NCBI RefSeq assembly: GCF_000385135.1
Contig: NZ_ARQM01000010.1
Coordinates: 620,001 to 684,000 of the forward strand
Length of the DNA stretch: 64,000 nucleotides
Direction: 5' to 3'
Source of the DNA: Promicromonospora sukumoe 327MFSha3.1
Lineage (GTDB): Bacteria > Actinomycetota > Actinomycetes > Actinomycetales > Cellulomonadaceae
Part shown: in pieces, positions 1 through 64,000 of the stretch
Layout of the letters: each line of letters starts with the position of its first letter
How positions within the stretch are numbered: position 1 is the stretch's first letter
Position numbers and translations under genes: made by a program
The notes under the pieces: generated by a model
The model's database searches: none
The model's input: only the letters and a program-made list of their open reading frames with translations
What the model was told of the DNA's origin: nothing

Positions 1-563
1 CGACCGGGCCCGACGGCGCCGTCCTCGAACGGCTCCACGCGGCCGGGCTGATCGAGATCGGGAGTGACCTGCCGGTACGCGACGTCCTCTACGAGGCCGA
101 ACGGGACGGGACGGACCTGTCCGCGACCTTCGGCGAGGTCGACGTCGCCGCCGCGCTCGACGCCACACCGATCGGGCGCCTCACCCCTCGGCAGTCCCGG
201 CGGACCCTGCCGGGCGGGCGGGCGCTCGGCATGTACGTGCAGGACTGCCTCATCGCCACGGAGGCGGAACCGGCGTACCACCGGCTCCCGAGCTTTGCCT
301 CGCACACGCCGTACCACATCGTCTACCTGTTCAAGTTTCCGCCGAACGCGACCCACACCATCGAGGTGACCCTCCAGGTGTTCTCGGCGGGCACGGTGCG
401 GATCACGGGCCTGAACAGCCCGGCAGCGCTCACGGTGGGGCAGAGCTCGTTCGCGCTCAAGGTGCCTGTTGGTGTGAAGACGACGAACGAGGGGTTCGCG
501 AGCGTGCTGATCCAGCGCAACGGTGAGGTCGGGTTTGACTGGTTCTCCGCAGCGGTCTTCTGA
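1..563 (+). CDS. Hypothetical protein, 5' truncated by window edge
   Basis: The reading frame that starts at base 3 is open from the left edge to the TGA at 561-563, so this is the C-terminal 186 residues of a longer protein. The visible part has an acidic, charged first half followed by a segment rich in short hydrophobic stretches (YHIVYLFKF, VTLQVFSAG, VGFDWFSAAVF) that looks like beta strands. There is no signal peptide or membrane segment in the visible part. I do not recognise a family. The real start lies outside the window; the internal ATG at 231 is too deep in the open frame to be the start. Confidence 0.6.
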   Translation, partial: TGPDGAVLERLHAAGLIEIGSDLPVRDVLYEAERDGTDLSATFGEVDVAAALDATPIGRLTPRQSRRTLPGGRALGMYVQDCLIATEAEPAYHRLPSFASHTPYHIVYLFKFPPNATHTIEVTLQVFSAGTVRITGLNSPAALTVGQSSFALKVPVGVKTTNEGFASVLIQRNGEVGFDWFSAAVF

Positions 564-737
564 TCGGCAAGTGGGCAGTGCAGCGCGACGTCGTCGGTCC
601 GTTGCGCTGAGATAGGCGTGCGCCGGAATGCCAGACGGATCGATACGGCAGCACCAGGGAGGTGTCTGCATCCAGCGCATCGACCTGTGCCCCGAGTGCC
701 CCTGGCTGACCCAGAGCATCAACCGAAAGGACCTGCT

Positions 738-1268
738 GTGCCGATCGAGCACGAGGGCAAGATCCTCGACATCGACCCTGCCGCCGTCGAGCGGACGATC
801 CTCGACAAGGGCGGGCAGAAACTGGGCGAGAAACTCATGCGCCGGTATGTCTACGACATCATCCCCGGAGACATGTCCAAGTGGATTCGGCTGCGGGACA
901 CCGGCCAGGAGACGACGCTCACCGTCAAGGAGATCAAGAGTGACGCGATCGACGGCACACATGAGACCGAGGTCGTGGTCGACAGCTTCGAGGAGACGAA
1001 CGCGCTGCTCGGGATGCTCGGTTTCACCGCGAAGTCGTACCAGGAGAACAAGCGGGTGAGCTTCGTCCTCGACGGTGCCGAGATCGAGATCGACACCTGG
1101 CCGCGGATCCCCACCTACCTGGAGATCGAAGCCGGATCAGCCGAGGAAGTGATCCGCATCGCCGGCGTACTCGGCTTTGGCACCGATGACCTGACCGGGG
1201 AGAACACGATGAAGGTCTACGACCGGTACGGCATCGACCTGGCTGCGATCTCCGAGCTTCGCTTCTGA
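738..1268 (+). CDS. CYTH domain protein (adenylate cyclase class IV / thiamine-triphosphatase-like)
   Basis: This 176-residue protein is about the normal length of a single CYTH domain. The CYTH signature ExExK is at residues 4-8 (EHEGK). Further charged beta strands follow in the tunnel-fold pattern: RRYVYD, WIRLRD, TLTVKE, EVVVDSF, RVSFVLD, EIEIDTW and YLEIEA. The family binds triphosphate substrates with a divalent metal. The GTG at 738 is chosen because AAAGGA at 726-731 gives a six-base spacing and because it puts the signature at the extreme N terminus, as is usual. Longer starts at 618 or so add an arginine/proline-rich extension without homology. The exact substrate (ATP, ThTP, tripolyphosphate or other) cannot be told from sequence. 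Confidence 0.82.
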   Translation: MPIEHEGKILDIDPAAVERTILDKGGQKLGEKLMRRYVYDIIPGDMSKWIRLRDTGQETTLTVKEIKSDAIDGTHETEVVVDSFEETNALLGMLGFTAKSYQENKRVSFVLDGAEIEIDTWPRIPTYLEIEAGSAEEVIRIAGVLGFGTDDLTGENTMKVYDRYGIDLAAISELRF

Positions 1269-1313
1269 TCCTTGGGGCCTCGCGGGCCGCCGGTCTCGTC
1301 TATGTTCGCCGCC

Positions 1314-1838
1314 ATGCCCACCCACGACCAGCCCCAGGACATCGGCTCGGCCGAGCACACCCACACCATCCCGCGGAAGCGCATGGCGGCGTCCGTCGTG
1401 TTCACCGATCACGCCGGCCGCGTGCTCCTGTGCGAGCCGACGTACAAGCAGGTCTGGGAGGCCCCGGGCGGCGCCGTCGAGCTCGGTGAGTCGCCCCGGG
1501 CGGCCGGGGCGCGTGAGGTCCGCGAGGAGCTCGGGCTGGAACTCGACCCGGGACGCCTCGTCGTCGTCGACCACGTCTCAGCCGTCGACGGGCGCACGGA
1601 GGCCCTGGTCCTCGTGTACGACGGCGGCCGGTTGACCGAGCAGCAGACCGCGGCCATCCGGCTCCCCGAGGACGAGCTGCGGTCCTGGTCGTGGTGCACC
1701 GTCGACGAGGCGCGCGAGCGGATGCGCCCGCTCGTCGCGCGACGGATCGCCGCCGCGCTACACGCGATCACCAACGGCGGCGTGGCCGAGCTGGAGAACG
1801 GCCATCCAGTCGCCGTGCCGCCGGCCGATCAGGGCTGA
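1314..1838 (+). CDS. Nudix hydrolase
   Basis: The complete Nudix box GX5EX7REVXEEXGX is present at about residues 53-75 (G53, E59, then REVREELG), which is the metal-binding and catalytic motif that hydrolyses nucleoside-diphosphate-linked substrates. The N-terminal strand (MAASVVFTDHAGRVLLCEP) and the WEAPGG lead-in are typical. Length, 174 residues, fits a single-domain member. Starts at ATG 1302 and ATG 1314 are both in frame and neither has a clear Shine-Dalgarno; the later one is used. The gene follows the CYTH gene on the same strand after a short gap and may be co-transcribed. Substrate is unknown. Confidence 0.85.
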   Translation: MPTHDQPQDIGSAEHTHTIPRKRMAASVVFTDHAGRVLLCEPTYKQVWEAPGGAVELGESPRAAGAREVREELGLELDPGRLVVVDHVSAVDGRTEALVLVYDGGRLTEQQTAAIRLPEDELRSWSWCTVDEARERMRPLVARRIAAALHAITNGGVAELENGHPVAVPPADQG

Positions 1839-1847
1839 ACCCGTGCG

Positions 1848-3455
1848 TTAGTGCCCGCCCCCGACCACCTCGGCCAGCCTTCCGTGCCGCGCCGCCGAGT
1901 CCTCGTTCATCCCGACGATCGTCACCGTCTTGCCCCGCGCCTCGTACTTGGCCCGCACCGCGTCCAGCGACGCGACCGTGGACGCGTCCCAGATGTGCGC
2001 CCGGCTCAGGTCGATCACCACGTTCTTCGGGTCGCCCGCGTAGTCGAACTGGTAGACCAGGTCGTTCGACGACGCGAAGAACAGTTCGCCCTCGACCACA
2101 TAGACCCGCTCGCCACCTCCACCCACGACGCCGTCCTCGCCACCGACGACGACGCCGTCACCACCGACCCCGCCGTCGTCCTCCGTAGAACCGCCCGAGA
2201 GCCGCGTGACCGACGTGAAGTGCGCGACCCGGTGCGCGAACAGCACCATCGCCGTCAGCACGCCCACGATCACGCCGTAGGCCAGGTTGTGCGTCGCCAC
2301 AGTCACGAGGACCGTCGCCAGCATGACCGTCGTCTCCGACTTCGGCATGCGGCGCAGCGTCGAGGGTCGGATCGAGCGCCAGTCGAACGTGCCGACCGAG
2401 ACCATGATCATCACCGCGACCAGCGCCGCCATCGGCATCATGGCCACGACGTCGCCCAGCCCGACCACCAGGATCAGCAGGAAAACGCCGGCCAGGAAGG
2501 TCGACAGCCGGGTGCGGGCGCCGGAGACGCGCACGTTGATCATGGTCTGGCCGATCATGGCGCAGCCGCCCATGCCGCCGAAGAACCCGGTCACGATGTT
2601 GGCGACGCCCTGGCCCCAGGCCTCGCGCGTCTTGTTCGAGTGGGTGTCGGTGACGTCGTCGACCAGCTTGGCGGTCAGCAGCGACTCCAGGATGCCCACC
2701 AGCGCCATCGCCAGCGCGTACGGCGCGATGATCTGGAGCGTCTCCAGGCTCAGCGGCACGTCCGGGAAGAAGAGGGAGGGCAGCGACTCGGGCAGCGCGC
2801 CCTCGTCGCCCACGGTCGGCACCTTGATTCCCGCGACGACGACGGCGGCCGTCAGCAGCACGATCGCGACCAGCGGCGCGGGCACGGCCTTGGTCCACCG
2901 AGGGAGCAGGACGATGATCGCGATACCCACCGCGACCAGCGGGTACACCACCCACGGCACGCCGATCAGGTGCGTCACCTGGGACAGGAAGATCAGGATC
3001 GCGAGCGCGTTGACGAAGCCGACCATCACCGAGCGGGGGATGAACCGCATGATCTTCGCGACGCCGAGCAGGCCCAGGGCCACCTGGATCACGCCGGCGA
3101 GGATGACGGTCGCCACGAGGTAGTCGAGCCCGTGCTCGCGCACCACCGGCGCGATGACCAGGGCGACGGCGCCCGTCGCCGCCGAGATCATGGCCGGGCG
3201 CCCGCCGAGGAACGAGATCGTCACGGCCATCGTGAACGACGCGAACAGGCCGATCCGCGGGTCGACGCCCGCGATGATCGAGAACGCGATCGCCTCCGGG
3301 ATCAGGGCCAGCGCCACCACCAGGCCCGCGAGCACCTCGGTGCGCAGCGTCGTCACGGAGCGGAAGGCGGCCCGGAACGAACCGGACGCGGCGGCCTCGG
3401 GGGCGCCGGATACCGGGGACGTGGCGGGGCCGGGAGCGGCAGGGGTCTGAGGCAC
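1848..3455 (-). CDS. SulP family inorganic anion transporter with STAS domain
   Basis: The protein has about 535 residues. Many hydrophobic helices span residues ~25-420, including the SulP signature region (LIPEAIAFSIIAGVDPRIGLFASF) and the conserved GGMGGCAMIGQTMINVRVSGARTR segment. A glycine-rich linker then leads to a cytosolic STAS domain (from about VYVVEGELFFASSNDLV to the end) with the usual DLSRAHIWDAS strand-helix turn. SulP proteins move sulfate, bicarbonate or other anions; which one is not evident here. The GTG at 3455 is preferred over the TTG at 3464 because the latter lies inside the operator palindrome. The gene is divergent from a MerR regulator that probably controls it. 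Confidence 0.9.
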   Translation of the reverse strand: MPQTPAAPGPATSPVSGAPEAAASGSFRAAFRSVTTLRTEVLAGLVVALALIPEAIAFSIIAGVDPRIGLFASFTMAVTISFLGGRPAMISAATGAVALVIAPVVREHGLDYLVATVILAGVIQVALGLLGVAKIMRFIPRSVMVGFVNALAILIFLSQVTHLIGVPWVVYPLVAVGIAIIVLLPRWTKAVPAPLVAIVLLTAAVVVAGIKVPTVGDEGALPESLPSLFFPDVPLSLETLQIIAPYALAMALVGILESLLTAKLVDDVTDTHSNKTREAWGQGVANIVTGFFGGMGGCAMIGQTMINVRVSGARTRLSTFLAGVFLLILVVGLGDVVAMMPMAALVAVMIMVSVGTFDWRSIRPSTLRRMPKSETTVMLATVLVTVATHNLAYGVIVGVLTAMVLFAHRVAHFTSVTRLSGGSTEDDGGVGGDGVVVGGEDGVVGGGGERVYVVEGELFFASSNDLVYQFDYAGDPKNVVIDLSRAHIWDASTVASLDAVRAKYEARGKTVTIVGMNEDSAARHGRLAEVVGGGH

Positions 3456-3462
3456 GGGCGGC

Positions 3463-3490
3463 AACTCTACCCTGACGTGAGGGTAGAGTT
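3463..3490. promoter_or_regulatory. MerR-type operator between sulP and merR
   Basis: A perfect inverted repeat with 11-bp arms (AACTCTACCCT at 3463-3473 and its reverse complement at 3480-3490) and a 6-bp spacer fills the gap between the divergent transporter and MerR genes. MerR-family proteins bind dyads of this kind within long-spacer promoters. Each arm contains TAGAGT, a plausible -10 hexamer, one per strand, so the site could control both genes. If so, the leftward transcript would be nearly leaderless at GTG 3455. The palindrome is seen directly; the promoter assignment is inference. Confidence 0.75.
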
Positions 3491-3520
3491 CGCGCGGTCG
3501 CGTTGTGGGAGGCTGGCCCC

Positions 3521-3904
3521 ATGGCGCAGCGACCGGTGATCAACGAGGTCACGTTCCACATCGGGGCGGTCGCCGAGCGGACGGCGCTCTCGCTGCGCAC
3601 CCTGCGCCACTACGACGAGGTCGGCCTGCTCACGCCGTCGGGCCGCACCGAGGGCGGCTTCCGGCTCTACACCGAGGCCGACGTCCAGCGCCTGCTGCTG
3701 ATCCGGCGCATGAAGCCGCTCGGCTTCAGCCTGGAGGAGATGGCCGACCTGCTCGACCTCACCGACTCCCTGGCCCAGGACGACACCCCGGAGGCCCGGG
3801 CCCGGCTGGAGGCCTACGTGACCTCCGCGCAGGAGCGGCGCGCGGACCTGGCGCGCAAGCTCGCCATGGCCGACGAGTTCATCGAGCTGCTGCACGGACT
3901 CTGA
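3521..3904 (+). CDS. MerR family transcriptional regulator
   Basis: The 127-residue protein has the MerR winged helix-turn-helix at its N terminus: FHIGAVAERTALSLRTLRHY, then DEVGLLTPSGRTEGGFRLYTEADVQRL, followed by the IRRMKPLGFSLEEM wing-helix and a charged dimerisation coiled coil to the C terminus. There is no long effector domain and no cysteine pair of metal sensors, so the inducer is unknown. ATG 3521 has GGGAGG at 3507-3512 with an eight-base spacing. It is divergent from the SulP transporter and shares the operator at 3463-3490, which suggests control of anion uptake and autoregulation. Confidence 0.92.
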   Translation: MAQRPVINEVTFHIGAVAERTALSLRTLRHYDEVGLLTPSGRTEGGFRLYTEADVQRLLLIRRMKPLGFSLEEMADLLDLTDSLAQDDTPEARARLEAYVTSAQERRADLARKLAMADEFIELLHGL

Positions 3905-3986
3905 ACCTCCCTCCGCGCCGCCGGCTCCGGCTTCGTCTGGAAATTCCATTGGTTCCCTGAACCGTGCTCCGGCAGGCTGCACTGGC

Positions 3987-4955
3987 ATGACCCGCGTACG
4001 CCCCACCTGGCCCGACCTGCCCGACCCGATCCGGACGGCGATCGAGGACCGCCTGGGCGCGAGGGTCACCTCCTGGGTCTCGAACGACGGCGGCTACTCG
4101 CCCGGCCTGGCCAGCGTGCTCACCACCGAGCGCGGCCCGGTCTTCGTCAAGACCGCTTCTCCCGACCAGACCGAGGCCCTGCGGCTGCACCGGAACGAGG
4201 CGGTCAAGGCCGCGCGGCTGCCCGCGACACTCCCGTCGCCCCGCTTCCTGTGGTCCCTCGACGTGCCGGACGTCGGCGGCGTCGGCGGCGCGGAGGTGCC
4301 CAGCTGGGCCGTGCTGGCCTTCGAGCCCGTGCACGGGCGCGCGGTGCGCACCGACCCGTGGGACCTGGACGACGTCGACCTGCTCGCGCGCCTCGCCCTC
4401 GAGATCGGTGAGCACCCGGCGCCCGACGGCGACGCGTTCCCCGACTACGCCGGCAAGCCGCGGTCCGAGGCGCAGGCGCTGGCCGACGAGCGTCCGCATG
4501 GGCTGGCGACCTACGACCCCTGGTTCGCCGAGCATGTCGACCTGATCGCGCAGGTCGCAGCCCCGGGGCGGCAGACTGAGGCGTTCACGGGCGGCCGGCT
4601 GGTCCACGCCGACTTCCGCGCGGACAACGTGCTGGTCCTCGAGTCGGACGACCGGCCGCGCGGTGTCGTCGTCGACTGGCCGCACTCGGCGCGGGGCGCC
4701 GGGTTCATCGATCTCGTCGGGATGCTGCCGGCCATGCACGCGCTCGGCGGGCCCGCGCCGTCGGAAGTGTTGGACCGGACGCCGCTCCCGCGTGGGACCG
4801 AGCCCGAGGCCGTCGCGACACAGGTCGCGGTGCTGGCGGCCTACTTCGTGCACGGCTCGCTGCAGGAGCCGCCGCCCGGGATCCCGCACCTGCGCCAGTT
4901 CCAGCGGGTACAGGCGGAGGCCAGCATCGCCTGGCTTCGGGAGCTGCTGCGGTAG
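3987..4955 (+). CDS. Aminoglycoside phosphotransferase (APH)-fold kinase family protein
   Basis: The 322-residue protein carries the APH/choline-kinase catalytic loop HxDxxxxN (H207-A-D209-F-R-A-D-N214) followed about 16 residues on by VVVDWP, the metal-binding DFG-equivalent aspartate. A VFVKTA strand near residue 55 gives the ATP-binding lysine. The family phosphorylates small molecules such as aminoglycosides, macrolides, choline or homoserine. The overall sequence is generic for actinobacterial APH proteins, so an antibiotic-resistance role should not be assumed. It stands alone between the MerR gene and the DUF4259 gene. Confidence 0.85.
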   Translation: MTRVRPTWPDLPDPIRTAIEDRLGARVTSWVSNDGGYSPGLASVLTTERGPVFVKTASPDQTEALRLHRNEAVKAARLPATLPSPRFLWSLDVPDVGGVGGAEVPSWAVLAFEPVHGRAVRTDPWDLDDVDLLARLALEIGEHPAPDGDAFPDYAGKPRSEAQALADERPHGLATYDPWFAEHVDLIAQVAAPGRQTEAFTGGRLVHADFRADNVLVLESDDRPRGVVVDWPHSARGAGFIDLVGMLPAMHALGGPAPSEVLDRTPLPRGTEPEAVATQVAVLAAYFVHGSLQEPPPGIPHLRQFQRVQAEASIAWLRELLR

Positions 4956-5019
4956 GTCATCGGCCGTTCGGGTCCGGGCAGCCGGGGGAGTGTCAGTGGC
5001 TCCGCGTACGTTCCTCGCC

Positions 5020-5454
5020 ATGGGTACATGGAGCACTGACATCCTGGGCAACGACGGCGCCCTGGACACGCTGGGGGCGCTCGCGGACCGCGAGCTCTCG
5101 TTCACCGATCTCGCCGACGAGCTGCGGGGCGACTACATCGAGAGCGACGCGGGCGCCGCCGTCCTCGCGCTGATCGAGGTGGCGCTGGCCGCGCGCGGGC
5201 TGCGCGACCTGCCGTACGGCGAAGCCGTGGAGGCGGCCCACGACCTGCTCGACAACGAGCGTGCCGCGTGGCTGCTGGAGCAGACGGACCGGGTGCTCGG
5301 GGCCGGCTCGGAGGTCTACGAGCTGTGGCAGGAGGCCGGCGAACAGTCGCTGAGCGAGTGGCTCGGCAAGGTCGAGGCCTCGATCGAGGACCTGCGGCAG
5401 GCGTTGGGGTCGGCGGCGCCGGTCGGTGCGGTGGGCGGAGGTTCCGGTGATTGA
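5020..5454 (+). CDS. DUF4259 domain protein
   Basis: The 144-residue protein begins MGTWSTDILGNDGALDTL, the hallmark opening of DUF4259 proteins (MGTWGxGxFDNDxAxD), and has the typical alpha-helical body with many acidic residues. Its function is unknown; members often sit beside other small uncharacterised cytosolic proteins. ATG 5020 is chosen because it starts exactly at the family motif. The next gene overlaps its last 8 bases, so the pair is translationally coupled. Confidence 0.8.
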   Translation: MGTWSTDILGNDGALDTLGALADRELSFTDLADELRGDYIESDAGAAVLALIEVALAARGLRDLPYGEAVEAAHDLLDNERAAWLLEQTDRVLGAGSEVYELWQEAGEQSLSEWLGKVEASIEDLRQALGSAAPVGAVGGGSGD

Positions 5455-5893
5455 ACGACCCGATCTCCCAGACGTGGCAGCCGACGACGACGGCGACCTC
5501 GGGCCCAAGCATCCAGCCTTCGCCGCGCACTTCCGCGACCCGATCTACGACGAGCAGGCCGACGACTTCGCACCGTTCGGCAACGACGAGGGGTGGGACC
5601 TGGTCGTCCTGACCGCGCGACGGGCCGACGAGCTGGACGGCAGCACGACCCTGGCGCAGATCGACCCCGAGTGGTTCGGCGACGAGGCGGAGGTAGTGGC
5701 CGCGCTCGACGATGACGACGTCGACATGGTCGACGTCGTCATCGGCGCGGCGTTCACGCTGCTCCGCCTGACCGGGCAGATCGACGACTTCGGCCGGGCG
5801 CTGGTGTTCCGTGCGCTGGACGCGCGGGACCGGGTCTACGGGGCGCAGCCTCAGACGGAGCGGATGCGGGGTGACCTGCTGGCGTTCGGGTGA
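5447..5893 (+). CDS. Small acidic protein, possibly YfeS-like
   Basis: The 148-residue acidic protein overlaps the DUF4259 gene by 8 bases; GTG 5447 has GGAGG at 5437-5441 with five-base spacing. The segment HPAFAAHFRDPIYDEQADDFAPFGNDEGWDLV resembles the N-terminal motif of YfeS-type proteins (aspartate-rich, APFGNDEG). This is from memory and is not certain. There is no signal peptide or membrane segment. Coupling to DUF4259 suggests a shared role, but none is known. Confidence 0.6.
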   Translation: MIERPDLPDVAADDDGDLGPKHPAFAAHFRDPIYDEQADDFAPFGNDEGWDLVVLTARRADELDGSTTLAQIDPEWFGDEAEVVAALDDDDVDMVDVVIGAAFTLLRLTGQIDDFGRALVFRALDARDRVYGAQPQTERMRGDLLAFG

Positions 5894-5895
5894 GC

Positions 5896-5950
5896 GGCTT
5901 GCTCGGGACCGTGTGTGAGGGCGCGGAACCGAGCAGAGCCGTCGTCGTCG
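5896..5950. terminator. Probable bidirectional terminator hairpin
   Basis: An inverted repeat (TGCTCGG at 5900-5906 with CCGAGCA at 5939-5945, extended by GGCT/AGCC) lies between the convergent ends of the small acidic protein gene and the MFS gene. The loop is long (about 32 bases) and there is no T-tract, so the call is moderate. Confidence 0.4.
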
Positions 5951-5962
5951 GGGCAGGCCCCG

Positions 5963-7174
5963 TCACGGCCGCGCCGCCTCCCGGGGCAGCGCTCGCGCGA
6001 TGAGCACCATCCCCACGCACGCGACCAGCGCCACCACCGAGGTGACGACCCAGGGCAGAGCCGGGTCCACGCTGAACGTGGCGGCGAAGACGCCAGGTGC
6101 CGCGATGTTGGCCAGCGCGAAGGAGTACTGGAACCACGAGAGGTAGGTGCTGCGCTGGCCGGGCGGGGCGGCGTCGGCGGCGTACGCGATCGAGCGCGGG
6201 CCGTGCAGCAGCTCGGCGACCGAGTAGACGAGCACCGACAGCACGAGGCCGGGCACGATCAGCCACGCCGGGGCCAGGCCGAGCGCCGCGGTGTACAGGC
6301 CCCAGACCGACCAGATGATCCCGGCCGTGACCATGACGGCGACGCGCGACCGGCGGCGCGTGAGGCGCACTGCTGGCGCCTGCCCGAGCGCGCTGAGGAT
6401 CGTGTTGATCGCGAGCAGCGGCCCGACGAGCGCGGCGGGCGCGGACAGGCCGTCGACCACGTAGATCCCGAGGCCCGATCCGAGGACGGTACTGCAGAAC
6501 GCGAACAGCGCCGCGACGCCGATCAGCCCGAGGTAGGGCAGCGTCGGCAGGCGGTGCGCCCGGACCGGGGCGTCGGCGTCGGTGGCCTGGACCCGCCGAC
6601 CAGAACGGTCGACCAGGAGCAGCAGCGCGGAGACCGCGAAGCAGGCCGCGTTCGTGCCGATGGCCAGCAGGTACGGCAGGTCGCCCGGGAGCAGGAGCAG
6701 CGCGCCCGCGGCCAGCGCGCCCAGCGCGTAGCCCGTGTTCTGCACCATGTTGGTGAACGCGAACCAGCGGTCCTTGTCCTCGGCCGGGCCGGAGTCGGAC
6801 GCGTCGGCGATCACGGCGAAGACCGACGACCAGAAGGCCCGCTGCCCGATCGCCGCCACGAGCGTGCAGGCGGCGACGGCGGGCAGGTCGCGGGCCACCA
6901 GCAGCCCGGTGAGTCCGACGGCCTGGAGCACCTGCGCGGCGATCAGGATGTTCCGCCCGCCCAGCCGGGCCACCACCTGGCCGACGAGCGCGGGGACCAC
7001 CAGGGCGACGGCGAAGGTCGCCGAGAGCGTGAGCCCGGCCCGGGCCAGGGGGATGTCGGCGACGCGGGTCAGAAACAGGAGCAGCAGAGGGCCGCTGATC
7101 CCGGTGCCGACGGAGTCGACCCCCAACGCCACCGCGAGCGGGACGTGACGGCGCAGCTCGGGCAGGTCGAACAT
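5963..7174 (-). CDS. MFS transporter
   Basis: The 403-residue protein has about 12 hydrophobic helices and ends in a short basic tail. It opens MFDLPELRRHVPLAVALGVDSVGTGISGPLLLLFLTRVADIPLARAG, typical of actinobacterial MFS proteins with a 6+6 helix layout. The start ATG 7174 has GGAGAA seven bases upstream. It lies 50 bases downstream of another MFS gene on the same strand and probably shares its transcript. The substrate is unknown; efflux of a small molecule is the usual role. Confidence 0.85.
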   Translation of the reverse strand: MFDLPELRRHVPLAVALGVDSVGTGISGPLLLLFLTRVADIPLARAGLTLSATFAVALVVPALVGQVVARLGGRNILIAAQVLQAVGLTGLLVARDLPAVAACTLVAAIGQRAFWSSVFAVIADASDSGPAEDKDRWFAFTNMVQNTGYALGALAAGALLLLPGDLPYLLAIGTNAACFAVSALLLLVDRSGRRVQATDADAPVRAHRLPTLPYLGLIGVAALFAFCSTVLGSGLGIYVVDGLSAPAALVGPLLAINTILSALGQAPAVRLTRRRSRVAVMVTAGIIWSVWGLYTAALGLAPAWLIVPGLVLSVLVYSVAELLHGPRSIAYAADAAPPGQRSTYLSWFQYSFALANIAAPGVFAATFSVDPALPWVVTSVVALVACVGMVLIARALPREAARP

Positions 7175-7224
7175 GGTGCGATTCTCCAGTCAGGTTCAGA
7201 GGTCGGTACTTGGTGCTGCGTGGA

Positions 7225-8490
7225 TCAGACGACCGAGGGCGGCAGCACCGCTCGTCGGTCCCGACGGCGGATCGCCACCGCCGCAGTCGTCCCGACCAGC
7301 GCCGTCACCGACAGCACCCCCGCGATCGGCGCGGCGTCGTGCAGGCCGATCAGCCCGGCGACCGGGGCGATCAGCCCCGCCGCGGCGAAGGTGCCGAAGC
7401 CGTACAGGGAGGTCGCGGTGCCGGCCTGGGCCGACTGGTCGCGCAGGGCGCGCCCGGCGGCGCCCGCGAAGCAGCCGCCGCAGCCCGCGACGAAGAGCCA
7501 CAGGCAGACGAGCAGGCCCGGCAGGCCCGCGCCGGCCCGTTCCAGCGGGAGGATCGCGAGCGCAGCGCCTGCGGTGAGGGCGGCGAACCCGATGAGGACG
7601 GGTGCGTCGGGCCGACGTCGCTGGAGAGCCGCGCTGGCCTGGACGCCGACCACGAGGCCGAGCGAGTTGGCCAGGAAGACGGCCGCGAACTCGCCGGCGG
7701 TCAGGCCGTGCACCCCCTGGAGCAGGAGCGGCGAGGCGGCGACGTAGGCGTAGACGCCCGCGTAGGTCATGGCGCCGAGCAGGGTCGCGGCGCGGAATCC
7801 GGGGTCGCGGAGCACGGCGCGGAGGCGGGCGCGCAGGCCGCGGTCGGCAGGCGCCGTGTGGTTTCGGTCGGCTGCCTCGCCTCGGTCGCCCACGCCGCCC
7901 CGGCCCACCGAACCCGCATGCGTCTCCGGCACCACCATCGCCGTCACCACCAGCACCGCGGCCGAGAATGCCCCGAGCACCCCGAAGATCCCGCGCCAGC
8001 CCACCACCGGCAGCAGCACCGCCCCGGCGACCGGCGCGAGGAGCGGGACCGTCGTCGTGATCAGCGTGATGCGGGAGATGAGCCGGACGAGCCCCGGCCC
8101 GTCGCTGACGTCGCGCGCGATGGCGAGCACGAGCACCGAGCTGCCCGCGGCCGCCACGCCCTGGGCCACCCGCAGCGCGGCGAGCGCCTCCAGCGTCGGG
8201 GCCGCGGCGCACAGCAGTGTGACCAGCACGTGCAGGGCGGACGCGAGCAGCAGCGGCAGGCGTCGTCCGACCCGGTCGCTCCAGGCGCCGGTGACGAGGT
8301 TGCCGAGCGCGAGCCCGACGGTCATGCCGGCGAGCGTGAGCTGCACGGCGCCGTCGTCCGCCCCGAACTCGTCGCGCAGGGTGGGGAACGCCGGGAGGTA
8401 GAGGTCGATCGAGAGCGGGCCGAGCGTGGTGAGCAGACCGAGTGCCACGACCAGCAGTCCCGTGCGCCGCACCGTTGCCGCGTTCGTCAT
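7225..8490 (-). CDS. Bcr/CflA-type multidrug efflux MFS transporter
   Basis: The 421-residue protein shows the Bcr/CflA signature in its first helices (LGPLSIDLYLPAFPTLRDEFGADDGAVQLTLAG), followed by the MFS motif GAWSDRVGRR between helices 2 and 3. Twelve membrane segments are evident. The family exports drugs such as bicyclomycin, chloramphenicol or sulfonamides; the specific substrate here is not inferable. A low-complexity charged cytosolic loop (VGRGGVGDRGEAADRN) separates the two six-helix halves. It is first in a two-gene minus-strand unit and is divergent from a CGNR zinc-finger regulator, a plausible local controller. Confidence 0.87.
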   Translation of the reverse strand: MTNAATVRRTGLLVVALGLLTTLGPLSIDLYLPAFPTLRDEFGADDGAVQLTLAGMTVGLALGNLVTGAWSDRVGRRLPLLLASALHVLVTLLCAAAPTLEALAALRVAQGVAAAGSSVLVLAIARDVSDGPGLVRLISRITLITTTVPLLAPVAGAVLLPVVGWRGIFGVLGAFSAAVLVVTAMVVPETHAGSVGRGGVGDRGEAADRNHTAPADRGLRARLRAVLRDPGFRAATLLGAMTYAGVYAYVAASPLLLQGVHGLTAGEFAAVFLANSLGLVVGVQASAALQRRRPDAPVLIGFAALTAGAALAILPLERAGAGLPGLLVCLWLFVAGCGGCFAGAAGRALRDQSAQAGTATSLYGFGTFAAAGLIAPVAGLIGLHDAAPIAGVLSVTALVGTTAAVAIRRRDRRAVLPPSVV

Positions 8491-8587
8491 CGTTCCCCCT
8501 GCACATCGTTGTACACCACCGTAAGCCGATGGCCGGTGTCATGGTTGCCCACGGCACCTACACCGGTCAAGCCATTACGCTGGTGTC

Positions 8588-9160
8588 ATGCAGCTCGAGG
8601 AGAACGGCTTCGACACGCCGGCCCCGCCGTCGGCCGGGCTCGTGCGCGACTTCGTGAACAGCTACGAGCCGCAGGAGGACGCGGAGAGCCTCGGCACCGC
8701 GACGGCCCTGCGCGACTGGTTCGCCACCCGCGGCCTCGTCCCCGCGGAAGCCCGCATGACGGCGGACGACGTCGCCGCCGCGCACCGGATCCGTGAGGGG
8801 CTGCGCGCCGTGCTGCTCGGCCACGCCGGGCACGCGGATGATGCCGACCCCGCCGCCCGCAGCGGGCTGGACGCCGAGCTCGCGCGCCTCCCGCTGCGCG
8901 CCTCGTTCGACGCCGACGGCGATCTGCGGCTCACCACCGCGGGCAGCGACTTCGAACGCGGCATCGCCGGGGTGCTCGACGCGATCCGCGCCAGCACCGC
9001 GGCGGGCGAGTGGGAGCGGCTCAAGGTCTGCGCGCGCGACACCTGCCGCTGGGCGTTCTACGACGCCTCGCGCAACCACGCCCGGCGCTGGTGCTCCATG
9101 GCCGGCTGCGGCAACTACATCAAGATGCGCCGGCGGGCGGGGGAGCGGGCCCGCGCCTGA
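8588..9160 (+). CDS. CGNR zinc finger protein (putative stress-responsive regulator)
   Basis: The 190-residue protein has the ABATE-type N-terminal helical domain and ends with the CGNR zinc finger: CARDTCRWAFYDASRNHARRWCSMAGCGN, giving two CxxxxC/CxxxxC cysteine pairs and the namesake CGN. Family members are thought to be DNA-binding regulators. It is divergent from the MFS efflux pair with a gap of 97 bases, which suggests it controls export in response to a stress signal. The final residues are strongly basic (KMRRRAGERARA). Confidence 0.88.
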   Translation: MQLEENGFDTPAPPSAGLVRDFVNSYEPQEDAESLGTATALRDWFATRGLVPAEARMTADDVAAAHRIREGLRAVLLGHAGHADDADPAARSGLDAELARLPLRASFDADGDLRLTTAGSDFERGIAGVLDAIRASTAAGEWERLKVCARDTCRWAFYDASRNHARRWCSMAGCGNYIKMRRRAGERARA

Positions 9161-9219
9161 CGGCGCCGTCCCCGACGGCAACGCCCCTGAACAGGTGCGG
9201 GATCTGCCAGGATTCCCTC

Positions 9220-9960
9220 GTGACCAGTTACTTCGCCCGGTACCAGGCCGGTGAGCACGACGGCGTGTGGCGTGACCTGCGCGCCCTGGGGATGGCGGCG
9301 TTCGACCAGCCGCACCGCGAGGACGCGCAGGCCGTGGCCCGCGAGATGGCTCTGCGGGCGCGCCGCAACGTCGAGACGATCGTGGACCGTCTCCAGGCCG
9401 ACGGCTTCGTCGCGGCGCAGAACGACGACGAGGCCACGCCACGCGCGGCGCACTTCCCGCCCTCCGACGACGCGCCCGCTCTGGCCGACTGGCTGGAGGC
9501 GAGGTTCGGGCCGGTCCCGATGACGGTGTCGGCGTGGATCCGCGAGGTCGGGGACGTGTGGCTCGTGGGCGAGCACCCGCGGTGGCCCGAGAGCGTGCTC
9601 GCGGACCCGCTGGTGGTCGAGTTCGAGCAGATCGCTTACGGCGGCGGTGCGCGCGAGTACTACGAGATGGAGTTGTCCGGATTCAGCGCGGACGCCGATC
9701 CGGATGACGACTTTCAGATCGACTTCGCCCCCGACGCCCTGCACAAGGCCAACATCAGCGGCGACGGCCCGTACGGGATCCAGCTGCCCGGCGTCGGCGT
9801 CGACGGGCTGGTCGGTCCGACGCTCTGGTTCGTCGACGACCTCAACAACGCGTTCGCGGCCGGCGGGTTTCCCGGCGCGCTGAGCGAGGAGGGGTACGGG
9901 TGGGTGGACCCGCCTGCCGGGCTGCGCGAGGGCCTGGCGCGCGACCTGCTGCGGCTCTGA
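9220..9960 (+). CDS. Hypothetical protein
   Basis: The 246-residue protein begins at GTG 9220 (VTSYFARYQAGEHDGVWRDLRALG); the frame is open further upstream but that part overlaps the CGNR gene and is arginine-rich shadow sequence. It is soluble and acidic, with a helical N-terminal half and a C-terminal half rich in aspartate and aromatic residues (GGGAREYYEMELSGFSADADPDDDF, GLVGPTLWFVDDLNNAF). It resembles the uncharacterised leucine-rich-repeat/SMI1-neighbour type of actinobacterial proteins, but I do not recognise a named family. Confidence 0.7.
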   Translation: MTSYFARYQAGEHDGVWRDLRALGMAAFDQPHREDAQAVAREMALRARRNVETIVDRLQADGFVAAQNDDEATPRAAHFPPSDDAPALADWLEARFGPVPMTVSAWIREVGDVWLVGEHPRWPESVLADPLVVEFEQIAYGGGAREYYEMELSGFSADADPDDDFQIDFAPDALHKANISGDGPYGIQLPGVGVDGLVGPTLWFVDDLNNAFAAGGFPGALSEEGYGWVDPPAGLREGLARDLLRL

Positions 9961-10020
9961 CGTGCGCAGTCGTCCGGCGGAGGCCGCTGCGTGAGGCCGT
10001 GGTCAGAATCCAGGCCTTCG

Positions 10021-10947
10021 TCAGAACAGCGCGTCCTGCTCCGCGCCCGGACCCGTCCCGGCCGGCGCGGCCACGGGTGAGGTGCTCGCGGTCCCGCGCG
10101 CCCCCGCCTCCGCCCGCCCCAGGTCCCAGCCCGCCAGCAGGCCGGTGTCGACCAGCAGCACCCCGTCCGCGATCGACAAGTACAGATCCCGCCCGACCCG
10201 GCAGAGCACCTCGCCCGTGACCGTCACCCCGGGCCGCAGCGGATCGAGCTGCCGAGTCGGCACCACGCCGCCGTCCGCCAGCCCGTAGGCAACGGTGTGG
10301 TCGGCAGGTTCGGTCGGGTCCCAGGCCTGGCCCGGCGGCCAGTCCAGCGCGGCGGCCCGCCCGACGACGGCGGAGAGCTCCGCGGCGCGGGACGACGCCG
10401 TCCCCGGCGCCGCGCGGGCGGCCCGCTTGCGCGCGGTGTGCACCTGCTGCGGCAGGCCGAGCGCCGTGGTGAGCAGCGACTCGCACCGCCGGGCCGAGAT
10501 GAGCGTGCCCGCCGAGAGGAACAGCGACGACAGCGCGCCCTGCTCCAGCAGCCGCGCCTGCCCGCGCTGGGCGGCGGTGATGCCGGCCTTGACCACGCTG
10601 CCGTGGTGCGCCAGGTACACGCGGAACTCCCGCGGGTCGTCGAGCCGGGTGTCCGTGGCGACCGACCGGGTCCGCGCGATCGCCGCGCAGGACTCGCACT
10701 GGCCCGACTTCGCCCCGGGGTCGAGCAGCGCCCCGCCGGAAGGTGTCGCCGCCACGCACGGCACTCGCCGTCCTTCCCACCACAGCCCGAGGCACCGGCG
10801 GTCCGCGCCGACGGTCAGCGCCAGGATCGCCCCGACCGGCAGCGGGCTGGTGCGCGTGCCGCCAGTGGGAGCAAGCCACTCCAGCCCGGCGCCGTCGTCG
10901 GACCAGGTCAGCCCCGTGGGGCGCCAGGCGGTGCGTTCCTCGGACAC
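10021..10947 (-). CDS. DUF2797 domain protein
   Basis: The 308-residue protein matches the DUF2797 layout: an N-terminal beta-rich part, a cysteine pair (GQCESCAAI), then EFRVYLAHHGSVVKAGITAAQRGQARLLEQGA, which is the family's GIY-YIG-like strand-turn region, and a C-terminal beta region. The function is unknown. The start is GTG 10947. It stands alone between convergent and divergent neighbours. Confidence 0.82.
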   Translation of the reverse strand: MSEERTAWRPTGLTWSDDGAGLEWLAPTGGTRTSPLPVGAILALTVGADRRCLGLWWEGRRVPCVAATPSGGALLDPGAKSGQCESCAAIARTRSVATDTRLDDPREFRVYLAHHGSVVKAGITAAQRGQARLLEQGALSSLFLSAGTLISARRCESLLTTALGLPQQVHTARKRAARAAPGTASSRAAELSAVVGRAAALDWPPGQAWDPTEPADHTVAYGLADGGVVPTRQLDPLRPGVTVTGEVLCRVGRDLYLSIADGVLLVDTGLLAGWDLGRAEAGARGTASTSPVAAPAGTGPGAEQDALF

Positions 10948-11031
10948 GCCACGACTCTAGGGCGGGCCCCCGACGCCGAGCCAGTAAGGCCGCCGCGGCA
11001 CAAGATGGTGTCCTACGCGGAAGGACCGACG

Positions 11032-11790
11032 ATGACGACGATCACCGTGCTGGGCGGCACCGGCACCATCGGCACCCAGGTGGTGCGGCTCCTGCGCGAG
11101 CGGGGCGACGACGTCCGGGTCGCCTCGCGCACCAGCGGCGTCGACCTGGTCACGGGGCAGGGCCTGCGCGAGGTGCTCGACGGCGCCCAGGTCGTCATCG
11201 ACACCGCCAAGACCGGCTCGCTCGACCCCGCCCGCATCGCGGAGTTCTTCGAACGCGCCGGCGAGCACCTCACGCGGTACGAGCGCGAGGCGGGCGTGCA
11301 GCACCACGTCATGCTGTCCATCGTCGGGTCGGACCGGGCGCCCGGCGTCCCGTTCTACGCGGCCAAGGTGCGCCTGGAGGACGCCGTCCGCGCAGGTGAG
11401 GTGCCCTCCACGATCCTGCACGCCACCCAGTTCTTCGAGTTCGCGCCCACCATCGCGCGGGCCTCGGCCGGCCCGAACGGCGGACCGGCGCGCCTCGCCC
11501 CGATCCTGGTCCAGCCGGTCGCCGGGGCGGACGTCGCCGCGGAGCTCGCCCGCCTCGTCGACGAGCCGTCGCCCACGCCGGACCTCGACCTCGCAGGACC
11601 CGAACGGTTCGAGCTCGACGTCTTCGTCCGCACCGCGCTGGCGCACCTGGGCGAGGCCGGCACCGTCGTCCGCGACCCCGACGCGACCTACTTCGGCGGG
11701 ATCGTGGACCGGGGCGCGCTCCTGCCCGGACCCGACGCGCGGATCGCCCCGACCGCGCTGCGCGACTGGTCGGGCGCGGCCGCGCACTGA
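11032..11790 (+). CDS. NAD(P)-binding protein, NmrA/atypical SDR type
   Basis: The 252-residue protein begins with a Rossmann fold (MTTITVLGGTGTIGTQVVRLLRERGDDV), with the atypical-SDR glycine motif GGTGTIG at residues 8-14. The HVMLSIVG and PFYAAKVRLEDAVRAGEVPSTILHATQFFEF segments are characteristic of NmrA-like proteins, which are redox sensors or quinone/flavin reductases. ATG 11032 has GGAAGGA at 11019-11025 with a six-base spacing. It is convergent with the epimerase-like gene that ends at 11798, seven bases away. Confidence 0.85.
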   Translation: MTTITVLGGTGTIGTQVVRLLRERGDDVRVASRTSGVDLVTGQGLREVLDGAQVVIDTAKTGSLDPARIAEFFERAGEHLTRYEREAGVQHHVMLSIVGSDRAPGVPFYAAKVRLEDAVRAGEVPSTILHATQFFEFAPTIARASAGPNGGPARLAPILVQPVAGADVAAELARLVDEPSPTPDLDLAGPERFELDVFVRTALAHLGEAGTVVRDPDATYFGGIVDRGALLPGPDARIAPTALRDWSGAAAH

Positions 11791-11797
11791 GGCGGCC

Positions 11798-12610
11798 TCA
11801 CCACTCCCCGCCCAGCGGGTGGTCCTCGTCGGCGAAGATCCCCGCGAGGATCCGGTCGCGCTCCGGCTCCGGCGGCGCGACGCCGTCACGCTCGGTCGCC
11901 CGGCGCACCGCGTCGTCCTGCGGGTGGAAGCCGATCGCGCGCCCCGGCCCGAGCGGGAACCAGCCCGGCCCGTTGTCCGAGACGCCCCAGACCACGTGGT
12001 GCCCGGGCCGGTCGAGCGCGGCCACGGCCTCGACCAGCCGGGCGGCGTCGGCGGGGGAGAGCCACAGGGCGACCGAGTGGCCACCCGCGACGTCCGGGCT
12101 GAAGGCGCAGATCCGCGCGCTCACCACGGTCATGCCGAACCGGTCCGCGTAGACGCTGCCCAGGGCCTCGCCGGCGGCCTTGCTCATGCCGTAGAACGTG
12201 TCGGGGCGCGGGTGCAGCTCGTCGACGGCGCCGGCCTCGGCGGGCGTCGCGTACCCCACCGCGTGGATCGAGCTCGCGAACAGCACGCGCGGAACGCCCG
12301 CGACGTGCGCCGCGTCCAGCGTCCGCTGGGTGCCGTCGATGTTCACGGCGATGATCTCGGGCCACGGCCGCTCCCAGGGGTGGGCCGCCAGATGCACCAC
12401 CAGGTCTGCGCCGCGGAACGCCTCGTCCAGGGCGCCCGCCTCGGTGATGTCCCCCGCGAACCACCGGTCCCGCTCGTCGCGGTCGGCGGGCACCACCCGG
12501 TCCAGCAGCCGCAGCTCCCGCCCCGGACGCCGCAGCAGCGGGGTGATCGCGCGGCCGATCCGGCCCGCGGCCCCGGTGATCGCGACCACCTGGTTCTCCT
12601 CGTTCGACAT
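11798..12610 (-). CDS. NAD-dependent epimerase/dehydratase family protein (uronate dehydrogenase-like)
   Basis: The 270-residue extended SDR has the NAD-binding motif TGAAGRIG at residues 12-19, the DLVVHLAAHPW strand, SSIHAVGY, and the catalytic YxxxK as YGMSKAAGE. The short length and the AAHPWERPWPEIIAVNIDGT segment resemble uronate dehydrogenases, which oxidise galacturonate or glucuronate. That would suit a polysaccharide-degrading organism, but the specificity is inference. ATG 12610 is preceded by GGGAG with seven-base spacing. Longer upstream extensions are not supported. Confidence 0.83.
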   Translation of the reverse strand: MSNEENQVVAITGAAGRIGRAITPLLRRPGRELRLLDRVVPADRDERDRWFAGDITEAGALDEAFRGADLVVHLAAHPWERPWPEIIAVNIDGTQRTLDAAHVAGVPRVLFASSIHAVGYATPAEAGAVDELHPRPDTFYGMSKAAGEALGSVYADRFGMTVVSARICAFSPDVAGGHSVALWLSPADAARLVEAVAALDRPGHHVVWGVSDNGPGWFPLGPGRAIGFHPQDDAVRRATERDGVAPPEPERDRILAGIFADEDHPLGGEW

Positions 12611-12734
12611 GCTCGGGCTCCCTCGTCCGACCGGTGTTGACGAGAGGCTAGTTGACGAGAGACCGGTCGACCGCCACGCCCACGCGGGCGGCGACCTGCG
12701 GCGACGCGAGACAGCGACACGAGAGAATGACCCC

Positions 12735-13286
12735 ATGAGCACCCCGCGCCGCCCCGCGCACCCGGACCAGCCCGGCACCCGCGCCACCATCACCCCCGAG
12801 CAGCGCGAGGACCTCGCCGAGCGGCTCCGCGAGCGCGTCTACGTCACCTTCGCCACCCTCGCCGTCACTCTCACGCTCATGGCGCACGCCCACGGGCTCG
12901 GCGCCGGGACGGCGGCCGCGTCGCTCACCATCACCGCCGTCGGCACCGTCGCCGCCGCCTGGCTCGCCGAGCTCATCTCCCACCTCGCCGCCCACGGCGG
13001 ATTCCCCGACCGGCACCACCTGGCCGCCATGACCCGAACCAGCGCCGGCGCCCTGGTCACCCTCGTCTTCCCGCTGCTCGCGCTCGCCATCGCCGGCCTC
13101 GGCTGGTGGGAGGTCACCACCGCCCTGCGCGTCGGCGTCGGCGTGCTCATCGCCACCCTCGTGCTCATCGCCTGGCTCGGCATCCGCCGCACCAAGCTGC
13201 CCTGGCCCGCCCGCATCCTCGCGCTGGGCGTGCTCGCGGCGCTCGCGGTCGGGGTGGTCGGGCTCAAGCTGCTCGCGCACGGCTGA
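12735..13286 (+). CDS. Four-helix membrane protein, function unknown
   Basis: The 183-residue protein has a polar N terminus (about 35 residues, with the helical EQREDLAERLRERVYVTFATLAV lead) followed by hydrophobic segments around residues 38-58, 62-78, 100-118, 120-145 and 155-178. This suggests four or five membrane helices with short loops. I do not recognise a family; the layout is like small actinobacterial integral membrane proteins of the VIT/DUF type. It is divergent from the epimerase gene across 124 bases. Confidence 0.7.
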   Translation: MSTPRRPAHPDQPGTRATITPEQREDLAERLRERVYVTFATLAVTLTLMAHAHGLGAGTAAASLTITAVGTVAAAWLAELISHLAAHGGFPDRHHLAAMTRTSAGALVTLVFPLLALAIAGLGWWEVTTALRVGVGVLIATLVLIAWLGIRRTKLPWPARILALGVLAALAVGVVGLKLLAHG

Positions 13287-13377
13287 GCGGGGCGCCCGGG
13301 CGGGCCGTCTGAGTGGCCCGCGGGCTCTGCCTCCCGACGTCGGACCCCACCCCGGAGTCGATCACTTTCGGACATCG

Positions 13378-13398
13378 TGTTGACGCCAACATTTGGCG
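13378..13398. promoter_or_regulatory. LacI-type operator candidate upstream of GH43 gene
   Basis: TGTTGACGCCAACA at 13378-13391 is a near-perfect palindrome (six of seven half-site positions match) centred on CG, the usual core of LacI-family operators. It overlaps a second inverted repeat, CGCCAA-cat-TTGGCG at 13384-13398. It lies about 145 bases upstream of the secreted GH43 gene. The pattern is visible; binding by either of the window's two LacI proteins is inference. Confidence 0.5.
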
Positions 13399-13533
13399 GG
13401 TGCCAGCCTGTTCCGCGGCGGTCCCGCAGGGCCCGCCGGAACGCAGAGTCGCGTTCCGCGAGGCCGGCGCCGTCCGCCCTCGCGTGTCCACAGACTTCCG
13501 CGTCCACAGACTTCGAGGATGAAGGAGACGGAC

Positions 13534-16461
13534 ATGGGTCACCGCCGCGCCCCGCGCAGCACCGCACCATCCGCTTGGACCGCAGCCCGTTCGGCAGCCA
13601 CCCGTCCGGTACCCCTGGGTGCCGCCCTCGCCGTGGCGCTGGCTGCGGCGGTCGCGGTCCCGGCCGCCCCGGCCGTGGCAGACGACGCCCCACCGGCCGC
13701 GCCGGTCAAGGCCACCACGGCAGACGCCGCCTACTCCGCCTACCCGCCCATCCTCGACCCCGGCTCCGGTGCGGCCGACTACTTCACGCCGTCCTGGCTC
13801 GACGACGGCGGCAACCACATCCAGGCCCACGGCGGCCAGGTCGTCTCCGTCTCGGCGGAGGACCTCGGCGTCGACGCCGGCTCCGTCGTCCAGGGCGAGG
13901 AGGCGGGCGAGACCGTCTACTACTGGTACGGCGAGGACCGCAGCAACGGCTACTACGGCAGCCCGGGCGTGCACGCCTACAAGTCCTACGACACGAGGAA
14001 CTGGACCGACGAGGGCATCGTCCTGCGCTCGGTGTCCGACGCCGCCGAGCTGGAGTCGGACTACTTCGACGCCCTCTACGACACGGTCGACGACGCCGGC
14101 GAGCCCCGCGCGGACCGCATCGCCGAGCTCGACTACCACCTGAACACCAACGACGCCGCCGACCACACCACGATCTTCGAGCGGCCCAAGGTGCTCTACA
14201 ACGAGGCGACCAAGCAGTGGGTGCTGTGGTGGCACTCCGACGGGCAGACCACCCCGGGCGGCAGCATGTACGCGCGCTCGATGGCCGGGGTCGCCGTCTC
14301 GGACAGCCCGACCGGGCCGTTCAAGATGACGGGCGTGTACCGGATGCCGAACCGGACCAACTACCAGGCGTGCATCTCCGCGGCCGTGCCCGGGCAGGCC
14401 CGCGACATGACCGTCTTCCAGGACGACGACGGCACCGCGTACATCGTCTACTCCTCCGAGGAGAACCGGACGCTGTACATCGCGGAGCTCGACGCCGACT
14501 ACACGAACGTCACGCACACCACCGACGTCGACATGGTCGACGCCGGGCAGTACTCGGAGGACGGCCGCTACCCGTATCTGTTCGCGGACGGCACCACTGG
14601 CGCGCCGGTGCGCGGCGAGGACTTCCAGATCGTCAAGGAGTGCGGCGTGCTGGAGGCGCCCGCCCTGTTCCAGCACGGCGGCAAGTACTACACGGTGGCG
14701 TCGGGCGCGACGGGCTGGGCCCCGAACCCGCAGACCTACTACACGGCCGACAGCATCCTCGGCTCCTGGATCCGCGGCGTCGAGGCGGGCGACCAGCACG
14801 AGAACGTCGCCTACAACGCGATCCCCGAGGGCGGCGACGGCCTGCTCTCGGTCGGTGACACCCGCCGCACCACGTTCGGCTCGCAGTCCACGAACGTGCT
14901 CGACCTGGGCGGCGGCCGCTTCGTCTACATGGGCGACCGCTGGAACGCCGGGGCCGCGAACTCCAACTACGTGTGGCTCCCGGTCACGATCGGCGAGAGC
15001 GGCCGCGCCGAGATGCGCAACCCCGCCACCGAGGACCCGGCCCGCTGGGCCGACGGCTGGGACGAGAGCTACTGGGACGACAAGGGCACCGGTACCGAGA
15101 TCTGGCGTGTGACCGACGACGGCGTGCCCGACCAGGTGGCGCCCGGCGAGGACTTCGGCGCCGCCTTGCCAGACGCCGTCCCGGTCGAGGTCGGCGGCGT
15201 CACCTCCGACGTCGCCGTGACCTGGAGCGCGACGTCGTTCGAGACGCGCGGCACGCAGACCCTCACGGGCACGCTCGCCGCCGGCGACGGCTTCACGGCG
15301 GGACGTACCTTCACGCGCACCGTCGAGGTGCACGAGGACGGCGTCGCCAACCTCGCCCCCGGCGCGTCCGTCGCGGCCTCCAGCCGGGCGAACCTCGCGC
15401 CGACCGTCGTGGACGGCAACGTCAAGGGCAAGGGCTGGGACGACTGGACGTCGTCGGGCTATCCCCGCAACAGCTGGCTGTCCTTCACGTGGCCGCTCAC
15501 GCAGGACCTGACCGAGGTGGTGGTGCACACCTACAAGGACGGTGCGGGCGCCACCTGGCCGTCCACGGTCGCCGCGGAGTACCTGGACGCGTCGGGCGCG
15601 TGGACGACGACGGACGTGCGCGTCGACCTCGCGCAGGACGCCGCCTCCGCCGCGCCGGTCGCGACGCTCGACGTGTCCGACCTGCCGCGCACGAACGCCC
15701 TGCGCGTGCGGCTGACGACGGCGACGAACACATGGCAGTCGATCTCGGAGGTGCAGGTCTGGGGCGCGGACGACGTCGTCGACCTCTGCCGGGCCGAGGG
15801 CACCACGGTCTCGGCGAGCTTCCACCAGACCGAGTGGGAGACGATGCCGGCGGCCAACGCGTGCGACGGCAACGCCTCGACCTCGTGGTCGACGTGGTCG
15901 GGCAGCGCGGGCCGCGACGAGGTGACGTTCACGGTCGAGCCGGCCGAGGCGCGCGCCGTCGACCGGGTCGGCTTCACCACGACGGAGGGCACCATCGCGA
16001 CCGTGGGCGTCGAGTACCGCGACGCCCAGGGCACGTGGCACCCGACGACGGCCCAGGACGTGGCGCCCGCCGCGACCGGCGCGCCGACGTCGGTCGAGTT
16101 CGAGCCCGTCTGGGCGTCGGCGGTGCGGCTGACGTTCGCGACGCCCGGCTCGTACGTGAAGATCCCGACGCTCGGCGTGGGGGCACGTTCTGCCGCCGTC
16201 GTGCCGGAGGTCGCGGCGCGGTGCGTGGGGCGCGACAAGGCCCAGCTCGTGACCACGGTGCGGAACCTCGGTGACCGGAGGGCGGACATCGAGATCCGGA
16301 CGCCGTTCGGTACCCGCGTGGTGCGCGACGTCGCGCCGGGGCGGACGGGGCAGGCCGTCGTCAGCACGCGGGGGTCGGCGCTCGAGGCGGGGAGCGTCAC
16401 GGTCGGGAAGCGGGGCGAGGCCGGCCTGACGGCGGGCTACCCGGCGGCGAACTGCGGCTGA
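13534..16461 (+). CDS. Secreted GH43-type glycoside hydrolase with Big_4 and F5/8C modules
   Basis: The 975-residue protein starts with a basic n-region and a hydrophobic core ending in AVAVPAAPAVADD, a Sec signal peptide. The five-bladed propeller domain covers about residues 60-520, with AHGGQVV (~98), YYWYGEDRS, FERPKVLYNEATKQWVLWWH and ECGVLEAPALFQHGGKYYTVASGATGW (~368-395). These match GH43 subfamily-24-like enzymes such as exo-beta-1,3-galactanases. A Big_4-like domain follows (~530-600), then an F5/8 type C carbohydrate-binding module (~606-748), a second partial module (~750-890) and a beta-rich tail. ATG 13534 is preferred over 13519 because GGAG at 13524-13527 is spaced six bases. 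No cell-wall anchor is seen, so it is released. A likely target is an arabinogalactan side-chain or similar plant glycan; this is inference. Confidence 0.87.
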   Translation: MGHRRAPRSTAPSAWTAARSAATRPVPLGAALAVALAAAVAVPAAPAVADDAPPAAPVKATTADAAYSAYPPILDPGSGAADYFTPSWLDDGGNHIQAHGGQVVSVSAEDLGVDAGSVVQGEEAGETVYYWYGEDRSNGYYGSPGVHAYKSYDTRNWTDEGIVLRSVSDAAELESDYFDALYDTVDDAGEPRADRIAELDYHLNTNDAADHTTIFERPKVLYNEATKQWVLWWHSDGQTTPGGSMYARSMAGVAVSDSPTGPFKMTGVYRMPNRTNYQACISAAVPGQARDMTVFQDDDGTAYIVYSSEENRTLYIAELDADYTNVTHTTDVDMVDAGQYSEDGRYPYLFADGTTGAPVRGEDFQIVKECGVLEAPALFQHGGKYYTVASGATGWAPNPQTYYTADSILGSWIRGVEAGDQHENVAYNAIPEGGDGLLSVGDTRRTTFGSQSTNVLDLGGGRFVYMGDRWNAGAANSNYVWLPVTIGESGRAEMRNPATEDPARWADGWDESYWDDKGTGTEIWRVTDDGVPDQVAPGEDFGAALPDAVPVEVGGVTSDVAVTWSATSFETRGTQTLTGTLAAGDGFTAGRTFTRTVEVHEDGVANLAPGASVAASSRANLAPTVVDGNVKGKGWDDWTSSGYPRNSWLSFTWPLTQDLTEVVVHTYKDGAGATWPSTVAAEYLDASGAWTTTDVRVDLAQDAASAAPVATLDVSDLPRTNALRVRLTTATNTWQSISEVQVWGADDVVDLCRAEGTTVSASFHQTEWETMPAANACDGNASTSWSTWSGSAGRDEVTFTVEPAEARAVDRVGFTTTEGTIATVGVEYRDAQGTWHPTTAQDVAPAATGAPTSVEFEPVWASAVRLTFATPGSYVKIPTLGVGARSAAVVPEVAARCVGRDKAQLVTTVRNLGDRRADIEIRTPFGTRVVRDVAPGRTGQAVVSTRGSALEAGSVTVGKRGEAGLTAGYPAANCG

Positions 16462-16819
16462 CGGCTGCCTCTGACAGCCGCATCTGACGGTTGGGTCCCC
16501 CTTTGAGGCCTAAGTTTCTTCGCTATCCGACGCCGGAAAGCGAAGAAACTTAGGCCTCAAAGGTGAGGACCCGGCCGGGACGTCAGCGACGTCCGTTGGA
16601 CGGCGGACGGCTGCCGGCTGCTGGCTGCTGGCTGACGACTGGAACTGGTGGCTGGGCTCTCCTTCGAAGCCTATGTTTCTTCGCTTTCGCCGGTCCAAAG
16701 CGAAGAAACTTAGGCCTCAAAGGGGAGGTCGCCGGCCGGGTCGGCAGTTACGGCCGCCGACGGCGTGGGGGCGTCCGGCCGCCGGCCGGGTCGGCGGCTG
16801 CCGGCGACGTCGGCCTCGA
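16462..16819. repeat. Intergenic region with two long related hairpins
   Basis: This 358-base gap between convergent genes holds no gene. It contains two long inverted repeats built from one sequence. The first has perfect 24-bp arms at 16501-16524 and 16539-16562 with a 14-base loop. The second has 27-bp arms at 16661-16687 and 16697-16723 with three mismatches and a 9-base loop. The common core is GCGAAGAAACTTAGGCCTC, much more AT-rich than its surroundings. They may act as bidirectional terminators or be palindromic mobile repeats of the REP/MITE kind. Confidence 0.8.
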
Positions 16820-17482
16820 TCAGGTGACCAGACCTGTGCGGTAGGCGTGGACCACCGCCTGGACCCGGTCGCGCAGGCCCAGCTTGGCCAGGATGCGCGA
16901 CACGTACGTCTTGACGGTCTCCTGGCTGATCACGAGGGTCGCGGCGATCTCGCCGTTGGACTGCCCGTCAGCGATGAGCCGCAGCACCTCCAGCTCACGC
17001 GGCGTCAGGGCCGTTTCGGCGACCGGGGCCTCGGCGGGCCGGATGCGCGCCGCGTACCGGCCGACGAGCTGCCGCGTCACCTCGGGTGCCAGCAGCGCCG
17101 CGCCGCTCGCCACGGTGCGGATGCCCTGCAGGAGCTGGCCTGCCGGCGCGTCCTTGAGCAGGAACCCGCTGGCCCCGGCGCGCAGCGCCTCGTACACGTA
17201 CTCGTCCAGGTTGAACGTCGTCACCACCAGCACCTTGACCGGCCGCTCGACGCCCGCGCCCGCCAGCAGGCGGGTCGCCTCGATCCCGTCGAGCACCGGC
17301 ATCCGCACGTCCATCACCACGAGGTCCGGCTCCAGCCGCCGCGCCAGGTCGACGGCTGCGCGCCCGTCCGCGCACTCGCCCACCACCTCCAGGTCGGGCT
17401 GGGCGTCGATGATCGTCGCGAAGCCCGTGCGGATCAGCGCCTGGTCGTCGCACACGAGCACCCGGATCGGCGCCGCGCTCAC
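16820..17482 (-). CDS. NarL/LuxR-family response regulator
   Basis: The 220-residue protein has a receiver domain (IRVLVCDDQALIRTGFATII; phosphoacceptor Asp in LVVMDVRMPVLDG at about residue 55; VVTTF; LKDA with the conserved Lys) and a C-terminal LuxR helix-turn-helix (LTPRELEVLRLIADGQSNGEIAATLVISQETVKTYVSRILAKLGLRDR). GTG 17482 overlaps the kinase stop by four bases (GTGA), so it is coupled to the sensor. It is the last gene of a CPBP protease-kinase-regulator unit. Confidence 0.95.
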   Translation of the reverse strand: MSAAPIRVLVCDDQALIRTGFATIIDAQPDLEVVGECADGRAAVDLARRLEPDLVVMDVRMPVLDGIEATRLLAGAGVERPVKVLVVTTFNLDEYVYEALRAGASGFLLKDAPAGQLLQGIRTVASGAALLAPEVTRQLVGRYAARIRPAEAPVAETALTPRELEVLRLIADGQSNGEIAATLVISQETVKTYVSRILAKLGLRDRVQAVVHAYRTGLVT

Positions 17483-18663
17483 GTCCGGTCCGCCACGGCC
17501 GAGTACGCGCGGGGCATCCGTGCCCGGACGACGAAGCCGCCGTCGTCCCGCCGCTCCGTGCCGAACTCGCCGCCCAGGGTCTCGACGCGTTCGCGGAGCC
17601 CGGCCAGGCCTCTGCCGCTCCCGCCGGGGACGGCCCCGCAACCCTGGCCCCCGCCCGCGCCCGAACCCGCAGTACTGATCTCCACGACGATCTCCCGTTC
17701 CGTGTGCCGCACGTCCACCGTCGTCGCGGCGCCGTGCGCGTGCTTGAGCGCGTTGGTCAGGGCCTCCTGCACCACGCGGTAGGCGGTCAGCCCGGCGCTG
17801 TCCGCCGAGCCGGCCGGCTCGCCGTCCTCCACCAGCTCCACCGGCTGCCCGGCCCGGCGGGTCTGCTCCACCAGGTCGCGCACCTCGCCCGCCGACGGCG
17901 TCCGCGCGGCGCCGTCGTGCCCCGGATCGAGCAGGTCGAGCAGCTGTCGCAGGTCGGCGATGGCATGCCGGCCCGTGTCGGTGACGGCGTCCAGGGTCTG
18001 CTCCAGGCGCTCGGGCGCCGCGGTCAGGTACTTCGCCGCCTCGGTCTGCACGACCATCGCGGTGACGTGGTGGGTCACGACGTCGTGCAGCTCGCGGGCG
18101 ATCCGGGTGCGCTCCGCCACCAGCGTGTCCTGCGCGACCCGCAGCCGCCGCTCCGCCTCGGCCGCCCGGGTCGAGCGCAGCCAGGTGCCGACGCCCCAGG
18201 CGAGCGCCATCGCCAGGTAGAACGTCACGAGCTCGTCCACGCGCTCGGCCCCGGTCAGCCGGTCGAGCGCGACGGCGAGCGCCACGTAGCCCACGGTCAG
18301 GACGGCGGGGACCACGCGGCGTCGTCGGTCCAGGTGGGCGCCGGTGCTCACGAGCGCGATGCCCAGCGTGTTGCCCGCGAACGAGTGGTACCCGGTGACC
18401 TGGGCGGCGGCGAACCCGACCGCGACCAGGAGCATGCAGGCCGCCGGAAACCGCCGTCGGACCGCGAGGGGTAGGCACTGCAGGGCGATGACGAGGACCG
18501 CCCACCCGTCCAGGGGGCGGGCGGGCAGCTCGCCGACCTGGGTGCCGTAGTCGCGCAGGAACGGGAGGAACGCGAGCCCGGCGAGCCCGAGGGCGAGCGG
18601 CAGGTCCCGGACGGTGACGTCGAGCCGGCGCCACCGGTCCATGGCCCCACGCAGGTCGGTCAC
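17479..18663 (-). CDS. Sensor histidine kinase, HisKA_3 type
   Basis: The 394-residue protein has an N-terminal set of about five or six hydrophobic helices (residues ~20-150), a HisKA_3 dimerisation domain with the phosphoacceptor motif ARELHDVVTHH, and a HATPase_c domain near the C terminus with the truncated GxGxxGL motif (GSGRGLAGLRERVETLGG). This is the NarX/DesK-like class that pairs with NarL regulators. The start is GTG 18663, overlapping the CPBP gene stop by four bases. The signal is unknown; a membrane sensor next to a membrane protease suggests envelope stress. Confidence 0.93.
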   Translation of the reverse strand: MTDLRGAMDRWRRLDVTVRDLPLALGLAGLAFLPFLRDYGTQVGELPARPLDGWAVLVIALQCLPLAVRRRFPAACMLLVAVGFAAAQVTGYHSFAGNTLGIALVSTGAHLDRRRRVVPAVLTVGYVALAVALDRLTGAERVDELVTFYLAMALAWGVGTWLRSTRAAEAERRLRVAQDTLVAERTRIARELHDVVTHHVTAMVVQTEAAKYLTAAPERLEQTLDAVTDTGRHAIADLRQLLDLLDPGHDGAARTPSAGEVRDLVEQTRRAGQPVELVEDGEPAGSADSAGLTAYRVVQEALTNALKHAHGAATTVDVRHTEREIVVEISTAGSGAGGGQGCGAVPGGSGRGLAGLRERVETLGGEFGTERRDDGGFVVRARMPRAYSAVADRT

Positions 18664-19520
18664 GCGGGGAGCCTAGCGGCCTTGTCAGCAGCGGCGGCAG
18701 CGGCGGCGTGCGCGGCCCGGGCGGCGCGGTTCAGCGGCACGATGCGGCCGCGGCGGTGGGCGACGACGAGGAAGATCGCGGCGGTGATCACGCAGAACAC
18801 CACGGAGTAGAGGCTGCCCTCAGGGCCGAAGGCCCCGCCGGTGACCAGCACGTGGCCGGACGTCGAGGCGTCGAGCAGGCCCTGCGGGGTGTCGTTGCCG
18901 GACACCTCGGTGCTGAAGACGGCGCTGCCGGCGACGTTCCAGCCGAGGTGCAGGCCGATCGGCACCCAGAGCTTGCGGGTGGCGACGTACGCGGCCGTGA
19001 GCATGCCGCCGGCCTCCAGCGCGATGGCGACGGCGCCCCACAGGGTGGCGTTCGGGTTGAGCAGGTGCGCCAGGCCGAACAGGAGGCCCGTGATCGTGAG
19101 GGAGACCCAGGTGCCGGTCCAGCTCTCGACGATCCGGAACACGACGCCGCGCCACATGAGCTCCTCGGTCACGGCCGCGGCGGCCATGAAGCCGAGCAGC
19201 CCCAGCGCGCCCATGGGGGAGCCCAGGCCGTGCACGGTGTAGCTGCCGAGAAAGGTGAGGTTGACGATGACCAGGCCGAACAGCCCGAGCCCGAGCAGCG
19301 TGCCCCAGGTCAGGGCGGGCGCGGCACCCTTCAGGGCCACCTCGACCACGGGACGGCGCTCGGTCAGCCGCACCACCCACCTGTAGACGACGACGCCGAC
19401 CACGGCCGTGGCGAGGCCGACGGCGAACGTCAGCCAGGGGTTGTCCTGGACCGCCATGAGGCCTTGGCCGCCGAGGAACGAGACCGCCACAACCGCGATG
19501 AGCTGCCACACCAGACGCAC
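18660..19520 (-). CDS. CPBP family intramembrane glutamic endopeptidase
   Basis: The 286-residue membrane protein has the CPBP (Abi/Rce1) motifs: EExxxR as TEELMWRGVVF, FxxxH as FGLAHLL, and HxxxN as HLGWNVAG. These form the active site within the membrane. Six to eight hydrophobic helices are evident. GTG 19520 is chosen because AAGGAG at 19526-19531 (minus strand) gives a five-base spacing; longer starts lack support. It is the first gene of the unit with the kinase and regulator. Roles of the family include processing of small peptides and bacteriocin self-immunity; none can be assigned here. Confidence 0.88.
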   Translation of the reverse strand: MRLVWQLIAVVAVSFLGGQGLMAVQDNPWLTFAVGLATAVVGVVVYRWVVRLTERRPVVEVALKGAAPALTWGTLLGLGLFGLVIVNLTFLGSYTVHGLGSPMGALGLLGFMAAAAVTEELMWRGVVFRIVESWTGTWVSLTITGLLFGLAHLLNPNATLWGAVAIALEAGGMLTAAYVATRKLWVPIGLHLGWNVAGSAVFSTEVSGNDTPQGLLDASTSGHVLVTGGAFGPEGSLYSVVFCVITAAIFLVVAHRRGRIVPLNRAARAAHAAAAAAADKAARLPA

Positions 19521-19650
19521 GATGACTCCTTGGGAAGAGGCCGCGGCCGGGCGCCGCGTGCCACCCCGAACGCTATGAATTCCCAGGTCAACAGTCGTCA
19601 CCACAGGGTGGACACTCGCGGGTAGCTCGCACGGGGGACAGACTGGGCCG

Positions 19651-20241
19651 GTGGCCAGCACCCTTGACCTGATCCGTGCGGAGATCGTCGCCGACCCGTC
19701 CAACGCGTGGGCGGCCGAGCTCGGCTGGGAGCCGCTCTACTCCGTGTCGGAGGGAGCCCGGATCGTCCTGGTGGGGCAGGCGCCCGGCCGCAAGGCCCAG
19801 GAGAGCCGCAAGCCGTGGAACGACGCCAGCGGCGTCAAGCTGCGCTCCTGGCTCGGCGTGACCGACGAGCAGTTCTACGACCCGGACCTGTTCGCGATCC
19901 TCCCGATGGACTTCTACTACCCGGGCAAGGGGGCCTCGGGCGACCTGCCGCCGCGCAAAGATTTCGCGGAGCGGTGGCACCCGCGGATCCTCGCCGAACT
20001 GCCGAGCCGCAGGCTCACGGTCCTCGTGGGCAGCTACGCCCAGAAGTACTACCTCGGCGGCCGGGCCAAGAAGAGCCTGACGGAGACCGTGCACGCGTAC
20101 CAGGAGTACCTGCCCCAGACGGTGCCGCTGGTGCATCCGTCGCCGCTGAACTTTCGCTGGCAGGCCAAGAACCCCTGGTTCGAGGCGGACGTCGTGCCGG
20201 CGCTGCGGACGGCCGTGGCCGGGGCGCTCGCGGACGTGTGA
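19651..20241 (+). CDS. Uracil-DNA glycosylase superfamily protein
   Basis: The 196-residue protein contains the superfamily motif 1 as VLVGQAPGRKAQESRKPWNDASG, a central FAILPMDFYYPGKG segment, and the C-terminal HPSPLNFRW loop that corresponds to motif 3 (HPSPL) of uracil-DNA glycosylases. This matches the COG1573-like group that excises uracil or related lesions or has diverged in specificity. The start GTG 19651 follows closely on the divergent CPBP promoter region. It is convergent with the glyoxalase gene, separated by a strong hairpin. Confidence 0.8.
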   Translation: MASTLDLIRAEIVADPSNAWAAELGWEPLYSVSEGARIVLVGQAPGRKAQESRKPWNDASGVKLRSWLGVTDEQFYDPDLFAILPMDFYYPGKGASGDLPPRKDFAERWHPRILAELPSRRLTVLVGSYAQKYYLGGRAKKSLTETVHAYQEYLPQTVPLVHPSPLNFRWQAKNPWFEADVVPALRTAVAGALADV

Positions 20242-20247
20242 CGGGGA

Positions 20248-20292
20248 GCGAGGTAACGGACAGGGAGCATTGCTACCTCTCCGTTACCTCGC
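20248..20292. terminator. Bidirectional terminator hairpin
   Basis: Perfect 13-bp arms, GCGAGGTAACGGA at 20248-20260 and its reverse complement at 20280-20292, with a 19-base loop, lie between the convergent glycosylase and glyoxalase genes. No T-tract follows, as is usual in GC-rich actinobacteria. Confidence 0.65.
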
Positions 20293-20321
20293 CCCAGGTG
20301 CAGGTGTTCTGCCGGGGACCC

Positions 20322-20924
20322 CTACTGCCACGCGAACCCGTCCGGGTCCGTGAACTCGCCGACGTCGCCGCCGACCGTGAGCCGGTGCGAGCCCGTGCCC
20401 TCCGGCGGCACCCCGGCGTCCTTGGCCAGCGCGGCGCGCTTGTACAGGCCGAAGCCGATGGGGCTGGAGCCCATCTTGAAGTCGACGTACGAGCCGAAGC
20501 TCTTGCCGACCGTGAGGCCGTGGCCCACGTAGAACTTCTTGCTCGCGGACACGTCGTCGGCGCCGACCAGGAGGACGATCTCGTCGAACCGCCGCTCGGC
20601 GGGCCGCGTGTCCTTCTTGGCGGACGTCGCGACCTTCCAGATCGTGCCGTCGGGCGCCTGGACCACGCCGCCGTGGCCCCACATGGACTTGGCCATGGGC
20701 TTGAGCACGGTGGCCCCGGCGCCGACGGCGGCGTCGAACAGGGCGTGGACGTCGCCCGGCTGGTCGGCGACCAGCGAGATGTGGAACCCGCGGAAGCCGG
20801 AGGACGGCGTCTCGCCCGCGGTCAGCCGGAGGCGGTCCTCGCCCAGGCCGAAGGCGGCGTCGTAGAAGGAACGTGCGGTGCTGGGGTCGGCCACCTCGAG
20901 GGTGACGGAGTCGATGTTTGCCAT
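20322..20924 (-). CDS. Glyoxalase/VOC superfamily protein
   Basis: The 200-residue protein is two consecutive VOC modules: MANIDSVTLEVADPSTARSFYDAAFGLG...GGVVQAPDGTIWKVA, then DEIVLLVGADDVSASKKFYVGHGLTVG...GEFTDPDGFAWQ. VOC proteins use paired beta-alpha-beta-beta-beta units to bind a metal for dioxygenase, isomerase or antibiotic-binding roles. The metal ligands are not clearly conserved and the substrate is unknown. ATG 20924 is at the start of the first module; further upstream sequence is shadow. Confidence 0.85.
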   Translation of the reverse strand: MANIDSVTLEVADPSTARSFYDAAFGLGEDRLRLTAGETPSSGFRGFHISLVADQPGDVHALFDAAVGAGATVLKPMAKSMWGHGGVVQAPDGTIWKVATSAKKDTRPAERRFDEIVLLVGADDVSASKKFYVGHGLTVGKSFGSYVDFKMGSSPIGFGLYKRAALAKDAGVPPEGTGSHRLTVGGDVGEFTDPDGFAWQ

Positions 20925-21004
20925 GCCCACAACGTTAGGGAGCGGCCTGCGGGCAACGCTTCTCGATTCCTGACCGCCTTCCCCGAGGTGTTCTACGGGG
21001 CGTT

Positions 21005-21619
21005 CTACCGGCCGACGACGCGGGCCCGCAGCAGGAGCGCCCGCAGCGGCGTCACCAGCACCATGACGAACAGCCAGAGGTACGACGGAACCAGCAGCCC
21101 GAGCAGCAGCGCGAGCGTGAACAGCAGCGCCAGGGACAGCGGCATCGCCGCGATCGCGGCATCCACGGGCAGCCCGGCGGCGGTCCGGGTCCTGCGCTCG
21201 ACGACCGCGATCGTGAACAGCAGCCAGGCGCTCACCGCGAGCGTGCCGACGTACGACGCCACGACCTGCCGGTCGGTGTCCAGGCCGCCCGTCAGCGCCG
21301 TGACCACGGGCATCAGCGTGATGGTGAACAGCCACGCGAGCTGCAGGTTCGTCCGACGTCGGCCCGTGGGGGTGTCCGCGTGCAGGATGCCGTGGTGCAG
21401 GCGCCAGAACATCGCGATGATCACGAAGCTCAGCGCGAACGCGACCAGCTGCCAGGAGTGGTCCCGGACGTACTCGACCACGGTCCGCTCGTCGGCGACC
21501 GCCTCCGAGACGCTCTCCATGAGCGGCAGGATCAACAGCGTCATCGAGATGGCGATCGCGGCGTCCAGGAACGCGATGAGGCGCTCGCTGGTGCGCTCGG
21601 GCGGCTGTGCGGTGTTCAT
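21005..21619 (-). CDS. TMEM175/DUF1211 family membrane protein (putative potassium channel)
   Basis: The 204-residue protein has six hydrophobic helices. It starts with the family signature ERLIAFLDAAIAISMTLLILPL, corresponding to the RxxxFSD motif of the TMEM175 pore-lining helix, here with LD in place of SD. Bacterial members form K+-permeable tetramers. Length fits a single six-helix repeat. ATG 21619 has GGAGGT four bases upstream. Confidence 0.85.
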   Translation of the reverse strand: MNTAQPPERTSERLIAFLDAAIAISMTLLILPLMESVSEAVADERTVVEYVRDHSWQLVAFALSFVIIAMFWRLHHGILHADTPTGRRRTNLQLAWLFTITLMPVVTALTGGLDTDRQVVASYVGTLAVSAWLLFTIAVVERRTRTAAGLPVDAAIAAMPLSLALLFTLALLLGLLVPSYLWLFVMVLVTPLRALLLRARVVGR

Positions 21620-21683
21620 CTGGACCTCCGTGCGTGATCCTGCCACGCGCCGCCACGCGGGGCGCCCGCGGATCGCCGGACGT

Positions 21684-21713
21684 TTGACGAGATTGTTTAC
21701 AGCGCTGTAAATT
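21684..21713 (+). promoter_or_regulatory. Promoter with LacI-type operator for importer-GH31 operon
   Basis: TTTACAGCGCTGTAAA at 21696-21711 is a perfect 16-bp palindrome centred on GCGC, the form of LacI-family operators. A -35-like TTGACG lies at 21684-21689 and a -10-like TAAATT at 21708-21713, 18 bases apart, so the operator sits inside the core promoter. The first gene starts at 21760, giving a leader of about 40 bases. A bound LacI repressor here would block RNA polymerase. Confidence 0.75.
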
Positions 21714-21759
21714 CCGACGGTCGCCGCGAGCAACGGAGTTCGAGCATGGGAGATGCAGC

Positions 21760-23058
21760 GTGAGTCCAGGTTCTGGTCGTTCCGCCCCGGTGAGCCGGCG
21801 GTCATTCCTGGCCGGCTCCGCCGCGCTGGTCGCGCTGGGCGTGGCCGGCTGCGCGCCGTCGTCCTCGCCGTCCGGCGGAGGCGGGGGTGTCACCCTGCGC
21901 TTCTACGAGCAGAAGCAGGAGGTCATCGCCTACTTCGACGAGCTGCTCCGCCGGTTCGAGAAGGAGCGCCCGGGCATCACCGTGGTGCACGACAGCACCG
22001 TGGCCATCGCCCCGCAGTTCGTGCGCAACGAGCCCGCCGACGTCGGCTGCTTCAACGACAACCTGGAGCTGGCCCGCTACATCAAGCGCGGCGTGCTCGG
22101 GGACCTGTCCGACCTGCCGTCGGCGCAGACGGTCCGCACGGACATCGGCGAGCTGACCGACCAGTACGCGACCTACCCCGGCCGCACCAGTGTGCTGCCG
22201 TACTCGCTCGCCGCGGCCGGCGTCATCTACAACAAGAGGATCTTCGCGGAGCACGAGCTGCCCGTCCCGGAGACGTGGTCGCAGTTCGTCGACGTCTGCG
22301 ACGAGCTCGTCAGCGCCGGCATCACGCCGATCTACGCGACCGACCGCGACACCTGGACGCTCTGGCAGGGGCTCTTCGACTACTCGGTGGGCAGCCTCGT
22401 GGCGCCGGGCGAGTTCTTCGCTCGCCTCAAGGAGCTGGGCACCGACGTCGGGCCGGACTCGGAGGTCTCCTTCGAGAAGGACTTCGCGGTGCCGATGGAG
22501 CGCGCCAAGACGATCTCGTCGTACTTCAACAAGGACCACGCGGTGCGGGCCTACGCCGACGGCAACCTCGCGTTCGGCAAGGGCGAGGCCGCCATGTACC
22601 TCCAGGGTCCGTGGGCGCTCAGCCAGATCGCGCTGGTCGACCCGGACCTGGAGATCGGCACCTTCGCGCTGCCTGTCTCCGAGAACCCCGAGGACCGGCA
22701 GGCGCGCGTCAACATCGACCTGGGCCTGTGGATCCCCACGGCGTCGACCCACCAGGACGAGGCCCGCGAGCTGGTCGAGTTCCTCATGCGGCCCGACATC
22801 CTCAACGCCTACAACGCCGACAACCTCGCGTACTCGACGCTCAAGGACGCCCCGCCGCAGCAGGACGAGCGGCTCGCCGGGCTCCAGGACTACGTGGACC
22901 GCGCCGCCTTCTACCAGGGGGCCGGGACGTTCGTGCCGACGTCGATCCCGCTCGGCAACTACCTGCAGTCCGCGATCCGCAGCGGCAACTTCCAGGGCAT
23001 GCTCCGCCAGCTCGACGCCGACTGGCGCCGGCTCGCCGGACGGGAGGCCACGGTATGA
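21760..23058 (+). CDS. ABC transporter substrate-binding lipoprotein (sugar)
   Basis: The 432-residue protein begins with a twin-arginine-like SRRSFLAGSAALVALGVAGC signal ending in a lipobox (VAGC), so it is a lipoprotein at the membrane surface. The rest is a family-1 extracellular solute-binding domain (TLRFYEQKQEVIAYFDELLRRFEKERPGITVV; FGKGEAAMYLQGPWALSQI is the family's conserved helix). It delivers a sugar or oligosaccharide to the two permeases that follow. GTG 21760 has GGGAG seven bases upstream. It overlaps the next gene by four bases. The substrate is probably an alpha-glucoside because of the GH31 gene in the operon. Confidence 0.92.
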   Translation: MSPGSGRSAPVSRRSFLAGSAALVALGVAGCAPSSSPSGGGGGVTLRFYEQKQEVIAYFDELLRRFEKERPGITVVHDSTVAIAPQFVRNEPADVGCFNDNLELARYIKRGVLGDLSDLPSAQTVRTDIGELTDQYATYPGRTSVLPYSLAAAGVIYNKRIFAEHELPVPETWSQFVDVCDELVSAGITPIYATDRDTWTLWQGLFDYSVGSLVAPGEFFARLKELGTDVGPDSEVSFEKDFAVPMERAKTISSYFNKDHAVRAYADGNLAFGKGEAAMYLQGPWALSQIALVDPDLEIGTFALPVSENPEDRQARVNIDLGLWIPTASTHQDEARELVEFLMRPDILNAYNADNLAYSTLKDAPPQQDERLAGLQDYVDRAAFYQGAGTFVPTSIPLGNYLQSAIRSGNFQGMLRQLDADWRRLAGREATV

Positions 23059-23945
23059 CTGACACAACGATGTACCAGCGCACGAGGCGGCGGGTCGAGC
23101 CGCTCTACTACGTGTTTCTGATCCCGACCCTGCTGATCTTCACGGCGTTCGTGATCATCCCCGCGCTCATCGGCATCTTCTACAGCCTCACCGACTACGT
23201 CGGCTTCGGCGACTGGTCGTTCCTGGGCCTGAGCAACTACGCCGCCCTGTTCAGCGACCCGCGCATCCTCCAGTCGTACGGGTTCACGCTCGGGTTCGCG
23301 CTGGTCACCGTCGTCGTCGCCCAGACGATCGCGCTCGCCCTGGCCGTGGCGCTGACCCGGCGCATCCGGTTCGCGACCACGCTGCGGACCGTGTTCGTGA
23401 TCCCGATGGTGGTCTCCGGGATCGTCGTGGCGTACGTGTTCAACTTCCTGTTCTCCAACTCGCTGCCCGCCATCGCGACGGCGGTCGGGTTCGGGCCGCT
23501 GGAGGAGAGCATCCTCGGCAACCCTGACCTGGCCTGGCTGTCCATCGTGATCGTGTCCGCGTGGCAGACCATCCCGGGGGCGCTCCTGGTCTACACGGCC
23601 GGGCTGACGTCGATCCCGAACGACCTGTACGAGGCGAGCGCCCTGGACGGCGCCACGCCCTGGCGGCAGTTCCGGTCCATCACCGTGCCGCTCATCGCGG
23701 GCTTCATCCTGATCAACACCATCCTCGGCGTGAAGGGCTACCTCGGCGTGTACGACGTCATCGTCGGCCTGACCGGCGGCGGTCCCGGCACGGCCACCAG
23801 CAGCGTCGCCATGACGATCTTCGGCGGCTTCACCGGCGGCGACTACGCCTACCAGATGGCCAACGCCACGGTGTTCCTGATCGTCACCGCGCTCATCTCC
23901 GTCGCCCAGATCGTCGCCACCCGTGGAAGGGCGGTCCAGCTGTGA
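23055..23945 (+). CDS. ABC transporter permease, MalF type
   Basis: The 296-residue protein has six membrane helices and the permease EAA loop (EASALDGATPWRQFRSITVPLI) that docks on the ATPase. The ATGA overlap with the binding protein gene shows coupling. It forms a heterodimer with the next permease. No ATPase is encoded in the operon, so a shared MsiK-like ATPase elsewhere is likely, as known for actinobacterial sugar importers. Confidence 0.93.
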   Translation: MTDTTMYQRTRRRVEPLYYVFLIPTLLIFTAFVIIPALIGIFYSLTDYVGFGDWSFLGLSNYAALFSDPRILQSYGFTLGFALVTVVVAQTIALALAVALTRRIRFATTLRTVFVIPMVVSGIVVAYVFNFLFSNSLPAIATAVGFGPLEESILGNPDLAWLSIVIVSAWQTIPGALLVYTAGLTSIPNDLYEASALDGATPWRQFRSITVPLIAGFILINTILGVKGYLGVYDVIVGLTGGGPGTATSSVAMTIFGGFTGGDYAYQMANATVFLIVTALISVAQIVATRGRAVQL

Positions 23946-24856
23946 CCACCGTCGAAACTTCTCGCGCTGACGGCCCCCGCGCGGCCGGCCCGCGCCCGTC
24001 CGCCCGACCCGCACGCCCGGCCCACGCGGGCCGGGTGCACCGGACGAACTGGCCGCTCACGATCCTGCTCGGCCTGGCGACGCTCACCGTCTTCGTGCCG
24101 CTGTACGTGACGCTGTCGATGGCGTTCAAGACCAGCGCGCAGTCCGCGGACGGGAACGCGTTCTCGCTGCCCGCGCCGTTCAACCCGGCGAGCTTCGCCG
24201 AGGCCTGGTCGCTGACGCGGTTCCCGGTCTCGTTCGGCATCTCGCTGGCCGTGGCGGCGATCGCCGTGCTGCTCACGCTGTTCCTCAGCTCGCTGGCCGC
24301 GTACGCCATCGCCCGGAACTGGGACCGCCGGTTCTTCCGGTGGTCGATGATCTACCTGCTCGCGGCCCTGTTCCTGCCGTTCCCCGTCGTCGCGCTGCCG
24401 CAGATCCAGCTCACGGCGCTCACCGGCCTGGACAACCCGCTGGGCGTCGGCATCCTGCACGCGATGTTCCAGCTCTCGTTCAGCGTGCTGCTCTACACCG
24501 CCTACCTGCGCTCCATCCCGATCGAGCTGGAGGAGAGCGCGCGGATCGACGGCGCGAGCACGTGGCAGATCTTCTGGCGCATCATCCTGCCGCTGCTCGG
24601 GCCGATGAACGCCACGGTCGGCATCTTCGCGTTCCTGGCGTCCTGGAACGACTTCATGATGCCGTCGCTCATCATGTCCGACCCCACGTTGCAGACCCTG
24701 CCCGTGGTGCAGAACATCTTCCAGAGCCAGTTCGGCACCAACTACAACGTCGCCTTCGCGTCGTACCTGATGGCGATGGCGCCGAGCATCATCGCCTACC
24801 TGTTCGCGCAGCGCTGGGTGATCAGCGGCGTGACGCAGGGCGCCGTCAAGAGCTGA
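23942..24856 (+). CDS. ABC transporter permease, MalG type
   Basis: The 304-residue protein has a basic, proline- and alanine-rich cytosolic N terminus of about 35 residues, six membrane helices and the EAA loop (EESARIDGASTWQIFWRIILPLL). GTG 23942 overlaps the MalF-type gene by four bases. It completes the importer; the GH31 gene follows after 50 bases. Confidence 0.93.
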   Translation: MTTVETSRADGPRAAGPRPSARPARPAHAGRVHRTNWPLTILLGLATLTVFVPLYVTLSMAFKTSAQSADGNAFSLPAPFNPASFAEAWSLTRFPVSFGISLAVAAIAVLLTLFLSSLAAYAIARNWDRRFFRWSMIYLLAALFLPFPVVALPQIQLTALTGLDNPLGVGILHAMFQLSFSVLLYTAYLRSIPIELEESARIDGASTWQIFWRIILPLLGPMNATVGIFAFLASWNDFMMPSLIMSDPTLQTLPVVQNIFQSQFGTNYNVAFASYLMAMAPSIIAYLFAQRWVISGVTQGAVKS

Positions 24857-24906
24857 GCCGCACGAGCCGTACCAAGCACCGAGCCGGAAAAGCACCGAGG
24901 AGTTCC

Positions 24907-27459
24907 ATGTCAGAGATCGTCGACAGCCTGTCCGTCGTCCGGCCGCTGCCGGAGGCCGCGCCCCGGGCGCGGTCCGAGCAGCAGGTGCACGGCGCGGGCT
25001 GGCGCATCACCGTGCTGAGCGACGGCGTCTTCCGGATCGAGCGCTCGGCGGACGGCGGGTTCGAGGACCGCGCCTCGACCTTCGCGATCCGGCGCGACCT
25101 GCCCCCGGCCGAGTTCGGCGTCGAGCGGGTGGGCGACGGCGTCGTGGTCACCACGGCGCGCGCCCGCCTGCGGTACGACGGCGGTGAGTTCTCGGCGAGC
25201 GGGCTCGTCGTCGAGATCCTCGGCAGCGACTCCGGGCGCTGGCGGTACGGCGACGAGCCCCGGGACCTGGGCGGCACCGCGCGCACCCTGGACGACGTCG
25301 ACGGCCGGGCCGACCTCGAACCCGGCGTCGTCTCCCGCGACGGCATCGGCGTGGTCGACGACTCGACGTCGTTCCTGTTCGAGGACGACGGCTGGGTGGG
25401 CTCGCGCGTGCCCGGCCGCAGCGACCTGTACGTGTTCGCGTTCGGCCGCGACTACACCGACGCCGTCGGCGACCTCTACCGGGTCTCGGGGCGTCCGATG
25501 CGGCTGCCGCGCTGGGCGCTCGGCAACTGGTGGAGCCGGTACCACCCCTACAGCGACGAGTCGTACCTGGCGCTCATGGACCGGTTCGACGAGGAGCGCA
25601 TCCCGTTCTCCGTCGCGGTGATCGACATGGACTGGCACCGGGTCGACTCGGTGCCGAAGCGGTTCGGCAGCAGCTGGACGGGCTACTCCTGGGAGCCCAC
25701 GCTCTTCCCGGACCCCGCCGCGTTCCTCGGCGCGCTCCACGAGCGCGGGCTGCGCACCACGCTGAACCTGCACCCGGCCGACGGCGTCCGCGCCTTCGAG
25801 GACGCGTACCCGGCGATGGCCCGCGCCCTGGGCGTGGACCCGGACACCGAGCAGCCCATCCCGTTCGACCCGACCGACCCGGCGTTCCTGAAGGCCTACT
25901 TCGCGGAGCTGCACCACCCGCTCGAGAAGCAGGGCGTCGACTTCTGGTGGATCGACTGGCAGCAGGGGCGTACGTCCGGGATGCCGGGCGTGGACCCGCT
26001 GTGGGTGCTCAACCACTTCCACCACCTCGACGCCGCCCGCGACGGCAAGCCGGGCATGACGTTCTCCCGGTACGCGGGCCCCGGCAGCCACCGGTACGCC
26101 GTCGGGTTCTCCGGCGACGCCGTGGTCTCCTGGGAGTCGCTCGACTTCCAGCCCGAGTTCACCGCGACCGCCGCCAACATCGGCTACGGCTGGTGGAGCC
26201 ACGACATCGGCGGGCACACCCGCGGCGTGCGCGACGACGAGCTCGCCACCCGGTGGGTGCAGTTCGGCGTCTTCTCGCCGATCATGCGGCTGCACTCGGC
26301 GAACAACCCGTTCATCCGCAAGGAGCCGTGGGTCTTCCCGCCTGAGCACCGCACCGCGATGGACGACGCGCTGCGGTTCCGGCACCGCATGGTGCCCTAC
26401 CTGCACACGATGAACCACCGCGCCGCCGCCGGCGTACCGCTCGTGCGGCCGATGTACCACCTGGAGCCGCGGCGGCAGGAGGCGTACGAGGTACCCAACC
26501 AGTACGCGTTCGGCAGCGAGCTGCTGGTCGCGCCCGTCACGACGCCCCGTGACGCCGCCTCGCTGCGGGGCCGCGTCAAGGTGTGGCTGCCCGAGGGGCT
26601 GTGGACCGACATCTTCACCGACGCCGTCTACCAGGGCGGACGCACGGTCGAGATGCACCGGACGCTGGGGTCGGTGCCCGCGCTGCTGCGGGGCGGCGGG
26701 ATCCTGCCGCTCGACGGCGGGGACGAGCTGGACGCGACGCGGAACCCGGAGGCGCTGGAGGTGCTGGTCGCGCCGGGGGCGTCGGGGGAGTTCGTGCTGG
26801 CGGAGGATCTTGAGGGTGGTGTCGGGTCGGGTGTTGGTGGCTACGCGGAGGGTGCCGGCGCGGGTGGTGCTGGGACGAATGGCTTCGCGGGGGCTGACGG
26901 CGCGGGTGGTGCTGGCGACGGCTTCGCGGGAGCGGACGGCGCGGGTAGCGCTGGGACCGACGGCTTCGCAGGGGCGAATGGTGTCGGTGCAGTTGCCGGC
27001 CCGGCCGCGCGTACCTCGCTGACGTGGGACCGAGAGCGCGGTGAGTTCCGGATCGAGCCCGCGCGCGGCGACGCGTCGGCGCTGCCCGCGCAGCGGCAGT
27101 GGACCCTCACGTTCCTCGCGGCCCGGCCCGAGGGGTCGGTGACGGTGAACGGCACGGTCGTCCCGGTGGACGGCGTCGACGGGCGGTGGAGCGTCACCGC
27201 CTCCGCCGCGCCCACGGCCGAGGTCGTCGTGCGGGTCGACGGCGGACCGCTGCGCGTCGGCACGGACCGCACCGAGGCGGCCCGCGTGATCCTGGAGTCC
27301 GCGCAGTCGGCGAACCCGGAGAAGCTCGCGGCCTGGGACATCGTCAGCAGCGCGCGCAGCGCGGCCGAGAAGATCGCGGAGCTCTCCGCCGTCGACCTGC
27401 CGGCCCAGGTCCGCGCGGCCCTGGTCGAACAGCTAGCGGCGGTGACGCCGGAGGCGTGA
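24907..27459 (+). CDS. GH31 family glycoside hydrolase (alpha-glucosidase/xylosidase-like)
   Basis: The 850-residue cytosolic protein has the GH31 layout: N-terminal beta-sandwich, a (beta/alpha)8 barrel from about residue 195, and C-terminal beta domains. The catalytic nucleophile is probably D350 in DFWWIDWQQ, where most members have WxDMNE, and the acid/base D404 in GFSGDAVVSW. No signal peptide is present, so it acts on imported oligosaccharides. GAGGAG sits four bases before ATG 24907. A glycine/alanine/phenylalanine-repeat insert (about residues 637-698) interrupts the C-terminal domain. It is last in the importer operon, controlled by the operator at 21696. The exact linkage is unclear: alpha-glucosidase, isomaltase or xylosidase are all possible. 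Confidence 0.88.
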   Translation: MSEIVDSLSVVRPLPEAAPRARSEQQVHGAGWRITVLSDGVFRIERSADGGFEDRASTFAIRRDLPPAEFGVERVGDGVVVTTARARLRYDGGEFSASGLVVEILGSDSGRWRYGDEPRDLGGTARTLDDVDGRADLEPGVVSRDGIGVVDDSTSFLFEDDGWVGSRVPGRSDLYVFAFGRDYTDAVGDLYRVSGRPMRLPRWALGNWWSRYHPYSDESYLALMDRFDEERIPFSVAVIDMDWHRVDSVPKRFGSSWTGYSWEPTLFPDPAAFLGALHERGLRTTLNLHPADGVRAFEDAYPAMARALGVDPDTEQPIPFDPTDPAFLKAYFAELHHPLEKQGVDFWWIDWQQGRTSGMPGVDPLWVLNHFHHLDAARDGKPGMTFSRYAGPGSHRYAVGFSGDAVVSWESLDFQPEFTATAANIGYGWWSHDIGGHTRGVRDDELATRWVQFGVFSPIMRLHSANNPFIRKEPWVFPPEHRTAMDDALRFRHRMVPYLHTMNHRAAAGVPLVRPMYHLEPRRQEAYEVPNQYAFGSELLVAPVTTPRDAASLRGRVKVWLPEGLWTDIFTDAVYQGGRTVEMHRTLGSVPALLRGGGILPLDGGDELDATRNPEALEVLVAPGASGEFVLAEDLEGGVGSGVGGYAEGAGAGGAGTNGFAGADGAGGAGDGFAGADGAGSAGTDGFAGANGVGAVAGPAARTSLTWDRERGEFRIEPARGDASALPAQRQWTLTFLAARPEGSVTVNGTVVPVDGVDGRWSVTASAAPTAEVVVRVDGGPLRVGTDRTEAARVILESAQSANPEKLAAWDIVSSARSAAEKIAELSAVDLPAQVRAALVEQLAAVTPEA
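26810..27005 (+). repeat. Coding tandem repeats in GH31 gene
   Basis: The DNA is a set of imperfect in-frame repeats encoding GAGGAGxxGFAGADGAGGAG-like stretches. The repeats make a flexible linker within the C-terminal part of the enzyme. Related GH31 proteins do not need it, so it is probably an expansion specific to this lineage. Confidence 0.7.
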
Positions 27460-27518
27460 CTTCGGGGGCGTGACCTCGGTGACCTGACCTCGAGGCCGTG
27501 ACCTCGGTGACCTGACCT

Positions 27519-27548
27519 CGAGTGCCCGGCTCGGCGGCCGGGCACTCG
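27519..27548 (+). terminator. Terminator hairpin after GH31 operon
   Basis: Perfect 12-bp arms, CGAGTGCCCGGC at 27519-27530 and its reverse complement at 27537-27548, with a 6-base loop, lie 60 bases after the GH31 stop codon. No T-tract follows. Confidence 0.65.
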
Positions 27549-27578
27549 TGTCGCGCACCGAGCTCGGCACACTGCCCG

Positions 27579-27646
27579 AGTGCTCGGCACTTGGCATTGA
27601 GATCGGTCCAGGGGTGGACCGATCTCAATGCCAACTGCCGAGCACT
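27579..27646. repeat. Long hairpin, copy 1 of 4
   Basis: Arms of 32 bp at 27579-27610 and 27615-27646 pair with a single mismatch around a GGGG loop. The arm contains TTGGCATTGAGATCGGTCCA. Related copies are at about 27808-27868, 28148-28205 and 28323-28380. Confidence 0.85.
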
Positions 27647-27650
27647 GGAG

Positions 27651-27770
27651 CCGACTGCCGAGCCCCGAGGCGAACTGCCGAGCACCGAGGCGAACTGCCG
27701 AGCACCGAGGCGAACTGCCGAGCACCGAGGCGAACTGCCGAGCCCAAGGGCGGACTCCCGACTACCGGGG
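27651..27770. repeat. 20-bp tandem array
   Basis: Six units of a 20-bp sequence close to CGAACTGCCGAGCACCGAGG run head to tail from 27651. The three central units (27671-27730) are identical, and the outer ones are degenerate. Confidence 0.85.
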
Positions 27771-27807
27771 TGGGCCACGGGGCGGCGGCGTCGGCATGTT
27801 GCCCGAG

Positions 27808-27868
27808 TGCTCGGCAGCTGGCACTGAGATCGGTCCAGGCTTGAGCCGATCTCAATGCCAACTGCCGA
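27808..27868. repeat. Long hairpin, copy 2 of 4
   Basis: An imperfect inverted repeat related to copy 1, with the arm halves meeting near 27840. The right arm keeps GATCTCAATGCCAACTGCCGA. The 21-bp array begins within its right edge. Confidence 0.75.
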
Positions 27869-28013
27869 CCGCCAGGTGCCAAGTGCGGACCGCCAGGTGC
27901 CAGGTGCGGACCGCCAGGTGCCAGGTGCGGACCGCCAGGTGCCAGGTGCGGACCGCCAGGTGCCAGGTGCGGACCGCCAGGTGCCAGGTGCCGACCGCCA
28001 GGTGCTGACAGCC
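27867..28013. repeat. 21-bp tandem array
   Basis: Seven units with an exact 21-bp period begin at 27867, 27888, 27909, 27930, 27951, 27972 and 27993, each starting GACCGCCAGGTGCCA or a close variant. Five are nearly identical. The units then decay into the following sequence. Confidence 0.88.
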
Positions 28014-28147
28014 GAACGCCAGGTGCTGACTGTCGAACACCGGGCGCTGATTGCCGAGCCACGGGTCGGGCCGCTGGACGCCAACGGTCGGCTGTCGAGC
28101 ACTGGAGCGGTCTGTGGGGTGGCGGCGTCGGCATGTTGCCTGAGTGC

Positions 28148-28205
28148 TCGGCAGCTGGCATCGAGATCGGCTCAGGCCTGAGCCGATCTCGATGCCAACT
28201 GCCGA
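28148..28205. repeat. Long hairpin, copy 3 of 4
   Basis: Arms of 29 bp at 28148-28176 and 28177-28205 meet without a loop and pair with one mismatch. This is the most symmetric copy, with CTCAGGCCTGAG at its centre. Confidence 0.85.
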
Positions 28206-28322
28206 CCGCCAGGTGCTGACTGCCGACTGCCGAGCCCCGAGGCGAACTGCCGAGCCCAAGGACGGACTCCTAACTACCGGGGTGGGCCACCGGGCGGTGA
28301 CGTCGGCATGTTGCCCGAGTGC

Positions 28323-28380
28323 TCGGCAGTTGGCACTGAGATCGGTCCAGGCCTGAGCCGATCTGAATGCCAACTGCCGA
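28323..28380. repeat. Long hairpin, copy 4 of 4
   Basis: Arms of 29 bp at 28323-28351 and 28352-28380 pair with several mismatches. It is closest in sequence to copy 3. It is preceded, like copies 2 and 3, by GTCGGCATGTTGCC. Confidence 0.8.
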
Positions 28381-28487
28381 ACACCAGGTGCCAAGTGCCG
28401 ACCGCCAGGGGCGGACTGCCGATCAGCGCAGCGAACTGCCGAATCCCAGGGGCGGACTGCCGAGTGGCCCAGGGCAAAGTGCCGAGC

Positions 28488-29588
28488 TCAGCGCGCCGTG
28501 CCCCCGCGCCCCGTGCCCCCGCGCCCCGTGCCCCCGCGCCCCGTGTCGCCGCGCGCCGCGCCGCCCTCTTCCACCCCAACCGCCGGCGCGCTCTCGCGGA
28601 ACTCGATCGTGTGGCCCACCGTGACGTGCCGGCCCGGCCCCGCGTAGCCCTCCAGCCGCTCCAGCAGCAGGTCCAGGGCACGTTCGGCGAGCGCCCGCGT
28701 GTCCGGGGCGACCGACGTCAGGCTCGGCGCGGTGCTCGCGCCGAGCTCGATCGCGTCCCAGCCGATCACGGCGACGTCGCCCGGCACGTCCAGGCCGTGC
28801 CGCCGCAGGGCGCGCAGCGCGCCGATCGCCGCGAGGTCGTCGCGGCACAGCAGCCCGTCCAGCTGGAGCCCGGCGGTCAGCGCGGCGTGGAGGGCCTCCT
28901 CGGCGTCGCGCGCGTCGCCGTCCTGCCGCCGGGTGACGAGCAGCTCCGGGTCGGCGGACAGGCCGGCGTCGGCGAGCGCCTGGCGGTAGCCCTCGATCCG
29001 GAGCGTGGACGTCCAGGAGATCCGGTCGGTCTCGTGCCCGAGGAACCCGATGCGGCGGCGTCCGGCGCGTACCAGGTGTCCGACGGCGTCGCGGGCGGCG
29101 GCCACGTTGTCGATCGCGACCTGGTCCGCGCCGTCGGGCTGCGGGTCCTCGCCCAGGAACACGATGGGCATGCCGTGCCGCTCGCCGTCCAGCTCGCGCG
29201 CGGCCAGGACCTGCGGCTGCATCACCATCGCGTCCATGATCCCGGCCTCGCGGTCGCGCAGCACGGACCGTTCGCCGTCCGCCGTCGCGCCCGTCTCCGC
29301 GAGCAGGAGCCGGTAGCCGCGCGACTCGGCGACCCGTGCGAAGACGTGCGCGAGCTCGGCGAAGTACGGGCGCCGCAGGTCGGGGAACGCGAGCCCGAGC
29401 ATGCTCGACCGTCCCGTGGCGAGGCTGCGGCCCGTGCGGTTGGGCCGGTAGCCGAGCTCGTCGATCGCGGCCTGCACCCGCTCGCGCATCCCCGGGCTGA
29501 CGTGCTGGTACCCGCGGACCACGTTGGACACGGTCTTCATCGAGACCCCCGCGTGCTCCGCGACGTCCTGCAGGGTCACCCGGTTCAT
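28488..29588 (-). CDS. LacI family transcriptional regulator
   Basis: The 366-residue protein has the N-terminal LacI helix-turn-helix (VTLQDVAEHAGVSMKTVSNVVRG), the hinge helix region (YRPNRTGRSLATGRSS), and a periplasmic-binding-protein-like effector domain with the conserved GLDVPGDVAVIGWDAIELG and PSLTSVAPDTRALAERALDLL. The last ~20 residues are GRGGT repeats from a 15-bp DNA repeat. It is 83 bases downstream of the debranching enzyme gene, separated by a hairpin, so it may have its own promoter. It is a candidate repressor of one or both importer operons. Confidence 0.92.
   Translation of the reverse strand: MNRVTLQDVAEHAGVSMKTVSNVVRGYQHVSPGMRERVQAAIDELGYRPNRTGRSLATGRSSMLGLAFPDLRRPYFAELAHVFARVAESRGYRLLLAETGATADGERSVLRDREAGIMDAMVMQPQVLAARELDGERHGMPIVFLGEDPQPDGADQVAIDNVAAARDAVGHLVRAGRRRIGFLGHETDRISWTSTLRIEGYRQALADAGLSADPELLVTRRQDGDARDAEEALHAALTAGLQLDGLLCRDDLAAIGALRALRRHGLDVPGDVAVIGWDAIELGASTAPSLTSVAPDTRALAERALDLLLERLEGYAGPGRHVTVGHTIEFRESAPAVGVEEGGAARGDTGRGGTGRGGTGRGGTAR
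28499..28545. repeat. 15-bp tandem repeat in lacI 3' end
   Basis: Three copies of CCCCGCGCCCCGTGC run through the 3' end of lacI, giving GRGGT repeats at the protein C terminus. They adjoin the large intergenic repeat region. Confidence 0.8.
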
Positions 29589-29633
29589 GTCGGAAGATTA
29601 CCTTTGGCCCCCGGAAGGCCGGGAAAGGCCCGC

Positions 29634-29652
29634 CCCGAACCGCTCGTTCGGG
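29634..29652 (-). terminator. Terminator-like hairpin after debranching enzyme gene
   Basis: CCCGAAC at 29634-29640 pairs perfectly with GTTCGGG at 29646-29652 around a five-base loop, between the debranching gene stop and the lacI start. No T-tract follows. Confidence 0.5.
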
Positions 29653-29671
29653 ACGGACCTTCGTATCGGCC

Positions 29672-31846
29672 TCAGCCGACGACGGCGTCCGCGCGCGGCG
29701 CGCTCGTCACCGCGAGGCATGTGATCGCCGCCGCCGCCGACCAGGCCTGCGGGCGGCAGGCCGCCGGATACGGGGTCGGCACCCCGGCGCGCGTCGCGGG
29801 GTCGCCCCCGTGCAGCTCGGGCACGCGGTAGTCGAAGCCCTCGGCCGCCGCGAGCAGCCCGTCCACCGCGCGGCGCGCGTGCCCGGCCAGGCCGGCGCGG
29901 TGCATGCCGTGCACCGCGATGGCGGTGTCGTGCGTCCACACGCTGCCCCCGTGGTACGACAGCGGCCAGTAGCCCGCCGCGCCCGTCGACATGGTGCGGA
30001 TGCCGAACCCGGTCGACATCGCCGGGCCCAGCAGCAGGTCGGCCACGTGCTGCTCCTCGTCCGGCTCCAGGATCCCGGTGCCCAGCAGGTGCCCGATGTT
30101 GCTGGTCAGCGTGTCGACCGGACGCTTGTCCTTGTCCAGCGCCACGGCCGGGTACCGGCCCTCCGGCGTCTGCACCCAGTACGACGCCGCGAACCGGGCC
30201 CGCAGGTCGGCGGCCCAGGCGCGCAGCCCGGCCGGGTTCAGGACGGCGGCGGTCTCCCCGGACGGCGCCTCCGTGGACCCGGCATCCGAGGACGCGGCGT
30301 CCGACGGCGACGCCTCCGTGCCGAACGCCTCCAGCAGGTCCGCGCCCGCGAGCGCCGCCTCGTAGGCGTAGCCCTGGACCTCGCAGAGCGCGATGGGGCC
30401 GTCGGCCAGTGCCCCGTCGCGCCACTGGATGGAGTCGCCGGAGTCCTTCCAGCCCTGGTTGGCCAGGCCGCGCCCGGACCGGTCGATGTAGTCGAGGAAC
30501 CCGTCGCCGTCGCTGTCCCCGTGCTCGACGAGCCAGGTCAGGGCGCCGCGCAGCGCCGGTAGCAGGGCGGCGACCTCCTCGTCGGGCATGCCGGCGCGCC
30601 AGGCGTCGGCGAGCAGGCAGATCCACAGCGGGGTGGAGTCGACGCTGCCGTAGTACAGCGGGGGCAGGACGACGCCCTCGCCGGGGATCTCGAGCGGCGT
30701 CGCGCGCAGCTCGTGCAGGATCTTGCCGGGCTCCTGAGCGGTGTCGACGTCGTGGTCGGTGCCCTGCAGCCGCGCCAGGACGCGCAGCGTGGACGCCGCG
30801 ATCCGGACGTCGAGCGGGAGCGCGAGCCGGGCGGCCCAGAGGGCGTCGCGGCCGAACAGCGTGAAGAACCAGGGGGCGCCGGCGGCGAAGAACTCGTCGT
30901 CGGGGTGGCCGGGCAGGGTCAGGCGCAGGGCGTCGAGGTCGTCCAGCGCGGTGTCGAGCCAGCGGCCGAGTCGGGGGTCGGCGCCCTCGGAGACGGCGAT
31001 CCGGGCGGCGCCCGCGGGAGCCGGGTCGGCAGGGGTCGAGCTGCCAGGGGTCGAGCCGGCAGGGGTCGAGCCGGCAGGGGTCGAGTCACCGGCCGCCGCC
31101 CCGCGCAGCGCCTCCGCCGTCCCCGGCCAGGTGCCGGCGGCGCCCCGGACGACCATGGCGTCGTCGTGCAGGGCGAGCGACCAGGCGGCCTCCGCGCGGC
31201 CGCGGGCCGGGACGTCCAGCGGCCAGGTCGCGACGATCTCGCCGTCCGCGCCGGTCGTGACGGTCGCGCCGGCGGCCGTGAGCGTGAACGAGTGGCCGCC
31301 GGAGCGCGCGACCGCGGTGCTGCTGCCAGGCGCTGAGCCGTCACCAAGCCCAGAACCGTCGCCGAGCGTGATCTCCGGGGCGCCGCCCGGCGCGGCGAGC
31401 CCGGCCTTGACCTCGTGCATGCTCGCGAAGTCGGGGCGCAGCCGCAGGCGGAGGGTCACGCGCGTCGGCTCGGCCAGGTGCGAGGCGACGGTCCACGTCT
31501 CGGCGAGCGAGCCGTCGGTTACGCGGCGGTCGCGCACGAGGCGCACCTTCGGGTCGGGCGTGGCGTCGTCCGCCCCGCGCAGGAGGCCGCCGAACACGAC
31601 GTGCGAGGCGCTGTCCGGGGCGAGCGAGATGTACTCGATCGCCGACTCGGCGCACTCCAGCGTCAGGCCGCGCACGTGCCGCACGTCGCCGTGGTAGACG
31701 CCGTCGATCGGCGCGGCGCCGAGGTCGCCGTCGCGGCCCGACCAGACCTGGGTCGGGGCGCGCAGGGCGATGACGGCGTCGCCGAGCAGCGGCTGCAACG
31801 GTGGGGTGGTGGGCGTCGTCATGCTCGTCGTCATGCTCGTCGTCAT
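29672..31846 (-). CDS. Glycogen-debranching-enzyme-like protein (amylo-alpha-1,6-glucosidase family)
   Basis: The 724-residue protein matches GDE_N_bis / amylo-alpha-1,6-glucosidase-like proteins. It has an N-terminal beta domain (LGDAVIALRAPTQVWSGRDGDLGAAPIDGVYHGDVRHVRGLTLE) and an (alpha/alpha)6 barrel (FFAAGAPWFFTLFGRDALWAARLALP; GSVDSTPLWICLLADAWRAG; NQGWKDSGDSIQWRDG; EVQGYAYEA). It would trim imported alpha-glucans or release glucose branches. A serine/proline/threonine-rich linker (STPAGSTPAGSTPGSS) lies between domains. The ATG at 31846 overlaps the permease stop (ATGA) but touches AAGGA; a repeated ATGACGACGAGC gives two more in-frame ATGs, and the second is better spaced. It ends the importer operon. 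Confidence 0.87.
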   Translation of the reverse strand: MTTSMTTSMTTPTTPPLQPLLGDAVIALRAPTQVWSGRDGDLGAAPIDGVYHGDVRHVRGLTLECAESAIEYISLAPDSASHVVFGGLLRGADDATPDPKVRLVRDRRVTDGSLAETWTVASHLAEPTRVTLRLRLRPDFASMHEVKAGLAAPGGAPEITLGDGSGLGDGSAPGSSTAVARSGGHSFTLTAAGATVTTGADGEIVATWPLDVPARGRAEAAWSLALHDDAMVVRGAAGTWPGTAEALRGAAAGDSTPAGSTPAGSTPGSSTPADPAPAGAARIAVSEGADPRLGRWLDTALDDLDALRLTLPGHPDDEFFAAGAPWFFTLFGRDALWAARLALPLDVRIAASTLRVLARLQGTDHDVDTAQEPGKILHELRATPLEIPGEGVVLPPLYYGSVDSTPLWICLLADAWRAGMPDEEVAALLPALRGALTWLVEHGDSDGDGFLDYIDRSGRGLANQGWKDSGDSIQWRDGALADGPIALCEVQGYAYEAALAGADLLEAFGTEASPSDAASSDAGSTEAPSGETAAVLNPAGLRAWAADLRARFAASYWVQTPEGRYPAVALDKDKRPVDTLTSNIGHLLGTGILEPDEEQHVADLLLGPAMSTGFGIRTMSTGAAGYWPLSYHGGSVWTHDTAIAVHGMHRAGLAGHARRAVDGLLAAAEGFDYRVPELHGGDPATRAGVPTPYPAACRPQAWSAAAAITCLAVTSAPRADAVVG

Positions 31847-32769
31847 TCCTTGACGGCTCCTTCGCTGGTGTTCATGATGCGTCGCTGGAACACGAAGAAC
31901 ACGACCGCCACGGGGATGGTCATGATCGCCGCGGCGGCGAGCTTGATGGGGTACTGGCTGCCCTGGCTGAGCTGGCCGCTGGCCAGGGAGGCGACGCCCT
32001 TGGTGAGGGTCGTCAGGTCGGGGGACTGGGCGGCGACGATGAAGTGGCTCAGCTCGTTCCACGACCCCTGGAACGACAGGATCACGATGGTCACGAGCGC
32101 GGGCCGCGCCATGGGCAGCACCACGGACCAGAAGATCCGGAACGTGCCGGCACCGTCGATGCGGGCCTGCTCCTCGACCGAGGCCGGGATGGACTCGAAG
32201 AAGTTCTTCATGATGAACACGCCCGCGGCGTCCACGAGCAGCGGCAGCACCATGCCCGCGTACGAGTCGTAGATGCCGAGCTGGTTGATCACCAGGAACT
32301 TCGGGATGAGCAGCACCACGGTGGGCACCGCCATCACCGCGACGAGCGCCGCGAAGATCACGCCGCGGCCGCGGAAGTGCAGCCGGGCCAGCGCGTAGCC
32401 CGCCAGGGAGTCGAAGAACACGCGCCCCGCGGTGACCAGCACTGTCACGATCGCGGAGTTGGCGAACCACACGGGGAAGTCCGACCGCAGGAACAGGCGC
32501 GCGTACGCGGACCAGGTCAGCGGGTCGGGCACGAGCGAGACGGGGTCGGCCGCGGCGTCCGCCTCGGTCTTGACCGACGTCGCGAGCTGTACCAGGAACG
32601 GGTAGACGTAGACCAGCGCGAGGCCGATCAGCAGCGCGTACAGCCCGATCTGCCAGGCGAGCGCCTTGCGCGGGCGGCGGCGCAGGCCACCGTTCGTGCC
32701 TCGGTTCGTGCCGCGGCTCCTGCCGCCGCCCGTGGTGCGGCCCGCGTTGCGGCCCAGGGTCAGGCTCAT
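31843..32769 (-). CDS. ABC transporter permease, MalG type
   Basis: The 308-residue protein has a basic glycine/arginine-rich N terminus, six membrane helices and the EAA loop (EEQARIDGAGTFRIFWSVVLPMA). It overlaps the upstream permease stop by four bases and the downstream debranching gene by four bases. It forms the importer core with the MalF-type partner. No ATPase gene is nearby. Confidence 0.93.
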   Translation of the reverse strand: MSLTLGRNAGRTTGGGRSRGTNRGTNGGLRRRPRKALAWQIGLYALLIGLALVYVYPFLVQLATSVKTEADAAADPVSLVPDPLTWSAYARLFLRSDFPVWFANSAIVTVLVTAGRVFFDSLAGYALARLHFRGRGVIFAALVAVMAVPTVVLLIPKFLVINQLGIYDSYAGMVLPLLVDAAGVFIMKNFFESIPASVEEQARIDGAGTFRIFWSVVLPMARPALVTIVILSFQGSWNELSHFIVAAQSPDLTTLTKGVASLASGQLSQGSQYPIKLAAAAIMTIPVAVVFFVFQRRIMNTSEGAVKE

Positions 32770-33932
32770 CGGTCTGCCTCCGTGGTCCGGTCCGGGTTCC
32801 CGCTCGGGTTCGGGCGGGGATTCGGGCGGCCGCGCCGCGACCGGCGCGGCACGTCGGGGCGCTCGCGCAGGATCCAGCGCTGCAGGATCGTCAGCAGCAC
32901 GATGATGACGAAGAGGATGAACGCGATCGCCGCGCCCTGGCCCCAGTCCTGCGACAGGAACGCCGACTGGTAGCTGAGGTAGGCGGGGGTCAGCGTCGTC
33001 TTGCCGGGCCCGCCCTGCGTGCCGGTGTAGATCTGGTCGAACACCTGCCAGCAGCCGATCAGGCCCAGGGTCAGCACCGTGAACAGGGTGGGCCGGAGCT
33101 GGGGGAGCGTGATGCGCCAGAAGCGCTGCCAGGCGTTTGCGCCGTCGACCATGGCGGCCTCCTCGACCTCAGGGCCGATGTTCTGCAGGCCCGCGAGGAA
33201 CAGCAGCATGAACGTGCCGCTGGTGGTGAAGATCGCCATGAGCACGAACGCCGACATCGCGACCGAGGGCCCGGCCAGCCAGTCCCACCACGTGACGCCG
33301 AGGAAGCCGTGCTGCGTCAGGGCGTCCGGCCCGGTACGCAGGCCGAGCGCGCCCAGCAGGTTGTGCAGCACTCCGCTCGGGTCGTTGAACCAGTTGGGCC
33401 CGGCGATCCCGACCCGGGCCAGGACCGTGTTGACCACGCCCGACGTCGAGAACAGGAACAGCCACAGCACGGTGATCGCCACCGAGCTCGTGACCGACGG
33501 GAAGTAGAACGCCGTGCGGAACACGCCGCGGCCCCGCAGGACCGCGCGGTTGACGAGCACCGCCAGGAACAGCGCCAGCGCCGTCTGCAGCGGCACCACC
33601 AGCAGCACGTACCAGGCGTTGTTGCGCAGAGCGATGCCGAAATCGCGCTCGGCGAGGCCGCCACCCGTGGTGACAGCCGCGTAGTTGTCCAGCCCCACGA
33701 AGCCGACGCCGGACGACAGCGGGCTGCCGCGTCCGGACCAGTCCGAGAAGCTGACCCACAGGGCCATCAGCACCGGCACCAGCAGGAACACGCCGAGGAT
33801 CACCAGCACGGGCAGCATGAACAGCCACCCGGCCACGGCCTCGCCGCGTCGGATGCCGCGTCCGGCACCGTTCCGGGCCCCATCGGGCCCGGAACGGTAA
33901 CCGGCGTCGCGCGGCGTCGCGAGAAGAGACAT
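32766..33932 (-). CDS. ABC transporter permease, MalF type
   Basis: The 388-residue protein has six or more membrane helices and the EAA loop (EEAAMVDGANAWQRFWRITLPQL). It is longer than the usual ~300 residues because of a polar N-terminal tail of about 30 residues, an insert of about 60 residues around GPNWFNDPSGVLHNLLGALG and a basic proline-rich C-terminal tail (RRSRRGRPNPRPNPSGN). ATG 33932 lies eight bases after the binding-protein stop. Confidence 0.9.
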   Translation of the reverse strand: MSLLATPRDAGYRSGPDGARNGAGRGIRRGEAVAGWLFMLPVLVILGVFLLVPVLMALWVSFSDWSGRGSPLSSGVGFVGLDNYAAVTTGGGLAERDFGIALRNNAWYVLLVVPLQTALALFLAVLVNRAVLRGRGVFRTAFYFPSVTSSVAITVLWLFLFSTSGVVNTVLARVGIAGPNWFNDPSGVLHNLLGALGLRTGPDALTQHGFLGVTWWDWLAGPSVAMSAFVLMAIFTTSGTFMLLFLAGLQNIGPEVEEAAMVDGANAWQRFWRITLPQLRPTLFTVLTLGLIGCWQVFDQIYTGTQGGPGKTTLTPAYLSYQSAFLSQDWGQGAAIAFILFVIIVLLTILQRWILRERPDVPRRSRRGRPNPRPNPSGNPDRTTEADR

Positions 33933-33939
33933 GGGCGTG

Positions 33940-35202
33940 CTACTCGGCGATCGCTTCGAGGTTCGACTGCGCGGTGCCGAGGATCGTGGCGACGTCACCG
34001 GTCTTCAGCGACTCCAGCTGGGAGTTCAGGTCCGTGATGACGTCGGTGGCGCCGGCCCAGTTCGGCGGGAACTGCGCGTACGCGGCGCCGTCCAGGAACG
34101 CGGTCAGGTCGGGGTTGGCGCTCGTCCAGTCGGCGGCGGCCGACTCGATCGACGGCATCGGGCCGAACGCCTCGGAGAACGCGAGCTGCTGCTCGGTGCT
34201 CGTCAGATGCTCCACCAGGCTCAGCGCGGCCTCCTGGTTGGGGCTGTCGGCGGCCATGCCCCAGCAGTTGGTGAACTGCAGCGTGCCGGGGCCGGCGGGA
34301 CCGGCGGGCAGCTCGGCCACCGTGTACTCGACGTCCGGGAAGTCGTTCGTCAGCGCGCCGGTGACCCAGTTGCCCTCGATGACCATCGCGGCCAGCCCCT
34401 TGCCGAGGGCCTCGCCGCCCCAGCCGGCGCCGACGTCGGCCGCGTAGGCGAACGTGCCGTCCTCGAGGTGGCTCTGCACGTACTCCAGGCCCTCGACGCT
34501 GCCCGCGCTGTCGGCGACCGGGGCGCCGTCGACCACCAGGCCACCGCCCGCCTGCGCCATGAAGGTGCCGACGCGCTGGTACTCCGCGCCGAACGACAGA
34601 CCCACCTGGTCGTCGGTGGTCAGGGTCTTGGCCACGGCCGCGAGCTCGTCCCACGTGGTGGGGACGTCGGCGTCGGTCAGGCCGGCGTCCGCCCAGAGCT
34701 GGGTGTTGATGACCAGGCCGAGCGTCGAGAAGTCCTTGGGGGCGCAGTAGAACGTGTCGTCGACGGTGAAGTTCTCCACGAGCGACGGGTAGAAGTCGTC
34801 CTTGTTCGCCAGCAGGTCGCCGTAGGCCTGGAGCGAGCCGTTGTCGGCGTAGCCGGCGATCGCCTCGGGCGCCAGGTAGAACAGGTCCGGCGGGGAGCCG
34901 GCCGCGAAGCCCTGCGAGAGCTGCTGGGGCAGGTCGCTGGCGACCTGCACCTCCGCCTCGACCCCGGACTCCTCGGACCAGGCGGCGACCGCCTCGGTGA
35001 CCGCGTCGGTCTCGGCGTCGCCGGAGCTGCCGATGAGGATCGACAGCGGGTCGTCGGAGCTGGTGAGCGAGTCGGCGGCGGCGTCGTCCTGCGCCGCGGG
35101 CCCGTCGGCGAAGCCGGAACCGCCGCAGCCGGTGAGCACGAGCGCACCGGCCACCAGGACGGCGCCCGCGCCGGCGAGGTGTCGTGAGATGGGCCTTGTC
35201 AT
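33940..35202 (-). CDS. ABC transporter substrate-binding lipoprotein (sugar)
   Basis: The 420-residue protein has a lipoprotein signal (HLAGAGAVLVAGALVLTGC) with lipobox LTGC, then an acidic linker and a family-1 solute-binding domain (LSILIGSSGDAETDAVTEAVAAWSEESGVEAEVQ; GKGLAAMVIEGNWVTGAL; YTVAELPAGPAG). ATG 35202 has GGGAGA with good spacing. It is the first gene of a four-gene operon with two permeases and the debranching enzyme, so maltodextrin-like oligosaccharides are the likely cargo. It is divergent from the second LacI gene. Confidence 0.92.
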   Translation of the reverse strand: MTRPISRHLAGAGAVLVAGALVLTGCGGSGFADGPAAQDDAAADSLTSSDDPLSILIGSSGDAETDAVTEAVAAWSEESGVEAEVQVASDLPQQLSQGFAAGSPPDLFYLAPEAIAGYADNGSLQAYGDLLANKDDFYPSLVENFTVDDTFYCAPKDFSTLGLVINTQLWADAGLTDADVPTTWDELAAVAKTLTTDDQVGLSFGAEYQRVGTFMAQAGGGLVVDGAPVADSAGSVEGLEYVQSHLEDGTFAYAADVGAGWGGEALGKGLAAMVIEGNWVTGALTNDFPDVEYTVAELPAGPAGPGTLQFTNCWGMAADSPNQEAALSLVEHLTSTEQQLAFSEAFGPMPSIESAAADWTSANPDLTAFLDGAAYAQFPPNWAGATDVITDLNSQLESLKTGDVATILGTAQSNLEAIAE

Positions 35203-35241
35203 GTCTCTTCTCCCTTGATGAGGCACGTGGTGGTGACGAAG

Positions 35242-35260
35242 TTTGAACGATCAAATTATG
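35242..35260. promoter_or_regulatory. LacI-type operator upstream of second importer operon
   Basis: TTTGAACGATCAAA at 35242-35255 is a near-perfect palindrome (one mismatched half-site position) centred on CG, as in LacI-family operators. On the minus strand a -10-like CATAAT (35255-35260) abuts it. It lies 40 bases upstream of the binding-protein start and about 200 bases from the divergent lacI gene, which could autoregulate through it. Confidence 0.65.
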
Positions 35261-35450
35261 CTGGGCAGGACACTAAGGAGGCGCCGAGCGCGATGTCAAG
35301 GTGGACGGGTGACGGGATGTGCCACCTAGGATGACGATTCCGAACATTCACGACAGGCGTGGTTCGGCAGGACTGGTTCCGGCAGGGCCGGTCTCCGGAA
35401 GGTTGGTTTCCGACCGGATTCGTATCGACAGGGTTGAACAGGGGAGGGGC

Positions 35451-36470
35451 ATGATGGCGAAGGCGCCTACCGTCGAGGACGTCGCCCGTGCGGCCGGCGT
35501 CTCGCGGCAGACCGTCTCCAACGTCCTGAACTCCCCGGACATCGTGCGCGGCCCCACCCGTGAGCGCGTCCAGCGTGCCATCGTCGAGCTCGGCTACCGC
35601 CCGCACGCCGCCGCGCGCCGCCTGCGCACCCGGCGCAGCTCCACCATCGGCGTGCGCCTGGACCCGTACGCGGGCGGCATCTCCGGCGTCGTGCTCGACC
35701 GGTTCGTGCACGCCCTGACCGAACGCGCCAGCGAGCGCGGCATGCGCGTGCTGCTCTACGCCGCCCGCACGCCCGCCGAGGAGATCGACCGCATCGGCGA
35801 CCTCGTCGACGGAGGCGAGATCGACGCCGTCGTCCTGACCGGCACCTCCCACGAGGACACGCGCACCACCTGGCTGCAGGAGCGCGACGTGCCGTTCGTC
35901 TCCTTCGGCCGCCCCTGGCGTTCCGACGACGACGGCGCGCCCGCGCACCCGTGGGCCGACGTCGACGGCGCCGCCGGCACCCGCGCCGCGACGAAGCACC
36001 TGCTCGACCAGGCCGGACCCCGCATCGCGTTCCTCGGCTGGCCCGAGGGCTCCGGGACCGGCGACGACCGCGCCCGCGGCTGGAGCGAGGCGATGTCCGA
36101 CGCCGGGCACACCGGACCTCGCTGGCACACCGAGGACAGCGTGGGCCTGGCGCGCGAGCTGGTCGGGTCGGTGCTCGCGGACGATCCCGTGGACGGCGTC
36201 GTCTGCGTGAGCGACTCCCTGGCGATCGGCGCCCACCTCGCGGCGACGGCCCTGGGCCGGCCGGGGCTGCCGGTGGTCGGCTTCGACAACACGCCGGCCG
36301 CCGAGGCGCTGGGGATCAGCAGCGTGGAGCAGCTGCCCGAGCAGGTCGCGGCCGGGGTGCTGGACCTGCTGATGGGGCCGACGGGGAACGTCGTGCTGCA
36401 GCGGGAGGCCGGGCAGGACGCGGCCTACGTGCTGGTGGAGCCGCGGCTGGTGGTGCGCGGGGCGGAGTGA
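35451..36470 (+). CDS. LacI family transcriptional regulator
   Basis: The 339-residue protein has the LacI helix-turn-helix (PTVEDVARAAGVSRQTVSNVLNSPDIV), hinge (YRPHAAARRLRTRRSS) and effector domain (DAVVLTGTSHEDTRTTWL; RGWSEAMSDAG; DGVVCVSDSLAIGAHLAATALGRPGLPVVGFDNTPAAE). ATG 35451 has the strong GGGGAGGGG just upstream. It is divergent from the second importer operon and is its likely repressor through the site at 35242. It may also bind the sites at 13378 and 21696. Confidence 0.93.
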   Translation: MMAKAPTVEDVARAAGVSRQTVSNVLNSPDIVRGPTRERVQRAIVELGYRPHAAARRLRTRRSSTIGVRLDPYAGGISGVVLDRFVHALTERASERGMRVLLYAARTPAEEIDRIGDLVDGGEIDAVVLTGTSHEDTRTTWLQERDVPFVSFGRPWRSDDDGAPAHPWADVDGAAGTRAATKHLLDQAGPRIAFLGWPEGSGTGDDRARGWSEAMSDAGHTGPRWHTEDSVGLARELVGSVLADDPVDGVVCVSDSLAIGAHLAATALGRPGLPVVGFDNTPAAEALGISSVEQLPEQVAAGVLDLLMGPTGNVVLQREAGQDAAYVLVEPRLVVRGAE

Positions 36471-36556
36471 GGTGGGGCTTGGTGGCCGGGCTCGGCTGGG
36501 CTGGGTCGGGGGCCGGGCGCTTCCGCTGGTGCTGGTGCTGGTGCTCGTGCTGTGGG

Positions 36557-37582
36557 TCAGGGGAGGGACGCCGTGGCCCAGGTCGTGCCGTCCGGGGCGG
36601 TGAGCCGTACGGAACGGACGTCGCGGACGGGCACGTCGAGCACGCCGCCCGCCGAGCAGGTGCCCGTCGTCACGATGCACGACCCCAGCGCGCTCTCCCG
36701 GGTCTCGGCGCTGCCGGGCGTGCCTGCTCCGGGTGGGGTCCCGGCGTCGGAGTTCCTGCGGTCGAAGGTCGTGTGGCCAGGTTCCGTCGCGTGGACTCCC
36801 CGGCCGTAGGGGGCGGCTGTGCCCGTGTCGGTGCGGCGGGTCCCGCCGGCCGCGACGAGCGCCGTGACGTCGTAGCCGGCCGCGGCGCCGGCGTCGCGGA
36901 CCACCACGTAGGCCCAGGAGGGGTCGCCGTCGTAGAGGAAGACGGTGCCGACAGAGCTCGCTGTGCCGTCTCCCGCTGTGCTCTCTCCCGTTGTGCTGCC
37001 GCTCGCCGGGCCCTCCGCGACAAGGTCCGCTGCGGCAAGGTAGTGGCCGCCCGCCGTGTCGAGGGTGGTGCGGTAGCTCGCGGCCAGCTCGCGGTCCGGC
37101 GCCGTGACGGTCCACACCACCGCGCCGCCCGCCACGAGCAGTCCCGCCGCGGCGACGCCGGCGAGCGCCGCGCGGCGTACCCGGTGTCGGCGGACGGTTG
37201 CGGGGCCTCTGGCTCCGGCAGCCCCGGCCGCTGGTGCGGACCGGGGGGCCTCGGCGAGCCCAGCCTCTCCGGCAGCCCCAGCCTCCTCGGCTGATCTGGT
37301 CGGGCTCGGCGTGAGCCGGTCCAGCACGCGGCCCTCGAAACCGGCAGCGGGCTCACGCTCCGGGACCAGGAGGAGCAGCTCGTCCGCGGCCGCGGACAGC
37401 GACGACAGCTCGTCCCGGCAGCGGTCGCACGTGGCCAGGTGTGCCATCACCTCGCCGCGCGTGGTGCCGTCGGCGACCCCCAGCGCCACCTCGGTGAGCG
37501 CGTCGCGCAGCTCGGCGCAGCGGTCGGTGCCGTACATGTCCCCGCTCCGGTCCCCGTCCCCGCTCCTGTCGCGCGAGTTCAT
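36557..37582 (-). CDS. Anti-sigma factor, RskA/zinc-finger type
   Basis: The 341-residue protein has an N-terminal zinc-binding anti-sigma domain with HxxxCxxC as HLATCDRCRDEL (about residues 48-59), a single membrane helix (AALAGVAAAGLLVAGGAVVWTV, about residues 138-160), and an extracytoplasmic RskA-like domain (TVFLYDGDPSWAYVVVRDAGAAAGYDVTALV...). It would hold the ECF sigma factor at the membrane until regulated proteolysis frees it. The ATG overlaps the sigma stop by four bases. Confidence 0.9.
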   Translation of the reverse strand: MNSRDRSGDGDRSGDMYGTDRCAELRDALTEVALGVADGTTRGEVMAHLATCDRCRDELSSLSAAADELLLLVPEREPAAGFEGRVLDRLTPSPTRSAEEAGAAGEAGLAEAPRSAPAAGAAGARGPATVRRHRVRRAALAGVAAAGLLVAGGAVVWTVTAPDRELAASYRTTLDTAGGHYLAAADLVAEGPASGSTTGESTAGDGTASSVGTVFLYDGDPSWAYVVVRDAGAAAGYDVTALVAAGGTRRTDTGTAAPYGRGVHATEPGHTTFDRRNSDAGTPPGAGTPGSAETRESALGSCIVTTGTCSAGGVLDVPVRDVRSVRLTAPDGTTWATASLP

Positions 37583-38148
37583 GGTCGATCCACCTCCCGG
37601 CTGCTCGCCAGCTCGTCCCGCAGGTGCCGCAGCCCGAGCCGGATGCGGGTCTTCGCCGTCCCGAGGGGGACCCCGGTGCGCTCCGCGATCTCGGCGCCGC
37701 TGAGCCCGAACACCGACGCGAGCACCACCGCCGTCGCCTGCTCGCGGGGCACGTGGGACAACGCGGCGTCCACCGTGGTGCCGGTCGCCACCTGGTCCGC
37801 GAGCCGGTCGGGGTCGCCGACCGCCTGCGCCGTGACCCGCTCCGCCATGATCACCGGGTCCACGGGCACGTCACGGCGCACCCGGAGCACGTCGATCGCG
37901 GCGTGCCGGGCGATCGCGAGCAGCCACGTCGTCGCGCGCCCGCGCCGGGGGTCGAACCCGTCGGCGTGCCGCCACGCCCGGACGAAGGTCTCCTGCGCCA
38001 CCTCCTCCGCGACCGCCGGGATGCCGACGACGAACAGCGCGAGCCCGTAGACCCGCGCCTGGTGCCGGCGCACGAAGACGGCGGCCGCGTCCTGGTCGTC
38101 CGCGGCCATGCCGGCGAGGAGCGCCTCGTCCGATGCCGTCATGCCCAT
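37579..38148 (-). CDS. ECF RNA polymerase sigma factor, SigK-like
   Basis: The 189-residue protein has sigma-70 region 2 (FVRRHQARVYGLALFVVG...EVAQETFVRAWRHADGFDPRRGRATTWLLAIARHAAIDVLR) and region 4 (AALSHVPREQATAVVLASVFGLSGAEIAERTGVPLGTAKTRIRLGLRHLRDEL). It is coupled to an RskA-type anti-sigma, as in the SigK-RskA systems. ATG 38148 is used because it fits family length; the open frame continues upstream across a direct repeat. A lipoprotein and cytochrome b pair starts divergently and is a likely target. Confidence 0.92.
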   Translation of the reverse strand: MGMTASDEALLAGMAADDQDAAAVFVRRHQARVYGLALFVVGIPAVAEEVAQETFVRAWRHADGFDPRRGRATTWLLAIARHAAIDVLRVRRDVPVDPVIMAERVTAQAVGDPDRLADQVATGTTVDAALSHVPREQATAVVLASVFGLSGAEIAERTGVPLGTAKTRIRLGLRHLRDELASSREVDRP

Positions 38149-38187
38149 TCCTACGTGCGTGACCCGCGTACGGATCTCTGCAGGACA

Positions 38188-38234
38188 GATCTCGTGCCGG
38201 CCGATCCGGACCGGGCCGATCTCGTGCCGGCCGA
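38188..38234. repeat. 17-bp direct repeat upstream of sigma gene
   Basis: GATCTCGTGCCGGCCGA occurs at 38188-38204 and again at 38218-38234, exactly 30 bp apart, in the gap between the divergent sigma and lipoprotein genes. It could be a regulatory site or a chance expansion. Confidence 0.7.
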
Positions 38235-38357
38235 AGTTCGTGACGAGTCCGCGGGGCGAGAGATCCGCCGGGCGCCCCGCCACGTAGGGACTGGTGACGG
38301 GCGCCGCCGACGACGTCCGGACCGACCCCGGGGAGACCCGGGACCAAGGAGACAACC

Positions 38358-38834
38358 ATGTCCAGACTACGAGGAGCGAGGCTCGCCGCCGGCGCGGGGC
38401 TGGCGGTCCTGCTCATGGCGGGTTGCGGCAGCAACGGCGGCACCGGGGGCGGTTACGGCGGTGGTGGTGGTTCGACCGACTCGGGCGGATCCGGGGGCGG
38501 GGGCGGCATGACCCTCGAGATCACGTCCCCGGCCGACGGCGCCACGGTCGAGACACCGTTCACGGTCGAGCTCAAGTCCAGCGAGGAGCTTGGTGCGCCC
38601 GACACTGGCAAGGACCACGTCCACGTGTTCTTCGACGGCAACGACCAGGAGTACCAGGTCGTCGAAGGCAACAGCGTCGAGATCACCGACCTGCCCGCAG
38701 GCGACCACGAGATCGACGCGTCGCTGCGCAACGCCGACCACTCCGCGGCCGGGGTGGAGACCCAGGTCAACGTGACCGTGGGGTCCGGCGGCAGCATGGA
38801 CGGCAGCACGGGAGACAGCGGTGAGTCCTACTGA
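38358..38834 (+). CDS. Lipoprotein with DUF4399-like domain
   Basis: The 158-residue protein has a lipobox (AVLLMAGCGS), a glycine/serine linker, and a beta-sandwich domain (MTLEITSPADGATVETPFTVELKSSEELG...HVHVFFDGNDQEYQVVEGNSVEITDLPAGDHEIDASL) that resembles DUF4399 and similar copper/redox-associated surface domains, with an HVHVF histidine pair. It is preceded by AAGGAGA with a good spacing. It overlaps the cytochrome b gene by 14 bases. A surface role tied to the ECF sigma factor is inference. Confidence 0.82.
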   Translation: MSRLRGARLAAGAGLAVLLMAGCGSNGGTGGGYGGGGGSTDSGGSGGGGGMTLEITSPADGATVETPFTVELKSSEELGAPDTGKDHVHVFFDGNDQEYQVVEGNSVEITDLPAGDHEIDASLRNADHSAAGVETQVNVTVGSGGSMDGSTGDSGESY

Positions 38835-39513
38835 GCAGCTCGACGTCGCCGGCGGCACCGTCGAGCGCAACCCGCGGGCCGCCCGCTGGTTCCATGCCGG
38901 CGTGTACCTGTCCGTCGTCGTGCTGCTGATCACCGGGTGGTGGCTGCTGCTCGGCAACGAGGGCAGCCCGAGCTTCATCGCCCAGGTCACGGGGGTCCCG
39001 GACACCGAGGTGCACACCGTGGCCGGCTGGGTGCTCGCGGGACTCACGGCGCTCACCGCCGTCGTCGGCGCGCGCGGATGGCGCGTCTTCTGGCGCGAGA
39101 CCGTCCGGTTCCAGCGGGGCGACGGCGCGTGGTTCCGGCGCTGGCCGGCCGCGATCCTGACGGGCCGGTTCGGCCGGCACGAGGGTCGGTTCGACCCGGG
39201 GCAGCGGGTCGCCAACCTCGTGCTCGTCGTCACGCTGCTGGCCCTGATCGGGTCCGGGATCGGGCTCGTGCTGGTCAGCGGCGGGCCGGCGTTCGTGTGG
39301 TTCGCCCAGATCCACCGGTGGTCGACGTACGTGGTGACCCCGGTCGTCGTCGGGCACGTGATCATCGCGTCCGGCATCCTGCCCGGATACCGCGGGGTGT
39401 GGCGGGCGATGCACCTGGGTGGCAAGCTGCACCCGCGCGACGCGCAGCGCGTCTGGCCGGGCTGGACGGAGCGCGCGACGGGCGACACCCACGACCCCCG
39501 CCACCTCCGCTGA
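38821..39513 (+). CDS. Cytochrome b/b561-type membrane protein
   Basis: The 230-residue protein has four membrane helices with histidines placed as in dihaem cytochrome b subunits of formate-dehydrogenase-gamma type: ARWFHAGVYLSVVVLLITGWW, VHTVAGWVLAGLTAL, IHRWSTYVVTPVVVGHVIIASG. It would carry electrons between quinone and a partner. GTG 38821 lies inside the end of the lipoprotein gene, so the two are coupled. No iron-sulfur or molybdopterin partner is nearby. A membrane redox role under sigma control is inference. Confidence 0.87.
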   Translation: MSPTEQLDVAGGTVERNPRAARWFHAGVYLSVVVLLITGWWLLLGNEGSPSFIAQVTGVPDTEVHTVAGWVLAGLTALTAVVGARGWRVFWRETVRFQRGDGAWFRRWPAAILTGRFGRHEGRFDPGQRVANLVLVVTLLALIGSGIGLVLVSGGPAFVWFAQIHRWSTYVVTPVVVGHVIIASGILPGYRGVWRAMHLGGKLHPRDAQRVWPGWTERATGDTHDPRHLR

Positions 39514-39518
39514 GCGCG

Positions 39519-39559
39519 GGACCTCGGCCCTCTCCGAGTCTCGAAAAGGGCCGAGGTCC
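39519..39559. terminator. Bidirectional terminator hairpin
   Basis: Perfect 13-bp arms, GGACCTCGGCCCT at 39519-39531 and its reverse complement at 39547-39559, with a 15-base loop lie between the convergent cytochrome b and flavoprotein genes. Confidence 0.7.
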
Positions 39560-39581
39560 GCTCAACCGAGCCGTGGGCCGG

Positions 39582-41318
39582 TCACTCGACGAGCTTGCCC
39601 GCCGTCGAGACCTCCTGGGCCGCGATCAGGGCGGCGATCTCCTCCGGGACGGCGGGGATCTCCTCGCGGACGATGCCTGTGGTCGGCGACCAGACCAGGT
39701 TCACCTGCAGGTTCGGGTCCAGGTCCGGGTAGTCGCTGCGGTTGTGGCAGCCGCGGGTCTCGCGCCGCTCGAGCGCGGCCTCCAGCGTGGCCCGCGCCGC
39801 GATGAGGGACGCCTTGAGGTCGAAGGCGTGGGCGAGGTCCTGGTAGCCCGCGATGTCCGGGTGCACGCCGACGTGCGTGGCGCGTTCCTCGATCTCCGCC
39901 AGCTCCTTGAGGCCCGCGAGCAGCCCCTCCTCGTCCCGGACGACGCCGGCGTGCTCGGTCATCGTGTTGCGCACGGCGCGCTGCAGGGCACGTACGTTCT
40001 CGGTGCCGTCGGCGGCCAGCAGGTCGGCCACCTCGGCGCGGGCACGGGCCTCGGCGTCGTGCGAGCGGAGCTGGGCCTCCAGGCCCGCGGAGTAGGCCGC
40101 GGCGGCGCGGCCGACGAGGCGGCCGAAGACCAGCAGCTCGATCAGCGAGTTGCCGCCCAGGCGGTTGGCGCCGTGCAGGCCGCTGGACGCCTCACCGATC
40201 GCGTACAGGCCGTTCACCTCGGTGCTGTGGTCCTCGGGCCGCACCCAGACGCCGCCCATCGAGTAGTGCGCGGTGGGCGCGATCTCGATCGGGTCGGTGG
40301 TGATGTCGAGCATCTGCAGCTCGAGCATCGTCTGGTAGACGCGCGGCAGGCGCGTCATGATCGTCTCCCGCGGCAGGTGCGAGACGTCGAGCCAGACGCC
40401 GCCCTTCTCGGTGCCGCGCCCCTCCTTGATCTCGGTGTACGCGGCCAGGGCCACGCGGTCGCGGGTGGACAGCTCCATGCGCTCGGGGTCGTACTTCTCC
40501 ATGAACCGCTCGCCCAGCGCGTTGCGCAGGATGCCGCCCTCACCGCGCGCCGCCTCGGAGACCAGGGTGCCCGCGGCGTTCTCGGGCTCCAGGATGCCCG
40601 AGGGGTGGAACTGCACCAGCTCCGGGTCGCGCAGGCGCGCGCCCGCCTCGACGGCCAGGCGGAACGAGTCGCCGGTGTTCTCGTCGCGGCGCGAGGACGT
40701 GCGCCGCCAGATCCGGTTGTGCCCGCCCGCCGCGAGGATCACGGCGTCGGCGTGGATCAGGTACGGCGTGCCGTCGGTGAGGTCGAAGCCGTAGGCGCCG
40801 AAGACGGCGCCGTCGTGCGTCAGGATCCGGGTGACGTAGACCGAGTCCAGGATCGGGATGTCGAGCTGCGTCGCCCGGTTGACCAGGGACCGCTGGATCT
40901 CGAGGCCCGTGTAGTCGCCCGCGAACGCGGTGCGGCGGTAGGTGTGCGCGCCGAAGAACCGCTGGGAGATGCGGCCGTCCTCCTCCCGGGCGAAGGCCAT
41001 GCCGTACCGCTCCAGGTCGGCGATGCCCTGGGCGGCGCCCCGCGCGACGATCTCGGCCGTGTGCGGGTTGGCCAGGAAGTAGCTCTCCTTGATGGTGTCG
41101 GCGGCGTGCTGCTGCCAGCTGTCCTCCGCGTCCATCGTGCCGAGAGCCGCGTTGATGCCGCCCGCGGCGAGCGAGGTGTGGGCGTCCATGCGGGGCCGCT
41201 TGCCCAGCGCCAGGACGTCCACCCCCTGTTCGGCGAGCTCGATCGCGGCCCGCAGGCCGGAGCCCCCGGTGCCGATGACCAGTGCGGTGGTGGAGATGCG
41301 CCGTTCGATGGTGTCCAT
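39582..41318 (-). CDS. Succinate dehydrogenase/fumarate reductase-type flavoprotein (orphan)
   Basis: The 578-residue protein has the FAD-binding Rossmann motif (TALVIGTGGSGLRAAIELAEQG), DAHTSLAAGGINAALG with the histidine that may bind FAD, the substrate-binding VQFHPSGILEPENAAGTLVSEAARGEGGILRNALGERFMEKYDP segment, and TAHYSMGGVWV...ANRLGGNSLIELLVFGRLVGRAAA. These fit SdhA/FrdA better than L-aspartate oxidase. No iron-sulfur or membrane anchor subunit is adjacent. Three TGTGAC repeats lie just upstream (41348, 41364, 41381). ATG 41318 begins just before the flavin motif. Confidence 0.87.
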   Translation of the reverse strand: MDTIERRISTTALVIGTGGSGLRAAIELAEQGVDVLALGKRPRMDAHTSLAAGGINAALGTMDAEDSWQQHAADTIKESYFLANPHTAEIVARGAAQGIADLERYGMAFAREEDGRISQRFFGAHTYRRTAFAGDYTGLEIQRSLVNRATQLDIPILDSVYVTRILTHDGAVFGAYGFDLTDGTPYLIHADAVILAAGGHNRIWRRTSSRRDENTGDSFRLAVEAGARLRDPELVQFHPSGILEPENAAGTLVSEAARGEGGILRNALGERFMEKYDPERMELSTRDRVALAAYTEIKEGRGTEKGGVWLDVSHLPRETIMTRLPRVYQTMLELQMLDITTDPIEIAPTAHYSMGGVWVRPEDHSTEVNGLYAIGEASSGLHGANRLGGNSLIELLVFGRLVGRAAAAYSAGLEAQLRSHDAEARARAEVADLLAADGTENVRALQRAVRNTMTEHAGVVRDEEGLLAGLKELAEIEERATHVGVHPDIAGYQDLAHAFDLKASLIAARATLEAALERRETRGCHNRSDYPDLDPNLQVNLVWSPTTGIVREEIPAVPEEIAALIAAQEVSTAGKLVE

Positions 41319-41443
41319 ACTCGAGTTGACACCGCAGACCGCCGGGTTGTGACCCCTCTGAGCTGTGACAAGTCAGACGTTGTGACATGTCGGACGAAGA
41401 GGCGTCAGAACCCCGTGCGCGAGCATCTGACACGCAGGGGCGG

Positions 41444-42100
41444 TCAGCAGTGGACGGCGGCCAGCTCCGTGAAGACCGCGCGGTTCAGCTTGAACGCGAG
41501 GTGCGTCTCGGCCAGCGTCGCGGCGACCTCGTCGTCGTCCAGGTCGAGCAGGTCGAGCTGGTGCCGGTAGGCGTCCTTGAAGACCTTCACCTTCGGGATG
41601 TCGGGGAAGGTGTAGAAGGCGACACCCTCCTCGTCCAGGCCGTAGTGCTCCTTCATCATGCGCTTGACGATCTGCCCGCCGGACAGGTCGCCCAGGTACC
41701 GCGTGTAGGAGTGCGCGGTGTAGTGCGGCAGGCTGCCGCCGACCTCGCGGACGTGGTCCGCGTACGCGTGGGTGGCCGGCAGGATGCGGATCTCCTCGCG
41801 CCATCCGGGGCCGTACAGGAAGGCCAGGTCCCGTTCGAGCGCCGGGACGCGGGCGAGCTCGGTGAAGACGAGGCCGGCGCCGCGGTGGTCGTCGCCCAGG
41901 GCGGCGCTCGCCTCCTCCAGCGCCTCGTAGACCGGCAGGAGCTGGGCCGTCAGGTCGGCGTGGGCCTCCCGGGTCAGCGCGCCGGACAGGAGCTCCTCGA
42001 TGAACTGCTCTGAGTTGGCGCCGGCGTGGGCGTCTCGGGTGCCCTGACGGAGCACGGCCGACAGGGGGACTGGGGCGAATTCCTCGGCGGGCAGGCTCAC
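41444..42100 (-). CDS. Heme oxygenase (biliverdin-producing), HmuO-like
   Basis: The 218-residue protein has the heme oxygenase helical core: PLSAVLRQGTRDAHAGANSEQFIEELLSG with the proximal histidine (DAH), LLPVYEALEEA, and the signature HSYTRYLGDLSGGQIVKRMMKEHYG. It cleaves heme to biliverdin, CO and Fe2+, releasing iron. GTG 42100 has GGAGGAGA upstream. A DtxR-type iron box overlaps the -35 region, so it should be induced under iron limitation. Confidence 0.93.
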   Translation of the reverse strand: MSLPAEEFAPVPLSAVLRQGTRDAHAGANSEQFIEELLSGALTREAHADLTAQLLPVYEALEEASAALGDDHRGAGLVFTELARVPALERDLAFLYGPGWREEIRILPATHAYADHVREVGGSLPHYTAHSYTRYLGDLSGGQIVKRMMKEHYGLDEEGVAFYTFPDIPKVKVFKDAYRHQLDLLDLDDDEVAATLAETHLAFKLNRAVFTELAAVHC

Positions 42101-42153
42101 GTGGTCTCCTCCGACGCAGTTCTGACGTGCTGACAATGTGTCATCACGACGGG

Positions 42154-42188
42154 ATCATAGCAACAGAAGTAAGGCCAGCCTAACCTTC
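42154..42188 (-). promoter_or_regulatory. DtxR/IdeR iron box overlapping heme oxygenase promoter
   Basis: TAAGGCCAGCCTAACCTTC at 42170-42188 matches about 14 of 19 positions of the DtxR/IdeR consensus (TTAGGTTAGCCTAACCTAA). On the minus strand a -10 TATGAT lies at 42154-42159 and a -35-like TTAGGC at 42178-42183, 18 bases apart, so the box covers the -35. It is also close upstream of the divergent hydrolase start at 42240 and may control both. Confidence 0.75.
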
Positions 42189-42239
42189 CTATGGGTGACT
42201 TTGGAGGGTGCCCGACGGCGGTTTCGGTACGGTCGAGCG

Positions 42240-43250
42240 ATGTCATCTGCACAGCCTCTGACATCAGCCGTGACGACAGCCGCTGCCTCTGTCGCTGCCT
42301 CTCTCACTACTTCCGAGCTGCCGGAGCCCGTCGTCGTCGAGCTGGATCTCGGCCCTGGTCCCGGGGGCGGTGACTTCCGAGGGCAGGGCGAGCGCGTCGC
42401 CACCTGGGTGCTGGAGCCGGCCGGCCGCGAACCGGCGGGCGACGTCGTGCTGTGCCACGGCACGCCCTGGTCCGCGCGGGTGTGGGCGCCCGTGGCCCGC
42501 GCCCTGAGCCAGGAGTACCGCGTCTTCCTGTGGGACATGCCCGGCTACGGCGCCTCGCCCAAGGGGCCCGACGTCGCCGTCGACCTCGTGACCCAGCGCC
42601 GGCGCCTGGCCGCGCTCCTGCGGCACTGGGCGGTCGACCGGTCGCTGGACCGGCCGCTGGACCGGCCGCACGTCGTGGCGCACGACATCGGGGGAGCGGT
42701 CGCCCTCGGCGCCCACCTCCTGGAGGACGCCGACGTCGCGAGCCTGTTCCTGCTCGACATCGTCACGCTGGACCCCTGGGGCTCGCCGTTCTTCCGCCTC
42801 GTGGCCGAGAACGAGGCCGTGTTCGCGGCCGTGCCCGGCCCGCTGCACGGCGCCCTGGTGCGCGAGTACATCGCCGGTGCCGCCAACCACGGGCTGCCGG
42901 ACGACGTCGTCGGCATGCTCGCCGAACCGTGGCTCGACGGCGTGGGCCAGGCGGCGTTCTACCACCAGATCGCGCAGCTCTCGCCCGAGCACACCGCGCC
43001 GGTCGTGCGCCGGCTCGGTGAGGTGCGCTGCCCGGTCCGCGTCGGCTGGGCCGACGCCGACCCGTGGATCCCGTTCGAGCAGGCCGCCCGGCTCCGCGAG
43101 GCGCTGCCCGGCGACCCCGAGGTGGTCGCCTTCCCCGGGCTCGGTCACCTCGTGCCCCTGGAGGACGACGCCGCGGTCGGCCAGGCGGTCCGCGAGTGGC
43201 TCGCCGCGTCCCGCGGCTCGGCGTCGGGGCCCGGGGCCCGCGTCGGGTGA
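42240..43250 (+). CDS. Alpha/beta hydrolase with aspartate nucleophile motif
   Basis: The 336-residue protein has the alpha/beta-hydrolase fold: oxyanion HGTPWSARVW, DMPGYGASPKG, nucleophile elbow HVVAHDIGGAVALG with Asp in place of Ser (as in haloalkane dehalogenases and epoxide hydrolases), acid PVRVGWADADPWIP and histidine FPGLGHLVPLEDD. The N terminus of about 35 residues is polar and unconserved. It is divergent from the heme oxygenase gene across the iron box, so iron control is possible. The substrate is unknown. Confidence 0.85.
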   Translation: MSSAQPLTSAVTTAAASVAASLTTSELPEPVVVELDLGPGPGGGDFRGQGERVATWVLEPAGREPAGDVVLCHGTPWSARVWAPVARALSQEYRVFLWDMPGYGASPKGPDVAVDLVTQRRRLAALLRHWAVDRSLDRPLDRPHVVAHDIGGAVALGAHLLEDADVASLFLLDIVTLDPWGSPFFRLVAENEAVFAAVPGPLHGALVREYIAGAANHGLPDDVVGMLAEPWLDGVGQAAFYHQIAQLSPEHTAPVVRRLGEVRCPVRVGWADADPWIPFEQAARLREALPGDPEVVAFPGLGHLVPLEDDAAVGQAVREWLAASRGSASGPGARVG

Positions 43251-43308
43251 TCGGCAGGACGTCAGGTGATCGGCAATCCGAGCTGCCGAACACCTGACGT
43301 TCTGCCGA
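43251..43308 (+). terminator. Terminator-like hairpin after alpha/beta hydrolase
   Basis: Arms of 18 bp at 43251-43268 and 43291-43308 (TCGGCAGGACGTCAGGTG type) pair with one mismatch, and a smaller TCGGCA/TGCCGA hairpin sits in the loop. It begins at the stop codon of the hydrolase gene and precedes the T-box leader. Confidence 0.65.
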
Positions 43309-43365
43309 CCACGCGGTCGGGCTCGTTTCCGCATCGTGGTGGCGCGGCGGGCGCCGTCGGGCATA

Positions 43366-43536
43366 GCGTGTGCGGTGGTGAGCGGGAGGCCTGACAAACC
43401 TCCGCCCGGTGCGCCGGGCAGCCGCCCACCCGCGCGTGCGGCGTACCGACGAGAGGCCGGGGCTTCCCGGCAAAGGAGTGGTGGCACCGCGACCTAGCCC
43501 CCGCCCGCTCCTCCAGGGCCTGCGCCTTCTGGAGGA
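43366..43536 (+). promoter_or_regulatory. Translational T-box riboswitch in aspS leader
   Basis: The conserved T-box GTGGCACCGCG is at 43481-43491. UGGC at 43482-43485 can pair with an uncharged tRNA acceptor end GCCA, so it selects a G73 discriminator, which tRNA-Asp and tRNA-Asn have. A short stem I is visible: GGTGG at 43374-43378 pairs with CCACC at 43426-43430, and GGAGG at 43385-43389 pairs with CCTCC at 43399-43403, with loop CCTGACAAA holding GAC, an Asp codon. TCCTCCAG at 43509-43516 pairs with CTGGAGGA at 43529-43536, which buries the Shine-Dalgarno. GGAG at 43475-43478 can instead pair with CTCC at 43508-43511, freeing it. This is the sequestrator/antisequestrator design known from actinobacterial ileS leaders. 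Confidence 0.8.
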
Positions 43537-43539
43537 ATG

Positions 43540-45039
43540 ATGAGACCACCTTTGCCGTCCCCTTTGTCGTCCCCGAGCACGTCCGCGTCCGAGGTCCGGG
43601 ACCTCGAGACCGGCGGCTCCGAGGCCGACGTTCTCGAAACTGGCGCCCACCAGTCCGGCGTCCACGAATCCGGCGCCGTCGAACCGGCCCGCGTGCTCGC
43701 CCGTGACCTGCCGGGCGTCCCGCCCGGGTCGAGGGTGCGGCTGCAGGGCTGGGTGCACCGGCGTCGCGAGCTCGCCACGGTGACGTTCCTGGTGCTGCGC
43801 GACCGCACCGGGCTCGCCCAGGTCGTGGTGCGCACCGGCGCCGGGCCCGCGACGTCGGACAAGGTGCCGAACGTGCAGCCGGACGGGCCAGCGGTGCCGG
43901 TCGTGCCGCCGGAGGAGACGACCGTCGAGGTGACCGGCACGGTCACCGCCAACCCGCAGGCGCCCGGCGGGGTCGAGGTGACCGGGGCGGACGGCGCGAA
44001 CCCGCTGATCACGCCCCTCACCGACCCGGCGGAGACCCCGCCGGTCGAGCTGTGGCGGCCCGCCCTGACGGCCGCGCTGCCCACGCTGCTCGACCACGCC
44101 GCCGTCGCCTGGCGGCATCCGGCGCAGAAGGCGCGCTGGGAGGTCGCGGCCGCGAGCCTGCGCGGGTTCCGCGCCACGTTGGACGCGGCGGGCTTCACCG
44201 AGGTCTGCACGCCCAAGCTGGTCGGCACGGCCACGGAGTCGGGGGCGAACGTGTTCCCCGTCGACTACTTCGGCCGGCCCGCCTACCTCGCGCAGTCGCC
44301 GCAGTTCTACAAGCAGCAGATGGTCGGCGTCTTCGAGCGGGTCTACGAGGTGGGTCCGGTGTTCCGGGCCGAGCCGCACGACACGGTGCGGCACCTCGCC
44401 GAGTACCGCTCGCTGGACGTCGAGCTCGGGTTCGTGCGCGACCACCGCGACGTGCTCGCCGTGCTCCGCGACGTGCTGGCCGGGATGGCGGACGCCGTCC
44501 GCGCGTCCGGGGCGGCCGACCGGCTCGGCGTGGAGGTGCCGCAGGTTCCGGACGAGTTCCCGGTGCTGCACTTCGCCGACGCCCTGGAGCTGGTCGGCGC
44601 GCCCGCCGACGAGCCCGACCTCGCGCCCGAGCACGAGCGGGCCCTGGGGGAGTGGGCGTTGGCCGAGCACGGGTCGGACTTCGTCGCCGTCGAGGGCTAC
44701 CCCATGGCCAAGCGGCCGTTCTACACGCACCCTGAACCCGCTCACGAGACGACGGGGGAGAGCCGGTGGAGCAACAGCTTCGACCTGCTGTTCCGCGGGC
44801 TGGAGCTGGTCACGGGCGGCCAGCGCCTGCACCGGTACGCCGACTACGTGGCGGCGATCGAGGCCCGCGGCGAGGACCCGGCGTCGTACGCGACCTACCT
44901 GGAGGCGTTCCGGCACGGGATGCCGCCCCACGGCGGGTTCGCGATCGGGCTGGAGCGCTGGGTGGCGCGGCTGGTGGGGGCGGCCAACGTCCGCGAGGTG
45001 ACACCGTTCCCGCGGGACCTGCACCGGCTCGTTCCGTAG
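43540..45039 (+). CDS. aspS: Archaeal-type (probably non-discriminating) aspartyl-tRNA synthetase
   Basis: The 499-residue class II synthetase has an OB-fold anticodon domain (RVRLQGWVHRRRELATVTFLVLRDRTGLAQVVV) and catalytic domain motifs: the TATESGANVFPVDYFGRPAYLAQSPQFYKQQ region, motif 2 FRAEPHDTVRHLAEYRSLDVELGF and motif 3 GGFAIGLERWVARL. This is the archaeal/AspRS2 type, not the ~600-residue bacterial type with a GAD insert. H73 in GWVH and P142 in QAPGG match the positions known to mark non-discriminating AspRS (D. radiodurans AspRS2), so it may also charge tRNA-Asn. The first ~50 residues are a low-complexity extension. ATG 43540 is preferred over 43537, which touches the Shine-Dalgarno. 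It is controlled by the T-box just upstream. Confidence 0.9.
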   Translation: MRPPLPSPLSSPSTSASEVRDLETGGSEADVLETGAHQSGVHESGAVEPARVLARDLPGVPPGSRVRLQGWVHRRRELATVTFLVLRDRTGLAQVVVRTGAGPATSDKVPNVQPDGPAVPVVPPEETTVEVTGTVTANPQAPGGVEVTGADGANPLITPLTDPAETPPVELWRPALTAALPTLLDHAAVAWRHPAQKARWEVAAASLRGFRATLDAAGFTEVCTPKLVGTATESGANVFPVDYFGRPAYLAQSPQFYKQQMVGVFERVYEVGPVFRAEPHDTVRHLAEYRSLDVELGFVRDHRDVLAVLRDVLAGMADAVRASGAADRLGVEVPQVPDEFPVLHFADALELVGAPADEPDLAPEHERALGEWALAEHGSDFVAVEGYPMAKRPFYTHPEPAHETTGESRWSNSFDLLFRGLELVTGGQRLHRYADYVAAIEARGEDPASYATYLEAFRHGMPPHGGFAIGLERWVARLVGAANVREVTPFPRDLHRLVP

Positions 45040-45073
45040 CGGCTGCCGTAGCGTCCGGCGTCCGTCCGGCGTG

Positions 45074-45118
45074 CGTCCGGCCGGTCGACCCGGGTGGTTC
45101 CGGGCGATCGGCCGGACG
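45074..45118 (+). terminator. Terminator-like hairpin after aspS
   Basis: CGTCCGGCCG at 45074-45083 pairs perfectly with CGGCCGGACG at 45109-45118 around a 25-base loop and is followed by TT. The remainder of the gap to the DUF4132 gene holds two small inverted repeats, GCCAC/GTGGC (45172-45190) and CTGAAA/TTTCAG (45199-45218). Confidence 0.55.
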
Positions 45119-45263
45119 TTTCACCCGGGCGTCCTGTCCGTCGTCCGGCCGGGCACGCGGGTGTGTCAGAGGCCACCAGTAACTTGTGGCGCGTGCTGCT
45201 GAAAGCAACACATTTCAGGGGCGAGCTCTGCCCCGATGGCCGACGACGACGTGATGGGGCGAG

Positions 45264-48200
45264 ATGCTGCAGGAGCTGATGGACCGGGTGCGGGGCGGCG
45301 ACGAGACGGCGCGAGGCGTGGCGGATGCGCTCGCACCGTTGTCGCTGCTCGGCACCGGTTCGTACGAGGACGCGGTGGGTTACGTGCTGCAGGGCACGAC
45401 GCCGGAGATCTTGACGAGCCTGGCGTCCGCCAGCACGGGCGAGATCGACAAGCTCCTCGACGAGCCGGGCCGCTCGAGCTACTGGTCGAGCTGGGTCTCG
45501 CCCGACGAGGAGAAGAAGGTCGCCGCCCACCACAAGAACTGGACCAAGGAGAAGGGCCTCAACGGCCGCCGCCGCGTCTACGCGGTCGGCGCGATGCCGC
45601 AGGTCGTCCGCCTCGGCCGGGTGCTGGCGCAGATCACCGAGACCGTCGAGATCCCGGGCGTGCCCGAGTGGCTCTCCCTCCTGCTGCACGACATCGGCCA
45701 CATCGGCACGCCGAAGCGCAGCCGGTCCGGCTCCGGCGACCAGGCGACGCGCACGCGCTGGACGCCGTCCACGTTCGAGGAGGCCGCGATCGAGGGCGGC
45801 GTCCCGGCAGAGGACGCCCCGCGCGTCGTCCTGGTGGGCATCGCGCACCGCTCCGCGAAGGGGCGCTCCTGGTACTCCGACGCCCGCGAGGGGATCCTGA
45901 AGTCCCTCGGGTTCGACGAGTACGTCGCCCGGCACGCCAGCCTGCTGGCCGACGTCGTCCACACGGTGGGCGCCGCCGGCAAGGAGGAGGTGCTCGACCG
46001 CATCGGCAAGCGCGTCTCCACGCAGGAGGCCGCGAGCGACGACTTCGCGCGGATCGTCGCGGCCCTCGCCGTCGACCCCGCCAAGGGTGTGCGCGCCGCC
46101 GCGCTCAAGTACCTCGCGAGCCTGCCCGACGACCAGCAGGTCGAGCTGCTCGCGCCGCACCTGGCCACGGCGCCGTCCGGCCGCCTCGCCGAGGCCGTGA
46201 CCCGGCTCGCCGCCCTGGACGGCGGCATCGCCGCGTGCGAGGCGGCCCTCGTCCCGCTGCGCGACGAGAACGGCAAGATCGCCAACGGGCAGAGCGCCCG
46301 CGTCAAGCTGCTGGAGCAGACCGTCGAGCGCTCCCGCGCGCTGGAGACGCCCACCGAGGACGTCGTCATCGAGCTCCCGGAGTGGGCGCCGCTGCCCGAC
46401 GTCGCGCTCGACGCCGCCTGGCTGGCCCAGCTCCGCGCCGACGTCGAGAAGGCGACCGTCGAGGCGCGCACGAACCTCGCCGAGATGAAGAAGCGCTCCT
46501 CGGGCAACGCCAAGGACTGGGCTCTGCGGTCCGCCCAGAGCAACCTCGACCGGCTGCAGAAGATCACCGACAAGGACCTCGACGCGCTGCCCGGACACCT
46601 GTCCGGCCAGACGCCGGTCAAGGGCAAGTACCACGCGTCGGCCCTGGTCCAGTGGCTCACCGAGCGCCGTCGTGACCCGTTCGCCGGGCAGGGCCTCATG
46701 CTCCACATCCGGCTCCAGGCGCTCTCGCACCGGGGCAACGGCAACAACAACCTGCTGTGGGCCCTGCGCGGCCACCTCGACGAGCTCACCGACCTGCGCC
46801 AGCTGCAGGACGCCCTGGAACGCGTGCAGATCAAGGAGCCCGAGGAGCTCATCACCGAGCTCGTGCTCAACCGCTGGTGGGGGCAGGAGGAGATCCCGAC
46901 GACCGTGTCCTGGCCGTGGTTCGCCGAGCGGCCGCAGCTCCTGGAGCGCACGCTCCAGTCGGGCGAGGGCGGCAGCGACCGCGTCGGCAGGGCGCTCGAC
47001 GTGCTGCGCCAGTTCCCCGTGGTGCCCCCGCTGCTGCTGCCCAACCTCACCGCGCTCGCGCTCGGCGCGGGCAAGACCCACCGCATCACCGCGCAGCACG
47101 TGCTCGAGGCCCACACCGGCGCCCGGCCCCTGGCCGAGCAGGCGCTCGCGGACACCAAGAGCGAGGTGCGGGCGTCGGCCGCGGCCTGGCTCGGCCGTAT
47201 CGGCGACGCCGCGGCGGTCCCGGCCCTGCGCGCCGCCCTGAAGAAGGAGCGGCGCGAGGCGGCGCGGGCGGCGCTGCTCTCGGCGCTGGAGACGCTCGGC
47301 GACGACATCTCGGCCGACCTCGCGCCCGAGGTACTGCAGGCCGAGGCCGCCAAGGGGCTCAAGGCCAAGGTCCCGGCGAGCCTGGACTGGTTCCCGTTCG
47401 AGCAGCTGCCCGAGGTCCGGTGGGCTGCTGGTGCTGGCGGGGCGGGCGACGTCGTGCCCCGCGACGTCGTGCGCTGGTGGGCCGTGCTCGCGACCAAGCT
47501 GAAGTCGCCCAGCGGCGAGGGCCTGATCGCCCGGTACGTCGGGCTCCTGGACCCCGCCTCGCAGGCCGCGCTCGGCTCGTTCGTGCTGCGCGCCTGGGTC
47601 GCCCAGGACACGCGCAACCCCTCGGTCGAGCACTCCCGCGAGTACGCCGACCAGTACGCGCAGTCCCGGTGGGACGGCCTCCAGTCCGCGATCAAGCGCT
47701 ACCCCGAGTACTACGCCGACCAGGCGGGCCAGACCGTCGAGGACTTCTGGAAGCGGCTCTACCGCGAGGACCAGGCCACCTACCTCGGGTCTGCCACGCA
47801 GGAGAAGGGCCTGCTCGCGCTGACCGTCGGGATGCCCGGGTCCGGGCTCGCGACCACGGCCCAGCACTACTTCACCGCGCACAAGGGCCGTCGCGCCCAG
47901 GCCGAGTACCTCATGCGGGCCCTGGCCGCCAACGGCGACCGCGCCGCGGTGCAGCAGCTGCTCGCGGTCTCGCGGCGCTTCAAGCAGCGCACCGTCCAGG
48001 AGACGGCCGGCATGCTGGCCCAGGACATCGCGGACCGCAACGGCTGGGACGGCGACCAGCTCGCCGACCGCACGGTGCAGACCGCCGGGTTCGACGACGA
48101 CGGCATCCTGCGCCTCGACCTGGGCGGACCCGCCGCCGGGGACGAGGCCGAGGCACGGGTGGTCACCGGCCGCATCACCGAGGCGTTCACGCTCGAGCTG

Positions 48201-49139
48201 CGCAACCCCGCGGGCAAGGTCGTCAAGGCCCTGCCGGCCAAGCGCGCGTCGGACGACGACGAGGTGTACGCCGAGGCCAAGCGCCAGCTCAAGGAGTCGC
48301 GCGCCGAGCTGAAGGCCGTGGTGGCGCTCCAGACCCAGCGGTTCGCCGAGGCCATGGTCACCGGTCGCACCTGGACGTTCGCCGACTGGCGCGAGTTCGT
48401 GCTGGGCCACCCGCTGATGTCGCGCCTCGCCGCGCGCCTGGTGTGGGCCGCGGAGGTGCCTGGGGCTGGATCGGCTGCCGGGTCGGCTGCCGCGGGCGCC
48501 GGGTCGGGCGCGGGGACCGTGACGTTCCGGCCGGGCGACGGCGGTGCGCTGATCGGCGTCGACGACGAGGACGTGACCCTGCCGGACGACGCGCTCGTGT
48601 CGCTGGTGCACGCGGCCACCCTCGGGGACGACGAGGAGACCGGTACGCCCGCCTGGCGTGCTCACCTCGGTGACTACGAGATCACGCCGCTCTTCGACCA
48701 GGGCCTGGGCGCCGACGCCGCGGTCGACGGAGAGGACGCCGCCGGCGCGCTGCCCGACCTGCCGGACACCGCCACCCTGATCGACACCCGCCGGGGCTGG
48801 CTCAGCGACTCGTTCACGATCCGGGGGCGCGCCACGAAGCTCGGCTACTCGAGGTCGCAGGCCGAGGACGCCGGCTGGTTCTCCGCCTACCGCAAGGAGT
48901 ACCCGACGCTCGACCTCACGGTCGAGATCGAGTTCACCGGCGCGTTCCTGCCCGAGGAGAACATCACCGCCGCCGTGGAGCACCTCGTGTTCCGCCGCAC
49001 CGGCACCTGGGACGACCGGGGCCGGCTCGCGATCAAGGACGTGCCCAAGGTGCTGCTCGCGGTGTCCTACCGGGACTACGTGAACGTCGCCGAGGGCGGC
49101 GCGTTCGACGCGGACTGGGAGAAGAAGAGCCAGTACTGA
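45264..49139 (+). CDS. DUF4132 (YehI/MolR-like) protein with HEAT-like repeats
   Basis: The 1291-residue cytosolic protein has an N-terminal helical part with HEAT-like repeats (SEVRASAAAWLGRIGDAAAVPALRAALKKERREAARAALLSALETLG at about 630-680) and the C-terminal DUF4132 domain (LKAVVALQTQRFAEAMVTGRTWTFADWREFVLGHPLMSRLAARLVWAAE, then LGDYEITPLFDQ). E. coli YehI/MolR belongs to this family and lies beside the yehL-yehM-yehP-yehQ genes. No WGR domain is seen here. A strong hairpin separates it from the four genes downstream, so it is probably its own transcription unit. Its function is unknown. Confidence 0.85.
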   Translation: MLQELMDRVRGGDETARGVADALAPLSLLGTGSYEDAVGYVLQGTTPEILTSLASASTGEIDKLLDEPGRSSYWSSWVSPDEEKKVAAHHKNWTKEKGLNGRRRVYAVGAMPQVVRLGRVLAQITETVEIPGVPEWLSLLLHDIGHIGTPKRSRSGSGDQATRTRWTPSTFEEAAIEGGVPAEDAPRVVLVGIAHRSAKGRSWYSDAREGILKSLGFDEYVARHASLLADVVHTVGAAGKEEVLDRIGKRVSTQEAASDDFARIVAALAVDPAKGVRAAALKYLASLPDDQQVELLAPHLATAPSGRLAEAVTRLAALDGGIAACEAALVPLRDENGKIANGQSARVKLLEQTVERSRALETPTEDVVIELPEWAPLPDVALDAAWLAQLRADVEKATVEARTNLAEMKKRSSGNAKDWALRSAQSNLDRLQKITDKDLDALPGHLSGQTPVKGKYHASALVQWLTERRRDPFAGQGLMLHIRLQALSHRGNGNNNLLWALRGHLDELTDLRQLQDALERVQIKEPEELITELVLNRWWGQEEIPTTVSWPWFAERPQLLERTLQSGEGGSDRVGRALDVLRQFPVVPPLLLPNLTALALGAGKTHRITAQHVLEAHTGARPLAEQALADTKSEVRASAAAWLGRIGDAAAVPALRAALKKERREAARAALLSALETLGDDISADLAPEVLQAEAAKGLKAKVPASLDWFPFEQLPEVRWAAGAGGAGDVVPRDVVRWWAVLATKLKSPSGEGLIARYVGLLDPASQAALGSFVLRAWVAQDTRNPSVEHSREYADQYAQSRWDGLQSAIKRYPEYYADQAGQTVEDFWKRLYREDQATYLGSATQEKGLLALTVGMPGSGLATTAQHYFTAHKGRRAQAEYLMRALAANGDRAAVQQLLAVSRRFKQRTVQETAGMLAQDIADRNGWDGDQLADRTVQTAGFDDDGILRLDLGGPAAGDEAEARVVTGRITEAFTLELRNPAGKVVKALPAKRASDDDEVYAEAKRQLKESRAELKAVVALQTQRFAEAMVTGRTWTFADWREFVLGHPLMSRLAARLVWAAEVPGAGSAAGSAAAGAGSGAGTVTFRPGDGGALIGVDDEDVTLPDDALVSLVHAATLGDDEETGTPAWRAHLGDYEITPLFDQGLGADAAVDGEDAAGALPDLPDTATLIDTRRGWLSDSFTIRGRATKLGYSRSQAEDAGWFSAYRKEYPTLDLTVEIEFTGAFLPEENITAAVEHLVFRRTGTWDDRGRLAIKDVPKVLLAVSYRDYVNVAEGGAFDADWEKKSQY

Positions 49140-49147
49140 GGCTCGGT

Positions 49148-49187
49148 GGTCCGGTGCCGGCTCCCCGCACGGAGCCGGCACCGGACC
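49148..49187 (+). terminator. Strong terminator hairpin between DUF4132 and moxR genes
   Basis: GGTCCGGTGCCGGCTCC at 49148-49164 pairs perfectly with its reverse complement at 49171-49187, a 17-bp stem with a 6-base loop. It begins nine bases after the DUF4132 stop codon and separates that gene from the downstream operon, which must therefore have a promoter in 49188-49285. Confidence 0.75.
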
Positions 49188-49285
49188 CGACAGGCGTGTC
49201 AGTGGCCCCCGCTACCCGCACGCCGACCGCAACGCCCTGACCTGGGCCGTTGCGTCATCACTCGCTGTGAGCACAGAAGGACGTC

Positions 49286-50434
49286 ATGACCACCGAAACC
49301 ACCCTCCCGGACACCACCGCGACGGCAGGAACGACTGCCGGAAACGACGAGATCCGCCCGCCCGCAGAGGTCCGCTACGCCGCCGAGCTGGCGACGCTGG
49401 CCGCCTGGGACTCCGAGCGCGGGCACGAGCTTCCTCCGGGCTGGCGGCTCAGCCCGCGGGCCGTGCGGGCGTTCGTCGTCGGCTCCGACGAGCTCGGCGT
49501 GAGCCGCAAGTTCTACGGCGACGACCCGCTGGTGGACCGCGCCGTCGTCTCCCTGATGGGGCGCCAGGGCCTGATGCTCGTGGGCGAGCCGGGCACGGCC
49601 AAGTCGATGCTGTCGGAGCTGCTGTCGGCGGCGGTGTCGGGCAGCTCGACCCTGACGGTGCAGGGCACCGCGGGCACCACCGAGGACCACGTGCGGTACT
49701 CCTGGAACTACGCGCTGCTCGTGTCCGAGGGGCCGAGCGAGCGGTCGCTGGTGCCGTCGCCGATCTGCACCGGCATGCGCGAGGGCCGCGTCGTGCGCTT
49801 CGAGGAGATCACGCGCTGCGCCCCGGAGATCCAGGACACGCTCGTATCGATCCTGTCGGAGAAGCAGCTCATGGTCCCCGAGCTCGGCCCCGACGCGCGG
49901 GTCGCGGCCCGACCGGGGTTCACCGTGATCGCGACCGCGAACCTGAAGGACCGCGGCGTCCACGAGATGTCGGCCGCCCTCAAGCGCCGGTTCAGCTTCG
50001 AGACCGTGGCCCCGGTGCGGGACCGGGCGTTCGAGATCGAGCTGGTGCAGCGTCAGCTCGCGGCCGAGCTCGGCCCTGAGGGCGACCGGCCCGAGGTCCC
50101 GCGCGACGTGCTCGAGGTGCTGGTCACCGTGTTCCAGGACCTGCGCACGGGCAGCACCCGCGAGGGCGCGCCGGTCAAGCGGCCGGAGACGGTCATGTCG
50201 ACGGCCGAGGCCGTCAACGTCGCCGTCGCGGCGTCGCTGGAGGCCCGGTACCTGGGCGACGGCACCGTGACCGCGGCCGAGGTCGCGCGGCAGGTCGCCG
50301 GCGTTGCGCTCAAGGGCGAGGAGGAGGACGCGCGTCGGCTGCGGCACTACGTCGACAACGTGGTGCGCGAGCGCGCCCGGACCGACGCGCGCTGGAAGGC
50401 GTTCTTCACCGCGGCAGAGCCGCTGTGGCGGTGA
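49286..50434 (+). CDS. MoxR-family AAA+ ATPase (YehL-like)
   Basis: The 382-residue AAA+ protein has Walker A GEPGTAKS at residues 100-107, Walker B VVRFEE at 169-174 (EE instead of the usual DE), sensor 1 at ATAN (216-219), and the arginine region ALKRRFSFET around 230-240. The MoxR family acts as a chaperone-like activator with VWA proteins. YehL is one of its recognised subfamilies, and the neighbours here match that set. The first ~30 residues are a threonine-rich low-complexity tail. ATG 49286 has GAAGGA four bases upstream. It starts the four-gene operon with coupled stops. Confidence 0.92.
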   Translation: MTTETTLPDTTATAGTTAGNDEIRPPAEVRYAAELATLAAWDSERGHELPPGWRLSPRAVRAFVVGSDELGVSRKFYGDDPLVDRAVVSLMGRQGLMLVGEPGTAKSMLSELLSAAVSGSSTLTVQGTAGTTEDHVRYSWNYALLVSEGPSERSLVPSPICTGMREGRVVRFEEITRCAPEIQDTLVSILSEKQLMVPELGPDARVAARPGFTVIATANLKDRGVHEMSAALKRRFSFETVAPVRDRAFEIELVQRQLAAELGPEGDRPEVPRDVLEVLVTVFQDLRTGSTREGAPVKRPETVMSTAEAVNVAVAASLEARYLGDGTVTAAEVARQVAGVALKGEEEDARRLRHYVDNVVRERARTDARWKAFFTAAEPLWR

Positions 50435-53400
50435 CGGGCGGGGGCGCGGCGGCGGGCGTCGGCGCGGCGCCGGACGGCGGAGCAGTGACGTACGGCGGAG
50501 CGGTGACGTACGGCGGAGCGGTGACGTACGGCGGAGCGGTGTCTGCTGGTGGGGCCGGTGCCGCACGCGCGGGCGCCGTCGGGGACCGCCGGCGCGCCGA
50601 TGCCGTCTGGGAGGCGGCTCCTCAGCGCCTGCGTGCGGCCGCGGACGCCGTCGGCGGGCTGCGTGCCGACCGCGGCGTCTACTTCGCGCCGGTGCGGCAC
50701 CACAGCCCGGCGTGCGCCGTGGCGGTGCGCGCCGCGATCGAGGAGCTGCGGCCGGCGGCCGTCCTCATCGAGGGGCCCGAGGAGTTCACGCGGCTCATCC
50801 CGGACCTGCTGCACGAGGCGACGCGACCGCCGATCGCGGTGCTGAGCCTCGGCGGCTCCGGGTCCGGTTCGTCGGCGGAGGACTCCGAGTCCGGCGGCGG
50901 CTCCGGCTTCTACCCGCTCGCCTCCTTCTCCCCGGAGTGGGTGGCCCTGCACGCGGGGCGCGACGTCGGCGCCGAGCTCCGGTTCATCGACCGGTCCTTC
51001 GGCGAGCGGTCGGCGGCGGAGCGCGCTGTGTCCGGGCGGGGTGGGCCGGGGCCGGGCGGGTCCGGTACTGGAGGGTCCGGACCCAACGGTGCTGGTCCGA
51101 ACGGTGCTGGTCCGAACGGTGCTGGTCCGAATGGTGCTGGTCCGAACGGTGGCGGTTCGGGCGCCGGAGGGGCCGATGCCGAGCCCGATCCCTTCGCGCG
51201 CACGCTGATGTCCGAGCGGTACCTGGCGCACTCCGAGGCGGTCGCCGCGCTCGCGCGCCGGCTCGGGTGCCGGGACCACGACGAGGTCTGGGACCACCTG
51301 TTCGAGTCGCGGTCGAGCGCCGAGCTGGCCGACTGGCGGGCCGTCTTCGACGACGTCTTCGCGTGGGCGGCGCTCGCGCGTCTCGACTACGAGGAGGGCG
51401 TGCTCGCCGCCGACGGTTCCCTGGACCGAGAGGCGCGCATGGCCGCTCGCGTCGCCGAGGCCGCGGCCGAGGTTACGGCCGAGGTCGCGACCGAGGTCGC
51501 GGGCGCGGCGAGCGGGCCGGTGCTCGTGGTGACCGGCGCCTTCCACACGCTCGCGCTGGTGGAGGCGCTGTCCGGCGCGGCGGAGGGCGCCCCGGTGCGC
51601 GACCGCCAGCCGGAGGGCGGCTTCGGCCCGGTCGCGGAGGGCGAGGCGTGGCTCGTGCGGTACGACCACGAACGGCTCGACGGTCTCCGCGGATACGGCG
51701 CGGGCATGCCCTCGCCGGGCTACTACGAGCGCCTGCACGCGGCACACCTCCGGGAGCTCGCGGTCCGCGGTGTGTTCGTCGGTGGCGCGCTCGACGGTGG
51801 CGTGCGCGACGCCGCTGTCGTTGGCACGGCCGGCGGTGGTGATGTTGGCGCGGCCGGCGGCGCTGTCGTCGGCGCTGTCGGCGGTGCTGCCGGCAAGGCG
51901 CCCGGCCGGAAGGGCCGCAAGTCGGCGGCGGCACGTGCTGTGCCCGACTCCGTCCCCGGTGCCGCGACCGGTGCTGTTGCCGGCGTGACCAGCGCTGCCG
52001 TGGCCTCCGGACCGGTCGGCGCCCGCGCGCTCGCCGCCGAGATCCTGGTCGACGTCGCCCGCGGCGCCGTCGAACGGGGCCACGCGGTGAGCCTGCCGCA
52101 GGTCAGCGCCGCAGCCGAGTCGGCCACCCGGCTCGCGGACCTGCGCGAGCGGGCCTTCGCGGGTCGCACCGACCTGCTCGACGCGATGCGTTCGTGCTAC
52201 GTGCAGGACGACGGCGGCGTCGGCGGGCCGGGTGAGCCCGAACGCCCGCTGGGACTGGCGATCGCGGAGGTGTTCGGCGGGCGGGCGCTCGGCGAGGTGC
52301 CGCCGGGTAGCGCGTCCCCGCCGCTCGTGCGCGACGTGCGCGAGCGGGTGCGCGCGGTTCGGCTCGTCGTCGACGACTCGCTCCCGCGCACGGCCCGCCT
52401 GGACGCGCGCCGCACGGCGTCGCATCGGGCCAAGCGTCAGGTGCTGGCCCTGCTCGACTTCGTCGGGGCCGGCTTCGGACAGCTCGTCTCGGGGCCCGAC
52501 CACGTGGCCGGCCGAGGCCTCGGCCTGATCACGGAGGAGTGGCAGTACTGCTGGACGCCGCTCGTCGAGGCGCGTCTCGTGGAGATGGTGCACCTCGGCG
52601 CCACGCTGGAGGCCGTCGCCGTCGCCCGGCTGACCGAGGCGGAGGCACGACTGTCGGGCGCCGGAGCGGGGTCGGGCGCAGGGTCGGGGGCTGCCTCCGG
52701 AACGGGTTCGGCGACGGGGTCTGTGTCCGGTACCGGGTCCGCGTCGGTCGACGCTCTCGCCCGGCTCGTCGCGCAGGCGCTGGTGATCGGCATGGGCTCG
52801 CACCTGCCGCGGATCGTCTCCCTGCTGCGCGTCACCCTGGACACCGACCGCGACGTCGACTCCGTCGTCTCGGGCGCGCGCCGGCTGCTCGGCCTGTGGG
52901 AGGCGCGGGTCGAGCTGGGCGCCGAAGAGTACGCGGGCGAGCTGCTCGACCTCGTGAGCCAGGCGCTTGCCACGGCCGCCTACCTGGTCAACGACCTGGG
53001 CAAGGTGCGCGCCGAGGACGAGGACGCCGCGATCGGCACCCTGATCGGCCTGCGTTCCCTCCTGCGCGACGCGGCGGCGGCCGACGACACGTTGGCTGAC
53101 GGCGTGCCGGCTGGCGGCGTACTGGCTGACAGCGCTGCGGCGAGCGGCGCTGTGGCAGGCAATCCAGTCGCTGATGATGCAGCCGTTGGCGATGCGACTG
53201 CCGACGGTGCAGCCGCCGACGGTGCAGCCGTTGGCAAGGCAGCCGCCGGCGCCGACTGGGCAACGGTCGGCGCGGTGAACCGCCTCGCCGTCGCACGCGA
53301 GCTGGCACGACTGCGCGACGACGAGAACACCGCCCCAGCGGTGGCCGGCGCCCTTCTCGCCCTTGGCTTCACGGACGGTGAGGTGGCCGACGACGTCCTG

Positions 53401-53922
53401 GTCACGCGGGTGCGTGGGGCCCTGGCCGCGGGCGCCGACCCAGGCGCCGCCGTGCGGTTCCTGGGCGGCGTCATGCGGGCGGCGCCGGACCTGATCCTGC
53501 ACACCCCGGAGATGTTCGACGCCGTCGACGAAGCCTTGCGCACGCTGGAGGGCGGCGCGTTCCTGGCGGTGCTGCCCGACCTGCGGCGGGCCTTCACGTG
53601 GCTGCGCCCCACCGAGACGCACCGGCTGGCCAAGCGGGTCGCGGAGCGGACGGGAGCGCGGGTCGACCAGGTGGACGTGCGGGTCGCGCTGTCCGAGGAG
53701 GACCTCGTCACCGGCCTGGCCCTGGACCGCGAGCTGGCGGCGGTGCTGGAGCGGGACGGTCTGGCCCACTGGGTCGCCGGAACTGACGCCTCCGGAGCTG
53801 GCACCCCAGGAAGTGACGCCCCAGGAAGTGACGCCCCCGGAACTGACGCCGCTGCAACTGAAGCCGCCGCAACTGACATGGAGAGTGCCGTGGGCACCAC
53901 CCCGGCAGGAGGAGAAGCATGA
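50431..53922 (+). CDS. DUF5682 (YehM-like) protein
   Basis: The 1163-residue protein shows the DUF5682 opening signature VYFAPVRHHSPACAVAVRAAIEELRPAAVLIEGPEEFTRLIPDLL at about residues 83-130, with a large mixed alpha/beta body (VVTGAFHTLALVEALSG; GLITEEWQYCWTPLVEARLVEM). Its function is unknown, though it is always next to MoxR and VWA proteins. It is unusually long because of several low-complexity linkers, including an 18-bp repeat at 50485-50538 and a 15-bp repeat at 51088-51147. GTG 50431 overlaps the moxR stop (GTGA); GTG 50425 is a possible alternative. Confidence 0.87.
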   Translation: MTGGGAAAGVGAAPDGGAVTYGGAVTYGGAVTYGGAVSAGGAGAARAGAVGDRRRADAVWEAAPQRLRAAADAVGGLRADRGVYFAPVRHHSPACAVAVRAAIEELRPAAVLIEGPEEFTRLIPDLLHEATRPPIAVLSLGGSGSGSSAEDSESGGGSGFYPLASFSPEWVALHAGRDVGAELRFIDRSFGERSAAERAVSGRGGPGPGGSGTGGSGPNGAGPNGAGPNGAGPNGAGPNGGGSGAGGADAEPDPFARTLMSERYLAHSEAVAALARRLGCRDHDEVWDHLFESRSSAELADWRAVFDDVFAWAALARLDYEEGVLAADGSLDREARMAARVAEAAAEVTAEVATEVAGAASGPVLVVTGAFHTLALVEALSGAAEGAPVRDRQPEGGFGPVAEGEAWLVRYDHERLDGLRGYGAGMPSPGYYERLHAAHLRELAVRGVFVGGALDGGVRDAAVVGTAGGGDVGAAGGAVVGAVGGAAGKAPGRKGRKSAAARAVPDSVPGAATGAVAGVTSAAVASGPVGARALAAEILVDVARGAVERGHAVSLPQVSAAAESATRLADLRERAFAGRTDLLDAMRSCYVQDDGGVGGPGEPERPLGLAIAEVFGGRALGEVPPGSASPPLVRDVRERVRAVRLVVDDSLPRTARLDARRTASHRAKRQVLALLDFVGAGFGQLVSGPDHVAGRGLGLITEEWQYCWTPLVEARLVEMVHLGATLEAVAVARLTEAEARLSGAGAGSGAGSGAASGTGSATGSVSGTGSASVDALARLVAQALVIGMGSHLPRIVSLLRVTLDTDRDVDSVVSGARRLLGLWEARVELGAEEYAGELLDLVSQALATAAYLVNDLGKVRAEDEDAAIGTLIGLRSLLRDAAAADDTLADGVPAGGVLADSAAASGAVAGNPVADDAAVGDATADGAAADGAAVGKAAAGADWATVGAVNRLAVARELARLRDDENTAPAVAGALLALGFTDGEVADDVLVTRVRGALAAGADPGAAVRFLGGVMRAAPDLILHTPEMFDAVDEALRTLEGGAFLAVLPDLRRAFTWLRPTETHRLAKRVAERTGARVDQVDVRVALSEEDLVTGLALDRELAAVLERDGLAHWVAGTDASGAGTPGSDAPGSDAPGTDAAATEAAATDMESAVGTTPAGGEA
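50485..50538 (+). repeat. 18-bp in-frame tandem repeat
   Basis: Three exact copies of GTGACGTACGGCGGAGCG encode VTYGGA repeats near the N terminus of the DUF5682 protein. Confidence 0.88.
51088..51147 (+). repeat. 15-bp in-frame tandem repeat
   Basis: Four copies of GGTGCTGGTCCGAAC (one with a C-to-T change) encode GAGPN repeats, a flexible linker in the DUF5682 protein. Confidence 0.88.
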
Positions 53923-55307
53923 GCACGATCGATCGGACGCAGTCCGATCCGGTGGTGGACGCGTCAGCGACCCGCCCTGAGCCCGGCTCCCAGTCCGGCT
54001 CCGAGTCCGGTTCCGAGTTCGGTTCCGCCGTCGACCCCGGGTCCGGCAGCGGATCGGGTCCCGTATCCCCGACGTCCGCCTCCCCGACGTCCGCTTCCCC
54101 GACGTCGGTGTCGCCGCCAGCCGGGTTGGCAGCGGGACTGGCGGTATCGGACGACGAGGCCGCCCGTCGCTGGCGCCTGGTCCTGGGCCGGTACGCCGCC
54201 GACGAGCTGCAGGTGGGGCAGCAGGACCAGGGGCTGGAGCGGTCCCTGCGGTACCTGTACGACCGCGAGTACACGGCCCGCGGGCACCGCGTCGGCCGGG
54301 ATGGACCAGGCGGCGAGGGCGGCGGGCGCAGCGGCGGCGGTGCGGGGCTGGGCGGTTCCCAGCCGCACGGCGTCGACGTCACCGCGCTCGGCTGGCTCAA
54401 CGAGGCCGGCAGCCTGTTCCCGCGCGAGACCTTCGAGCGCATGCAGGTCGACGCCGTGAGCCGGTACGGCCTCACCGAGCTGCTGCAGGACGAGACCGCC
54501 CTCGAGACCCTCGAGCCGTCGCGCGAGCTCGCGGTCGCGATGCTGCAGGTGCGCGGCGCCCTGAACGACCAGGCCGCGACCGGCCTGCGCCGAATCATCC
54601 GCCGGGTCGTCGACGACGTCGTGAAGCGGCTACGGCCGCGGTTCACCACCGCGGTCAACGGCCGCATCGACCGGTCGCGCCGCTCGATGCACCGCGTCGC
54701 GCGGAACTTCGACTGGAAGCGCACCCTCCGCGCCAACCTCGGCCGGGTCGACGCGGACGGCCGGATGATGGTGCAGGACGTCCGCTTCTCCGCGCGGGCC
54801 AAGCGCACCCTGACCTGGGACGTCATCCTGCTGGTCGACCAGTCGGGATCGATGGCGCCCTCGCTGCTGTACTCCGCGGTGTGCGCGGGGATCCTGTCGG
54901 GCCTGCCCGGCATCAACGTGCAGCTCTACCTGTTCGACACCTCGGTGGTGGACATGTCGCACCTGGCCGCCGACCCCGTCGAGGTGCTGATGACCGCGCA
55001 GCTCGGCGGCGGCACCGACATCGCGCGCGCTGTGCGGCACGCCGAGCAGCAGGTCCGCAACCCGTCCCGGACCGTCGTGGCGCTGGTGAGCGACTTCTAC
55101 GAGGGCGGATCGGTGTCCAGCCTGCTGACGACGGTGCGGCGGATGGCTTCCTCCGGCGTCACCATGCTCGGGCTCGCCGCCCTGGACGAGGCGGCGGAGC
55201 CCGTCTACGACCAGGGCACGGCCCGGCACCTGGCCGAGTGCGGCATGGAGGTCGCCGCCCTGACGCCCGAACGATTCGCCGAGTGGCTGGGGGAGGTGCT
55301 CTCGTGA
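53919..55307 (+). CDS. VWA domain protein (YehP/CoxE-like)
   Basis: The 462-residue protein has a serine/proline-rich N-terminal tail of about 70 residues, a helical middle region, and a VWA domain from about residue 300 with a complete MIDAS: DQSGSM (D307), GGGTDI (T366) and SDFYEGG (D392). A divalent metal would bind there and mediate contacts with partners. The ATG overlaps the DUF5682 stop by four bases (ATGA). VWA proteins of this group form the classical partner of MoxR ATPases. Confidence 0.92.
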   Translation: MSTIDRTQSDPVVDASATRPEPGSQSGSESGSEFGSAVDPGSGSGSGPVSPTSASPTSASPTSVSPPAGLAAGLAVSDDEAARRWRLVLGRYAADELQVGQQDQGLERSLRYLYDREYTARGHRVGRDGPGGEGGGRSGGGAGLGGSQPHGVDVTALGWLNEAGSLFPRETFERMQVDAVSRYGLTELLQDETALETLEPSRELAVAMLQVRGALNDQAATGLRRIIRRVVDDVVKRLRPRFTTAVNGRIDRSRRSMHRVARNFDWKRTLRANLGRVDADGRMMVQDVRFSARAKRTLTWDVILLVDQSGSMAPSLLYSAVCAGILSGLPGINVQLYLFDTSVVDMSHLAADPVEVLMTAQLGGGTDIARAVRHAEQQVRNPSRTVVALVSDFYEGGSVSSLLTTVRRMASSGVTMLGLAALDEAAEPVYDQGTARHLAECGMEVAALTPERFAEWLGEVLS

Positions 55308-57409
55308 GCGAGAAGCAGACCTACGCCTGGGCGGCGCCGTACGCCGGCCTGGACGATGACGCGCTCAAGGCGCTCGGCAACCCGGGCCTCCTGCGTCGCG
55401 CCCGCAAGGACACCGTGACCGAGGTGTCGCACGACGCCAAGGGCGCGGTCCTCGACGTGTCCGGGGTGACCGTCCGCGTGGACGGCCGCGGTCCCGCGGC
55501 GGTCTCGTGCGACTGCCCGACGGCGGGCGTGTGCCAGCACGTGCTGACCGCCTGCCTGTGGGCGGTCGGGGTCGCGCCCGAGGCGCCGCCCGTCGGTGCG
55601 GGGCAGTCTGGTGCGGCACAGACTGGTGCGGCGCCGTCTGGTGCGGGGCAGGCCGGTTCGACGTCGGTCGTGGCGCAGTCGGTGCCCAGGTCGGCGGGGG
55701 CGAGCGCGGAGCCCGGCGATTCGGGGGAGCCCGGCGTCGGTGCTCCCGGTGTTCCTGCCGCTCCCGGTGCCCCTGCTGCTCTCGGTGCACCGGGAGCTTC
55801 GGCCGGGTACGGATCGGTTGGTTCCGGAGCGACGGCCGCAGGTTCTGAGATGTCGGCGAAGCGCGGCCCGACCCCGGCAGTGCTCAAGCGCCGCCGGGAG
55901 GCGCTCGCGGAGGTGCGCGACGTCGTCGGACGGCTCATGTCGGGTGGCCTGTCCCACCTCGGCTCCGACGACGCCGAGTCGCTGACCGCGCTGGCCGGCC
56001 GGGTGCGGGTCGCCGGGTTCGACCAGGTCGCGCCCGAGCGGGTCGGCAACGTGCGGTTCCACAGCCTCGTCAAGGTCGCCGGAGGCATGGTCGCGGGCCT
56101 TGCCGGTCGCGACGACGCCGTCACCGAGTCCGACCTGCTCGACGTCCTCGCCGAGGTCTGGGCGATGTGCGAGGTGCTGGAGCGGGCGACGGACCCGGCC
56201 GCTGCCGGAACCGGTGCCGGCGGTGCTGGTGCCGGCAGTGCTGGTTCCGGCAGTGCTGGTGCCGGCGGTGGTGACGCTGGCGGTACTGGCGCCGGCCCGG
56301 TCGGCACCACCGCGTCCGGCAAGGGCAAGGGCAAGGGCAAGGACGCCGACGATGAGGCGGACATCGCGCGCTGGGTGCCGCTCGGGGCCCGGTGGTGGAC
56401 CTCGCAGAGCGGTTCGCGCGGTCTGGCCTACCTGGGCTGGGACGCCGAAACCGAATCAGGTGCGCACTCCGTGCTCGACTCCGGCCAGGTGCGTCAGGCC
56501 GTGACGGGGCGCCCCTCGGGCACCGACCCGCGGTTCCAGCGCAGCTGGACCAGCCCGCTGTTGTGGAACAGGTCCCTGAGCACGCTGTGCGAGGGCGCGT
56601 TCGCCCTGACCAGGGTGCGCACCAAGCCGGACGGCAGCCTCGGCGCCGGCGGTACCCCGGTGCACCAGCGCCTGGAGGGCGACGGGTTCGACCTCGACGA
56701 GCTCCGCGTGATCGCGGAGCGCACCGGCGCGGGGGTACAGCCGCGCGACGTCGTCGGGTTCGGACGCCGTCCCGCCAACGTCCGGCTGGTGCTGGTGCGC
56801 GACGTCGGCGAGGTCGGCATCGACGAGGTGCGGCAGGAGCTGACGCTTTCTGTTGTCACCTCGGAGGGCGACGCCCGGTTGCTGCGACTGCCGGTCGCGG
56901 GCGAGCAGGCGGTCCAGACGCTGCTGTCGGTCCGGTCCAAGCTGGTCGCGGTGACGATCGAGCGCCGCGAGGAACGGGACGAGCCGGTCGGCCTCTTCGT
57001 GCGCGACAAGAAGGGGGCGATCAGGCTGGTCAGCCCTACGATCACCCCCGCGTGGTCGCTCGAGAGCAGCTACTGGGACTTCTGGCGCCGGCGGCTGCGA
57101 AAGCTCAAGGCTCAGGCGTCCTCGGCCAAGACGGTGCGTCCGGCGCCGGCCCCACCGGCCCCGGTGCGCCGCGTGACGTTGCTGCTGGGCGACGTCCTGC
57201 TGGCCGCTGCCGCGACAGGTCGGCCAGCGCTCACGACACGGCAGCGGTCCGACATCGAGCAGGCGCGCACCCTGGCCCGGGACCTTGGCCTCACGACCCT
57301 GGAGCGTACGGCCCAGGGTCTGCTGGCCGGCGACCTGACTCCGCCCGCGGTGCTGCACGCCGCGTTCGTGGTGGGCCGAGCGCGAGCGGTGGCAGACGTG
57401 GCGGGCTGA
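55304..57409 (+). CDS. SWIM zinc finger protein (YehQ-like)
   Basis: The 701-residue protein carries a SWIM zinc finger with ligands C69, C71, C77 and H79 (CDCPTAGVCQH), which in other proteins binds DNA or proteins. A long alanine/glycine/proline linker (about residues 92-180) and another low-complexity linker near residues 300-350 separate this from a C-terminal mixed alpha/beta region (WWTSQSGSRGLAYLGWDAETESGAHSVLDSGQVR; LELSVVTSEG-like strands). GTG 55304 overlaps the VWA stop (GTGA). The order MoxR-DUF5682-VWA-SWIM matches the E. coli yehL-yehM-yehP-yehQ genes. Confidence 0.88.
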   Translation: MSEKQTYAWAAPYAGLDDDALKALGNPGLLRRARKDTVTEVSHDAKGAVLDVSGVTVRVDGRGPAAVSCDCPTAGVCQHVLTACLWAVGVAPEAPPVGAGQSGAAQTGAAPSGAGQAGSTSVVAQSVPRSAGASAEPGDSGEPGVGAPGVPAAPGAPAALGAPGASAGYGSVGSGATAAGSEMSAKRGPTPAVLKRRREALAEVRDVVGRLMSGGLSHLGSDDAESLTALAGRVRVAGFDQVAPERVGNVRFHSLVKVAGGMVAGLAGRDDAVTESDLLDVLAEVWAMCEVLERATDPAAAGTGAGGAGAGSAGSGSAGAGGGDAGGTGAGPVGTTASGKGKGKGKDADDEADIARWVPLGARWWTSQSGSRGLAYLGWDAETESGAHSVLDSGQVRQAVTGRPSGTDPRFQRSWTSPLLWNRSLSTLCEGAFALTRVRTKPDGSLGAGGTPVHQRLEGDGFDLDELRVIAERTGAGVQPRDVVGFGRRPANVRLVLVRDVGEVGIDEVRQELTLSVVTSEGDARLLRLPVAGEQAVQTLLSVRSKLVAVTIERREERDEPVGLFVRDKKGAIRLVSPTITPAWSLESSYWDFWRRRLRKLKAQASSAKTVRPAPAPPAPVRRVTLLLGDVLLAAAATGRPALTTRQRSDIEQARTLARDLGLTTLERTAQGLLAGDLTPPAVLHAAFVVGRARAVADVAG

Positions 57410-57752
57410 TCCGGTGGGCCGGGCGGACGGGCCCGGCCCGCCTGGCCTGGCTCGGCCCGACCGGCCTGGTCCGGTGCGGCCGGCTCAGCTCGACTGGCCT
57501 GACCCGACCTGACCTGACCTGACCGGCCCGACCGGCCCGACCTGACCTGACCGGACAGGCCTGCCCGACTGGCTCGGCCGGTCCGGCCTGCCCGACTGGC
57601 TCGGCTGGCCCGGTCTGGCCCGGCCCTCATCGAACGGCCCTGACCGAACGGCCCTGACCGAGTGGTCCTGACCGAGTGGTCCTGACCGAACCGGACCAGC
57701 CCTACCGGCTCGCTCTAGCTTGGTCGGTGCTGGTCCGGCTCGACCGGCCGGT
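57410..57752. repeat. Repeat-rich intergenic region
   Basis: This 343-base gap between convergent genes holds no credible gene. It contains CCTGA pentamer runs (57500-57555), a 21-bp direct repeat with 27-bp period (57558-57578 and 57585-57605), and a 14-bp tandem array of five units close to CGGCCCTGACCGAA (57621-57690). No clear simple terminator hairpin is visible. Confidence 0.82.
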
Positions 57753-59558
57753 TCATGTTCGCCTCCCCGCCGCACCGCGCGGGGTACCTGTCGGTGTGAG
57801 CTCGCGCCCGTGCCGGTCGACGAGTGTCCAGCCGGAGTGGCGGGCGCCGTCCGGGTTCCCGGTCCACCGCATCGTGACGTTGGTTCGGTCGACCAGGTCG
57901 TGGTGGTGCCAGCACAGCAAGGCCGCGTTGCGCACGCTGGTCTCTCCGCCGTCGGCCCAGTGGCGTTCGGCGTGGTGGACCTCGCAGCGCGCTGGTGGCT
58001 GCGTGCAGTCGACGTAGACGCAATGTTTGTCGCGGGCGATCACGGCCCGGCGCATCTGCCCGGTGACCGTGCGCTGTGCCCGACCGACATCAAGCACCTG
58101 GCTGTCCGGCCCGAAGACCACCCGGCTCACCGCGGCGTCGCAGAGCAGACGCCGCAGGGTGCTCGTCGGCACGAGCGATGTGGAGATGCCGAATCTCGCG
58201 GGCGCCGCGGTGACGTCGGTCAGGCTCGGCGTGCCGTCGTTCCCCGGCAGGTCCTTGGGCCGGCGCCGGTCCGACGCGTAGTTACGGTCGACCCCGCGTC
58301 CGCCATCAGCCGCGCTGGCCCCGCTGTCGCTGTCGCTTCCACTGTCGCTTCCACTGTCCCCGCTAGCGCTGGTGCTGCTGCTGGGGCTCTCACCGTAACC
58401 GCCACCATCAATCGTCCGTGCGCCGAGGTCGCTGCCAGGCGCACCGGATCGACCGGTCAGGCGAGTGAGCTCCCTCCACGACACGGTCACGGTGACGTGC
58501 GGTCGTACGGCCCGCCTGTACCGGTGTGGCCGTTGTCGAGCTCGGTGCGGGCAAGGTCGGCAAGCGCCTGAGCACGTCGCTGCGTGGGGGTGCGGTCGTC
58601 GCCCGGCGTCGGGGTGCCCATCACCGAGTCCAACGCGGTGCGCAGGGCCTCACCATGCTCGTCGGTGAGAAATCCGTCGACGTGATAGCCGCCGAAGGTC
58701 TTGGCCACGTCGAGGTGCTCACGCTCCGAGGCCCGCTTGTACCCGCGCTCGTCGGACTCCGGGTCGGCGACGCGGGCGAACCGGTCCACCAGCCGGCGGA
58801 ACACGAGCGGGCCATGCTGGTCGGCCAGATCCAGGAGCAGTTCCTCCCCGGTCGGCGCGTGAACCAGTGCCCCCGCGCCATCGCCAGCCGTGTCCCCATC
58901 AGCCGGCCCGGTCGGTTCGCCGGCGTCAGCCGGCCGAACCGTCGGTGCCGTCCGCAGTGGCTTTGGCGCCGTCGTCCACGGGGTCGCCCTCGCCGTGTCC
59001 ACCGGGCGTCGCGTCGACCGGGCTCACCAGTGCCTTGCGCCTGTCGTCCGACGTCGGGCCGACGTCGACCATCGCCCGCACCTGGTCCATCCCGATCCGT
59101 CCGCTCAGGGCGGCGGCGAGCGTGGCCGGAAGGTGCTCGAGAAGCCGCTCACCGGTCAGCACGTCTCGGCTCGCCGTGCGCATGGTGACCTTCTCTCGGC
59201 GGGCGAGCCAGACCCGGAACGTCCGTGAACCGTCGAGCGCCCAGCTGCCGTCCGCCTCGATCCGTGGCAGCCAGGTCATCCGGAGCACCTCCAGCTGCGA
59301 GCACACCGCGCGCAGCAGGGGCGATGCCGCCGTCAGGCGGCTGGTGATCCCGGACGTCCCGCCCGGCAGGGTGTCGTCCAGCGCACCCGGGCCGGCGACG
59401 CCGACCAGCTCCCGTGTGAGTACCTGGAGGTCCGTGACGATCTCCTCGAGCGAGCGCGCCCCGGCGCTCGTCGTGCTCGGCTGTGCCAGCACCATCCGGT
59501 CACCCCCTCGATCCGACGCTCGGCCTGGTGCCGGCGACTCGACGAGGCTATCGAACAA
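57753..59558 (-). pseudogene. DUF222/HNH endonuclease gene split by two frame changes
   Basis: Three overlapping frames together make one DUF222 (13E12-repeat) protein with a C-terminal HNH nuclease. The first (59558-58926) carries the DUF222 start (RSLEEIVTDLQVLTRELVGVAGPGALD; GRIGMDQVRAMVDVGP). The second (59002-58487) carries EELLLDLADQHGPLVFRRLVDRFARVADP. The third (58490-57753) carries RPHVTVTVSWRELTRLTG and the HNH core ARDKHCVYVDCTQPPARCEVHHAERHWADGG...NAALLCWHHHDLVD. The second frame change is clear near 58495-58515, since the third frame reads RPHVTVTVSW while the second ends early. The first lies in 58926-59002. It is either a decayed gene, a sequencing error pair, or programmed frameshifting. 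All nuclease ligands are intact. Confidence 0.8.
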
Positions 59559-59692
59559 AGGTGCTCATTTCTCGTGAGATTTGAGATCTGTGGATAACCC
59601 ATCGCGGTGTGGCCCAACAGTCCTGGGACCGGACGCCATGGTGAGGAGCCCCCGACCTCCGAGTGTCAGTGGCGCACGGCAGACTGGTCCCC

Positions 59693-61618
59693 ATGCACAC
59701 GGTGGTCTCGCAGGACGGCGCGGATATCGGCCTACGGTCGGTGTCCGACACCGGCACGCCCGAGGGCGAGGCGCACGTCGTCGAGGCCTCCGGACTGACC
59801 CGCGAGGTGATGGCCGCCGAGTCGTCCCACGTCCGCTGGACCTGGGACGACACCAACGGCTGGTACCCGGCCCTCCTCGCGGAGGGCGTCCGGGTCGACC
59901 GCGCGCACGACCTGCGGCTCGCGCACGCCGTACTGCGCACCTCGGCGCTGTCGGCGCGCACGGCGCTCGCCGAGGCCGGGCCCACGGCCTGGGACCGCCT
60001 CGCCGCGGTTCCGCCCCCGGGCGGGCCGACGGCGGCCGCGCTGGTCCGGCCCGACCGCCACCCCGGCTCCGAACCGCTCTTCGACCTCGGCACGGTCAGC
60101 CCCGGTAGGGGCCCCAGCACAGCCGACGGCGCCGCATCCGGCCCCAGTGCATCCGGCCTTCGCCCGGGAAACCTCGGCCCGGGAAACCTCGGCCCGGCCA
60201 ACCTCGGCCCGGCCAACCTCGGCACAGCCGGCATCGCCGCACCTGGCGTCGGCACAGACCCCGCCAACCCCCTCGACCCCCTGACCGAGCTCACCGCCCA
60301 GCTCCGCGCGATCAAGGACAGCACCGACCCCGGCCGGCTCCGGCTCCTGCTCGCGGCCGAGTCCGCGGGCGCGCTGGCCGCCGCCGAGATGCACCACGCC
60401 GGCCTGCCGTGGCGCGGCGACATCCACGACCAGATCCTCACCGAGGCGCTCGGCCCACGGCCACGACCGGGCGCGCGTCCGGCCAAGCTCGAGGCGCTGG
60501 CCAACCAGATCCGGAGCGCCCTGGACGCCCCGCCGACGCTCAACCCCGACTCCCATCCCGACCTGTTGCGGGCCATGGAGTACGCGGGCGTCGGCGCGCG
60601 CAGCCTGCGCAAGTGGGAGCTGGAGAAGCTCGACCACCCGGTCATCGCGCCGCTCCTGGAGTACAAGAGCCTCTACCGCCTCTACACGGCGAACGGCTGG
60701 AACTGGCTCGACACCTGGGCGCCCGACGGCCGCTTCCGCATGGAGTACGTCGTGGGCGGCGTGGTCACGGGCCGCTGGGCGAGCACGGGCGGCGGCGCGC
60801 TCCAGCTGCCGCACAACGTCCGGCGTGCGGTGGTCTCCGACCCGGGCTGGACCTTCGTCGTCGCCGACGCCGCCCAGCTCGAACCCCGCGTGCTGGCCGC
60901 CCTGGCACGCGACGAGCGCATGGCTGCCGCCGGTCGCTCCAAGGACGGGGCGAGCACCGACATGTACGCCGGGATCGTCGCGACCGGCGCCGTCGACTCC
61001 CGCGAGCACGCGAAGGTCGGCATGCTCGGCGCCATGTACGGGGGCACCACCGGCGTCAGCGCACAGGTGCTGCCCCGGCTCGCGCGAGCGTTCCCGCAGG
61101 CCATCGACCTGGTCGAGCGCGCGGCACGCGCGGGGGAGCGCGGCGAGGTGGTCACCACCCGCCTCGGTCGCAGCTCGCCCCGGCCGGGCGAGTCGTGGGC
61201 CGCGGTCCAGGGCTCCGCGTTCGACGAGGACGCTGGCGCCGACGCCCAGTCCCGTGCCCGCAGCCAGACCCGCTCCTGGGGCCGGTTCACCAGGAACTTC
61301 GTGGTCCAGGGCACCGCCGCGGAGTGGGCACTGTGCTGGATCGCCTCCATCCGCCGTCGGCTCTGGGCCCTGGGCGAGGACACGTCGGACGGTGCCAGAC
61401 CCGGGCTCGCCCCTGCGCCGTTCGACCGCCGGCCGCACCTCGTGTTCTTCCTGCACGACGAGATCGTGGTGCATGCACCGGCGGCGCTCGCCGACGTCGT
61501 CGCGCAGGAGGTGCGGGCCGCCGCCGAAGAGGCCGGCCGGCTGCTGTTCGGCGACTTCCCGGTCGACTTCCCGCTCAGCGTCGCCGTGACGGAGAGCTAC
61601 GCGGACGCCAAGGGCTGA
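59693..61618 (+). CDS. DNA polymerase I-family protein (bifunctional 3'-5' exonuclease/polymerase type)
   Basis: The 641-residue protein is a family A polymerase lacking a 5' nuclease. Motif A is VVADAAQLEPRVLA where canonical enzymes have DYSQIELR, motif B is HAKVGMLGAMYGGTTG in place of the usual RxxAKxxNFGxxYG, and motif C is FFLHDEIVVHAP (VHDE in the canonical form). The catalytic aspartates of motifs A and C are kept. This is the known actinobacterial extra PolA paralogue. An arginine/proline/glycine linker contains four PGNLG/PANLG repeats (60164-60223). ATG 59693 is used; GTG 59663 is possible. It is convergent with the dialkylglycine decarboxylase gene. Confidence 0.88.
   Translation: MHTVVSQDGADIGLRSVSDTGTPEGEAHVVEASGLTREVMAAESSHVRWTWDDTNGWYPALLAEGVRVDRAHDLRLAHAVLRTSALSARTALAEAGPTAWDRLAAVPPPGGPTAAALVRPDRHPGSEPLFDLGTVSPGRGPSTADGAASGPSASGLRPGNLGPGNLGPANLGPANLGTAGIAAPGVGTDPANPLDPLTELTAQLRAIKDSTDPGRLRLLLAAESAGALAAAEMHHAGLPWRGDIHDQILTEALGPRPRPGARPAKLEALANQIRSALDAPPTLNPDSHPDLLRAMEYAGVGARSLRKWELEKLDHPVIAPLLEYKSLYRLYTANGWNWLDTWAPDGRFRMEYVVGGVVTGRWASTGGGALQLPHNVRRAVVSDPGWTFVVADAAQLEPRVLAALARDERMAAAGRSKDGASTDMYAGIVATGAVDSREHAKVGMLGAMYGGTTGVSAQVLPRLARAFPQAIDLVERAARAGERGEVVTTRLGRSSPRPGESWAAVQGSAFDEDAGADAQSRARSQTRSWGRFTRNFVVQGTAAEWALCWIASIRRRLWALGEDTSDGARPGLAPAPFDRRPHLVFFLHDEIVVHAPAALADVVAQEVRAAAEEAGRLLFGDFPVDFPLSVAVTESYADAKG
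60164..60223 (+). repeat. 15-bp in-frame tandem repeat
   Basis: Four units close to CGGGAAACCTCGGCC encode PGNLG, PGNLG, PANLG and PANLG in the linker of the polymerase-like protein. Confidence 0.85.
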
Positions 61619-61632
61619 CGCTCGGCCGGGAA

Positions 61633-63021
<1,389 letters not shown>

Positions 63022-63111
63022 TCAGGACAAGCAAACAAAACCGGCGCACCGTTCGTGATCAACGTACGGTCGCGGCCGCGCCCGGCCGCCCTCCCGACCT
63101 ACAGTCACCGC

Positions 63112-64000
63112 ATGCTCAACCCCCGGCGGCTCGAGATCCTGCGCGCGGTCCTGGCGGCCGGGTCGGTCAACCAGGCGGCGCGGAACCTCAGCTACTCGCC
63201 CGCGACGATCAGCCAGCACATGACCGCGCTCGCGCGTGAGACCGGGCTGGTCCTGTTCGAGAAGCAGGGGCGCGGCATCGTCGCCACCGACGACGCGCGG
63301 CACCTCGCCGACCAGGCGCAGTCGCTCCTGGCCGACTTCGGCCGCCTCGAACGCGTGGTCGCCGACCTCCGTGCAGGTCACGGGCAGCATCTCGCGGTGG
63401 CGTGCTTCGCCTCGGCGGCCGAGCAGTGGATGCCCGCGGTCGTCCGGACGGTGCGCGAGCTCCAGCCCAACCTCACCGTCGAGATCAGCCTGAACGAGCC
63501 GGTGGACGGCCGCGGACGCCGCCTGCCGGACCTCGACGTCAGGACCGAGCCCGCGGGCGGCGCCGAGGTGCACCTCGACGGGTACCAGCGGCACGAGCTG
63601 ACCGTCGAGGGCTTCGTGGCCGTGCTCCCGACCGCGCACCCGCTCGCGTCCGGCCCGGAGGTCAGTCTCCGCGACCTCGCCGACGAGCCCTGGATCGACT
63701 ACGACATCTACGACAGCCCGATCGGGCAGATCGTGCTCGCCGCGTGCAGCGCCGCCGGGTTCGTCCCCCGGTACGCCGCCCGCCTGGACGACCACCGGGC
63801 CACGCTCCGCCTGGTGGCGGCGGGCGTCGGGGTGACGGTCCTGCCACGACTGGCCGTCACGGACCTGCCCGACGGCCTGGTCATCCGGCCCGTCGTCGGT
63901 CCCGCCGTGGCGCGCCGCATCGTGGTGCACGCCCGCCAGGACCGGCGCCGGGCGGCGCTCATCGGCCGTGCCGTGGCGCAGCTACGGGCGAGCGCCCGCG
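63112..64000 (+). CDS. LysR family transcriptional regulator (3' truncated by window)
   Basis: The open frame runs to the window end (about 296 residues visible). The N-terminal helix-turn-helix is typical of LysR (LNPRRLEILRAVLAAGSVNQAARNLSYSPATISQHMTALARETGLVLFEKQGRGIVAT), followed by a coiled-coil linker and a periplasmic-binding-like effector domain (LAVACFASAAEQWMPAVVRTVRELQP; ELTVEGFVAVLPTAHPLAS; VAAGVGVTVLPRLAV). It is divergent from the dialkylglycine decarboxylase gene across about 150 bases and probably activates it. Confidence 0.92.
   Translation, partial: MLNPRRLEILRAVLAAGSVNQAARNLSYSPATISQHMTALARETGLVLFEKQGRGIVATDDARHLADQAQSLLADFGRLERVVADLRAGHGQHLAVACFASAAEQWMPAVVRTVRELQPNLTVEISLNEPVDGRGRRLPDLDVRTEPAGGAEVHLDGYQRHELTVEGFVAVLPTAHPLASGPEVSLRDLADEPWIDYDIYDSPIGQIVLAACSAAGFVPRYAARLDDHRATLRLVAAGVGVTVLPRLAVTDLPDGLVIRPVVGPAVARRIVVHARQDRRRAALIGRAVAQLRASAR

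Follow-up and report, generated by a model that had tools for sequence, protein, structure and literature searches.

Upstream of a second aspartyl-tRNA synthetase (AspRS) gene of archaeal type, the window, meaning the whole 64,000-nucleotide stretch of DNA that was analysed, very probably carries a T-box that senses uncharged tRNA-Asp and controls the initiation of translation of that synthetase. Sequence could hardly make a stronger case for a tRNA-Asp T-box that stands before a surplus AspRS and acts at translation, the case being built on the anatomy of the leader, the covariation of its helices, its linkage to the gene, the match of both the specifier codon and G73, and the mutual exclusivity of its two predicted folds. 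We infer that the leader would bind the tRNA, sense its charging and thereby affect translation. The surprising part of the finding is the reduced architecture, as the form of leader found in the window seems to have lost parts thought necessary for T-box function. An earlier note on this DNA had placed a T-box upstream of an archaeal-type aspS here, and that claim has held up both in the anatomy, base for base, and in the comparative tests. That the gene is a second AspRS, and that the leader differs in architecture from the ileS type, are additions to the note.

The gene at 43540–45039 (on the plus strand, as are all leader features described below) encodes an AspRS of archaeal type that the genome carries in addition to a bacterial one. 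The product matches PRK05159 at 502.3 bits (cut-off 353), which upholds the archaeal-type assignment made earlier, and scores 318 bits against TIGR00458, below the cut-off of 368.4; among solved sequences, the closest is that of Thermus AspRS2 (1n9w), a non-discriminating enzyme. The first in-frame ATG lies at 43537, but 43540 is the more likely start codon, because ATGAGAC occurs there in 25 of 27 aligned leaders and 43537 is only one base from the Shine-Dalgarno (SD) sequence. A bacterial-type AspRS above cut-off was found in 147 of 150 family genomes, including this one (C10:1217280-1219010), and an asparaginyl-tRNA synthetase (AsnRS) above cut-off in none of the 150. The approximately 1 kb scanned upstream of the housekeeping aspS of this genome holds no such T-box. 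A second AspRS in Actinomycetales without AsnRS has been noted before (PMC4206432), in a paper whose sections on these genes give neither a role nor a mode of regulation for this order, and the leaders described here suggest how this second enzyme is used. A long, near-perfect inverted repeat (43244–43315) lies in the gap that separates the leader from the hydrolase gene upstream of it; microRNA models match the repeat as a plain hairpin, and it is perhaps the terminator of the hydrolase gene.

The T-box string GTGGCACCGCG is read directly at 43481–43491, where it had been claimed. It falls within an antisequestrator (43475–43511) composed of a 7-bp helix A1 (GGAGTGG/CCGCTCC, 43475–43481/43505–43511), a 7-nt bulge UGGCACC (43482–43488) and a second helix A2 (GCG 43489–43491/CGC 43502–43504), with the 3′ strand of A2 joining that of A1 without a gap. 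Helix, 7-nt UGGNACC-type bulge and helix, with a gapless 3′ strand, is the standard T-box geometry. The GGAG at 43475–43478, previously proposed as a competing partner, proved to be part of A1. The first four bases of the bulge, UGGC (43482–43485), are the complement of the tRNA 3′ end GCCA; the single tRNA-Asp gene found in the host has anticodon GUC and G73, and the earlier argument from UGGC/GCCA to a tRNA with G73 came through the comparative tests. A chance occurrence of the T-box string was considered and rejected, since only two of the ten GGTGGYACMGCG sites in the genome have T-box surroundings, namely this leader and that of ileS.

Upper stem I (43385–43403) is a hairpin closed by GGAGG 43385–43389 and CCTCC 43399–43403, whose 9-nt apical loop (43390–43398) contains GAC, the Asp codon, at 43393–43395, as had been read from the sequence before. 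A side hairpin, GCCCGG/CCGGGC (43404–43419), follows at the stem I junction and is missing from four leaders (L019, L021, L141 and L142). Reading this hairpin as an S-turn stem II was rejected, as it sits within the likely junction of the base helix P1 and is missing in L019 and L021. P1 itself (5′ strand 43374–43384, 3′ strand 43422–43430) is likely but not certain in the window form: the 12 bases preceding the hairpin pair with the 12 bases preceding CGCGCG at a mean duplex energy of -11.2, against -9.5 (sd 0.3) for re-dealt partners, none of 2000 being as low across 33 distinct leaders, while among three leaders fetched later L194 alone passed (4/500 shuffles) and L193 (246/500) and L202 (114/500) did not. 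If formed, P1 would turn the GCCCGG/CCGGGC hairpin into a side arm of stem I at the former place of the K-turn. A predicted -10 element, TAGCGT, lies at 43364–43369; of the 52 short leaders that were parsed, 49 show the TAnnnT pattern, placed 19–25 nt before UGAC in 47 cases, against 0/52 for the adjacent upstream windows (52 of 53 leaders were parsed, L008 being the exception, and L141 and L142 were anchored wrongly). This placement suggests that the transcript starts near the foot of stem I, at the 5′ end of P1. Downstream of P1, a conserved 25-nt element, CGCGCGTGCGGCGTACCGACGAGAG (43431–43455), is followed by stem III (43456–43471). The element is probably a remodelled stem IIA/B together with the purines preceding stem III.

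The covariation check that had been proposed for orthologous leaders revealed both-side changes in stem I, the side hairpin, stem III and A1. The family alignment comprised 25 of 28 leaders, with two duplicates (L018 and L028) and one leader with an internal duplication (L027) left out; standard pairs filled 99.4% of its cells, and both sides had changed at 9 of 32 pairs, a figure reached by 0/500 shuffles and compared with 0–2 for slid partners. Ten leaders of other families, which score 94 to 152 bits with model R1, paired in 96.6% of cells and showed both-side changes at 10 of 32 pairs (1/500 shuffles; slid partners 1–4), though this alignment was fitted to R1, a model built from family leaders, and so leans toward it. 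By helix, both-side changes affect two of five pairs of upper stem I (helix 1) in each alignment, three of six pairs of the side hairpin (helix 2) in the family and all six in other families, and three of five pairs of stem III (helix 4) in the family and one of five in other families. In A1, an A-U pair is swapped to U-A in 7 of 25 family leaders. Neither A2, which is invariant, nor the hairpin within the 25-nt element changes on both sides in either alignment, so that covariation neither supports nor contradicts them. The single-sequence fold of the window leader is not unusual (z -1.47), 16 of 200 shuffles being equally good. In L027, a tandem duplication within the leader (1301–1491) includes part of a IIA-like element and stem III.

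The leader and the gene travel together. The gene is present in 28 of 150 family genomes, distributed over 7 of 25 genera, and the leader precedes all 28 orthologues found. R1 matches 29 of the 150 genomes: besides the 28 that carry AspRS2, it picks out G014, a genome lacking any AspRS2 match, with a remnant leader (L190, 1501–1633) that has a UGACGA stem I loop, a IIA-like element and stem III and no T-box; L190 is probably a fossil left after loss of the gene. At E<=1e-60, 23 of the 296 genomes in a class sample have an AspRS2-like gene. Their close relatives (67–100% identity) have the T-box in 17 of 17 cases, that of the broken G156 gene lying in L133, and divergent AspRS genes (36–39% identity) have it in one of six, identified by pattern, with no T-box string in the other five. 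The R1 model matches 15 of these 296 genomes, each time before AspRS2 except in L129 (bacterial AspRS), L135 (SerRS) and L140 (divergent AspRS). An order sample of 396 genomes contains AspRS2 in 17 genomes with 18 genes, all 18 preceded by a T-box; four of these belong to the earlier samples as well. Among 80 fetched loci, from which 17 and 12 leaders were read (L056 being common to both sets), the nine closest (58–71% identity) all carry the T-box and belong to Microbacterium, Terrabacter, Kineosporia, Flexivirga, a Nocardioidaceae MAG, two Nonomuraea, a Chloroflexi genome and Phytohabitans; it is also present in the Anaerolineae MAG L101 (49% identity). None was seen before L107, L112, L114, L120 and L124, of which the last four are more distant actinobacterial loci. 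The absence of the T-box from most divergent genes restricts the link to this kind of AspRS.

Individual loci add detail to this distribution. In G536, two copies of AspRS2 (L195 and L206) each have their own GAC T-box, with one in-frame stop marked in the first copy, and in G156:C895 (L133/L156) an AspRS2 split by approximately 3 kb lies downstream of a long GAC T-box. In G277, from another family of the order, a T-box of the window type stands before a bacterial-type AspRS (L129, 1501–1669, minus strand), its SD lying, as judged by eye, within a different and longer hairpin; the gene is another one and the amino acid the same, which counts in favour of reading these elements as tRNA-Asp T-boxes.

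The output domain points to translation. As had been claimed, an 8-bp hairpin (43509–43536) forms between TCCTCCAG at 43509–43516 and CTGGAGGA at 43529–43536 and covers the SD sequence GGAGGA (43531–43536). This sequestrator and A1 have three bases in common (43509–43511), and the predicted ON and OFF folds therefore exclude each other; across the family, 28 of 28 leaders have a sequestrator that spans the SD and takes in 2–4 bases of the 3′ strand of A1. When the folds were forced, the ON state ranged from -22.9 to -31.3 and the OFF state from -28.1 to -36.7 kcal/mol, with OFF the stabler in 26 of 28 leaders. In the window leader and L002, ON is the stabler by 1.6 kcal/mol (-29.7 vs. -28.1), so that the resting state is not clear from energies. 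No U-run separates the competing hairpin from the start codon, which follows within a few bases, in any of the 28 family leaders. With the SD inside a hairpin and no U-run, control at translation is the natural reading, and the earlier proposal to that effect agrees with the SD sequestration predicted throughout the family.

The window form belongs to a series of leaders before one orthologous gene. Long canonical stem I structures precede this gene in Nonomuraea, Phytohabitans and Chloroflexota; the distal stem I motif is found in 17 of 17 long forms, 0 of 15 short forms with a K-turn and 1 of 38 of the window form, and two long forms measure 205 and 230 nt, although their starting points are not strictly equal. 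The short K-turn forms (15 loci) include some with a IIA/B remnant (125–127 nt, two measured) and the Terrabacter type with neither stem II nor IIA/B (107–109 nt, five measured). One of them, L148, keeps the S-turn stem at 162 nt, and L150, its sister in the tree, retains the long stem I, which makes L148 look like the product of an internal deletion that turned an internal specifier loop into an apical one. The window form measures 138 nt and is without distal stem I. The 25-nt element appears as a loose pattern in all 38 of its leaders, a group that rests on this element and includes duplicate leaders and L129, and in its exact form CGCGCGNNCGGCGNACCGACGAGAG in 25 of 38, counted from a list read by eye; the loose pattern also matched two of the 15 K-turn leaders (L195 and L206), at unrelated upstream places. 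The GA..GA motif of the K-turn is found in 0 of 38 window-form leaders, whereas 15 of 15 short K-turn leaders before this gene have it, a clean split that is only descriptive, since leaders were assigned to the group by the element itself and the K-turn motif was drawn up with examples already in view. The S-turn motif occurs in 0 of 38 leaders of the window form and was found in the host's own ileS leader and in L148, but it is a weak motif that misses 15 of 17 long forms.

In a protein tree, 32 of 33 rows with a GAC T-box fall in one clade (support 100), the 33rd (L162) lying in a divergent clade; a Chloroflexi gene with a long leader branches first, and the window form makes up one clade of 14 rows (support 99). 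The tree covers 73 of 127 proteins, chosen by hand, was built by a quick method with a midpoint root, and does not include L101 and L133. Long and short labels came from automatic sorting, with L046 and L152 relabelled by hand beforehand, and require five and three changes on the tree, so that shortening of the leader may have occurred more than once. The window form probably descends from a canonical long T-box that stood before this gene.

Which tRNA is sensed was left between tRNA-Asp and tRNA-Asn in the earlier note, and tRNA-Asn likewise has G73. The specifier is GAC in all 68 leaders read for this AspRS kind (54 + 14 loci, or possibly 67, as the leaders of L048 and L200 are identical and possibly from one organism), and in the long forms it stands in the canonical place (GAA-GAC-N-C); the bulge of the relative L150 is UGGU, unlike UGGC. 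A sensor of tRNA-Asn would suit an enzyme that resembles a non-discriminating AspRS feeding Asn-tRNA formation in genomes where AsnRS was not found above cut-off: His74 of the product lines up with a His in both Thermus 1n9w and 1wyd, and with the Trp of 3nel. Related archaeal-type AspRS genes of Firmicutes also use Asn codons, with AAC at the specifier place in 8 of 12 leaders examined (L058, L060-L063, L067, L069 and L070), the codon thus differing between related synthetases. This same observation speaks for the soundness of the codon frame, as does L135 (G374), where a SerRS gene is preceded by a canonical long T-box (near base 1566, reverse complement) with the specifier UCC, likely a tRNA-Ser T-box in the class. 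With a sound frame and GAC, never AAC or AAU, in 68 leaders that include long forms with a canonical specifier loop, Asp is much better supported than Asn; an AAC-like string at the edge of the window loop is not conserved. The tRNA-Asp half of the earlier claim is accordingly favoured, and sensing of tRNA-Asn is considered highly improbable.

Two further readings accept a T-box origin and differ in what the leader does. Attenuation of transcription is the mode of most annotated T-boxes (PMC7583486), and a hairpin with a U-run closes the leaders of several Firmicutes relatives, but a competing hairpin that holds the SD, with the start codon a few bases on and no U-run, makes this mode extremely unlikely for the 28 family leaders. 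A decaying T-box that no longer binds tRNA, its remaining hairpins serving as a simple translational attenuator, is very unlikely. It draws on the missing distal stem I and K-turn motifs, on the S-turn signature that was not found (a weak motif) and on the remnant L190 in a genome without the gene; with no recognisable K-turn or S-turn signature of the kind seen in known short T-boxes, tRNA binding cannot be taken for granted. Decay is, however, hard to square with helices that still covary and with the retention, in several families, of both the 25-nt element and the bases predicted to touch the tRNA (GAC, the following purine in the short forms read, and UGGC).

In the preferred reading, a tRNA-Asp T-box acting at translation, the anticodon GUC would pair with the GAC that stem I presents in its apical loop. 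The GCCA end of an uncharged tRNA would then pair with the UGGC of the bulge, stabilise the antisequestrator and free the SD, whereas with charged tRNA the sequestrator hairpin would form and the synthetase would not be made. A back-up AspRS would in this way be produced when the housekeeping AspRS cannot keep tRNA-Asp charged, a back-up role that is suggested by the redundancy of the gene and its patchy occurrence. We lean slightly toward a stronger proposal, that the window form represents a new structural class, one able to sense tRNA-Asp with no distal stem I platform, no K-turn and no S-turn stem II, in which the conserved 25-nt element took over the holding of the codon–anticodon pair as the K-turn was lost. 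It would stand as one result of a series in which the leaders of a single gene were naturally reduced, from long forms of approximately 205–230 nt to forms of 107–127 nt that kept the K-turn and lost stem II and to the 138-nt form that lost the K-turn and has the new element. Having K-turn and K-turn-less versions on one orthologous gene, these leaders offer natural test cases.

The Rfam T-box model RF00230 finds no match in the window leader, either at its gathering cut-off or at E<=5. It gives the ileS T-box of the same genome 19.3 bits against a cut-off of 93, and it was rejected as the deciding test because it misses the host's own ileS T-box too. The cut-off is a detection threshold and not a structural definition. 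Of ten named relatives, only L101 clears it, and at this cut-off RF00230 overlooks a set of actinobacterial T-boxes.

Translational T-boxes in Actinobacteria have been described for ileS (PMC1262725), and a T-box of the Corynebacterium his operon that acts by transcription attenuation is cited in PMC9413887. The TBDB database scanned Actinobacteria with a class II model and counts GAC among its specifiers (PMC7778990). No account of an Asp T-box in Actinobacteria was found in the literature searched, and Table 1 of TBDB is not split by class or phylum and may hold some of these leaders. The earlier suggestion of a new specificity for the translational actinobacterial class thus fits the literature searched and falls short of proof, as TBDB may hold such leaders. 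Taken singly, T-boxes, GAC specifiers and action at the level of translation are all known; it is their apparent combination, with this architecture, that was not found there. A truncated stem I makes stem II essential according to one review, which leaves open whether a T-box can function without a K-turn (PMC7583486).

The closest known systems are the translational ileS T-boxes of Nocardia farcinica and Mycobacterium tuberculosis, with which the window leader shares SD sequestration, a short stem I, a codon in the apical loop and a UGGN antisequestrator. Those T-boxes have AUC/UGGU, a K-turn in stem I and a stem II with an S-turn (PMC10651847, PMC7583486), whereas the leader described here has GAC/UGGC, neither the K-turn motif nor the S-turn signature (weak motif) in any of the 38 leaders, its own 25-nt element and a length of approximately 138 rather than 174 nt. 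An AUC/UGGU T-box before ileS is present in the same genome (L042, G000:C12, ~380603, minus strand). Canonical long T-boxes of the RF00230 type share the antiterminator core and the codon rule, and the orthologous long GAC leaders L051 and L101 score 72.8 and 104 bits with that model; in comparison, stem I here is cut down and the output would be translation. The glyQS T-boxes also lack stem II, as do the Terrabacter-type leaders, which have no IIA/B either, but in glyQS the long stem I is retained and holds the tRNA by its elbow (PMC7583486), unlike in the 107–109 nt Terrabacter-type leaders. A surplus AspRS under T-box control has a parallel in Clostridium acetobutylicum (PMC2494555), and PMC4206432 cites a work of 2012 whose title points to the same T-box-controlled AspRS genes; that organism belongs to the Firmicutes, in which most of the related leaders examined read AAC.
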